This document shows positions 1 through 64,000 of a stretch of 64,000 bases of DNA, one piece after another. The notes beneath the pieces are model-generated. The model was not told where the DNA came from and did no database searches. It saw only the letters and a list, made by a program, of their open reading frames with translations. Position numbers and translations under genes: made by a program. Within the stretch, counting starts at the first letter, position 1, and each line of letters opens with the position of its first letter. Origin of the DNA: Anas platyrhynchos (taxonomy: Eukaryota > Chordata > Aves > Anseriformes > Anatidae). Where the stretch lies: assembly GCF_047663525.1 (NCBI RefSeq), contig NC_092611.1, forward strand, positions 9,957,001-10,021,000. The letters run 5' to 3'.

Positions 1-1378
1 GGCAGCTGGGTCCTGGGTCTTGCCAGGCAGAAGAGAGTATAACTGTTATTTACCATGCAAGCAGAAGTAATCAGAGCAAACAGGAAGGTTTCTGTCATGA
101 AACAGGAAAATTCTCAAGCTTGCAGAAGAGAGAAGACTCTAATTTTGGTATAAAAAATAAAATTAGGGGCTTTAAAAAGTATGGAAGATGGAGACATGGA
201 AGTGCTGTGCTAACCCTGCCTACCAGCTTTCATGCTGTGCTGCACCTGAGCTTTCATCTCTTTAGCTGATGCAGGAGCACCTGAGGCAATCAGACTCAGA
301 GAAAGCTCTGCTTGTTACCTTTCCATTCTGGTCTCAAAAATTGACCAAGCTGGTTGCAGAGCTGCTAACCCCTACAATAGTTGGTCTGGCCTACTCCATT
401 CCCAAAACTCTGACACAACTCATTTCTCACACGAGGTATCTTAAGCAAATACCACATACTGATGCATCGTATGTTCAGTCTATACAGAGAAAATGTCCAC
501 CACCTTCTATAACTGCTCAGATTCCACAGAACTATCCAACAATGACTCGTGCTTCCTCCTCACTGTATAGAAATTGTGTTACGTTGCTATCCACATCAGA
601 GAGAAGCAACCACCTTGATTCTGACAGCAACTTTAGCAGAACCCAACTGGCCAGCTGTATAATATTTCCCATGGTTATATGAATGAAAAAAAAAATAAAC
701 AAACAAAGAAAAGATTCAAAAATCAACTCAGGAAATCTTGTTGAATTCAGCAGTTTACTGATTCTGCTTATTGCATAATCACACTGATGGTAACACAATT
801 CTGTTCCTCTTACTATTAATAGCACCTCAAAAGTACCATTAGAACGTGGAAACAACCACTCCTTACTATTAAGCCAGTCTGAGAAGAAAGTTAAAAACCG
901 TAATCTCATTTCTTCCCCTGAAATCCTCTGAAACCTAAAGATATGGAAAAGAATGCTGCCTCAGTCTCAAGTCAGGCCATGACATAAAGGGTATACTTCC
1001 TTCCTTTTTTACTCACATGGGAAAAAGTGTGGCTGTGTTGATTTAGAAAACACAAAATGCTGCACCTGAGTGTACAGGTTGCAGGGAAACTATGAAAGCC
1101 ATATGCTATTTGTCTCCTCGAATTAATCTGCAAAAGTCTAAGTCAGTTATTGCTTTATTTTATTATGGAAATTACTCTTCTATGAAGTCAAGAGTATGTC
1201 AACCCTTTAGGAAAGAAGGACGATACATATTCATAACAATATCTGTTCTATAACATTTAAGTGACATAAAGCAGAGATAGAGCTGTAAGTATTTGAATGT
1301 GATTTTAGAAGAGATCTGCAGAGAAAAATAGCAGTATTAAAAATCACTCAGAAACACACATGCAATTTCTGTAAATTC
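1..1378. other. Intergenic DNA downstream of SDHD
   Basis: I see no convincing gene here. A 137-codon plus-strand reading frame at 269-682 has no recognisable motif, no splice context and low-complexity stretches, so I treat it as chance. The sequence is AT-rich with short A runs. In mammals the next genes on this side (IL18, TEX12) lie farther away, and nothing like them is visible. Confidence 0.6.
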
Positions 1379-1384
1379 TTTATT
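1379..1384 (-). promoter_or_regulatory. SDHD: Candidate SDHD polyadenylation signal
   Basis: AATAAA on the minus strand, about 480 bases downstream of the SDHD stop codon. It is the first canonical hexamer I found in that direction, implying a 3' UTR of roughly 0.5 kb with cleavage near 1355-1370. Position and motif are seen; use of the site is inferred. Confidence 0.6.
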
Positions 1385-1860
1385 GTATGGATTAAGAAAA
1401 AAGTATTTCCTTTTCTACCTCAACTCTCAGGATCAAAAGAATGACAGGGAGTGCCTTACATACAGTTCAGTTGTGATGTCAGAAATAACAGTTCAATTTT
1501 CACCAAGTTTGCTTTACAAAGCAGGAGACTATTTTAGAAAACCAGTCATGGAAAGCTGCCATTATAATGAAAGTTATCTTCAGCTATACTTTCCATCTTT
1601 GATATACTTAATTACTCCAAATTTGCAGTGCAGCTTTAATCTACTCACTCTCACCTGGACATTATCCACTTTGTATCTTCTACTTCCTTTCTAAGATTTT
1701 TAATGCTCTTGCAATAAATCAAAAAAAATGATGAAGTGGCTGCAGAATTTACATACTACAGACTCTTGGTTATTCATTTCTCATCTCAAACACATCAGTA
1801 AAAATATGGTAAAGCGAAGGCAGCAATGAACAATTGTGTTTGTCAGAGTCTTGTCGCACC

Positions 1861-4800
1861 TCAGAGGCTCCACAGCATGGCAACAGCCTTGCAGATACCG
1901 ACGTCGTTATAGTTAAAGTAGCAGAGGCCAGCGAAGGTCACGGCCGACAGAATGTACAGACCTGTATTGGCCACTTTAATGGGTGTCTCTCCATGGACGT
2001 AGTCAGTTATAACCTGTCCAAGACCCCTAAAGAATGAGAGAAACGAGCTGAAATCAGGAGAGCATGCCTCATGAAAATCCACCGGCAGGCACTCTACTGT
2101 GACTGCCCTGCTAAAATGGCTCAAACTGTCTGTTTTTCCACCACCTATCACCAACCGTTATTACCAAAGTCTAGTTCCCACTCAGAAAGCAGATGCATGT
2201 ACTGAAAATACATAAAAACATTTCACATGTTCTATTAAAATACAGATATACTGGCTTGGAGATTTCTTAACAATGCTGAGGAAAGAAGGTGCTGAGCACA
2301 GCTCTTCCAGAGATCTGCCTCCAGCTAACCTGATTTTGAAGGACTGAAGAAAACAGACCAAAGGAAATGCATTTCTTGCCCAAACTCTGTGACTGACCCT
2401 TGTCACAAATGCACACAAGACTCAAGGATGTGTATTGAGATTAGAAAACAGTTGGAGATTAGCATACTCTGTTTTTTTTCCTACATCTGTCAGACTTTTC
2501 TTGAATTCTGTGGTCCAGATTTAAACCATTCAGCAACAGCAAGACAGAGGGCTCTATCATCCTGCTGGGGTAGTTCTCTTCCCAGAAGCAGTTGTATTTA
2601 CTTTCTGTGATGACAGATGGCAACTTGGTGAAAACGAGAAGCACACTTACTGCAACAATCTTCTTCCTAGAATTTTGCCTTGGTCTAACGTGAAGCTGAA
2701 GGACCTGTCTCCCATAAGTTAAGCCATGCTGGTGGCCTGGCAAGTTTCAAAGTCCTGCAGCAGATTCTACCCCAAGAGAACAGAGCTCAGCTTCACTCTG
2801 ATGGGACTCTGATACCTTTGTGATGTTGAGTGTGAGACAAGGGGTGCGAGTAAGTCCTAGATACACAAAAGAGGAGCAGAAAGTGGAAGCAATCTGAAAG
2901 GCAACTAATTCTTGAATTATTATAGCTACTGCCTGTCACTGAATGGTGGAGTAAGGTCAGAAGTGCAAGCGGCATGCACCTGCACCATGAACTGCTCTAG
3001 GAACAGACAAGTAAGGCAGTAAGGCATACCCAACGTGGGATTCACAGGTTGTCCTTCAGCTGGAGCGCTGATAAAGGATCTTCAACAGATCTTCACTTTA
3101 CACAGCAAAATAAACTTGAGTCATGCCAAGAATTGTCAGCAAAATTACTGTGTGACTTGACCACAGACTAATTAAACCACACAAAGCCCTTGAGAGAAAA
3201 CACAAGTGGCCCTGAGAACATGAAAGGGAATTAGTGGGAAGCAGCTGGCCTGTGGTAGACACACGACCTAGTTCAAAACAGAGCAGCTTTGCTGGGCAGA
3301 GAAATATTTATTACACACCAGTGAAAACAGCAAAAGATGGCCCCAGGTGTCTTGACAAAGTGTAATAATATTTTAGAATAGTATTTCTGATAGCAAAACA
3401 CAGCAAAAGGTGAAAGAAATCCCCTCAAAAATATATGCAGAATTCCTCTGTAGTTTCTGATCAGCTATTAGAGGGATTATCTGATCTGTTAGGCAATCAA
3501 CTAAACTTTTAAGGCAAGCAAATCATCTTTTTTCTTTAAAAGATATTCTAGCATTGAATACATATGAAAGCTCTAGAGGAGGACTTTTCTGTGTAGGATT
3601 TAGATTCTTGCATCCACACTTTGTAAAAATAAGAGTTTGGTACTGGAACAACTTCTCAGCTTAAAAAGGGAACAACACAAGCAAGATGTGGGGGAGGATG
3701 TGGATTCTCTCTGCTGAAAGCTATGGCAGAGCTGCACAGAAGCAGCAAAATATTTTTCTCATGGGGAAATCCCCACGCCGCTTACAAAGAAATGATTCCC
3801 AGTATGAAAAGTCCTGATGCTGGGTAAGAGACATTAACTGACGAATCAAAGCTGTGTGCATCAACACCGAGTGTCACTCCAGGAACTCATTTCAACACAG
3901 TGGGCTGCAACAGCCTGTCCCACTGCCTGGAACTGAAATGCACGTGCCCAGCAAGCAGAGAAGTGTTCCAAAGCATGCAGGATTTGCTTTACCTGCTTTA
4001 TATTTGAAAGAGCTCTGTCAACCAAGTTCAAGGACAGACGCGTTTCTGATGAATTCTGTGCTAGATTGGAGAGCTTTGGGAAGGAGCTGCCAGAAAGTGC
4101 AAGAATCCCTGCTGCAACTCCCTAAGGGCAGAACTGAGATTTAAGAAACCTCTCACCCCTAAGTCCATTTAAATTGCCTTATCGCTGCTGCAAGGAACTG
4201 CAGAGCAGCAGCACCTCAAGAATGTAACTGCTGCCAGTTGGGCCACCCACACAGCTGGATCCACTCCTAGATTCATAAAGGACAGAAAGCCAGGCCTACC
4301 CACATGAAAGACCACAGCAGAACTGTGCTTCAGAACGTAAGCAAGCATCTGTTTTGCAAGAATCAAGAAAATGATTAAGGTCAAAACATCTCCACTGCAA
4401 TGTTTGTTCTGAACTCTTCTTTAGGCAGAATCTCATCACCATTAAGATGTACAAAGCAACCCATGGCTCAGAACCTTAGAAGTTGTTTTATGCAGGTCTG
4501 CCCTGTTCCTATTCCCTCTGTTCATAAAACATCACTTCTTTTAGAAGACAAAACCATCCAAGATTCTACACAGCCAGTACCAAGGCAGTTCTCCAAGGCA
4601 GGACTTTGGGTTTCATATCATACAGGAGAACACTACAGAATGTTTAGTTTACAGATTCCTTAGTACCAACATGTGTCCTGCCTTCTGACATACAGAACAG
4701 TGTGACAGAGAAACACCAAGGTACAGCAAGTCTTGTTAAAGGTCACTGACAGTTCACTGACAGTTTTGAGGAACCTACTGAGCTTACCAGTGGCCGTGGA

Positions 4801-6464
4801 GAGTGAGGGCTGCAGCCAGGGAGTAGTCCACGGCCGGTCCAGGGCATAGGTAGGCTGCGGGGAGGAGGCCCAGCAAGAGGACACTGACAGCTCGCTCGCT
4901 TGTCCAGTGCAAGGACGCAGCCTTGGAGCCGCCTGCAAGGTGAAGGACTGTGAGTGCAACGTTCCTGCTCTGGGTGCTGCAGCCTCACACACACCTCCTC
5001 CCATCGATGCCACCCAAGGACCTGTTTTTTTCCAACCTGACTACTACATTTCCGTCTGAGCAAAATCAAGAAGTCTCTGAATAACTGGAAGAGAAAATAC
5101 ATCTATTTTACAGTGCCTGGAGGGTTTATTTTAAATACTCTTCTTTGCTGCCACTGAGAAAAAGAAGCGTCTTTTAATTCAAAGAAGCAGAAGCTCAACG
5201 GGTGAGGTCAAAACAAACACAAGTCCTCACAACCCAAGTCACAGAGTAAATTTCTGGGACCATCACACTGGTGTGTGACCCAGAAGCAATCTGGAAGCCA
5301 GAGGACTTCAGCCCTCCACTGATGCTCGGTTGGGTACAATGTGGACCGTGTAACAGGGGACTCCAGACACGGACATGCTGGGTAGGAAGCTCTGTGACTA
5401 ACTCTTACCTTCTAGAAGCGCACAGATACTGTTAAGGAGGGGGAAAAAAATCAGTTTTAGAGGAAGCCAAACACCTAATTTCACAAGCGATACCCTGAAC
5501 CACAATTATCAGCACCAGCCCAAGCAAAAAACATCCAGAATTGACAATGCGTAATTACCTGCAGAAATCAATACCCCCAGGGTGCTTGCCTAACACTTCC
5601 ATATTCAAACCAGCAGCCAAATGCTTTTGCTCCTTTTTGCAAATAGAAACAAACCAGACAGCAAAGCAACGGGATAAAGAAAGCAAAGAAACCTGCAGTA
5701 AAACACGGGAAGGATCTCTGCTGTGGACTCATAACCGTCCCTAGGGTATACCATGGCCAAGGAGGCTTCGCGGCATGTGTATGAAGTGTGTTTAGCCTGA
5801 AAGCCCGAGCGAGAAGGAAGCCGTCCGGTCGTGGTGAAGGCTCCGCTCTCCCCAACGTTTCTTCCCACTTCCAAGCCGCGTTGTGAGGGCTGCGCAGCGT
5901 CCTCAGCCTCACCGCGCTTCTCACAGCGGGGCCAGGCCCAACACTCACCTTCACTTCTGCTGCTGCTGTTACACCTTCCACCCTCCTTACCCACCGCCAG
6001 GTCACCGTGCGGGCGGCGGCACGAAGCGTTTAGCACGACAACACCCGTGTGAACGCCTCAGGGAGCGGGTTCGCTGCTCCCACACCCCCCGCAGCGCCCT
6101 GCGGCCGCTCAGCACGGCTGGGTGCGGGGCACCCCCCACGGACAGACAGACCCACGGACAGCCGCAGGGGGCCGTGCCGGGACGTACCGTGACCCTGCTG
6201 CCCGTGGCTCCCCCGGATCGGAGCGGCTGAGGCGAGTGCCGGCAGCACCCCCAGGCGGCGGCGGAGGAGGAGGAGGCTCCTGGTGAGGAGAGCTGCGGAG
6301 AGACGAGTGGGGGGCGGTCAGGGCCGGGGACAAAGAGACAAGAAGACGAAAAGGGACAAACAGACGAAGGGACACGGGCAGGCTCGGGCCGTGCCGCACC
6401 ACTCACCCGTCCGCGCTCCGCGGCCCCCCCCCAGCCCGGCCCGCATCAGCGCCGCCGCCGCCAT
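1861..6464 (-). CDS. SDHD: SDHD, succinate dehydrogenase cytochrome b small subunit (complex II, mitochondrial)
   Basis: Four coding exons: 6407-6464, 6188-6292, 4788-4932 and 1861-2026. They sum to 157 codons plus stop. All introns are GT-AG, the phases join correctly, and exon 3 has the same 145-base length as human exon 3. The product is one of two membrane anchors of complex II, binding heme b and ubiquinone in the inner mitochondrial membrane. Residues 1-55 form an Ala/Leu/Arg-rich mitochondrial presequence. The conserved core begins [14 protein letters not shown] at 56. The heme-ligand His of the LHGHWGLGQ segment is about residue 100, and the quinone-site Asp-Tyr of TDYVHG is about 111-112. 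Three hydrophobic segments follow the presequence, and the protein ends [14 protein letters not shown]. The start is the first ATG after the CpG-rich leader; a second in-frame ATG is codon 7. The presequence differs strongly from mammals, as is usual for transit peptides. Confidence 0.95.
2027..4787 (-). other. SDHD: SDHD intron 3
   Basis: A 2.76-kb intron between the last two coding exons, with donor gtaagc after 4788 and acceptor ctttag before 2026. It contains only unsupported short reading frames. I see no transposon, RNA gene or conserved exon in it. Confidence 0.7.
4933..6187 (-). other. SDHD: SDHD intron 2
   Basis: A 1.26-kb intron with donor gtacgt and acceptor ccttgcag. The part nearest exon 2 (5850-6187) continues the promoter CpG-rich region. 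It contains exon-like decoys (gtgagt at about 5947, gtaagg at about 5995, gtaaga at about 5407). None joins in the right phase to the clear exon 3, so I did not use them. An unannotated 5' alternative transcript could use one. Confidence 0.6.
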
Positions 6465-6720
6465 CTTGCGTCTCCCCCCTCAAGGGCACCGGAACGGGAA
6501 GGAGCGGGCGGGGAGCGGCCTCCGCTGCTCCGCCACCTCCCTCAGCGGCCGTGAAGGGCTCCCTGGGGCCCGGCCCGGCTCGGCGGGGGCTCCGGCTTCG
6601 TGTGGTGCCCTGCCCGGCCCTGCTGAGGTGCCTCCAGACCCCCCTCGCCCCGTCCCGTCTCGCCCCCAGCCCCCTCCCGCTCTCCCAGGGTTCTGTTCCG
6701 CCCCCCGGCTCTCTGTCAAA
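5850..6720. promoter_or_regulatory. SDHD: CpG-rich promoter region of SDHD
   Basis: A GC-rich block with many CpG dinucleotides surrounds SDHD exons 1 and 2. Transcription probably starts just to the right of the ATG at 6464. No TATA box is evident. The block ends close to the inferred 3' end of NKAPD1, so the two same-strand genes are separated by only a few hundred bases. In mammals this promoter is shared head-to-head with TIMM8B; no plus-strand TIMM8B exon is visible here. Confidence 0.65.
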
Positions 6721-6750
6721 GCAAGCACCGAGCCCTCAAACAGCTCCGGA

Positions 6751-6756
6751 TTTATT
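6751..6756 (-). promoter_or_regulatory. NKAPD1: Candidate NKAPD1 polyadenylation signal
   Basis: AATAAA on the minus strand, about 790 bases after the NKAPD1 stop and only about 290 bases before the SDHD start codon. I saw no better hexamer in between. Its use is inferred. Confidence 0.5.
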
Positions 6757-7546
6757 TGTCTCGTCAGAAGAAGGCCTGGCTGCTGCCCGGCGCCGAGATC
6801 CGGCCTCTGCCCTTCTCCGTGAATAGCACACGGCGCCTGCCGAGGGCTCTCTGCTGGCACAAAGGGGTGCAGCAGCCCTCTGGAGAGGAGGAAGGCAAGG
6901 CAATCTCCAGCCTGTGCCAGGGTTTGGAAAGACGTCTCAAACAAGCAAACGCACGAGTTTCTTGCACCACACCTCCTGCCAGAATGAGAGCATTCCCTCA
7001 TGCTCCCATCCGCATCCAGTTGAGCCTGTGCCACAAAGCTCTGCTGCTGTGGGAGTGGGAAAGACACAGTTACCAGAGGGTAAATCCAGTGATACTTCCT
7101 TTGTTAGCAGCTCAGCTGATGGACTTCGTGTCTCTTATTGCAAGTTTTGGTCATTAATTGAGTAACCCAAAAGAAACAAACTGTTAAAACTTAATTAAAA
7201 CAAATAAAAATGGTGCAAACATGCCTGCCCCCCCCCCTGCAGACAGCCTGTCACGTTTCTGTGCATCGAAGATCAACCTGGTCACATCAAGCAAATCCGA
7301 AGCCGGCAGGACAAGCCAACCTGCGAGGCAGGAAACTGCTCCCCCACCTTCCTGAGCACCGAGTCAAGGAGAAGCAAGGGGCAGCTCCTGCTGGCTGCCA
7401 AGGCTCAGTTCCCCCCGGGGGCTGGGAGGAAGGATAAACCACAGTGCTGAAAAATGCTGAAGGACGGGGCAGTGCTGAAAGGAAAATACCTGCCTCTGTC
7501 CTCTACCGTATTGCCTGAGCCACAGCCTGGACTCAGCAATTCCTCG
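6757..7546 (-). other. NKAPD1: Probable NKAPD1 3' UTR
   Basis: Sequence between the NKAPD1 stop and the AATAAA at 6751. It holds a run of ten C at about 7230-7239 (plus strand) and no recognisable coding region on either strand. This is where TIMM8B would be expected from mammalian gene order. The twin CX3C cysteines of a small TIM protein are not seen in any frame. Confidence 0.5.
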
Positions 7547-10500
7547 TCAGTCCTCATCTGAGCTATCCTCAGATTTATCATCTGCAGCCACCTTCCAGTT
7601 CTTCCTCTTGCTCCTCTTCTCTGGTACTTCGGCGTGTCTCTCCGACACAGAATTGTGACGTTTCTTTCTCTTTCTGGGGGGCCGTTTCTCTTTTTTCTCC
7701 TCAGATTCACTGTCCTCAGAGCTGCTGGTGGTTGAGCTGCTTGCATGGGAAAAGTCACTTTCCTGCCCAGAAGACGAGGTAGGTTCCCTGACAGGCACTT
7801 TCCTGGTCTTTTTCTTGCGCTTGTGTTTCCCCTTGCGAGTGCCTGAAGTCTCCTCATCGGAGCATTCGCTCTCCTGGGAAGAATCTGACGACGTCCTCCC
7901 CTGCTCCTTTTTCTTTTTCTTTCGCTTTTTGTGCGAACGCTTTTTTTGCTTCTTCTTGTGCGATTTCTTTGTTCTTTTCCGTTTGTGCGACCCGTGGGCA
8001 GTTTGCTTTCTCAAATGAGATTTTTTCTTCCCATTAACAGCGTTCTGTTCCTCTCCTTCTTGCTGGTCACTGCAAGAACAAAGGATCACCAGAAGAAACC
8101 AGATGGGCAGGCACATAGCAGCTGAGCCTTTTCTATATCCAAGTTGTTAGCAAATCCATTGACTCAACTGAACAGTGCAGGGGAGTGGATGTAGTGGCTG
8201 CATTTTTGTTTCAAATGCTTGTTAACAGCTTGGACCACACCTTACTAATACCCCTGATCAAGGTATTCAAGGCAGAGCCAATGACAACATGTACTGAAAG
8301 CCATCAAGTGACAAAAAAAAAATAATTTACAGCAGGCTATTTCAAATCTGTAAGCCTGACAAATTTTGTACTTGATGACTGCTAGGTGCAACTTAACATA
8401 ATTAACTCTAAGATCTCATTTTACAGCTAAGTCTCCACTTTCCAGGGGTCTGGGAGGGTTGATTTTCTCCAAATACGGACTAACACTGAAACCAGACACA
8501 CTACAATGCAGTGGGGAATCCGGAGCTGGTATTTGACAGTGTGTCTACTGACCTGATTTGGATTCAGCCTACTTCTGTTTCCCTGCTGGCTCAGGCAGAC
8601 CCTCCACAATTCACAGCATTTCAGTAACTCAAGCTCAAGCTGAATGTCTAATTACTACAGGAGACAATCCTCCCCTAAGACTCAGACAGGAGGGAACCAC
8701 ATTAATGGACTAGTTGTTTTCAGTGGGTATCCGTAACTAAACAGTGTTGCTTTGCCATTAAAGGTAGATCTAAAACCAAAACTTACAATAATTCAGTTTG
8801 TAAAATTCCCTGCATACCCTGACAAGACTCAGGATACATCTCTGAATCTGTTTGCTTTACCTGTCTGTATCAAATTCTTCAGGGTATAGCTCTTTATAGC
8901 CACTGTGACCCCATCTGTAAGAAGCAGAAACACGTATTAAAAGCAGAGAAGTGTTTAAGGGGAAAAAAGGTTCTGAAAAGACAGAGCCACAGAATGAGTT
9001 TAGACACAAGAAAGGAAATCAGAACCTTCCCAACAAGGAAAGAAGGAAAGAAAAAACAACTGATTTGATTAGTACTATTTAAAGACATTTGATGTTTTCA
9101 GGCTCCTTCCTACTTCTAATAATATAAGTTCCATTTCTTTAAAAGAACTCTGGGGAGCACTGTGTTGCACTTCTTTAGACTTTTATCAGTTCCTTGGGCA
9201 AAGAAATAAATACCAAGCTTAGGTGGTAAACTTAGGGCTTAGCTTTTGTGGCTTATTGTGACTTAGGAACTCTGTAGACAAATTCAAATCAGATACTCTG
9301 TGACAGTGCAAATGTTTGTGCCTCTTACTTACTCATTCTCAAAATGAGATGAAATGCTATTTTATAGGAGTACATATCGACAGGAGTAACACACTAATAT
9401 TTTGGTACAGGACTCCAGAAAGGTGCTCCAATTATAGTTACAATCAGAGAACATTAAAACACCCCACAGACCTGTCAGGCATGTTGGCTTCACATTCATA
9501 GAGCTTTTTATTCCAGGACCGTGCTCTAAGCAAATCATCTTCGACTGGGTCAAGAAACTGTGAGTTCTTTGTTTTCCAGTCGGCCCTGTGACCCTCGTCA
9601 TCGAAGCCATCACTGCGCATCCGACTGCTGCAGAAAGAGAACAGTTGTCCTTCAGCTGTCAGTTCTGATGGAGAAACTTTCTGAGCAAGGGGTTAGTCCA
9701 GCGAGGGGAGCAAAAATCCAGCAAGTCTTGAGTGTCCATCTATGCAAGAAGACCAACTATCATTTTAACGGACAGTCACCATTAAGAGCTCTCACAAACC
9801 AGTTCACGAGCTAACGCTGGTTTTCACACTTACTACTGCCTACAGTGCATGGCAAAATTCTCAGCCAACACACTGAATTAGAGGAAGGGGTTACCTTGCC
9901 GGCCACAAAAATGCAGTTCTCCTCCTTCAGAATACTCTGCTGGAGCAGACTAGCAACATGCAGTGAGACATAGCTGCTAGTAGAAGTCGGCAAATGAGGA
10001 ACTTGGGAAGCAGAACTGACTTAACTGGAATTAGCTTGATTAGGTATCAGTACTAAAACTGAAAATCCACCAACAAGCACCAACAGCTCTAAGCCATCTC
10101 ACATGTCTGCGGCTTGCTCTGTGCCACACTTCCTGAGCGAAGCAGCACCTGTGCACTTGGCACGAGTCTGCAAGGTGTTCTTCCCCGAGATACCAAAACC
10201 ACTTCCTGCAGCATTTACATTTCTGCCATGTTGTCCCAGCATTTAAAAAAAGGAAACAAATCTCCACTTGCAATCCCCACCAAACCAGCTTGTTTTCGCA
10301 TAATACTGCTTAAAAGGTGGACAATACCAATGTTGTACCAGAGCAGGACCCCATACTACAACAACTTTGGTTACTGATAACTTGAAGGCCAACACATTTA
10401 GACTTTCCTCACACCATTCTGACCTACAACTCCAGCACTTCTTATTCCAGCTCTTTCACAGAGCCCGGCCTACTTCCGGTTGTATTTTGAAGACTATACA

Positions 10501-11189
10501 CGTAGATGCAAAGATAAATAGTCAGATTTAAGTGCAGGTCTGACTTCCTTCCAGGGACTCCATGCCTTATGTGGTATTCCTACATTATTAGGGGATGGCC
10601 AGCACAAAATACTCCTACAGCATTATAAAGCAAAAGGGTTCAGTGACTGTGCCAGGACAGTTATGTCCTCCACACAAGTGGTGCCCACCTGGAGGTGTCC
10701 GACAGCATCCTGCTTCGCCTCCTCCAGTATGTCTCTTCTGTCTGCTTCTCCCACTCCCTGATTTTCCACATTTCTGTCTCTTCCTGGATCTGAAAGCCAC
10801 AAAAAGGAAAAAAACGTAAGCGTGTTACAGCAGCCCCCAGCTCAGCGGGGGAGCGAACCCTCCACGAACACGTGAAATTCACCGCTCGGCCGGGCCAGCA
10901 GGAGCTCAGGTCGCGGTTTGCTGAGGACCACGGAGCTCCTACACCGCGCCGGGCACGCTCCCAGAAGCCGAAACTTCTTCGCTGCCACCCAAAGCACACT
11001 GCGGGAACGATAAGGCACCCACCCGGCTGCTTTACAGCCTCGCTGCTCACAAAAACCCGGCGGCGCCTTCCCCCCGCCCGACCCCCGATAACTCCGGCGG
11101 GGCTCGGGGCCGGGCCCTACCTTGTTGTGCGCTCCCGTGTGCCTCATGAGGTTCCGCAGCAGCACCTTCCCCACCGGCACCCGAGCCAT
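7547..11189 (-). CDS. NKAPD1: NKAPD1 (C11orf57-type), NKAP domain-containing basic/Ser-rich protein
   Basis: Five coding exons: 11121-11189, 10689-10789, 9472-9627, 8861-8914 and 7547-8069, giving 300 codons plus stop with all phases consistent. The N-terminus MARVPVGKVLLRN, the middle motif [22 protein letters not shown] and the segment ELYPEEFDTD match the vertebrate family. The last exon encodes a tail of dense Lys/Arg stretches (about residues 135-190) alternating with Ser/Glu/Asp tracts and ends in an acidic SSDED. This resembles RS-like or NKAP-like nuclear proteins, but the molecular function is not established. Exon 3 starts at a NAGNAG acceptor (9624 or 9627), so isoforms differing by one serine are possible. 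The exon 3 donor is the weak gtctgt. It shares a head-to-head promoter with PIH1D2 and lies just upstream of SDHD on the same strand. Confidence 0.93.
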
Positions 11190-11332
11190 CCTCCGGCCCC
11201 CTCCGCTCCCCTCCGGCCCCAGCAGGGCCCCGGCCCCCGGACGCGGCCAGGCCCAGCGCCTCCCCCGGGCGGCTGCGGCGGCGGAACGGGGCCGGGCCCT
11301 GTCGCTACGGCAACGGGGCCCTGCCGGAGGAA
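11190..11332. promoter_or_regulatory. Bidirectional CpG promoter of NKAPD1 and PIH1D2
   Basis: Only about 143 bases separate the divergent start codons of NKAPD1 (minus) and the presumed PIH1D2 start (plus). The DNA is very GC-rich, rich in CpG and lacks a TATA box. CpG density stays high from about 10850 to 11620. The same head-to-head arrangement exists in mammals. Confidence 0.75.
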
Positions 11333-11629
11333 ATGGCGGAGGGCGAGCCCCTGCCTTGCTCGAGTCTCCTGAGGAGGGTTGGCGGAGCCCCGGCTCTGCC
11401 TGAGGGCTCAGCCCCGCGGGGCCGCCCCGCTCTTCGTTAACGTGTGCGGCTGCGGCGCGGTGCCGGCCCCCGGAGGCCCCCGGGCGCCCGTGCCCGTCAG
11501 GGCCGGGCCGCTGGAAAGGGCGGCCGGAGATGGGGGTGCGGGAATAAAGCGGGGGCTGAGGGAGCTGGGGGGCGGCATGGGGGGAAGCGGGGGGAGGAGG
11601 ATGAGGGGAGACCCCGCTGCGGCCTTCAA

Positions 11630-12300
11630 GGGGGTTGTGAAAGGATGGAGGGCTCAGCTCAGTCAGGTAGGGACAGGATGAGGGGGAACGGTCTTAAACT
11701 AAAAGAGGGGAGGTTTATACTAGGTTACTAGGAGGAAATTCTTCATCCAGAATGTGGTGAGGCACTGGAACAGGCTGCCAAGAAGCTGTGGATGCCCCAT
11801 CTGGGGTTGTTTAATCTGAAGAGGAGGCTCAGGGCAGACCTTACTGCTCTCTGCAACTCCCTGAAAGGAAGGGGTGGGGAGCTGGGGTCTGCCTCTTCTC
11901 ACCGGTAACCAGCGGTAGGACCAGAGGGAATGGGCTCAGGTTGTGCCAGGGGAGGTTCAGGTTGGGAACTAGGAGACATTTCTGCTCAGAAAGAGCAGTC
12001 GGGCATTGCGACGGGTTGCCCAGGGAGGTGGTGGAGTCACCGTCCCTGGGGGTGCTCAAGGAGAGGTTGGACGTGGTGCTTGGGGACACGGCTCAGTGGT
12101 GACATTGGTGGTAGGGGGTGGTTGGACCAGGTGATCTTGGAGGGCTCTTCCAACCTTAATGATTCTGTGATCCCTGGAGGTGATCAAGGCCAGGTTGGAC
12201 GAGGCCCTGAGCAACCTGATCTAGTGGGTGGCATCCCAGCCCATGGCAGGGGGTTGGAACTGGATGATCTTTGAGGTCCCTTCCAACCAGACCCATCCTG
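11630..12300 (+). mobile_element. CR1 LINE fragment, outer copy interrupted by a younger CR1
   Basis: Two halves (about 11630-11801 and 12172-12300) read as one CR1 3' region in plus orientation. The left half has the ttaaactaaaagaggggagg and gtggtgaggcactggaacag motifs and ends at gatgccccat. The right half resumes with ccctggaggtgatcaaggcc and runs to ggtcccttccaacc. The element is 5'-truncated and non-coding and fills most of PIH1D2 intron 1. The boundaries are approximate. Confidence 0.8.
11802..12171 (+). mobile_element. CR1 LINE fragment, inner copy inserted in another CR1
   Basis: Begins with a CR1-like segment (gtttaatctgaagaggaggctcaggg), passes through the familiar caggttgtgccaggggaggtt region and ends in the CR1 3' terminal motif (atgattctgtgat). 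It splits the surrounding CR1 between gatgccccat and ccctggagg, so it arrived later. It has no open reading frame. Confidence 0.75.
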
Positions 12301-12586
12301 ATTCCCCTTGCCCAGGCACACTGAGGGATTCACACCTGGCACCCATCTAAATCCCACAGGGTGTTTTATGCGCCAGGTGCCTCTCCAGCCACATGTGCTC
12401 ACGGTGAGGTGCGTCACGTTCCCCTGCTTCCAGAGCACAAACACTGCTGGGAAGGTGAATTTCAATGATGCCCAGCAGCCACAAATTCAGTTTCTTTGCT
12501 TCTAAAGCAAGTGATCATAATAAACATCCAAAAACCTGAGCCCTGGCCAACCAGGACATACTACCAAAGCAGTAATTCTGATGCAA

Positions 12587-12605
12587 CTTTTTTTTTTTTT
12601 TTTTT
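12587..12605 (+). repeat. T homopolymer serving as polypyrimidine tract of PIH1D2 intron 1
   Basis: An uninterrupted run of about 19 T directly precedes the AG acceptor at 12606-12607. It doubles as the splice polypyrimidine tract and as a length-unstable mononucleotide repeat. Confidence 0.8.
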
Positions 12606-14075
12606 AGATCTTTACAGTATTACAGATATTGCATATAACCCAGATGTTCTTCAGAGGGGAGAAGAAAACCCAGAAAAAATGAAACATTTGATCCACATGA
12701 CACTTAAATTCGTTGAGGAACGATGCAACCTTATTCTTTCACCTTCATACACTGTTGGCCATTCAAGCTGAAAGGCAGCCTGGAAAGGAGGCAGCAACAT
12801 CTGCAAGGATGGCAGATGCCAACACCCTGTCTCAATCAGAACACAAAGAAGGGTATGTAGACAGCTGCTGTCAGTTTTCTTTGCAGGCCTAACAGACTTT
12901 GCCAACAAGCTCCCTCAACGCCAATTCTTGCCTTAAGCGTAAACCAAGCACTTAAAGAAACAAAAGTTTCTTTTGCTCTGAGATGAGTAGAAGAGGTTGC
13001 TGCTGTTACCAGTGCTCTGAAAACAGCAACTTCTAACAGCTTGGCAGTGAAAACAAATCACGAGGGAAGGAGAATCTGCAAATTACAGTCTTCAGCTGAC
13101 AAACTTGCTAATTACAAAGCTAAAATTTTAGTAATAAGTTTGTCAAGCAGTGTTAACAGTTCTTAGGAACTGACTGTTATGTGAAAAACTTTGTTTTCTT
13201 GAAAGAACTGACACTTGATCAGTTGCTACACAGAATAGAAGCTAAAGACCACAGCAGTGCTCCTATCCTGCTGAAAAAAGGAAGTATTGCACAGCCTAAA
13301 GTGCCTCTGATAGAGGAAATTAGCAGTACAGAACTGCCAGAAGAGCTGAGCACCCCTGCCTATGAAATGAGCACTGTGAATGATGCAAACAAGAAGCCAT
13401 TACAAATTGAACTGAAAGTTAAATTGCCCAAGGTTAGCTCCGTTTCTGAGTGTGATCTGAGAATTTCAAAGGTAAGGCAACAGAAAGAATAACCTTTTGT
13501 TTTCTATCTGGTATCAAATTCCTAGAAATACTTGCTGCTAATTCATTGTCAAATAATCAATCACATATTTTAATATTGTTTTAGGATGACATAATCATTA
13601 ATGTTCCTGAAAAATACAAATTACAACTAGATCTGCCAGAATTGGTGGATGAGGAAACGGCTACAGCAACATTTAACAAAGGAAAAGGGGTATTGTTCGT
13701 CACAGTGTCAGTTGCAAAGCCCGTGTGTTAAAGAATTCAAAGTCCTGTCCAGTTCCTGTTCACAGATGACAGAACTAACCAAAAGCCCAGAATGAGCATC
13801 CTGACTTGCAGCTGGCGATGAGTTAATTGACCTCATCTTCAAAGGTGAATACCTCAAAATGCCTTTAGAAAGTGCATGTAGAAAAGGAAGCCAGGAGGAA
13901 AATTAGCATCACCAAACTTAGGAAAAAGTAGACTGTAAATACTCAAGGAATACTCAAATGTATTAACAGCTGTCCTAATGAACCATAGATGCATACATGC
14001 CTTACTGTCTCATGAATTCTGCTTTAAGATACATGGCAATAACAGTTGTATTGTTTTTCTGTGTTTTTATTGTTA

Positions 14076-14081
14076 AATAAA
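14076..14081 (+). promoter_or_regulatory. PIH1D2: PIH1D2 polyadenylation signal
   Basis: AATAAA on the plus strand about 345 bases after the PIH1D2 stop, in an AT-rich context with T-rich DNA around it. This gives a typical short 3' UTR (13732 to about 14100). Confidence 0.7.
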
Positions 14082-14744
14082 TTATTTTGCTTACTGGATT
14101 TATGTGGTTAGAGCAGCTCCTGCAAGCATTTTATGCTGGAGCAACTAGCAGAGGTGTGTCATCCACAGCTCTACCCGTTGTCCTGCATGCTGTTCCTGTT
14201 TTCTTTAGGACAATCCCTGCTGAACTTAACTAGAATAGGCTTTGTAGTCTTTTCAATCAAATACAAGCTAAAATATTATCATTGCATGAGCTGAGCTGGC
14301 TTGTGAAGGCTGTAAGCAGTGTTGGAAGTCACTATCAGCACTCCAACCAAGTAAGCTGGATAGGATTTTTCAGACTGCAAGGCTATTCCCCGAGTCATTC
14401 GGGGAATGTAACTGTCAGGTAAACTATTTAGTGTTCTTCACACAGGAAGAAATCAGTACCTTCTTTAGCCAGAACCTGAGGTACTGGTGAATACTGAGCA
14501 AGAAAACTGGGAAGGTTCAAGTTTGCTGCTATCTTGCAATCCTTGTGATTACAATTTCGGGTTAATAGGGTGAGTTTCACCATCAGACTGAAAGGCTGAA
14601 CAGCTCTAACTGTGCCATAGCAGTATGACAAGCCACACAGAGGACTGAAGAGAAAAGCACTGGAACATATTTTAGTAGTTGTCAATTCCAAACATTTAAT
14701 AGAACAGAGGTTCACTAGAGCAAGTCTGGAACCGAGATATTTTA

Positions 14745-14775
<31 letters not shown>

Positions 14776-16203
14776 ACAACAAATTTTAATGCACTTTTTT
14801 TTTTTTTTTTGCTTAAGCCAGGCATGAAAACCAGCTATCACAGCAACCAGACATTAAATAGTTCCCACAAAAATATTTAATTTCCATAGTATTTTCTTCC
14901 AATATCTTTAGTGAATTTTGTAGCAGAACTTTACAGGAGACAGTACTTAATGCAATATACAGAAAAACAGATTAGCTTTATCTTTTTGTTTTGTTTTGTT
15001 AACTTCTCTCCCTGTTGAATTCTCCCGATCACTTTGTAATTACTGCACAATCCTCCTTTTTACATGAACATTTCCAAGTGGAAAGGGGAATTTGAGAATG
15101 TTCAGCACTGTACCCCTTTCAGGAGACAATGACTGGGGTAACTGGACACAAGTCCAACAAACTACTTACGCATTTTACATACAATATATACATGGATAGC
15201 ACATTCTGCAGTTTACTGAGGCTGGGACAACATAGACAAGTCAGGGAAGAACTGCAGCACCAGTGACTAATGCAGAGCTTCCTATGTTTGAATGCCTGAA
15301 AAAAACTTTCAAACATTCGAGTCCCCACATGACTAACATCCACTGGTGGCACTATTGTCACGTGTGATTTGCCTATATGGGTTCCAACACACAAAGTCTC
15401 TTGAATATTCTGCAAAACAGTTACTTCCATGGCATCGTAGCCTGATACTAACTTAGCAAGAGGAAAAGCAAGTAAAGAGTCTTCATATGAAAAGCACATC
15501 TAAGTGAAAGTCTACAAAAAGACAGCACACTCCCTGTGGTATCTGAGAGCTGTGACACCACAGGTATCAGTGCTCTTTCACCTTTAAAGTGCTCAAAAGG
15601 GATCCCAAAGCTGACAATGTCCAAACCAGTGCCAAATTCCAAGAGAGTTTTGGAATGCTAACACTTGGCCTTTGAGAAACCATTCCCAGGGGCTTCAGTC
15701 CCTTAGTGCATCTGTCATTGCCACCCACCACAGCAGAACAGGATAATAAGGGAATTCACCTACTACCTTGCACGTTTCGGTTACCATCTCATCTGAACTC
15801 CTGTGAAGAGATGTTTGTAAGTCAAATTTCGGAGAACACTGAGGTCATGAAATTACCTGGTATGCACCGTGCCCCCTCTTCATTCAATCTAGTGTAGAAG
15901 CAGGTGCAGTGTGCATTCTGCCTGGATCATTTGTAAATCTGGGATGCTTAACTGTTTTGGAAGAGTTTGCAAATTCACTAACTGTATAAAAATACAGTAT
16001 AGCTGTAATATTGCTTTGAAAAGCATTTTTGCAAACTTTTGTTTCTGTACAGACTGGTAATAACATTACCAGATAATATAATACATATTTAAAATTTTAA
16101 AAAAAAAAAAAGGAACTCTTTAATAAGTCTGAACACTAAAGTCTAAATAGCTTGTTTAAAACAAAACAGTGTGACCCAGGAAAACGTTGCTTGCATGGTT
16201 AAA
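14082..16203. other. Convergent 3' region between PIH1D2 and DLAT
   Basis: No coding exon is visible. Possible DLAT polyadenylation variants (ATTAAA on the minus strand) lie at 16119-16124, 14876-14881 and 14695-14700. I cannot choose among them, so the DLAT 3' UTR may be about 0.1 kb or up to 1.5 kb. An A25 tract and a T16 tract form an inverted pair at 14752-14810. Confidence 0.55.
14752..14810. repeat. Inverted A/T homopolymer pair
   Basis: About 25 A (14752-14776), an 18-base spacer, then about 16 T (14795-14810). The arms can pair as a perfect A:T hairpin in single strands or in RNA of either orientation. The tract lies between the two convergent gene ends. Confidence 0.85.
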
Positions 16204-22934
<6,731 letters not shown>

Positions 22935-23130
22935 GGAGCCGCAGCTGGAGCCGGGGCGCCGGCGCTCGCTGACCTCCCGCTGCGGGCACGGCCCGGCCCG
23001 CCTCGGCTCGGCTCGGCACGGATCGGCCCGGCACGGCACTGCCGGAAAGCGCCGCGGGGCGGGGCCGCCGCGGAATGGCGGCGGGCGGGGACCCTGAAGG
23101 ACGGACGCTGACGGGAGCGGGGCCGGCGCA
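22935..23130 (-). promoter_or_regulatory. DLAT: CpG promoter and 5' UTR of DLAT
   Basis: Very GC-rich DNA with dense CpG immediately upstream of the DLAT ATG and continuous with exon 1. It includes repeated ggctcggctcgg and cggcccggc patches. No TATA box is evident. The CpG density drops sharply at about 23130. Confidence 0.7.
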
Positions 23131-23421
23131 GCGCTGCGGGCATCCGCGGGAGGTGGATGGTCCTCAAGAGGGGGATTTGCTCAGGGTTCGGCTAGATAAA
23201 ATCCCCGTTTAGCTTCAGTTAATCTCCCGCCTCACCCCAAGCCCCCTCATCCCACACGCCTCACCGAATAAACCCACCGAAACAGAACTTCTTTTCAGCA
23301 ACACCGTAAAGCTAGCACTAGAACAGCCCCTGCTCATCTCAGTGATTTCTGCACGACTTTTACTTTTCACAGCTATCTTTCCCTTCACAAGCACTGACCA
23401 GCCTTAGTTTGCAAACCCCGC
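23131..23421. other. Spacer between DLAT promoter and DIXDC1 3' end
   Basis: About 290 bases of ordinary-composition DNA between two same-strand genes. No gene, repeat or motif is recognised. Confidence 0.6.
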
Positions 23422-23427
23422 TTTATT
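23422..23427 (-). promoter_or_regulatory. DIXDC1: Candidate distal DIXDC1 polyadenylation signal
   Basis: AATAAA on the minus strand, about 3.1 kb after the DIXDC1 stop. Nearer hexamers lie at 25500-25505 and 24379-24384, giving possible 3' UTRs of about 1.0, 2.1 and 3.1 kb. A long 3' UTR is typical of the mammalian gene. Which site is used is not shown by sequence alone. Confidence 0.5.
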
Positions 23428-26400
23428 GAGATCAGGACTTGGGCCGCTAAAACCAACGTTTATGTATCTGGGATGGCAGGAGGTTAGGTACACAGATAAG
23501 GTTTTCACCTTCCTTGACGACAGGCCTGAGACCCACCATTCATTTTAAATGATGAATGCAAACTCTATAGAGTTTCTATGAAAATATAATTTTACACATA
23601 CCATGTGTTACATAACCAAGTTACAAGTATAGGAGCAGGAAAGTAACTTTGAAGAGAGTTGGGTAGAAATACACATTCAAAACAGCAAAAATACAGGTCC
23701 TGGGTATGACATTAAGAGCATATTCCCAGAATAAATTCACTACAGTCAGTGGTACAGTAGTGTCAGCCTGATGTAAAAGCAACAGCTTTTGGTTTTATCA
23801 GCAAAACCCATCCAAACCAAGGACTTGTAATCTAATACCTCTTATCCCCATTTCTTACCTGCTTCAGACCCCTTCCTGTAAATCACAAGAGGTAAAACAT
23901 CTGGTGAAGGCTGCAGTGTCACTGCAGGCACAAAGCTGAACCCAAAAAGCTCACCAAACTTTTTGGGAGTGAATGAGGCAAAGCAGGGCCTTCAGCTTCA
24001 GTGCCAGCAATGGTAGGAGTCCCACCTTCACTATCATAAAGGGAGATGCATATAGGGACCCAAAAACGAAGCACTGCTACCTGTTCCGTCTCAGGGAATG
24101 TCGTTTGCATGTTAGCTTACATGTGACATTAGCACTGATGATAGGTTTGTTGCTGACAACCCCAAAAAGCAAGTCTTGTCTGGTCTTGCTCCTCTGATAC
24201 AGCCCACTGCTGCTCTGGAGAGCATGTTGCTGAAAGGCTGCCAGAGATCTGGTTCAGTCTTTGACTCATGGGTAGGAAGGTTAGTAAGCATATTAAACAT
24301 GCCCGTGATTAGCTGCCTGAACTGGCCTAAGAACAAGGCTGAGGCTCCCAACTGTCTCCTGTATCAGCTAACATCTGCTTTATTTTCCATGAGAAAATTG
24401 GATGCCTACTGGACAAGGCTAAATTGAACCAGAAGCTCTGATCACATTAACAGCCTCCTGTGTCTTCAGTACTCCAAAACCAAGCAGTAGTATTGAACTG
24501 GCAACTGCAGACCTTGAAAACTGTCTCCATAAAGTTCCAGTGTGGGTGTGTGGCTCTTGCTGAAATAAAATTGATAAGCAAAACTTGAAGCAACACTTGA
24601 GGAAAAAATTGCAATCGAAATACAACAATTGATTTCAGCATAACAAGCCCATGCTCTCTTTAACAACCTACTAAAGATCATGCAACAGTGAAACAATTTC
24701 CAGGGAGGAAGAGAATCTTGTTTTTTTTTCAAGAGATGTGTCCCACCCACCCCCCCGCAGCCCCTGATGAACTTGTCCATTGATGAGCTGTCCCACTGAC
24801 ACTGAAAGTCACCATAACGAGCTGTAGGGCACAACAGGCATGTTGTATGTTGTGGTGTGCCAGTGTGGCACAGGACCAGGTAAAAGCCTTGAGCTTCCTG
24901 GACAGTGAAGCAGTGTGGGAGGAAATAGTATTTTTACTGCCTGTACAAGCTGGCAGAATATAAAACCCAGTAGGAGCCAGCTGGAGTTCCACAGTAAAAT
25001 AAGATCAAGCCCAGTGTTGTGTGAACAAGAGACCATACAAAACATCTCAGCATCCACTAAAAAGTGAGTAAAACACGATATAATGCGTGCAGAAATATAC
25101 AGAAAGCACTTGCACTGGTATAAAAATATCCACAGTCCTCAGACAATGTAAACTGGTACAAAATAATTCCAAACAGTAACGTATTTACAAAAGGACATGT
25201 TAATATAAAACAGTGAAACCAGGGTCACCCTTTCCCAGCCTCATCCACAGCACAGACACGTGGGTAGTCCATGAAAGGGCCACATGCAGCGAGAATGAGC
25301 AGAACCTTGACTTGCCATTTGACCTTTTAAGTCAACAGTGTCTGCTGCAGACCAGAGCCAGCGCTGTGTGCGTACAGCTGACTGGCAGCAGAAGGACAGA
25401 GGCAGGCAATGAAGGGGGAAAGAAACAAACAAACCAAAATAGAACACAAAAAACACAAGGCTTGGGGATGATCAGGGTGTGCACCCTCCCAGCCAGCCAT
25501 TTATTTCTTGCTCCTTCAGAAAGCCCAGGAGCAGGCCTACCAAAGAACAGATAGTGCTACTGATAGGATTTATCCCACCGGTGTGGTTATGTTTGGTGGC
25601 CCTGGCAATCAGTGGACACCAGCACAGCGATGCCTGTGCACAGGAGGTGACAATCAGTCCACTGTGCTTACAGAGGAGACAGTGGGAGTGCAAAGAGAGG
25701 GACTCAACAAGGAGGGGTCCTGTAAGTACCTCGGGGAAGCAGCTGATTCCAGCTCCTGCCTCCCCAAATGAAATCCTTCAGCAGAAAAGCAAGCACCAAG
25801 ATCCCACAGTCCCTACAGCAACAAAGCAAACCCAGACAACCTCAGAAGTGAGTACAGGAGGGCAAGGGGGAGAAGCAGGGCTAGGAAGCGGAAGCCTGAA
25901 TTTGGGAAAAAGGAAGCTTTGCCAGGCTGGTGATCTTTGCTTCAGATTATGCAGAAAACCTCCAGAAGACTGTCTTCCTTCCCCAGGTCACACTTCTATA
26001 CTCAGTCTGGGCTGTACACGAAGTTCCCTCTGCTCCTGCAGCACATGCAAGTCTGAGACCAAAGTTGGCCAAACCTTCTGCTTGCACACTCCAGTGGCTT
26101 CTTCTGACTCAAAGGCAAAACTTTACATTTTTGCCATCAGTGCAGACTTATGCACTACTGTGTACAACAAACCAGACTTGAAACGCCCAGATCACCGACT
26201 GCAGCACATACTGCAGGAATGGAGAAGCAGGGGAAAGGAAAAATGCACCGTTAAGGCCTTCAGGGTTCTGTTGATAGGACAAAGCAAGGTGTTTCTTTCC
26301 CACAGACAATCATGTCAGTCCCACAACGCTGTCTGTGTTTGGCCACAGAAAGTCAGGCATCCATGCACACAACATGCATTACCCGTTGCTTGCAGAGAAA

Positions 26401-26516
26401 AATCTTTTCTTTTGGCAGCTTGAATTGGACTCCTTCCAGCACGCATGCTTTTTGGTCGTTCTCCGAACTCAGCAGCCAGTTACAGGTTTCCATAGTGACA
26501 AGGCCTAAAAGCTTGA
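23428..26516 (-). other. DIXDC1: DIXDC1 3' UTR (putative, long)
   Basis: Non-repetitive sequence downstream of the DIXDC1 stop with three candidate polyadenylation signals. I see no splice sites followed by conserved coding sequence. The antisense (plus) strand carries an unusually long reading frame at 25479-26423 that lacks any ATG; it is described in the findings. Confidence 0.5.
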
Positions 26517-29500
26517 TTAATTCTCCCCGTGGTCTTCTTCCACCCAGGCCACAATTTTCCCCTCCCAACCAGGAATGATATCATCATCATGGAATACCTG
26601 TGAGAAAAGAGGCCAGTCATGTCTGGGGGCTGGACACCGCTCCAGGATGTGTGCATAGCTTAAGAGGCAGGCATCAAGTAAGAGCTTAGCTAGGATTTTA
26701 CTGCGCAGTTCACCGAATATACTCCTCATCCCTCAGTGAGGCACATCTCAACGATATATTCAGGTTTTTAAATTAAAAAACAAATAAGGCCCCTTCAATT
26801 GGTAACAGTCAAAATTTTTGGCTTTTATTTTTTGACAGGAAAGGTAAAATAAAAACAGGAAACACGCCTTCTCTAATCTATCGGACTACAAACCCCAGCT
26901 GCTTCTGCAGAACTAGTCAGCTGACTGCTCCCAGAGAGGGTGTCCCTTTGCACTTGTCTTCGTCAATTTGTTAAACGGGAAGCATTCCAATAACCTTTAA
27001 TGGATCCAATACACACCAACACCAGCCTGAGCTCAAACAGGGCTATAATGCAGTACACAAAGGAAGAGATGCCGCAGTTACCTCTGAAAAATCTTTAAAA
27101 TAAAGTAGGAGAACATTTTCTGAATAAAACTGATCGGTCTGAAGTGTATCTCATTGCAGCTGGTTTCATAAAACCACTTGAAGAGCTAGAATTGTAGCCT
27201 GGGTTTTGCCTAGTGTCCCCTGAGCTATGTCACAGACTGCTTTTGCTGATAGCCTTTGCCCAAGGGGCTCTGCAAACCCCAGGCTGCTGCAATCAAATTC
27301 ATATCATTGTCCTGGCTGGAGATAACAACATCCCACTTTAGCTCCTTGGAAGTGGAGCTTAATCTACAACTGTGAAAATCGGCAGTCTGTTTGGAGACAA
27401 ATTCAAAGATTTTATTGGTTTAGAAATGGTATGACCAAGGTCTCCAGGGTTGTGTTGTAACACTGAACCCAATGCTGCCTGATAGTTAAATTCCACACCT
27501 ACCTCCTCCTTGACTGTGCCAAACTCTGGATCCAGGGCTTTGAAGTGGTACCGGTGGGCTCCTTCACGATCAATAGCTACCTTAAAATCCTTCAGAGTCA
27601 CTTCCCCTAACCTGCAAGGGAAGAGTTTGGCACTAAACCACAGTACACTGTACATGCTTTATCTCAGGTGTTCCTGCATGGAAGGTGGAACCACAGCACA
27701 AGTCTGACTAGGGATCTGGCACCCTAGTCACAGGAATGTGAAGAGTGTGCCCCACCTGTCAACTCCAAGGTCCTCTTCAGAGGAAGAATTTCCTCAAAAT
27801 TTGCATGAGCCACCTCTAAACAGCCTTTCTCCCTTTCCTTTTTGCACTGACTGACATGAATGTTTTGGCACAAGAGTAATGCACCACAAGCCACAATAGA
27901 TCTGCTTGGCTGCTTTCTCTTGGAAGTTAATAATAATAATAATAATAATAAATATATATATATATATATAAAAATATATATATATAAATTAATCTCTTAG
28001 GGCTCAAAGAAATGTTTCAGCTAGGGAGTTGTTAATGCACAGGGAACCCTTGCTAGGGGTGACCATACCCAGAAGAGATCAGACTAATGCTTTCAGGGAA
28101 ACAAGTGCCTCCCAAATCAACGTGAGCAAGGCCAAGCCGAATCTCACCTCTTTGGTATGTTGACCATGAAAGGTGTGAGGGAGCGGTCAGTGAAGTACAA
28201 CACTTTGGTGCAGGCACTGGTGCTCATCACAGGTGTGCTGTGAGAATGAGGCAGTTCTACAAAGAAAGGAGCACAGAGCACACTCATAGGGGAACAGCTT
28301 GCCTCCTGCCACCACGGGAGACAAGAGTTGATGTCAGCATCAAACTTACCACAGCAAAGAACCTGGAGGTGGGAAGATTTTCTTATGAGGGTGGATTTTC
28401 CCTTGGGAAGAACCAGGTATTCCTATGCTTACTGGAAAACTTTGCATTTTAAGGTAACAACCCACCCAAATGCATTAGCCTAGATGATTTGCCTAGCACT
28501 GCCCTCCAGGATTACTGTCCCAGCAGCTTGCTGCTACCATCTACTCCACAGGCACTCTGTTCATTGCCTCAGCAGTGACAGGAGAGCCTTTCTGGCAGAG
28601 GAGAATGAATAGACTCCATCCTACTGGCTGGGCACACAACTACATTATCACTTGCCTTCACTTGCAGATAAGTAGAGCAAAATGCTCTGATTGATCACCA
28701 TCATTAAGGCAGAAGTTTATCTGTCTCCTCCCACCTGCCCATTCAGCTCGGGCAGGATAGGTGTTTGTGCACAGATTATTCTCTGTTGTTTGTATTTCTC
28801 TCCCTCTGGCTACTGCCTTGTTTCCTCTGCCCCTGCAATGTGCTGTGCCAAAAGCTGAAGCAGGGGAAGATTCACATTGAGTGACACTACAGTTTTAACT
28901 GCACTAGCATATAGAACACAGAATGGGCACCAAGTCAAATGCTTTTTAATTAACAAATCTTCAGAGCCACCTCACAGACCTCTTAACACCTGAGGGATTC
29001 TAGGTTTGAAGCTGCAAGACTCAATTTTCCTCCTGCAGTGGAGGTGATGAAAGTCTGCTAAGGCTCAGTGAGACAGGGAGAGGTACAGCATGCATGCAGG
29101 GAATGCATGACAGTGGCTGATCTAATAACTGCCGTTTATGGGAGGAGGAGGAAAACCATCAACTCTTCCCCAAACCCCACTTCAGACTTCTGAGTTCCCC
29201 TCCTGCATTCCTCCACATGAAATACATCCAGACTAACCTGCTGCTGGATGCTGTGATGCAGCTGAAAGGTGGCCTCTAAATTTCCCCAGTACCTGGAGTC
29301 CCCTGCAACCTCACAGACTTTCTAGGCAACATTTAAAACCAACCCCAGGGAAAAACAAACAAACAAAAAAAACAACACACGCACAAACAGCCTTCATAGT
29401 GAAAAGCAAGCGTGGAGCTGCTGCAGCTGAAGCCAGGGAACATGGTGTCACAGAGGGCTGTGCTGTTCTGCATACATGAAAGGAGCCAGACATGATGCAG

Positions 29501-32500
29501 GAAGCAGGGGAGGAGGCAACTGTACAGTTACATGTCCACTAGATGGTGCAAACCAGCAGGGAAGCTGAAATTACGTTACGTTTCCCACTCATCCCAGGGG
29601 TAATTATTTGTCATAATTACTTCTACTGCAGTACTGCCCAAATGGCCCTGACAGATTCCCACTGTAACGGTGCTTTGCAAACAAGCAGCTGTACGTTGCC
29701 TCTGGCCCTTTTCCCCTGCAGTGAAGTCTAGCCTGTACAGCAAGTGAATAAAGATAGGAAAGTAAGCTCTGGTAAAGGGAATAAGCTTGGCGTGCCAGAT
29801 TTTCAAGGGGATGCTATGTCCTAGACTCCAGCTAAGAAATCTGAGCAATGAATTGAGCAGTGGGAGGGCAGGAGCTGAAAGGCACTTACTGGAGTTTGGA
29901 GGCCAGGAGTCTCTACACTCATTTGTTGCTCTGCTTGCTGGTGATTTCCCCCGGATCTAGGGTGTAAAGCCAAAATGGTGAGAACAGTGTCACTTCCCAG
30001 CTGGGAGTCATGTTGCTGGTAAACTCTGGGTTGTGTGTGAGGGACAGAAATCAAGAGCCAAACACTAGGAAACTTTTACCCTTCTCTCTTGCCTCTTCTG
30101 CATCTCCATGCGGTGTAACCGTTCCATCAGGCTGGAGATGCCCTGCTCCAGGCTGTCAATAGTGTGGTGCTGTGGGTCGTGGCCACTGAAACTGTTCCTC
30201 AGACTACGGAGTGCATCACGAACAAGCTGCAAGTCATTTGTCTTGCCAAGAGAACACAAATTAATTAGATTATCTCCAGGCTGCTTTCTTCCCATCTAAA
30301 GCCACAGGCTTTATAAAAGGGAAAAATAAAAAAATAAAAACAACTTTAAAAGGTAACAGCTTCCAGGATACCTGGAACCTTTGCCTACATCTGGGTGGGA
30401 AAATGTCCCTTAAGTGCACTTACCCCTCGGTGGGCTGCAGGAGCAGCTCCTTTTCCTGCTGTCTGGAGGAAGCCATTGCTCTGAGCACTGTGACTGCTGT
30501 ATGCCATCACCTGTTTGGTGGAAGATGCGTGTGATGCTAGGAATGTTAGCGTTAGGAGTACACCAAAGATCCCAGTTTGCCATCTTCAAAGGGACAAGAG
30601 GGTATGACAACTTTCCACGTGAAAACTTTCTGGCCAGCACCTTCTACCAGGTAAATACACTCACTAAGGTGTGTGCAGGCAGTCCTATGGGCCAGAGCAC
30701 AAACTTCCCCTAGGATTTTGACACAAGCAGCTAAGCCAGAGAGCTCACTGCTGAGATCTTTGATAAGCTGCATGCTTTGTAGGGTCTGCCTGCCTTGGTT
30801 AGGGCAGAGACAAAAAGACCACGTTGAGCCTGGCCTCTCTGGGATGAAGGAGATTTCTGGAGATAGGTAGCTAGAGGGTGCTAGACAAAAACATCACTCT
30901 GACAGTCTGATGTGTAGACCAAGGCTTCCCATACCTCTTCAGCTTCCCTCTTCATGCAGTGAGCTAGCAGGGCCTCTTTGTGCTCCAGCTCCCGCTCCAA
31001 ATCCACCTGAAAAGGGAACAGAAGTTAACCTTATGGGCTCATTTTTGTGCTAAGTTGATGCTCTTAGGGCATCGGTGCAGCCCACCTGATCCATACCTGC
31101 TGGTAGCTGGCCTCAGAAAGCTGCCTTAGCATTTCATCCAGTTTGGTTTGATGCTGCTGTAAGTGCCGATCCTTCTGGCCCAGTTCCTTCTGTAACACAG
31201 GAATCAACGGAACAGCGAGTAAGGCTCACAGTCATCTCCCTTATGGCAGGAAAGATTGTGTATTCTGCCAGGACCAGGCTCCTCTACAGCTTGACCTACA
31301 CAGTCTGTCTGCTTTTAGCTAAATGTTTGATCAGAGTTTCAGAGCCTTGTTTGTCAGGTCTTTGTTGCCTGAAGTCCCCTTGCCAAACAAAGATCCACTA
31401 CTGAGGCCAGACAACTGATGCAAAGAAAAGAGATTCTTGAGGGATCAGTAGGTGATCAAATTACAGAACCTAACCTGATAGGCTTGTGCACACATTAGAC
31501 ATTCAGCAAGCCATCACAGAAAGAAAACACAATGAAGAATCCACTATCAAAAGCTATCTGACCCCTCCACCTCATTACAAACATCCATGGCTATTGCCAT
31601 TTCTTCACCACCCACAGTGCCACTCTCAGAGGTGACTGAGTGCCAGGAAGACAACAGTCACGTTCACAGGAGAACCATCAGATGCTGCCCCAGCAAAGCT
31701 CCCAGAGAAGAGAGGTCCATTACTTTGTATTCTGCCAACAACCGGTTTCTCTCTTCAACCTTCCTCTGAAGATCAACCTGCAGAGAAAAACAGATAGGTG
31801 TGAGGTCTCATATTCCTTGGGAGTTACTGCAAACCTCTTTGCTCCTTGCTAAAAGAAGACCAAACAGCTGCAGGGTTTGAGGGAGCTGGTGTTTAAGGAC
31901 AGCAACCCTTACGAACAGGGCAGCTCCTTCCTTGCACTGCCTACTCTAGGCAGACACTGCATCACAGCTCCACCTGTCAAAGCACCACTTGCTAAGCAGG
32001 GAGCACGATGAGGAAGGAACAATCCAACTGCACTGAAAACATCATGGAAAGCCCCTCCCTGTCTCAGCTGAAGGCCTTGGAGGACAGGAAGTGGGAGTGA
32101 AGAACAGGGAACTCCAGCAAGCCGGACAGCTGGCAAGTAGCCTGCAGTGTTTACTGTGCAGAGACCTCTGACTGGTCATTCCATCTCCCACGACCCCAGG
32201 AACTACGCTGCAACCACCAACTTTATCCTCTGGCTGCTGGAGCCTCCAGGGCCCCCAGTCTCTTTCCAAAATAACCTCAGCAGCACAGTGACTCACATTC
32301 TGGTTGTGCAACTCCTCCTTGTCCATGTTGGCTCTCAGCAGCTCCTGCTTTAGCTGAAGAACTGAAGCGTCCTGTTGAGCCAGCCTTTGCTGGAGAGCAT
32401 CCTAGGAAAAGACATCATCTATAGGAAAAGTGCTTGTATAGGAAGGTGCTGACAAATGCAGAAACCCTTCCGTGGGAAGTCACCTAGAGCAGTAGCATGA

Positions 32501-35500
32501 CATGTTGGCTATGCACAGTGCTGAAGGGTTGCCAAGGTCCTGAGAGAGCAGGAGATAACACAGATGTCTGCCCCAACAGGCTCCTAGAGTCTTTCTGCCT
32601 TGCTCTTGCCCAGTAGTGGTTTCCCTACCAACATTTTAGCTGTCTTTGATGGAGGGATTTCTGTGCTGCTGCCTGAACTTCCTGCTCCAGGAATGTCCTG
32701 ACAACGTGCCCTTATGGAAGAAAATAGCAGTGTCTTCGAGGGTCTTTTCAGTGGCCTACAGCTTGTGTCTCCAGCCACATATCTGCAACATCCGGAGGGG
32801 GGTAAGAGGCCAAGGTCAGCCAGGGACACAAGTTAACTTAAGTTCTGAGCATGACCTAATTGTGCAATGAAATTCTCTCTGAAGAGGCCAGAGTGTGGAC
32901 TAATTCTGCACCTTTCATTTCGTATTACCCAGAAGCTGAGAGCTCTACCTTGGAGAGGTGCTGCTGTCTTCCTTCACAGAAGCCTGACAGGCAGCTCTAA
33001 AAATACCTCTGTTCAGGAGTCGACTATGGTGAGTTTGTAACTCTAGAGGGAGGAACTGAACAAACAAGCCAAAAAGGTGAAAAATGCTGCAGCTGAAGAG
33101 GACAAGGATGCCCCCCAAGCTCTTTTGCCTCTTGTCAAGAGTTCACTGGGCCAACCCTACTGTGCACACCCCAGGACAGTGGAAAAACAGTCATGAGAAC
33201 CAAGCAGGAATCCCACGCCTCATATTTTGCTTAGGTGAAAAAGAAAATAAAGGTGACTTTGGACCATAATCCTACAGAGACAGAACCCACAAGACCTAAC
33301 TCCTTGTGCCTGTCTCAACTGCAGGAAACAGGACATAGGATCCCCCACCTAAAACTCCCCTAATACAGCTCCCTCCCCTCTCTGGGATTCCTCAGATGTG
33401 TATGGTTGCTGCTTGCCCTACTCCTGGGCTGCAGCAGTCCCCATAGCTTTACTGTTTGAACTTCACAAAGAGTGCCTTTCCTCACCTTTATCCCCTGTAG
33501 GTTTCGAGCTTCTTGTTTGCATTTCAACAGCTCCTTCTGTAAATACAAAAGAATTTGATTAAATGGCATCTTGTCACCCCTTCAAAATCATCTCAAGTCA
33601 GTGTTCTCTCTCCCCAGACACATGCTTCAGACAAAAGTACACCCCATTTCTTCCCACAGATCAAAGAGCATGACAGACCCTGAGACCCCTTAATGAGTTA
33701 CAGACATGGCAAAAAAAAACTGAGCAGCTCTAAGTCCCTGCTATTAAATGCATGAGAAGAAAAAAAAAATTCTTCATCCCCCAAATCTGTCCTTCAGGCC
33801 AATGTCAAGTACTTCGCTCCCAGAATCAGAGCTGGGCCTAGAGCCAGCATCAGCAGAAATTTGACTAAGGCAGGTCTGACAGGACAAGTTATTTACTACA
33901 TTTATCTGCTACTTGTTTTTATTCAGATATGGCTAGAGATTTAACAGCTGGCCAGAGAAAAACATTTTGAGAAGCTACTACAACCTGGATCTCTCCAGCT
34001 TCAAGAGCATGCAGGCAAATCTACTTCAGGGTACATTTAAATTCAGGTAATACTTCAATATTTGTTTTCTTAGAAACTGCCTTTACTAGCAGTGGCTTGA
34101 GGCAAACTGGGGAAGTAGCAGGTATTTTTCTGATGCTATCCCCACAATTTTTTATTAGCCACTGTATCCGTATAAGTGGTTAATGGATATATGGGTATAA
34201 TGGGTATGTGAATACAATAAACACCTCCTAGCCAAGTACCTTTAGTGCTCTCCAGGTCAGTGAATTTGGGTTTCAGGTTTTTAGGGACAGATTCCACACA
34301 GCAGGAGATGGGAACAGAGCTGGACTCTAACACAACATGCACCTCACCTCTGCACCCCCTCCCCCTGACCCCAAACCTCTTTTCTCTTCATCTGCCCATC
34401 CTCTAACCTTTAGGTCTTGATTTTCTTCCACACTCTGGTCCAGACGACTTCGGATTATGATCTGAACACGAAACACCATGGTTACTACTGTGCAAAACAC
34501 ATGTCTGTGGCAGAATGTTACCTGAGGTTGCTCGATCAGAGAAATGTAATCATAGCAATGTGCTCACCAGCTGCTCTTCAGGGCAGGCTCCATGCTCACA
34601 AAGTTCAAAGGATCCTTCCTGCTCATCCTCAGGTAAAGATCCATTGAGCAGCAAAGCCTGGGAAGATGAAGAAAAAATCTCTTTAGACAATTCAAAGGAA
34701 AATAACTGCAATAACAGATTTGAAGTCCATAGCAAAGAGACTGATCCGTGCTTACATGGTGAGGCTTCTGATTTGGAATGAGACTGAAGTGTCTGTCCCC
34801 TGCTGAAAGACACAATTCTAACCACATATTTACAACAGACCTTAGAAACATGATGTGCAGGGAAGCCTAATGCTGTTCTGTGCTAGAAAAGACCAGGACA
34901 CCTCCAGAAGTGCCATCCAAGTGAGGGAAGAGCCCTCACCCACACAGTGAAAGTCTTAAGCTAGGCCCTGTGCTTAATACTGTGTTTCTATCAGCCTCTA
35001 ACTCCTTCAGCAGCTCCAAAGTAGCCCATGTTTGCAGAAAGATGCCAGAATTTCCACAGTAAACCACATCCAGCCTGAAAAAGGGAAAATCCTACACTGT
35101 AGGAAGTGTGACAGGCATGACTGCTCAGATAGCCAGCAGGGTATGCCGTACCAGTTTGCTCTAACTGGTGGTATTTACATTGACCTTTCTGTCTCTAACT
35201 CCCAGGACTCAAAGACATTTGGTATTTGCCAGGATGTTACACCAGTCAATAATTTAATGTCTTTTTTTTTTTTCCCCAGTTAGTTTTCTGTTTTATTTCT
35301 ATTTGAACTTCACAGCTACAGACAAAATATCCCACTTGCAGCAATATTCCAGCTCAGCTCCAAAAGACGTCAAGGCCAACAGGTCGCATTCTGCCTGCTG
35401 ACAGAATCTCCCATCAAAGAGCTGCAACTGCTGCCCAACAGCAGACAGACAACAATCTGTATTCAGTTAATGCAAAGGCTCATTGGGAAACTGTTCTGTG

Positions 35501-38500
35501 AGGGCATCCCAAAGCCTGCCAAGCAGGATATTCAAGCAGGAATCAGACAGGAACAGAAAAAACTGTCATGGTTTTAGCTCCTTATGCGGCAGACATACAT
35601 CAGGTCCCTGATATTTCAATCAAACTCTTGTGAACTGGTGGCTGTGAAATACTGAGCAAGAAGGGGGAAGAAAAAAAAAAAGATCAATTAATCAAATCCA
35701 ATTTCTTGGCTTGCAATAACAGCTGCATCTTCCTGCTCCCACGGAATCAGGGGGCAGCAATGCCAGCTGCTCGCCCTCAGTCCTGAAAGGTGGGGCTAGG
35801 GTGGAGGAGCAGGACATGCCAGTCCTTCCCAAGCTATCTCTCCCTGCTCCCAGTGGGCACATAATGTGAGCGGATTTTACCAGTGCACCAAGCATCTATT
35901 TTCTTTTGGAGCCTTTTGTCTCCTTCCCATTGTCCACGGGGAAAGCACCCTCCCGGCTGCCTATGCTTCTCACACAATCTCTGCTTTGTTTACTGGCACA
36001 TAAATATTTACAATTGAAAGCCAGTATGGTTCCCAGCACAAACAGAAAGGAATATTCCTGAGAGAGTTCAGGGTCTTTACCATATGGATCAGAGGCTCTA
36101 CTCCCCATGCAGAGTCACACAAACTCACACAAATGCGTTGGGCTGAGGGTCACTTGGTCAAGGAGGGACTGAACAGGGTAGTGAGAAAAAGGTCCCACAA
36201 ATAAATGATCCTGGGAGGAAAACGTGCCAAATATTATAGTTCAGCTCAGCTAACTGAAAGACTGATGCAAGCCTGTGTGACCCCTGATCAGCTCTGTGAA
36301 CTTGATTGATTTCCCAACATTCCTTGTCTCCCTGCATTACTTCCGATCACAAATCACAGAATGACTGCTCTATTCTTCCAGGCTGCTAACAAAACCCACA
36401 GGCTGCTAAGTGTCCTGGGGAAGAATGGGAGCCCCAGCCCATGGGAAAATACTGCTGCATCTTTATCATTTTGCACAGTAACATATGTGCTTAGTAGGGT
36501 GATAGCGCACTCAGGGCTTAGCATAGCATCACAGGACAGGGCACCAGGCCAGCAAACCCAGCTACAACCTGGACTCCAACTGAAAGACAAGCTGATAATA
36601 ATCAACTTCTAAACACAGGCTTTGTTCTGGCTTTTCCGCAGGCGTTCCTTTCTTACCTGCATTTGGTGTGCCCTTAAAATCTACCTAAATACCACTAGTC
36701 AAGACCATTGGCCTTTAGTCTCCATAGCTTTATCTCTCTTTCTGCAGCCCTCTTTTTCCCTCCCCACCAAATATGAGCCTCAAATTACATCAACACAGTT
36801 TTGGAGAAACCTGAACTAAAACCAACAGAAAAGGCTGTATCTGAATTGCACAAACTGATGTTAGATTCTTTGAAACACTGGTAAATATGCAGGCACTGGG
36901 GAAATTGCAGCCATGCTTCCTCCCAATCTAGTTTCTCTTGATTAAGCATGGTATATAATGACAGGGAACCTCCTAAATGTTGCAGGTAAGGAAGATATTA
37001 GAAGATATTAGAGTGTGTATTAGGTGCTTATGACAAAGCACTATCAAATACTCCCTTGTTCCCAGGGAAGTCATCCCACAGGGCAAGACAGGGAAGAGTC
37101 ACTGTCCCCACTAACTGACTTCTGCACAGTCACTGCAGGAGACCTTACTGGGCCAGAATTCTCACTCAGCTGTCAAGTTCCAGGCCAGTGTCTCAGCTGC
37201 AAGATAACCTATCTGCCAGATAGATTTGGTAGGAAAAAAAAAAAAAAAAAAAAAAAGTATGTAGGGGAAATCTGGCTGAAAAGAAAATCTCTTACCTGCA
37301 AACCTGATATCATCTTCTTTGCTTCCTCCATTTCCTTTTCCAAATGGTCCTGTTGTTCCAAAAGCTGCTCCTCCCATGAATTCTCCAAATGTGACACAGG
37401 GTTCCCTGCTTGCCAGTCAGGCTGGAAGTGAGATTCTGTCTCTTCTGGAAGAGAAACAAACTGAATGTGGTCATGACAGACAGTGATCCAAAAGAGACTT
37501 GCACAACACAGTAATTGCCTGCTGTCCACAATGTCAATCACTGCCAAACTAGCATGTCTTCTAGCTGCTATTTATGCCTCATTCTTCACACAAAGGAAAC
37601 TTTCCTGAGCACACATAAATCAACGATGATTGGCATCCTCCCTCTTCATTAACTTGCTGGATCTGATGAGTTTTGATGAGGACTAGTCACAGGAATACCT
37701 GCTACCTTGTTGATGAAAGATGAAACTGGCCAGTGCTGTGCATCCACAGACATGCAGCTGCAGTACCCTGCGGCAGGAGCAGCAAGAAGACACAGTGCTG
37801 CTGCCAAAAATACAAGGAAGAGCCCCAGCCTGCCAGCTACCCCACCTGCTGAGGTGGTCATCAAATACTTTCAAAGGAGCACTGAGGTAGGCTATACTGT
37901 CTGAGGTAGCAAAGCATTTCCTAGGAGAGCTTCGGTTGTTTGCTCTTGGGATGGAAGCTAACCAGGAAGGGCTATTATTAGGCTATGTCCCTGAAAAGAA
38001 AAACAAAAAAAACCCAAAACATTTCAGGAACTTCTTCAAAAAGACTTCCTTCAATCTGTATGAAAATTTCAAATGCAAACTGACCGTATCAGAGGGCAAT
38101 TGTGGCAACACAACGTTGAGTTCAATGCAAAAGCCACAACAATACTTCAATAGTTCAATTCCTTGCGAAGAGTCACTCAACCTATGTACCGACACACTGT
38201 ACACACAGACCCTTACACAAAGTGAAGTTCTGCATTATGGGCTTTACAGTTTTCCATGGACTGTGTCTTTAAGGGGATTTGAGAGTTTTTTTTTCCTCCT
38301 CTCAATACAGCCAAATGATGCTGTGATGAAAGCATCACCCTACCGTGAAAGTTAAACATGCCCCCTAATCCTTCTCCAGAACTTTTGTTTTCCAAGCATT
38401 AGCTAGCAAGCCTCACAGACATTGACTGTACAACTGTTGCCAGATATGGCATCACTGCAGTGCTCACAGTTTTGAGATTAAGGTTTACAAAGCAATACCC

Positions 38501-41500
38501 AGCAACCTATTCTCCACGTTCATTTCAGTCTCTGGGGAACTTCCCAGCAAGTTTGTGATGCAATCAAAACCCAGTAATAGTGTGAGCTGTGAAGCATTTT
38601 CAGCAAGCTACCTGTTTTACTTTCTGTTTCTTCAGTGTGGATAATCGCATATCCTGCTTTCTCCTCTGACGGGGTTACAGTGGATTCACTCTTTGTGCTA
38701 TGGATAGGACTGGGTGATGCGAGACTGCAAAGGAAATGAGAAACAGTTATCTCAGAGTGCTGATCAACATTACCCTTATCTAAGATAAAAGTAAATATGC
38801 AGGAAGTCTTGTTGTCAGAATTATCTGCATACCAGGGAAGCCAGTAAGAAACCAAACTTGGCATCTAACTTTTCAATCACTCTACATCAGTGTGACAGCA
38901 GGCTGTTAAGCAACCCAATGTGTCTCTTCATTTTCCTTAACAGAAAGTTTGCTGCTTCCACAGAACTTAGAAACACTCACGCAGGGATGAGACCACTCTT
39001 TAAGGTCTGCTCAGAAACAATTTGCTGCAAGCCTTCTATGCATGTTGGAAGCTAAACAAAAAGCCACCCTGCTTTCTTCACATCTCACCCCCGGGTTTCG
39101 AAAGCACCCCTGCAATCAGAGAACAAACTTAAAAATATTTTGTTCTTGGATTTTCTAGTCAGATAACACTCATTTGTGTTCTTAGGTTAAAAGTTGTTTA
39201 AAGTACCCAAATATTTTCAGTGGAGTCATCTCAGCTGACTGTGAGGTCCAAACACAACCTTTTTTTTTCTGAAATTCTTCTTACGCACATCACCCAGACA
39301 ACAAGACAAGGTGGCTGAAGCTCACTGACCCATTCAACATACCTCCAAAGACTCAGGAACTAATCCTTGCTAGTGTGAGCAGGAGTTAAGTTTTCATTCT
39401 CCACAACACAGAAACAAAGGGCAGAAAACAAAAAGGAAATAATGTGGAAAAATAACAGAATAGGTTCAGAAAAATAAGAAGTTTCAGCAGCTTGCCCTCC
39501 ACATCTTCCCAGCACTGCTGCTGCATACTCTGCAGCTCTCCCAGAATCTGAAAAGCCTTGCAATCGAGATGAAAACTACTTGCTTGCAGCTCTGTCTAGT
39601 CCACTCCCACAGGCAGTGCTAGCTGAGTTCTCATTTATGTTACAGAGCTTCAAACCATCTAGTTTAAAAGGTCCAAACTGAATGGACATTCACCACGTTA
39701 AAGGAGGAGATGAAGACAACTTACTAAGTGCAAGAATGACCACCTTCTAATGGGAATCTGTAACAGTCACAGTACCTGTCCTGTCCTGCTGAAGTAGGGT
39801 GTGTGTGATCATTAAAGGCCTCCAAGTCGCCTGGCTTTGCTCAAAGATTTACCTTCAGGATGACTAACTCCATTACAGCACTCCTTCACTAGACACACGT
39901 TGTACATGCCACTTGTAACCAGCCGCTTGCTCCTGCTTGCCACTGAGTGACACAGTGAAAGTGCCACTGAAATGCACTCGGGTGCCCGATGAAGCAGTGC
40001 CAGAGGTCAGGTTGCCCCACTCATTATCCCATCAGTGAGTTAAAGCTGAAAACATTGCTACGCTTTTTGTATCAGTCACCAAGCCCGTCCGAGGATGAAA
40101 TATCCACTCGTGTGATTTTCTCTTTAAAGTACATCACAATTCATGATTAGAACATGCAGAAATAAGTGCTGGGAAATTAAAGCTATTTAAGTTTTATGAT
40201 GCAAACTGTTCCACTTTATTCCTTTTACCACTGTTTGGCTTCTTAACCCATATATCCTTGCTCAGCCGAGTCCCAGAGCTGTCAGTGCCTGCAGAGTCAA
40301 AGCTTTAGGGAAACAGCCCCAATGATGAGCACAAACTCCCATAATTTTAATAAACACCCCACCCCTGCTGTTTCAAATGACAATGGCAACAATCGCTCAC
40401 CATTTGACTTGTTTCCCTCCCATGATCCCACTTTAACCTTTCGCCTCACAGGATCTGTTTCCTGGGGAGCCTCAGGATGCTGGCTACAGACATGCCTCGT
40501 CCCTCCACCAGCTCAGAAATTCAGCGCAGAAGATGCCAGCTCCTGTCAAACTACCGGAGGAGTATTTGCCAGGCAGACCTCTTCACGTTAGCTTGAAAAG
40601 ATTCACAGCCGAAAAAAACTCAGGGTCTTTGCAAGAAGCCACCTGATGGCAGATCAGCAGTCCCTGTGCACAGATTTGCTTCCAGAGCCAGGGGAATTCT
40701 GCAGCCCGGGTTTTGCTTTTGCTGATTTTCCTCTCGGGTTATTTGTCTCTTGCTGCTGCATTTTGGTCAGCCGCACACCCAGTTGTTTGCATCACCCGGA
40801 CTGATCTGGATTGCCGGTGGCATTTCTCAGCCCATTCTGCCCTCTTCAGATTCCCAGCACCTGCTGCAGATGCCAACCAAGTGTCGAGAGACGCTGCAAG
40901 CAGTAGGTTCCCTGCTCTTCCAGGCTCGGATGCTGCCTCGGAAGACGGCATGCAGCACTTCTCAGCCCTGTGCACAGCTTCTTCTTGCTGCTATCTCCAG
41001 CTCCCTCTCCCTCCTGCTGTCACACAGGCTGTGCCTTTTCTCCGAGCAGCCTGGCTCGGAGTGGGGGAGGGAAGGAAAGCTGGTGGAAGGGGAGGAGAGA
41101 GGGAGGAGGGATGCGTGAGGGGCTCACTGGCCTGGGAATCAGGCTGATTTGGGAAAATTTTCCATGAATCATTTCTATTGCCTTTGCTGATTAGAGCTGC
41201 TATCCCTGGAAATCTGCTCTTCAGGCTGTGAGCTCTCCGAAGTGTTACTGCAGAAACGAGCCGGTGCCAGGCCGGACATGCTGCCCTGGGACGGATCCAG
41301 CAGCAGCACCATGAGATGGAGGGGTAGCTGCTGCTGCCACAGAGCAGGGGCTTCTTTCTGTGGCTCACAGCTAGGCTAGCACATTCCTGGCTATAAGGGA
41401 AGAGAAAAAACATCTTGTTTTCATCGCCAAGCCTGGTGTCTGCAGAGGACAGCCCCAGGAGCCGGAGGTCGGATTGCTCCCAGTTTCTGTTAGCAGATCA

Positions 41501-44500
41501 CCGGCCGAAGCTAAGAGCAAGCCCAGTCCTTGTGAGCACCAAGGAGCCAAAGCAAAATACAGAATATTGCTTCTGTTGAGCCTTATTTCTGAGCACCAGG
41601 CAGTGCCTGGTGCCCTGTAACAGGACAACATATTCCCGATTTCGTAAGGCTCAGTATAAATAGATTCTTCCCCACTTGGCAGTTCCTCCCGCAATTCAGC
41701 AGTCAACCTCTGTGTTTGCAATTGCTGTGCTTCTGGTTAACAGCATCGGATGCTTTTTCACCACAAAAGCCCCAATCTGTTCTCTCCTTGCTCACACACA
41801 AGTGCTCTGACTGGAGGCTACAGAAAAAGTTCTCCTGTCTGGCAGCCTGGAGCTGTTCCCCAGCTGAGCCCTGCATGCAAAAAAAACCAAAAAACAACAA
41901 AAACAAACAAACAAAAAAAACAGCAAAAAAAAAAACAGTATCATTACCCCAGCCCTCAAAGCTATGGTCTCACCCTTTGAGGACAGAACCAGCACCTTGT
42001 GCATCCCTCCCAGTCTCTCTCCTGGGCCTTGCTGCTGCTAGAGACAATGCTGTTTCCAACCCACATCCCCAAGGTAGCAAATCCACACGCTGGATGGGGA
42101 ATATTCCCGCTCTCGAGATATTGCGATTAAAATTTAATTTTGTCTCACTGCATATTCCCAGCTTTAATTAAAATTGTTTTAGCTCCAGCTTGATGCAATC
42201 TCTGATCATTTCCTGTTGAGCTCACAGTGGCTGGCTGTGCATCCCCATAGCACAGGATTAGCAGAGCTCTAGGAGAGGAAAAATACCAGGCAGGCTGCAA
42301 AGGCTCGGGGCTCCCTTCTGCTCCTGATCTGTATGCGCACAGAGTGGATCAAAAACGATCTTGGGCTTTCAAGATCCATAATTCCAGATAAAAAGCAGCT
42401 CCCATCAATGAAATTAACCAACATAAAGACTGTTTGTCTGCTTTTTTCCTTACTTATTCCCGAGCTCCACATACTTAGCTTTTCTAGAATGAGAGCACAG
42501 TAAAGCTTTGCCAAGCACTTCAGCCCTCACTATTTCGGCCCTGGGCCTCTATCCACCCACATCAACTCACATCTGGAACACCTACAATATGAACCGTGCT
42601 CCAACGTGGAGATGTGCTATTTTGCCCTGGAAAACAAAACTGTTTTTATAAGTTCCAAGGAGAAACAGACTAAAAAATAGAAGAATTCTTATTGAAAAAG
42701 AGAAATCAAGATAACTCACTGTAGATTTTTCAACTACATTGTGGAACATGTTCTGAATTCACGTTAAATAGAAAATTGTGGAAGTTAATTATTACATTAA
42801 GGATCTTACAGTGTTATTGCCCTATCAGGGATAGTATCACCATTACCATATGGCAAGAGAACTCATGGCATTGTATGAGAAAAAACAAAGCAATGTAGGA
42901 TGTGCACATAAAGTTTCATTCACCAGCAAAATGGAGTCACAAACAGATAAACAACTGTTGTCCAACAATACCTGATACGGTAGGAAAGTACCTGTAAAAT
43001 AGGCTACCTTAACCCGAACAAGGAGAGGAGGGAGGCAACAGGTGTCACTCACTGTCCTACTGAGATCACAGTTCAAGAATCAAAATCAAAGTCCTGTGAC
43101 ATTCATCAGCCATGAAACTGTGTGGCCAGGACCAGAATTTTTCCATCCTCCCTCGAATGACAGCTTCAAAGTCCACTCTCTACTGACATCATGTGGAGGC
43201 AGCGGTCCAGTACTGGCTCACACGGAGTTTCCACACCCATCCAAATGTTTATGTCTGTATTTAAAGCAGACCTCACACTGATAAAGCAAATTTTGAGCAC
43301 AAGTACAAACTACTCTTTTTTTTTTTTTCCTTCCATCTAATCTGTTGAACTAAGTGACACTAATGCTTAGGTACACAGAGGCCTCCTTGCACTATGGGAG
43401 CATCAAAAGTGGCCCAAGAAATCTTGTGGAGAAATCCTGCTTGCTGAGAAACTATCAGGGCCAATCTGCCCCAAGAAAATCAACCTCCTCGCTCCTGCAC
43501 AAGAAGGGAAAATAAAAGCGCCCCATTGAGGCACTTTCAGGGGATGGCCCAGGCAGGACAAGGAGGCAATGGATGAGAGCTGGTACTTACATTGGGGTTA
43601 AGAAACCGAATCGAAGATCTGCAGCCATGCCCATGCAGCTCTACGTGTGTTCCAGAAGAGCTTAAATGGAGCAAAGCATCATACCCAGAGGGAGAGCAAA
43701 TATGTTCAGTCATACAGTCTTGTTTGCAAGCTAGTCTCTAGTTCTCCGGGGAAAAAGGGAAAGGCTGTCTTTTACTCAGAATATACCCACAGTAAATCAG
43801 CTGCTACGCCACAGTACAGTTTTTATTCTGCTGTCCCTTCAGCTACACTCTCTCCTATATCCATGAAAATAAAACAACATAGCCACATGTCCTCCTTCTC
43901 CTCTCACTGCTCAAGTAAATAGGGACAAGAGTTTTCATTTCTGCCCCAAAGCAAAAGGGAGTGAGAAGAGTCTGTAAGGCACCACTGTAATGTGTTGTGA
44001 CTGGCACACACTGCCCAGGTTCTCATTGCAAGTCATACTGTCTCATATTGGAAATACGTTATATCCTGCCATTCTAGCCAATCCTGGGTTCTACAGGTCC
44101 TATTTTTTAGAAACCCTCCGCTTACCCCAGCCTGACCTTGCTTAACTTGGGCAGTCAAGAATCGCAGTCAAGGCTGCAGACTGTTTATAACGCAGACCAC
44201 ATACTTCTCAGGATCCAAGTCCTACTTTAAAGGGCAAAGCCAACTCTCACATAAACCGTAGTGAGCTCTGACTTTTGGGACTTCACACTTCACAACAGCA
44301 TGCAGGAGATTTTTCAGTTACATAATTTAATGTGAAAGTCTGGGGGATAGAAGGCTAAGTGAGATACCTGTAAATCTAGAGACAATTAAAGGTGATGGAT
44401 GACGGCACGATGGCAATGAAGACACAGCTGCAAGTCTCCTCAAGACTGTAGGCTTCGATTAAAGACTGGTGTATTCCTGTAACTACTATTCAAATCCACA

Positions 44501-47500
44501 TGCCTGTCACCTCCATGTACCTGTCACCTTTAGCTGTGTGTTTCCGGATCCTATTCCCCTGATCTCCAGGAGGGACACTTGGAACAACTGTAACTCGGAA
44601 GTTACAGTTCTTATCTATCTAGCTCTTATCTATGTGATTGCATCATGGATGAGACCAATGTCATCTATGGAAAAAATGACAGTAAACCACTTCTCCATGC
44701 TGGTTCCCAGGGTTTCATTCTCCTGATCAGACAGGAGACTCTACACTGGGAATCCTCTTTTCTTTGAGAGCTAATCAGATCACAATGACAAAGGGCATTT
44801 TAAGGAATGCCAGACAAAGGAACACAACAGGACAAATCTGGGCAATGAAGTTCCTTACCTGGAGGAGTGGGACTCCAAGGCAATGTTCTGCTGCCCTTCG
44901 TACTGCTGCACCAGTGCCCGGACACTCCAGTAGGGGTTTTCAATCTCTTCGTCCATGCTGCTGTTTCTGGAGATAAATATCACAAAATGAGTGAAGCCTC
45001 ATGAAGAAGGAGCAGGAATGCTTCTGGTCTCCAAGGAGGAGGGGAGGAAAGCTAATGAATGGAAGGCAGGAAGGGGGGAACCACTAGAAAGCTTCCCATT
45101 AAGAAAGTTCTCCCATTAGGGAGCTTCATCTCATCTTCTTGGTGTGAGGGAAATGCAAGCAACCACAAAGTCCCCTTGTAAACTCAACCCTTAATCTGTG
45201 ACTAGAAAAACAGAAAAGCTCTGTGAAGGCAAGGAAAATAACAGAATCTGCACACAGAACGAGGACTCGCTTTGCTGAAGATCTCCTGACCTGATGAATT
45301 TGCAAGAGAAACCTTTAATATTTAATTTATTAACAAAATATACCATTTCGGCCTCATTTCCAAATTACTTCATGGGTAGTCCCTTGAGCCAATCTAAGAC
45401 GGGCAAATGACCTTCAGCTGTGTAAATGAAACCCTCAAAAGACAGCCATCTGGCTTCCATTTAACTGTCATTACTATTATAATCCACATAGCACCTTTTG
45501 CAAGTGTTAAATGTGCTTTACAGAATTACACATTCCTTCTGTACGTGGATCATTTCCCCTCATTATCACCACAACTCCTCCACTTCCATGGAAGAATGCA
45601 TCAGCTGATTAACAGCACACAACACTGCATCTGCCTACACAGCAGTAAGTGGAACATAGGGGTGAGCAGCAACACAGAAAACCACTTTGTACAACAGGAC
45701 CAACACCACAATTCTGGCAATAACTGCTCCCAGAGCTGTAAGTAGCACCTGTAGTTAAGGCGTTCGTTTTGTTTCACTCAAAATGGGAATGTCTGCAAGT
45801 AAACAACACCAAGAGGGCACTATCCTCAGTATGAATTAGGATAAACGAGGCAGCAGAGCTCCCTCTGGCTTAGCCAAAAGGAACTGTTCTTTTTCTGTGA
45901 ACTAATGCAGGTCCAACAGTTGTTTTGCCGTAAAATCCACAGAGGACCTGGGATGCCTGCAGTTTTCATTATGAGGCATCCAGCATAGATCAGTTGTCCC
46001 TTTTGTTAGGACACCACCAATTTAGGTTTCAGTGAGGCAGAAGTGATTTTTCTCTACATGTTCACTGAATAGGAATACCTTACATCAAGAACTGTTGGGA
46101 TAAAGAGACATCTACTTAAAAGGGAATGGTGTCCGCCTGATAACACAACTTGACCTCTAATAATCAGGAATAAAAAATCATTACCTCTGTCTGTGCCGGA
46201 AAACATCCCGGCCAGATTGCAAGACATCTTGACGAACATCTGCCAGAGCTGCCACCGCCCCTTGGGCCACTGCAGCAGCTGAGCGAGGCCTGTGGCTGGC
46301 AGACGACGCTGACGAGCTCTTCCCCGTCACGCCAGCAGCGCTGTGATTCATTGCTCTTCCCGAGCCCGGCTTGAAATGAGCAGCTAAGGCGAGGATCAAC
46401 CTCATGATAGATTTCAAGTTCCCATCGACAATATCTGCAAGAGGCAAATAAAATCAAGGAGGGTAATGATAACGTCAAGTCCCACCAGAGCTGCTTCTGA
46501 CCAACGAGCATGAATGTAATTAAACCCAGCAGGACCGTGCCAGTAAATAAGGACTATGCAAAAAAGGACCGTTATAGCACTCATACTTAGCTCTGCTCGT
46601 TTTGCACAGAGCAGCAAACCAACTGCCACCAACCGATTCCAAGTTTCATTGCTTGTTGAGCCTTCCCTCTGCGGCCATTTCCAGCTAATAGTCCAGTTAA
46701 ATGACAGCATACTATAATTGCCAAAAGCTCCATGGATGTCTACAGCAGTGACTGAAGGCAACCATTGTATTGGCAGCCACTCCAATTAGCACACAGGATT
46801 TGCAGTTCTTTTTTAAAACTAAAGACCGGGGAACCAGAGAATAAGGTACCCTATTTCTTCAGTAACAGGGTACCTTAAACTGTTTGTAGCACCTTCCGAA
46901 TGTTAACTAATCAGTTTTAATTATCTCACACAAGGCATTTCCCAAAACCTCTAAACCAAGAGCTTGTATTCTTCTGCTAACAAGGGTGATGCACTCCATA
47001 CAGCCTGTCTCAGTATTTTCCCACCTTCCTCTCTCATCTGAAGGGCCACAGTGTCCCGTCCCAGGATCCTGTCAGAACAGGATCAGGGTCACTTTTCTAC
47101 CTCAAATCCCTGTGATACATGATTAAACTATGCCATAAACGTGATTTTGCATATTGGGTTTTCTCCCTATTTGCAGGCGATTGGAAAGAGCATCAGAGGT
47201 TGCCAGCAGACCAGAAATATTTTTCCTGTGGCTCACTCCACATTAACAGGTTTACATGTCCTTTAAATGAGAGATTTTAAGTTTGTATCCCCCGTTACAC
47301 CATCACTTGGTCTTCTCATTGCTCAATGAAAGAGGAAAAGGCACTTTGGTAGCAGCACAGTGCACAAGAACAAAAACCAGCCGAGAATACAGTATCACGC
47401 AATCCAGAACCTGTTACTAAGCCACAGGGGAGGGAGGGGAAAAAACAACCTCCCCACAAAACAACACATTGTCTGTTTCTGTTTGATATGAGGCAAAAAT

Positions 47501-50500
47501 AGAACTGGGTGTTCAACAGGTTGAATCATATATGTTAACTGCCAGGGGCAAGTACCTTTTGCTGATGTCTGATGCATGCGGATCTTTTTTGACGCCACGA
47601 ACTGTAAGACTTTCTCCACATTTTCCCTCATCTCCTGCTGGCTGGTAGGGTTGACCTGGACGCCATTCAACTTCTCACCAGCTAAAGAAGTGAAAAGAAA
47701 TTTATTAGAGGGGATAGTGCTTAGTGCTGCCTCAGGAACTGCTGTAGCTGTGGGGGTCAACTTTATGTCTTGTCAGACTGTGAGGAGACATGCATGATTT
47801 CTTGTCCTGCTTAAGATACTCAATACTAGGAATAACTATATTGGAGGCAGACCTTGCAGTATATTGTCTGAAAAGGGGCATTTTTATGCATACTTCATTA
47901 TTTTATGATTACTCCTGAGTTACTGTGACCTTCTGTGTGGAAATATTAGACTCTTTTGCTGAGAAACAGACAGCATTATCCCCCAGAGCTGCTGCTGCTC
48001 TCTCTTCTTATAAATATCAGTATCTCAGCAAGCAGCTCACTCTTCCATAAATGCCATGCACTGACACCATTCCTTGACATGGCAAATCCTTTCATGACTC
48101 CATTCCAGCCTTGTGGGGGTTAACACGGTCTCTGATCAGTTCTGGCATCTCTGCCACAGGTTACCTTAGAGACCACATACACAGTTCAAAAGGTCTGCAA
48201 TGTGGCTGTGTTGTAACTGACTGCTAACACATATGGACCCAATAGAATTGCCTTTATGATTTGCTTTATGATTGTTTTCTTTTAACATGAGCCCTCCCCC
48301 AAGCTCTGACGCTCATTAACGTCCGCCAGTCTGCCTGACAGATGTCGGAGCCAAGGCCAGCTTTTTACACAAGATCTAAAACTGCACGATGAAAAACAGT
48401 GCCATATGGCATTACTGACCTACAATCTCAATAAGTGAGGCAAGGATGACTCCATCTCTGAGATCTTGTCTCAAGTCCTGGACTGGCTTTATTGTTGGCT
48501 TCTTCTTCAGCTGGGAATTCACCCAGGCCACATATGCCTGTAGCTGTTGCTGAAAATGGAAAAGAAAACAAAATGTTTGCACATCATTGCCTTTTCAGGG
48601 GGAAGTTGCATAGCTCTTACTTTACTCTCTCCCTTTGCAGATCTCACTGTCTTTTGCCTTTGAAAACAAAGGAATGGTCTCATCCCTGAAGCCTGCTGAG
48701 CACGGACTTGACATCACCGCACACTGTGGCGCAGCTCACTCTGTGCCAGGACAGGACGAGCAGGCAGGCAGCAACAACACTGCCAGAACAGGGTCACTCA
48801 CAGCATTTAGGGTCCTAAATGCTGTTTAGGACCTGTGTTTTTTTCCCCTCCAGATATCTAGAAAGCAGAAAACCGGTGCTACTTCCTATTAAACTGCAAT
48901 CTATCACAAGAAACAACTGGGACAGATTTCATGGAAAGGAGCCTGCCTCCTTTGCACACCCCGCATGGCTCATTTGAAATAACCCATGGAGTAGGAAGGG
49001 TCACCCTGTTGTACAGCCCCTTTCTTCCATTGCCTAGGAGCTGCATGGGCATTTCTATTGCACCGCTCTCCATTTCTGTACAGGGCCCTGTACCCCTCAA
49101 AATGACTTGTCTCAGCACCTGCAGGACCTAATATCAAAGAGCATCATCCTTGCAGCATGTCGTAGCCCCACAGAGCTGTGAGTGCTGCCACAAGGGGAAG
49201 AAATTCAGGATGCTGTTCAGTGTTGGGACCTGTCTGGCACATGCAGCTAAACAGAAATGAGCAGATTCACAACTTCTTCCTTTTCACCCCACCCCCTAGC
49301 ACCCCCATGGCTAGCAGGAGCCTTGGTGACACTGAAATCCCTTTGGGCAGGGCTGGAGTGGCACATGGAAGGTAAACAAACTGATCCATTTATGGGATTA
49401 CCTGCTGTTTCACTAAGCTTCCCGATTTCTGCCCATGCAGCAGGTTTTAAGACCTCATTCCATATTATCTCAGCAATGCCAGAGTTTATGCTTTTACGGC
49501 CCATCAAAGTCACAATCTGATCACAGCTTCACTCGTAATTATCCTGGCATGGGAAATCCAGCATTAACCATGCCATGGTTCGGTCTGCTGGTTCAGAAAG
49601 ATGCCTGCACAAACGTTCAGCCCATCCTGCTTACTCAGCGGAGCTGGAAAGCAGGACACAGGACACGAGCTTGGGGTCCTGCCTGATGGCTTTTGAAAAA
49701 AAAAAAAAAAAAAAAAAGAGGAAAAATAAAATAGCAGAAGTGGCAGAGCTTGCTGGAGCAGACTTAGCCTGACACGTGGATGGGGTCTGCGCACTCTCCT
49801 TTGCCTGTAATGGTAACAATACATGTTAGTTTTGCCTGCCCTCTTTCAGAGGTTTTTATTTGCTGCTTAAGGCAACTGGGGACTGCAAAGAGTCAACAAG
49901 TCATGGCTTCTCTCTCCTGTACAAGCTCATGATGCTGTGCTTATTTCCAGAACTGCACTGATAACTCCTGCCAAACTGCAAGAAGCCCCTCTGCTGCTCA
50001 CAGCTCAAATGTACCTGATGGTGGGGGCACTGAGATCCAGCCTCACAGCAGCCCAATTCCACAGCCAGAGGCCACAAGCCTTCAATTACCCATATTCAGT
50101 AAAGCTTTAATTAATTTAAGCAAATTCCAGTAGAAATAAAAAGGTGGGTTTGCTTACAGTAACACAGCACCATTACAAAAACACCTAGATTCAATAATAA
50201 TGATGTATTAAATAAGGCTGCATGAAAATTGCATCCAAAGTCTATGTAATTTAGGGAAATAATCCCTCAAACTGTTAACTATCCTGCTGTCATTTTTCAA
50301 ATTATTTTATGAATTTCTGAACCAGGCTGTTATAGTGTAGTAATTCCACAAGGGCACAGTCCCTTCCAGCCTACAGAAAGCTCAGGATTTTATATGAGTC
50401 TGTATGGTTCTTCCATTCAGGCACCTCCCTTTTCACTCAAAGGGAAAAAAAAACAACTCACTCACTAAGCAGTTGGCTTTCTTTTTATCTTCTCTCAGCA

Positions 50501-53500
50501 TTCTTCACGTACTCATAAAAAAAAATAAAAATCATTCTGGCAATCTTTTAGTCTCCGTTTCTTAAAAGCGTAAGAATGACATTGTTATTATTAGAATAAA
50601 GAAAAAAAAAACACAACACACTCCTAATGCCCAGTGCATTTACACTTTAAACAATGCCTGTTAAAAAGGGGATTTTGAGGCACTGGAATATGGATGTCAT
50701 GGTCACAAAGGAGAGAATTTCACACCCGTAGCTGCTGTAATGCTGTAGACTTACATTTTGTTAGCGGTGTAATTTTATTTTCCACTAAAGCATAAGATTT
50801 TCCTGCGTAAGTTCAGACAGTTGGACTGAGCAGCATTTCCCGATTTTCTATCCAAAAACTGGAAAAGCTAACGGCTTTACCAAGAGTCTTAGGTTGCTGC
50901 AAAGCAATTCTGGAAAGTAATCCAGCTATCTTCCAGCATGTAATAAGCAAAACCGAGATTTGCTACGATCTGTTGTGCCAAGAGAACAGCAACCCTACAG
51001 AGCCTCTTCCACCCCCCCAAAAATACCCCCCAGGCTGTGTTCATCAGCTGCCTACACAGATGCTCACGCCAAAAGCAGATGCCCCACCGCAATTCGCTGC
51101 CGCAGGCACTGCAGCTCAGGCAACACGTGCCCCATCCAGCCTCACATGGGCCTGAGCTCCTGAGTTGCAGACTCCCAGAGGGAAGAAAATGAGGAAGGAG
51201 GTGGGCAACGCACCTGAAAGCATTCCTCCTTTCTTTATCCAAGACTGTGGTCCCTGTTCCTCCACCCAGGCTTTCACACCACTTCCTGACAACAAAGCAG
51301 GCTGTTATATTTTGTGCATTCTGAGTAATTAACAACAAGAGTTGCTAATCCCGGAGGCAGGACAAGCAGAGCACACCCCAGACCAGGTGAAGGATGCAGA
51401 GTGAGTCTTTGTGGCTGGACCCAGTCCCCCAGAGATGTTCAGGTCCCTCGCTCTGACACTTGCTCACATTCTTAGTGCTACTCCTGTTTAGCTTTTGCCT
51501 TGCTAGTTGAGGGAAAAGGTACCGCAGAACCCATTACACCAACTCCTGGGATGCTCTAACTGTGGAATGCAGCTTCCTACAAAGCTCCACACTGCACAGG
51601 ATTTCACAACCCCAAGAACTTCCCCTTGCTGGGTTGTAGTCAGGCCTGGCTGACAGCTACATCCAAGAGCAATCAGAGAGAAAATGATTTTTCTGCCTAG
51701 CTCGTCCCTTACCTTTCCCTGAATAATTCTTCCTTCAGCCACTGACCTCTCAGGAGTTTTCTGCTTCTCCCCTGCATTTTGGACTGAGCTTCTGTTCAGC
51801 TAAATCCCGGAGCAGACACTAAGCTCTGGCCCTACAGCAATATTTAATTTATAACCAGACTTTTCAGAGGAAAAACATATCAGCCTAGTCTACGATTTAC
51901 TATACAGAGCAGAGGTTATTAGGATTATGGTGGAGTTAAGCTTAATCCTATTTATATTAACGCAGCTTTGCACTCCAAAAAAAGGCCACGTTTGCCTGTA
52001 CCATGGAGCTGGAAGAGCAGCTCCTCACCTCACTGAGTCCTTACCTGAAGGAATTTGGAGCCTGGATTGCTTCAGCTCCCAGGCAGATCACTGCTTCCAT
52101 CTATGTTGCTACAAGCCCTAGGGGAATTCTTAGAGCAGGAGAGATTTTAAAGCAAGGTACTAGAGGTCACCCCCAGCTGAAAGGCATTCAACAACTTGCA
52201 GGTACTTCTGCTAGCAAATTACAGGTTAGCACTCTCATGCCTTTCAGCAAACATACTTCTCAGAGCAGGAGCCCACTTCAGATCACTTATCCAGCCCGGA
52301 CCCTGAAGAAGTGCCTCAGCCCTACTGTGCTCATGGGAAAGGAGATGAAGAGGTCAGGAGCAAACATCTCCGTGCTTTGTATTGACAGCCAGTGATAATG
52401 CTGCCTTCAGGAGGAAAACACCCTTCCAGGGTCAGCCCTTCTTCTAACAGGCTGACTGATAATTCAGATAAGTGTCATTAAGCAAAGTTGTCCACAGGTG
52501 GAAGAAAAGCAGCAGCTCCATTGCAAACCTCCTGTCAGCTCTTGGTGTCCTTGCTATTCTCATTTAACCGCTGGGATTCACCACCTTTTCTGCACACAGT
52601 TGATGAATCTGAATCGATCCTTATTGTTGGATTTAGGGACTGCCTGGCAGAATAAAGTCTCTCTTAATCTTTACTCTGCTCTTCCTTTATGCCCTGTGGG
52701 CGCTGCCCAAACACCAACTCTAACAAGGTCAATAATAAACCTCATGCTATGAGGTTGGTCCCAGAATGAAAGGCATTTACTATCCTGTCTGTTTAGGGCA
52801 CTGAACCAAAAGTCTGCATCAACAGAGCTCAAGGGGTGGCCTAATTACATCAGGATGTGATTTTAAGGCCTTGTATAATTTCTATGCTTTCTGACATTAC
52901 CTTAATTAGATGAGGTCTGTAATTTGCTATCCAGTGCCCCTCCAGTTTAAGTTTTTTTTTTTTGCTTTGGTTTGAGAAAGCCTTTGTAGAAGCAGATAAT
53001 AAAAACTTAAAAGCAAAGAAAATGATGTTTCTCTCTGCTCTCAAAGCCAGCAAAGATTTTTGTTTTCCCTCAAAAATCACTGCTTGATTCAGGCTGTTAA
53101 ATGTATTGAGAGAGACCCTGATGTATCCAACAGTGAAATGCACCTCATTATGGACAGGGTAATGCCAGAAAGACTGTGTGTACCAACAGGACTCCTTTTC
53201 ATAAAACTCTCACTTTAAAGCAGGAGATCTAATTTATTTCAAAATAACTTTTGGCCCAATGTGCATTTTCCAAATCTTCTATGAATAGTCTGTCTCAAGC
53301 ACAGAAGACGCCTCAGTATGGCCACACAGTTCGGAAAAAGAGGCACCCATGCAGGCTGGTGCACACCAGGAGACAGAAATAGCTTGTGAGCTGCAAAAGA
53401 CCAGGAGCTCCTTAACCCTTCACCTTCATCTTAGGGAAAACATGGACATTTCCAACATCCTAACGTCTGGACAAAGGCTGTTCACAGATTTGCTGAGATC

Positions 53501-56500
53501 CAGAAAGAAAGATTATGCTGAAGTCTTGCTGAAATTCTAGCCAGCACGTTTCCCCTAACTTCAAAGGTCACTTCCAAACGCTCAGCAGCACAAACGTTTG
53601 GGAGGAGCAGCCCAACAGAGCCCTTAATCCCCAGTATGTTCTAGGCACACTCCGTTGGATTTTGCTTGTTTTAACATAAACCGTTTATTTGGTTCAGTGA
53701 ATTCAGTGAATTTTCCTCAAGCACCAGCCATCTGTTTCCCGAGCCAGGTTCAAGAACACAAAGACCAGTCTTCTATTCTCTCATCTCTGTACCCAGTCAA
53801 TATTTTTGAAACCAGTGCCTCTGACTGCCATTCATCAGCTGTTCAGGTTGGGCTCAATACTTCAGAAAGCAAGTGCCAGCAACAGAAGCCGTTGGCCACA
53901 TCTTTAGAAATGCTTTAGAGATATTCCTGGCATCCTACGTGTTTGGAACAAATATAAGGAGTTTTAAATCCCACTCTCTGAACACTGATCTTGCACAGGA
54001 ACTGCTTCTGCCCTTCATTCAGAGTGTCAGAATTGAGAAAACACCGTCTGAAAACTCCTCTCCAGAGGGAAGAGCGCAGGAGTTTTTGCTCAAATCCTGG
54101 CGGTACGGCTGGGTTGAAATGACAGCTGCCTTTGGCATCTTGACTAAACTACCACTTATTGATCCTGGGAGGGGAATAAGTGATTGGGCTATTAGGAGAG
54201 AAGCTCACTGGCAGGCTTTCACATGCCAGCTCAAGTACTGACAGTCTGTGAATGGTGAAGTTTTGAGCTGAAGCTGTATTTCATGCATTGCCCGAATGCC
54301 AACAACAGCAAGAATTTCCAGAGAGCCCAGAGATCCATCAGGACACATCATTTTTGACTGCGAAGCTTTCCAGACCTTTTCTGGTCCTTCACCCATTAAG
54401 AAGGAGAGCTTGGGTGTTAGACAGCAAGGCCCATTTCCATTCTAACACCCTAAATTCTTTCTGCTGTTTTGATCTGTATTTCCTATTGCACAGCCACAAA
54501 GCTGTTGTGCTCCATTCCAGAAACATGATTTTCAGTACAGGATGAAGCAATTCTTACGAGTGCCTGTATACACTGGTATTTTATTCAGATAATGTTGCAT
54601 TTTAGAATCCATTTGGAAACTGCTTAGTAGATGCAAAAGGAAGATCTCTTTAAAGAGCTCCCTGTGCCAGCAACACCGCTCCCCTCTGAAGGACAGTTAC
54701 ACTCAGTAGTTGGTTGCACCTAGTAGTAACAACTCACCTTGAGGCTTCTCCAAGGAAACTGAGCCTAGGCAGGCAAGCAGCGAGAAATGCATGTCTGACA
54801 GCTTTTTGTCTCTGTGGAACCAAAGAGTTATTTAATTTGTGCTGAACAAACACCTGATGACTCCATTTTCCCTCGTAATGTAAGCAACCTTGTCCTCCCA
54901 TTGATCTGTTGCCAGGACATATCCTTGCCGTCATGCAGCGATCTCACTGTGACCCATCTGCCAGATGGGGGTATTTCTGACTGGCATCCGAGTATGATTT
55001 CTTCAAGCAGTAATTTTGCCTGTCATTCCCATAACACCACACACAAGCATTCTCCTTGTAATTAATCTGTTTTTTACGTCCTTTAACTCCAATCTCCTGT
55101 TTATAAAAATCCTGGGGTTACTCACTGTACCGTCCACACCCGCAGTGGCCATTCTGAGCACTCTTTTTGTGTTCAGAAACCTGAAGATGGTATCCATTGA
55201 TTTAAACAAATGCACTAGCACTGCAAGCAGCAACTACTCCAGACGTCTACCGGGTGGGAAGCCTTGTAAATTGAATCTGTCTAGGATGCATTCCTCTTAA
55301 TCAACAGCCAGACACCCACACCTCAGAATGGCACTGCCATTCAAAGCCACGCTGCCACTTTAGGGATCATTTCTGGCACTTCTGCAGGATGTTTTAGTGC
55401 CTCTCTATTTTCCCCAATATGGTGTTTTGAGGCGATTTTCTATTTAAGCAGTGTTTCCAATCAGGCAGACGTGCAAAGAGCTGAGCCACATGAGATCTTT
55501 TACTGTAAACTGCCAGTACCACGGAGCACATGATTCACCCAGAATTATCAAATGGTTCCACTGCACCCAAATAAAGCCTAAGGTTTGTCAAAACAAGCTA
55601 CACTGAGACATCCCCTGATTCTTCAGGAGAGAAAAAGGAGCTTTGTTCCTTCTTTAGCTGTGTGCAGTCACTAGCCCTGTACAGACAAGGGAAAGGAGCT
55701 TGGTGAAGAGACTGGGCACACAGCGTGACCGAGCGGTGCTTTTTGCAGGCAGGAACCTTTCATACAGAGAAGGGGAAGAGGCACACACTGAGGATGCCTG
55801 GTCCAGGATAAAGGGCACTAAAACCAAACAACCAAAGCACAACCTGGCTTAAACATACAGTGAACCTCAGGCAGGGACTGAACCCTAACTGCTCAAGCCC
55901 TAACTGTGATAAAAATCTTTCCCTTGTTGGCAGTCCTGTTGGAGACAACCTGGATGAGTGAGACAGGAGTCCAAACAGCGCTCTTCATAACGAATCCTAT
56001 TAGCTAAAAATAGCAGTCATTGCAAGGAGAGGGTGAGTGCAAGTTTCTACTGCTAGGATCCCAGTAGCAGAGACATTTTTAACAGAAATCATGCATGTTA
56101 CACCAAGGAGAACAGAATGGCTGCCAGAACAAGACAGCAGCCACTCTAGAGTGCCAGAAAATTACTTCAACCAGGAAAGCAAAGCAAAGCCCAGGTCACT
56201 TCTCACAGCAAGGATTCCGGTCTCAGAGACAGGACACTACCTAATGACCTCAAGTGAGCTGAACAGTGAGGAGAGAGGCTGCGTGTGCAGGAAATGCAGG
56301 GAATACCCACTGCAGGGGACACTGAGCTGAAAACCCACCGCTTAGTGAGCACTCAGGCCCTGTGCAGCCTACCTGGGAGTGAGCACAGAACCCTCCTCAC
56401 ACTGCACCGCCTCCTGTGCTCGTACTGCTGGCGACTGGCGGTCCTCCTGGCGCAAGACATGCAGGCATTTCCCACGTAGACAGAGCCAACCTTGTACTTC

Positions 56501-59233
56501 ACTTTGCTGCTGGTGGGAAACCCTGAGCTCAAATTAACCTCTTGCCTGGGCTCTGGGAAACTGAGCCAGACCCAGGCCTGGTGCTCAGTGCAGCCCGGGG
56601 GACACAGATTCCTGTTTCAAATGACTCCTGGCACACAAGCAGCTTCCGACTAAATCCACCAGAGGAAATGACCTTCCAGCTTCAAAAAGAGAAGGCAGGT
56701 AATTGTTAAAATACAGCCACATTAACATCTTGGAGCTGTCAGGCCCGTTTCTGACACATTTCTGCGTGCCCCATCTGTCTTAATGAACTGCAGGAGTGTG
56801 AGCAGGTATCTCAAACAAACATTGCCTCAATGAGCAAGAGCAAGCTGAGGCCACAATGACTCGGTGACCACAGAGGAGCCCCTGCCTCCTGGGGTTTCCT
56901 TTCATTATAAACTGCAGCTTTTAGCAGCCATACATTCCCATGACACCATCCAGCTGTGGGATTGAATTATTTAGCTGTCTCAGAGCAATGTAAGTCTCTA
57001 TAAACAGCAGGGAAACACCTTTGAGGCAGGATAGGCTGTTAATGAGAGGGGGGCGGGAGCTGTGTGATGCCTCAGGGGAGTTCACTGCATTTCAATATTA
57101 AACAAAACTCATCCCTCTTTAGACGTCTGTAGATGACACTCTCTGCAACCTGTTTTGGCACAGGGACTCTGAAAGGGAAGGAAATACACTGCCCTGAACT
57201 TGCAGTTTACTGGGGCCCGTTAGCAATCCGTGATTATGTTCATCATGGAGAAAGCATCAGCCTAAGAAGTGATCTGTGAAGCAGAACAGGCATTAGCTGC
57301 AGAAGGGACAACTGCGCTGCATTCTCCATCCCTGCTCATGACATAATAAGGCTCCTAACCAGCAGGATGGATGGAGAGGGAAGAGTGCAAAGAAGCAAGA
57401 AACGTGCCTGTCGCATCGTGGCTGCTGGAGAACTTTCCAGGCATGGATTATTTACCAAACGTGCAAGACAGAGACATACAATCAATATCCCCAGAGAAAC
57501 TGGCACTATACTTAGCCTCCAAGTCCTAAGCGTGTTCAGGGTTGAGCTCTGCACAAACACGTAGGAGCTTGCTATTTACTTACTCGCTCATGTATGTGAA
57601 TTTCTTATGCACAGACTTGGAAAATACATCCTTGTATTCCGAGGTAGCTAGCCACCCAAAGAGCCCCCTGGCCAGAAAAGATGTTCTATCAAAAGAACAA
57701 CAGGCACTGAGTTAGTGAGGCAATTCCTGCAGTACCTCACTGGGTGAAATTAAGCCTGGGCATGAGAGTGAATGTCAGTTTATATGGTTTTTATGGTAGG
57801 AGAGGGGCTTTTTTTTCCCACAGCTGGGTGGCATATGGGTAAAACCACTCTGAACTGGGCTAGCATTGTGTGTAAAATTGTACTTTACGCCCATTATTAA
57901 CACACAGGTTACTACCAGCTTAGACCAGGGAAGGATCTGCTGCCCTCGAGAACACGAAGTGTAAGGCTCTACAACTTGAGCTAAAACAACACCTTTGCTA
58001 GCTAAAAACGAGACTGAGACAGTGTGGAGGAGGGGATGAGTATTTACATGGTCAGGCAGCGCAATCAGAGGAGACCTGTGGCTGGCATGAAGCTCAAGTT
58101 TCATGCCCGGTCTGTGTTCCCCTTGCTGGCTGGCGGTGTTAAGCCCAGGAGGGATGTGCAGGTTCTGTAGAGAATGGAGCGTGAGGGCAGAACAGGAAGG
58201 TGGGGTCTGGGCCGTGAAAGGATGAGGAAACACTAAGAACAGAAACAAAGCAGGATATGCACTCTAGGAAAGAATAAAAAGTACCAAGAGACCATCCCTG
58301 GCACCAGGTAAGAGAGGAAACAGCACTCGCTGTTGGGTTTCTGAACAAGCCCCCACAATGTTCTTTCCTCCCCAGTTTACAGAGGGGCAGTCGTGCTCCA
58401 GCATGGTCTGCATGATGAATGCAGACTTGGCATTTAGCACTCAGTTTGGTTGGACTCTCTGTAGACTAACTTCTTGTGCACCCTCAAAAGGGAAGTCGGC
58501 AGCAATCTGCCCTCCCCATGCAGTCACAGGATTCCCACCTCATGAATTTCTTGCTAGTTCTCACTCCTTATGATTTATCTGTCTCCCTGACACTAGAATA
58601 ATCCAATAAAGAACACTTGAAAAATAGTATTTTCCTGACCAAGACAAATTTCAGTCCCCCAGTAATACAATCTACAGAAGAGGATGGAAAAAAAACAAAC
58701 ACAACAAACCATCCTGCTCTTTGTCAGCCTCTCCCAAGAACTGTGTGCCCACTTAGCAGATTTACAGGCTTCCTAACAGCCGTCAAACATACAGACTTGA
58801 TATGCTCAAGAAAGGAATCAATTATGTAAAATAAACCATTCTCCATAACTCGCTGCAATTTATATTTATTTTCTGCTACAAAAGCAAAAGCTCTGCAAAG
58901 AAAATAAGAACTCCAAGCTAAAACCACCAGGTGTAAACCAGCCACAAACTCTTCAGAACTATTGCTGCTTTGCAGACCCCCAGCTGAGCTGCCCCCTATT
59001 TCCTCCTGCTAGAAAACAGCTCTGCCCCCTCCCCAGCCCTAAAATCTTGCTCGTTTTTCTCCTTTTCTGCTCCAAAAAGCGCTGGGGGACATACGAGCCC
59101 TTAAGAGATGCTGCACAAAAGCACGCTGCCTTACCCCAGGAAGGTCTGTGTGAGATCTGGGACATGCATTTACCTCTGTGAAGCCCTCCTGCAGAATATC
59201 CAGCAAATTCCCCCTGGCCAAGCAGGCAAGCAT
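26517..59233 (-). CDS. DIXDC1: DIXDC1 (Coiled-coil-DIX1/Ccd1), long isoform
   Basis: Twenty coding exons: 59174-59233, 48420-48549, 47556-47681, 46185-46434, 44859-44966, 38612-38724, 37296-37444, 34568-34657, 34408-34461, 33486-33536, 32297-32401, 31724-31777, 31097-31189, 30935-31006, 30424-30510, 30080-30241, 29890-29956, 28148-28256, 27503-27611 and 26517-26597. They give 689 aa; the human protein is 683. DIXDC1 is a positive regulator of Wnt signalling that co-polymerises with Dishevelled/Axin DIX domains and binds actin. It has an N-terminal leader ([12 protein letters not shown]), a calponin-homology domain (about 21-127; [27 protein letters not shown]), a Ser/Ala-rich linker and a coiled coil (about 285-565; [31 protein letters not shown]). 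The C-terminal DIX domain (about 605-689) has [20 protein letters not shown] and ends [17 protein letters not shown]. All introns are GT-AG and all phases match. No lesions are seen. Confidence 0.95.
27928..27988. repeat. Compound (TAA)n-(TA)n microsatellite
   Basis: About eight TAA units followed by TA dinucleotides, broken by short A runs, in the DIXDC1 intron between the last two DIX-domain junction exons (27612-28147). It is fully A/T for about 60 bases and likely length-polymorphic. Confidence 0.9.
34658..37295 (-). other. DIXDC1: DIXDC1 intron 7 (2.6 kb)
   Basis: No exon, repeat family or RNA gene is recognised. A 23-base A homopolymer at 37234-37256 (polypyrimidine in the gene sense) lies about 40 bases from the upstream exon's donor. 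Confidence 0.6.
37234..37256. repeat. A23 homopolymer
   Basis: An uninterrupted A run on the plus strand (T run in DIXDC1 sense). It has no recognisable SINE or LINE body attached, so its origin is unclear. Confidence 0.85.
38725..44858 (-). other. DIXDC1: DIXDC1 intron 5 (6.1 kb), containing a candidate internal promoter
   Basis: This intron separates the calponin-homology half from the coiled-coil half of the gene. It contains a probable alternative first exon at 43591-43634. It also has a GC-richer, pyrimidine-strand-biased block at about 40700-41400 that looks more like a promoter or 5' UTR than the flanking DNA. I see no transposons. Confidence 0.5.
43591..43634 (-). CDS. DIXDC1: Alternative first coding exon for a short DIXDC1 isoform (candidate)
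   Basis: ATG at 43634 (second ATG at 43628), preceded in frame by a TAG stop three codons upstream. It encodes [14 protein letters not shown] and ends in a strong donor (gtaagt) in phase 2. That phase fits exactly into the exon at 38612-38724, which the long form also enters in phase 2. The result would be a protein without the calponin-homology domain but with the coiled coil and DIX domain, like the short Ccd1 isoforms known in other vertebrates. A TTTAA element lies about 30-35 bases before the ATG. I do not recognise the 14 residues themselves, so this rests on phase, donor and start context. Confidence 0.5.
48550..59173 (-). other. DIXDC1: DIXDC1 intron 1 (10.6 kb)
   Basis: The largest intron, between the 20-codon first exon and the first calponin-homology exon. 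Only short unsupported reading frames and homopolymers (for example A22 at 49696-49717) are visible. No CR1 or other transposon body is recognised, which is notable for 10 kb. Regulatory elements could be present but cannot be judged without alignment. Confidence 0.6.
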
Positions 59234-62200
59234 TCTCCACGAGCCCGCTGACGGACGAGGGTCTCAGAGGACACAGGGCAGATCCTTGGGCGCTGGGCAC
59301 AACCTCTTCTCCGCCTCCCAAAGACAAAGAGTTGGAGCTCATCGGGAACCGCATTCATAGTCCCATATGTGCAGCCCGTTACTGCACACGGAGAGTTGAG
59401 CCAAAGTCAGGGCTTGCACTGGGCATGCTCGCGAGAGAGCTGCCAGGGAGCAGTGGGAGAGATGTCACACAGTTCCTATAGAAACGCTTCAGCTTACACG
59501 ATGCAGGCCCTGGGCTGAGTTGGGGAAAACATCTGAAACCTATTTCCAAGTAGCCGTGCTCACACAAAACCTGCTGCGTAAAAAGAGATTTTTCAAACCC
59601 ACCAAACACTGCGAGCCCTGTCTGGTGTGGGGGCAGGGACAGAGTCAGCAAATAGCAGATGTCTTGCTCAGCTAGAAAAGCGAGAGGAAAGGCTGTACGA
59701 GCTGCCAGATTTAGCTCTCGGCAATCGCTCTGCAGCCCTGAAGAAACAGCAGCATTTTCAGCAACCCAGCAGAGGCAGGAAGCTGCAAACCAGGCCACAA
59801 GACAGCTGCAATATTTGCACGGCACTGGGCTCTGCCCTAGCTGCAGTGGCAATGGAGTCTGGAGAAGAAATAAGACTGAAAACTTCCAAATTAGAATTAA
59901 ATACGAACCTCAGCAAAGTCTCTAAATCAAAAATAACTGCATTCATTCCAGAAAGAAAGTATCAGGTATCTCTAGGCAATATCTCAAACTTCATCTCATC
60001 TTGCACAAAACGCCCTGAAAAAAACACAAAAAAACTCTCGGGATGGATGAAACCACCTTCTGCCAGGTGCTCCATCTGCCAGTTCCCAGAGCAACTCAGC
60101 ACTATTCAGGCAGAGCCTTCAGGTTTCCAAATATCTGGCCAAGCATTTCTAAGTGAGATACACATTTAAAAACAAATATGTTTTCCTGCCTGAGTATTGA
60201 AGCATCCAGAGGAAAAAGCAACTGCATAACTTTACCACCCTAATGTTTTCTGTCAAATATGCAGGTAAAATAGAGAAAGACAAGCAACAGGTAATTTCCT
60301 TCTATAACCAACCCAAGTTATTCAAAACGGAGTCAGCGTCCACTCATAGCCTAAATTTTAAATTATTTATTCTTGTTTGCCTTTCCTACTTACTTTTCAT
60401 AATTCAGTGGGGACTGAGAGTTTTGTTTTCATTGACTGTAATATCACAGCAAAACAGTAAATTATGAGGAGGCTTTGCAAAAAATCTTGAAAGGTGGCAA
60501 TGCTGGTGGTTAGTACCTTGATCCAGTTTGCTTTTGAGACTCAAAATTACTCAAAATGCCATTAATTAGATGACAGGAAACATCTATCCGTATTTTGTAT
60601 AATGCAAACAAGTAGGCTCTGCCCTTGCAATTTCAAGAAAATTTCACATAAAAACTGAATGTTTTCCCTATCAAAAAGGAAGTGAAAAACACAACAAAAC
60701 ATTTGGAGCCTTTTCTGTGAACGTTACAATGATATTCTTGTCTGATAATCTAAATGAAAAAAAAATAAATATATTTATGATCTGTTTTTCAATGCTTCAT
60801 TGTAAATATATATTCATAGAAGTTTACAGGTAGGAATGCTGAGGTCATCCATTCCCTGTAATCCTGCAATTTCTGGAACTAAAAATAAACAAACTGCAGA
60901 TGTACAAAAGAGAAATCACATGTACTTGGGAAGCACAAAGGAGGTGGCAGATGGCTGTTACGTGTTCTCTGATTGTTTTTAGAATTTGTTTTATGACTTC
61001 AATAGCAGATTAAATATTGTATGCTCACAATCCCTACAAGCTCTAGATATTTACACTTGTCCTTTGAAGAGGAGATAAACCATAGGGAGGCACAGACTTT
61101 ATACTGGAGACATGACCCAAATTTGCAGGATTAAAAATAAGAATAAAGAGATAATCTGTTCAAACAGCACAGAAATACAAAGGATAAATACAATTTAATT
61201 TGTAAAATGTATTGCTTAAATCATCATAAGATGATAGGTTGAGAAAAAGAGTTAATTGATTATGGACCTCAGTGGCATTTAGTGGAAATTAAAAAATATA
61301 TATATAATTTTTAGTCCTGAGAAGCATTTCTCAGTGATATTCCTACTGTGGAGCTTCTACCTGCTGGAGCACAGAAAAGGGCAAAGTGCTCCCATTACAC
61401 AGGGCAGGTTCAGGGAAAGGCCTGCTCGCAGTGTGTTGTCCGTAAGAGATTGTCATCAAAGATTTTTTTCCACACGGGGATTCTTATCTCTGAAACAGAA
61501 CCGCCTTGCTTTGACAACAGGAATGTCAGAGAATAGAAACTAGGCCATTTCTGATGGCTATGAGTGGTAGAGAGTGCTGGGCCATTTTTCTGTTCATTGT
61601 GGTAATATAAATGCATCTTGGGTGTCTGTGTGTGCTGAAAATACCTTTTAAAGATTAAACTCCATTTCTCCCCTCTTTGTGTTTCACTCTTAAATTTCAA
61701 GCTTCTTGTAGAAGGAATAATATTTTTCCTTCAGCTGCATAGCATCACAAAAGCTGCCTTTGAATGTTGTATTTGCAAGAAGAAAAACTAATGCTTCATA
61801 ATTCTACCTTTCAAGAGTGACTTTTAACACTCACGAAGAGTAATTCCGAGATGAAGGCAAAGGGAGGCAGTGAAACGAGAAGGATCTCGGCGCCTGCTTG
61901 TCCTGGTGCGAGTGACCTTCAAAACAAACGCGCCGGGTGGCAGTTTGGTTGGTGCCACTGCCCTCTCCTGGCTGCTTTCAGCATAACCTCTGTGCTTTCG
62001 CCTGCTGAATCCTGGGCAAGGTGCACGACATAGCCCAGTTCCTGCTCCATTTCCTGTAGCTGTGAGGTGACAGCCGTCGTGTCACTGCACAACACCAGCA
62101 CAAACACCTGAGCCTTCCCTCAAGCTCTCCATGCAAGGATTTTAAAGCACTTTATCAACATTCACTGATTATTTGCCTTATCAGCGCTTGAGAATGAGAG

Positions 62201-62527
62201 AAGAATCAACAGCCACAGCTGAGCTCTTACTAATAATAATTTAGTTGGGGAAATAAGAGTGAGGTTCAAGACAAAGCTTGTGCAGCCATGACTGCAGGAA
62301 CCTGTCTAAAACAGCTAATGCTTTCGTGTCACTGAGTGCTCTCTCCCAGCCTCCCATTAAGCATCCCGAACAATGCTCAGGCACAAAAAATACTCCGGGG
62401 AACTCACGGACAATGCAGCAGGCTGTGATGTGTGATGGGGCACCACATCCACTGGAGTTCCCATGCCGGGTGCCACAGCTCAGCGCCAGGAGGAACGTAG
62501 CAGCAGTGCTCCTGCCCCCTTGAAGCA
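59234..62527. other. Region upstream of DIXDC1 start codon
   Basis: No second gene is recognisable. About 15 bases before the DIXDC1 ATG is an acceptor-like pattern (minus strand, ccctcgtccgtcag), so a non-coding 5' exon may lie farther right. The small heat-shock genes HSPB2 and CRYAB expected on this side from mammalian gene order are not visible in this stretch. Confidence 0.5.
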
Positions 62528-62632
62528 AACATAGAATCATAGAATCATAGAATATCCTGAGTTGGAAGGGACCCTTAAGGATCATCAAGTCCAACTCTTG
62601 ACACCGCACAGGTCTACCCAAAACATATTAAG
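62528..62632 (-). mobile_element. CR1 LINE 3'-end fragment, minus orientation
   Basis: The plus strand starts with tandem atagaatcatagaatc units, the reverse complement of the CR1 (ATTCTATG)n tail. It continues with gagttggaagggaccc and gatcatcaagtccaactc, the reverse complement of the conserved CR1 3' UTR. It is about 100 bases, strongly 5'-truncated and non-coding. Confidence 0.9.
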
Positions 62633-63239
62633 AACAAAGAATTTTCTTAGAGGGAAACAGACTTAGCAATGCAATGCCTGAATATAACCAACAGAAAGGA
62701 GGAAAGTTTCCCCCTTTTATTACTGCCTGAAAAAAAATACATATTTAAGGGCTACTATCTTAGGGAAAATTATACATTTTTATATTTTGTTCCACATGTA
62801 AAGGATGTACAGGGGGCAGAATTCCTATGAAACGTTATGTAGAAAAGATTGCTGATTACATTGGCTCATAGTGCACATAGGGTCTAATTATCTTCTGCAT
62901 TTGTGCAAGGGGAATCCAAATTCCTTTGTGTCAAATATTCAGGGTATTATTTGATTTGGTGTTAAACGACCCTGACAGCAAACACTCATAAGCAACTTTA
63001 GGAAACAATTCCCCAAACTGACATTTATATTTGGGATTTTGGGGGTAATCTGTATTTTTTTGCTCTGTCTTCTTTTGGGATTCTGGAGAAATGTCTGGTG
63101 AAAGGAGAGGTGGGGGAGTTTGGACGAGCTACCAGAATGGAAAACGGTGAGACTCCTTAAGAGACACCCCACAAGAAAGACCCCATGAAAGACTTTCATG
63201 GGGAAAGAAATGGCACAGCAGTGGCAAATGCGATATTTA
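62633..63239. other. Unannotated spacer
   Basis: About 600 bases of AT-rich DNA between the CR1 fragment and the CpG-rich block. I see no gene or repeat. Confidence 0.5.
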
Positions 63240-63760
63240 AAGATGTTTTAAAGGCATGTAACCTGTAGGCCGATGGCTGCTGCTGTCTCTGGCGTGTCCA
63301 GGGCTGCAGGTCAGGGGTCTGAAGGCTGCCGGAGCCCAGGCCTGCTGCTGCCCCTGCTGCGGGCTGGGGCTTTTGGGGTCCACCGTGCTGGCAGCAAGAG
63401 ACGAGGGGAGCCCAGAGCGAGGACGGGAAACCGGGGAGGGGGCTGGAGCAGGAGCGGAGCAGGCCTGGGGACACCGGGGCTGCGGGGAACGGAGGGTCCC
63501 GGGGGCTGAGGAACGCCGGGGTGGCACCGAGAACCGGGAGCCGAGGCCCTGCCTGCGGCCGGCCGGCTGCGGACCCGGCCCCCGCGCGTCGCCGCTGCCA
63601 TGGGGACGGGAACGGGGCTGGGAACGGGGCGGGCCGGGCCGAGGGCTCGGCCCCCGAAAGCGAGGGCGTTTCCATGGGGGCGAGGTCCCCTGTCAGCCCC
63701 AGGAAGCCCCTGCCGCCGGGATAAAGTGCGAATTTATCAGTTCACGCCGAAAATCAAGTG
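63240..63760. promoter_or_regulatory. Orphan CpG-rich block
   Basis: About 500 bases rich in G on the plus strand, with increasing CpG density toward 63540-63720, bounded on both sides by AT-rich DNA. Long GC-driven reading frames occur on both strands, but none resembles a known protein. It may be the promoter of a neighbour outside the window or of a non-coding first exon of DIXDC1 (minus strand). The minus strand has a donor-like tacag|gttaca at about 63262. Confidence 0.45.
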
Positions 63761-64000
63761 TTTAATGTCCGAAGAGCACTTGATGCGTTTAACACTCGTT
63801 TAACCCCTAAACAGGCAACCTTGGGTAACACCGGGCATGTAGCTGGAATCTGTTAATACTCACTGCAAAATAAAGGCTTTTAGAAAAACCCTTACTCCAA
63901 AATACGTGATTTTCACATTTTAGAGATCCAAGGCCCTGATTTTCCCGGTGCCACACTGGTACAAGTCGATGCTGCATGTGCAGATTTACCCCAGGCTGTG

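Follow-up and report, generated by a model that had tools for sequence, protein, structure and literature searches.

The bird PIH1D2 gene in the 64,000-nt stretch of DNA analysed here (the window) contains two frame-breaking lesions, one in exon 1 and one in exon 2, in an unprocessed, syntenic gene that retains its introns. We favour, with some reservation, the reading that PIH1D2 has become a young unitary pseudogene in this bird lineage, or else that the sequence represents a null haplotype. A continuous PIH1D2 frame from ATG to stop is absent, being interrupted by a stop at 11438 and by the shift in exon 2, and neither the frame of the ATG nor the original frame of exon 2 gives a whole protein from this sequence. 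Both frame breaks and the intact remainder of the gene are present in the sequence, and we infer that the bird itself carries both lesions and that they originated as deletions. There would have been two separate deletions, each of them frame-destroying: one of ~92 nt in exon 1, which took away the beginning of the PIH domain, and another, of a single base in exon 2, falling within that domain.

The locus contains an ortholog of PIH1D2

To place the gene, we used tblastn with human proteins. The order SDHD, NKAPD1, PIH1D2, DLAT and DIXDC1 is present in the window, with PIH1D2 on the plus strand, flanked by NKAPD1 and DLAT, both on the minus strand, and with SDHD and DIXDC1 farther out. We take the human neighbourhood to be SDHD, TIMM8B, NKAPD1, PIH1D2, DLAT and DIXDC1. 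On the plus strand, exon 1 spans 11333–11535 (donor GT at 11536), exon 2 spans 12608–12852 (donor GT at 12853), exon 3 spans 13206–13471, and exon 4 spans 13585–13731 and ends with the stop codon TAA at 13729–13731. All exons are bordered by GT-AG, the donor of exon 1 (GTGCGG) being weak by eye, and a poly(A) signal, AATAAA, lies at 14076–14081.

Exon 3 (ELTLDQ...DLRISK), in which the CS domain begins, and exon 4, which continues it, are intact and together show 47% identity to the human protein (E 5e-26, tblastn). The Pfam profile PIH1_CS (PF18201) scores 51.4 bits in the read-through PIH1D2 protein, against a cut-off of 23.3; exon 4 alone exceeds this cut-off (26.6 bits), and exon 3 alone falls below it (16.1 bits). 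The profile PIH1 (PF08190) scores 35.7 bits against a cut-off of 24 for the pieces of exons 1 and 2 joined across the broken frame, with profile positions below 31 unmatched. A search of PDB with the read-through protein returned zero matches up to E 1, and a search for relatives of the exon 3 protein confirmed 0 of 24 pattern matches in viral_contigs and 0 of 207 in genome_contigs.

The gene thus resembles vertebrate PIH1D2, the component of the SPAG1-PIH1D2-RUVBL1/2 complex (R2SP), in its neighbours, in its PIH1_CS domain, in its partial match to PIH1, and in its 44–51% identity to human PIH1D2 in exon 3, exon 4 and exon 2 before the shift. Unlike vertebrate PIH1D2, it carries the two frame breaks, and its PIH domain lacks the initial portion. 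The gene is the PIH1D2 ortholog and not a retrocopy; a processed retrocopy or stray duplicate is ruled out by the retained introns and the kept neighbours.

Exon 2 carries a one-base frameshift

The first part of exon 2 (12608–12761, plus strand) is read in the original frame (DLYSITDIAYNPDVL...SPSYTVG). It matches human residues 101–150 (E 3e-9, tblastn) and positions 97–138 of the PIH1 profile, at 17.4 bits, which alone is below the Pfam cut-off. The codons across the shift are TAC at 12748, ACT, GTT, GGC, CAT, TCA, AGC and TGA, so that the original frame ends SPSYTVGHSS. The earlier note placed the end of this frame, the one that gives ITDIAYNPDVL, at TGA 12769–12771 after a one-base phase shift, and direct reading shows these coordinates to be exact.

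The second part of exon 2 (12762–12852, plus strand) is read in the +1 frame (FKLKGSLERRQQHLQGWQMPTPCLNQNTKK). Starting from TTC at 12762, this frame extends the homology by 30 gapless residues, 10 of which (33%) are identical to human PIH1D2, as expected from the claim that it takes up the family homology at once. Specifically, it scores 54 against the human stretch of equal length, while four neighbouring offsets score −17 to −21. Among 127,820 placements covering both strands of the window, only the frame at 12762 reaches 54, the next best scoring 25. Furthermore, the PIH1 match, which scores 30.0 bits and ends at profile position 138 without the second frame, scores 35.7 bits and extends to position 155 with it, although the 29-residue second piece by itself matches no Pfam family. 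The +1 frame stays open as far as the exon 2 donor, and a split codon (G/AA at 13206) carries it in phase into exon 3, where it reads ELTLDQ, in agreement with the earlier note. Its count of 11 nt where 12 are expected also holds, as human PIH1D2 has four residues between SY and F. A frameshift- and intron-aware protein-to-DNA alignment finds a single shift in PIH1D2, at 12758, in all five penalty settings used. The site is 51% GC and has no homopolymer longer than 3 around it. The exon 2 frameshift in this sequence is confirmed, well beyond chance.

Exon 1 carries a larger lesion

Exon 1 contains a second break, larger than that in exon 2 and not described in the earlier note. On the plus strand, the exon starts with ATG followed by MAEGEPLPCSSLLRRVG up to the gap site (11333–11384), and its remainder (11385–11535) is read in another frame (EPRLCLRAQPRGAAPLFVNVCGCGAVPAPGGPRAPVPVRAGPLERAAGDG). 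The ATG frame translates as MAEGEPLPCSSLLRRVGGAPALPEGSAPRGRPALR and meets its first stop, after 35 codons, at 11438–11440, while the family homology restarts in the different frame at 11385 (EPRLCLRAQ...PLFVNVCGCGAVPAPGGPRAPVPV). From the ATG to the EPRLCL codon there are 52 nt, compared with 144 in human PIH1D2, a deficit of ~92 nt that is not a multiple of three and corresponds to human residues of about 17–48. The remainder of exon 1 matches human residues 49–94 (E 5e-4, tblastn) and PIH1 positions 31–59, at 14.7 bits, which alone is below the cut-off of 24. Whereas the human protein matches the PIH1 profile from position 10, the match here begins only at position 31, so the beginning of the PIH domain is absent.

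The short piece after the ATG is taken to be the old N-terminus by its position and its loose likeness to human PIH1D2; tblastn does not detect it, and the frameshift-aware alignment begins only at human residue 49. The missing stretch was not found elsewhere in the window, where the best match for human residues 1–55 reaches 20.8 bits. A possible alternative acceptor immediately upstream of EPRLCL is poor by eye. A short word, TGGCGGAG, occurs at 11334 and 11380, on either side of the exon 1 junction, which proves nothing in such GC-rich DNA.

A zebrafish pih1d2 genome-editing target printed in PMC6008050 translates to YRSFIQ, which fits human YEKFIQ in the lost part. By our own reading of the target letters, this fit suggests that the lost part of exon 1 is probably old in vertebrates.

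The two lesions bear on whether ribosomal or editing recoding mends the PIH1D2 frame during expression. The immediate resumption of homology in the next frame in exon 2 is the sole point for recoding. There would be two sites to mend, one of them lacking about 92 nt, and the PIH family is not known for recoding; we consider this explanation extremely improbable.

Neighbouring genes contain no confirmed frameshift

As a control, we applied the frameshift- and intron-aware alignment at its five penalty settings to five genes, PIH1D2 and its neighbours DLAT, NKAPD1, SDHD and DIXDC1. The four control genes contribute 1,739 aligned codons at one setting, with the first part of SDHD aligned doubtfully, exon 1 of DLAT aligned weakly, and TIMM8B not found. 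No frameshift appears in 19 of the 20 gene-and-setting runs with control genes. The exception, a DLAT shift at 19638 at the first setting, is gone at the other four and is rejected: the DLAT exons join in frame there through a canonical phase-0 splice (CCA/GTAAGG ... TTAAG/GTGGCA), and the call arises because a proline run is two codons longer than in human DLAT. A plain tblastn control is too blunt for this purpose, the PIH1D2 shift appearing as a 31-residue query gap and the largest gap in the neighbours being 17 residues, in DIXDC1.

PIH1D2 accounts for 257 of the 1,996 aligned codons. A single evenly falling error would hit PIH1D2 with a chance of ~0.13, so the exon 2 shift alone is unremarkable; the chance that two evenly falling errors both hit PIH1D2 is ~0.017.

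Gene decay and assembly error as explanations

The earlier note left open whether the gene is decaying or the assembly lacks a base, and both readings survive. Decay gains from the second, independent lesion in exon 1, from the absence of a confirmed frameshift in the four neighbours, and from the lack of a homopolymer longer than 3 around the exon 2 site. It is not thereby proven, given the GC richness of exon 1 and the fact that no nonsense codon has accumulated: the 266 PIH1D2 codons, read in their own frames, contain 0 nonsense codons, and the splice sites, stop codon, poly(A) signal and exons 3 and 4 look intact. With an assumed transition weight of 4, 0.1 neutral substitutions per site would give 2.35 expected nonsense codons, and zero would be seen with probability 0.05 at 0.127. 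The loss, if real, is therefore recent, with a neutral divergence since loss below about 0.13. Only a recent loss, or the wrong assembly of an intact gene, is compatible with the intact remainder.

Wrong assembly is the main rival of the pseudogene or null-haplotype reading. It holds that the bird PIH1D2 is intact and that the assembly dropped one base of exon 2 and a GC-rich stretch of exon 1; we judge it possible, though doubtful. Assemblies tend to fail in GC-rich DNA, and exon 1 is 77% GC and lies within a CpG-rich stretch beside NKAPD1, so errors need not fall evenly. The lack of nonsense codons and the intact splice sites fit this explanation, and the failure to find TIMM8B, which should lie between SDHD and NKAPD1, could likewise reflect dropped GC-rich sequence. 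However, two independent errors would be needed in one small gene while the 1,739 neighbouring codons are without a confirmed shift, the exon 2 site is 51% GC and is free of long homopolymers, and the window contains zero N.

Like known unitary pseudogenes, the bird PIH1D2 has kept its introns, neighbours and poly(A) signal and has acquired two frame-breaking lesions. It differs from them in having no nonsense codons yet and in that its disabled state is putative. Against decay, PIH1D2 is listed as a chicken gene in PMC12046372. The titles and abstract openings of the matches listed for the PIH1D2 literature contain no report of its loss in birds.

A third explanation is a reduced working gene, in which a CS-domain protein without the PIH domain is made from a downstream start or through an unseen alternative first exon. 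Exons 3 and 4 are open and conserved, with a CS domain above the Pfam cut-off, and in-frame ATGs at 12816 and 13367 lie past the shift in exon 2. Against this, the ATG at 12816 is in a weak start context (TGGCAGATGCC; by the usual start-context rule), the frame of the ATG at 11333 stops inside exon 1, and such a gene would lose the PIH domain. We consider a reduced gene improbable.

Possible consequences of the lesions

In other animals, PIH1D2 is a helper in building the motors of sperm tails and cilia. The testes of birds are warm and abdominal. According to PMC5974087, SPAG1 and RUVBL1/2 are the binding partners of human PIH1D2 in R2SP, a complex enriched in testis, the effect of R2SP is stronger at 32 than at 37 degrees, and the authors link this to the cool mammalian testis. 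According to PMC6008050, sperm of zebrafish pih1d2 nulls swim at normal velocity with a lower motile share, pih1d2 overlaps in function with ktu, the double null being worse, and the authors regard Pih1d2 as a genuine dynein assembly factor. Loss of PIH1D2 is therefore bearable in principle, and, given that status as an assembly factor, it may carry a cost.

If the gene is a pseudogene or null haplotype, translation starting at the ATG would end after 35 codons, and the transcripts, with their early stops, would probably be removed by nonsense-mediated decay. At most, a CS-domain fragment would be made, starting at the ATG at 12816 or 13367, and cilia and sperm would depend on the remaining PIH proteins, PIH1D1, DNAAF2 and DNAAF6. 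The need for R2SP could have lapsed in birds, because R2SP is stronger at 32 degrees and bird testes are warm. That a lineage of birds dropped PIH1D2 together with the R2SP chaperone, leaving dynein assembly to other PIH proteins, seems to us rather improbable.

If both lesions are real, the bird is a natural PIH1D2 knock-out and would allow tests of whether SPAG1 still needs PIH1D2 and whether R2SP has its role in the cool testis of mammals. Otherwise, the locus usefully warns that a first exon rich in GC can be in error.

Other features of the window

TIMM8B, expected at 2026–11190 from the human gene order, has no tblastn match scoring above 24 bits in the whole window, and the sole match in a scan of the window for its paired CX3C motif, at 47728, is unlike TIMM8B. 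The gene may be lost, may have moved, or may have dropped out of GC-rich sequence. In PMC12046372, a chicken gene list names SDHD and PIH1D2, and TIMM8B and NKAPD1 are absent from it; as NKAPD1 is also absent, the list does not decide the fate of TIMM8B.

Scanning for bacterial promoters and terminators found nothing, which has no bearing on a bird gene. The stretch of PIH1D2 intron 1 at about 11640–12290 resembles the 3′ end of what we take to be a CR1 element. The start codons of NKAPD1 and PIH1D2 are divergent (11187–11335) and lie 143 nt apart in DNA that is 84% GC, and the gap between the two genes looks like a very short, putative bidirectional promoter.

For SDHD, exons 1 and 2 (4930–6500) were not found by tblastn with the human sequence; a possible exon 1 lies near 6415–6465 on the minus strand. 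The window probably comes from a bird other than chicken: compared with chain 1yq3_D, presumably chicken SDHD, exon 3 has 2 differences in 47 residues and exon 4 has 6 in 54 (8 of 101 in total).
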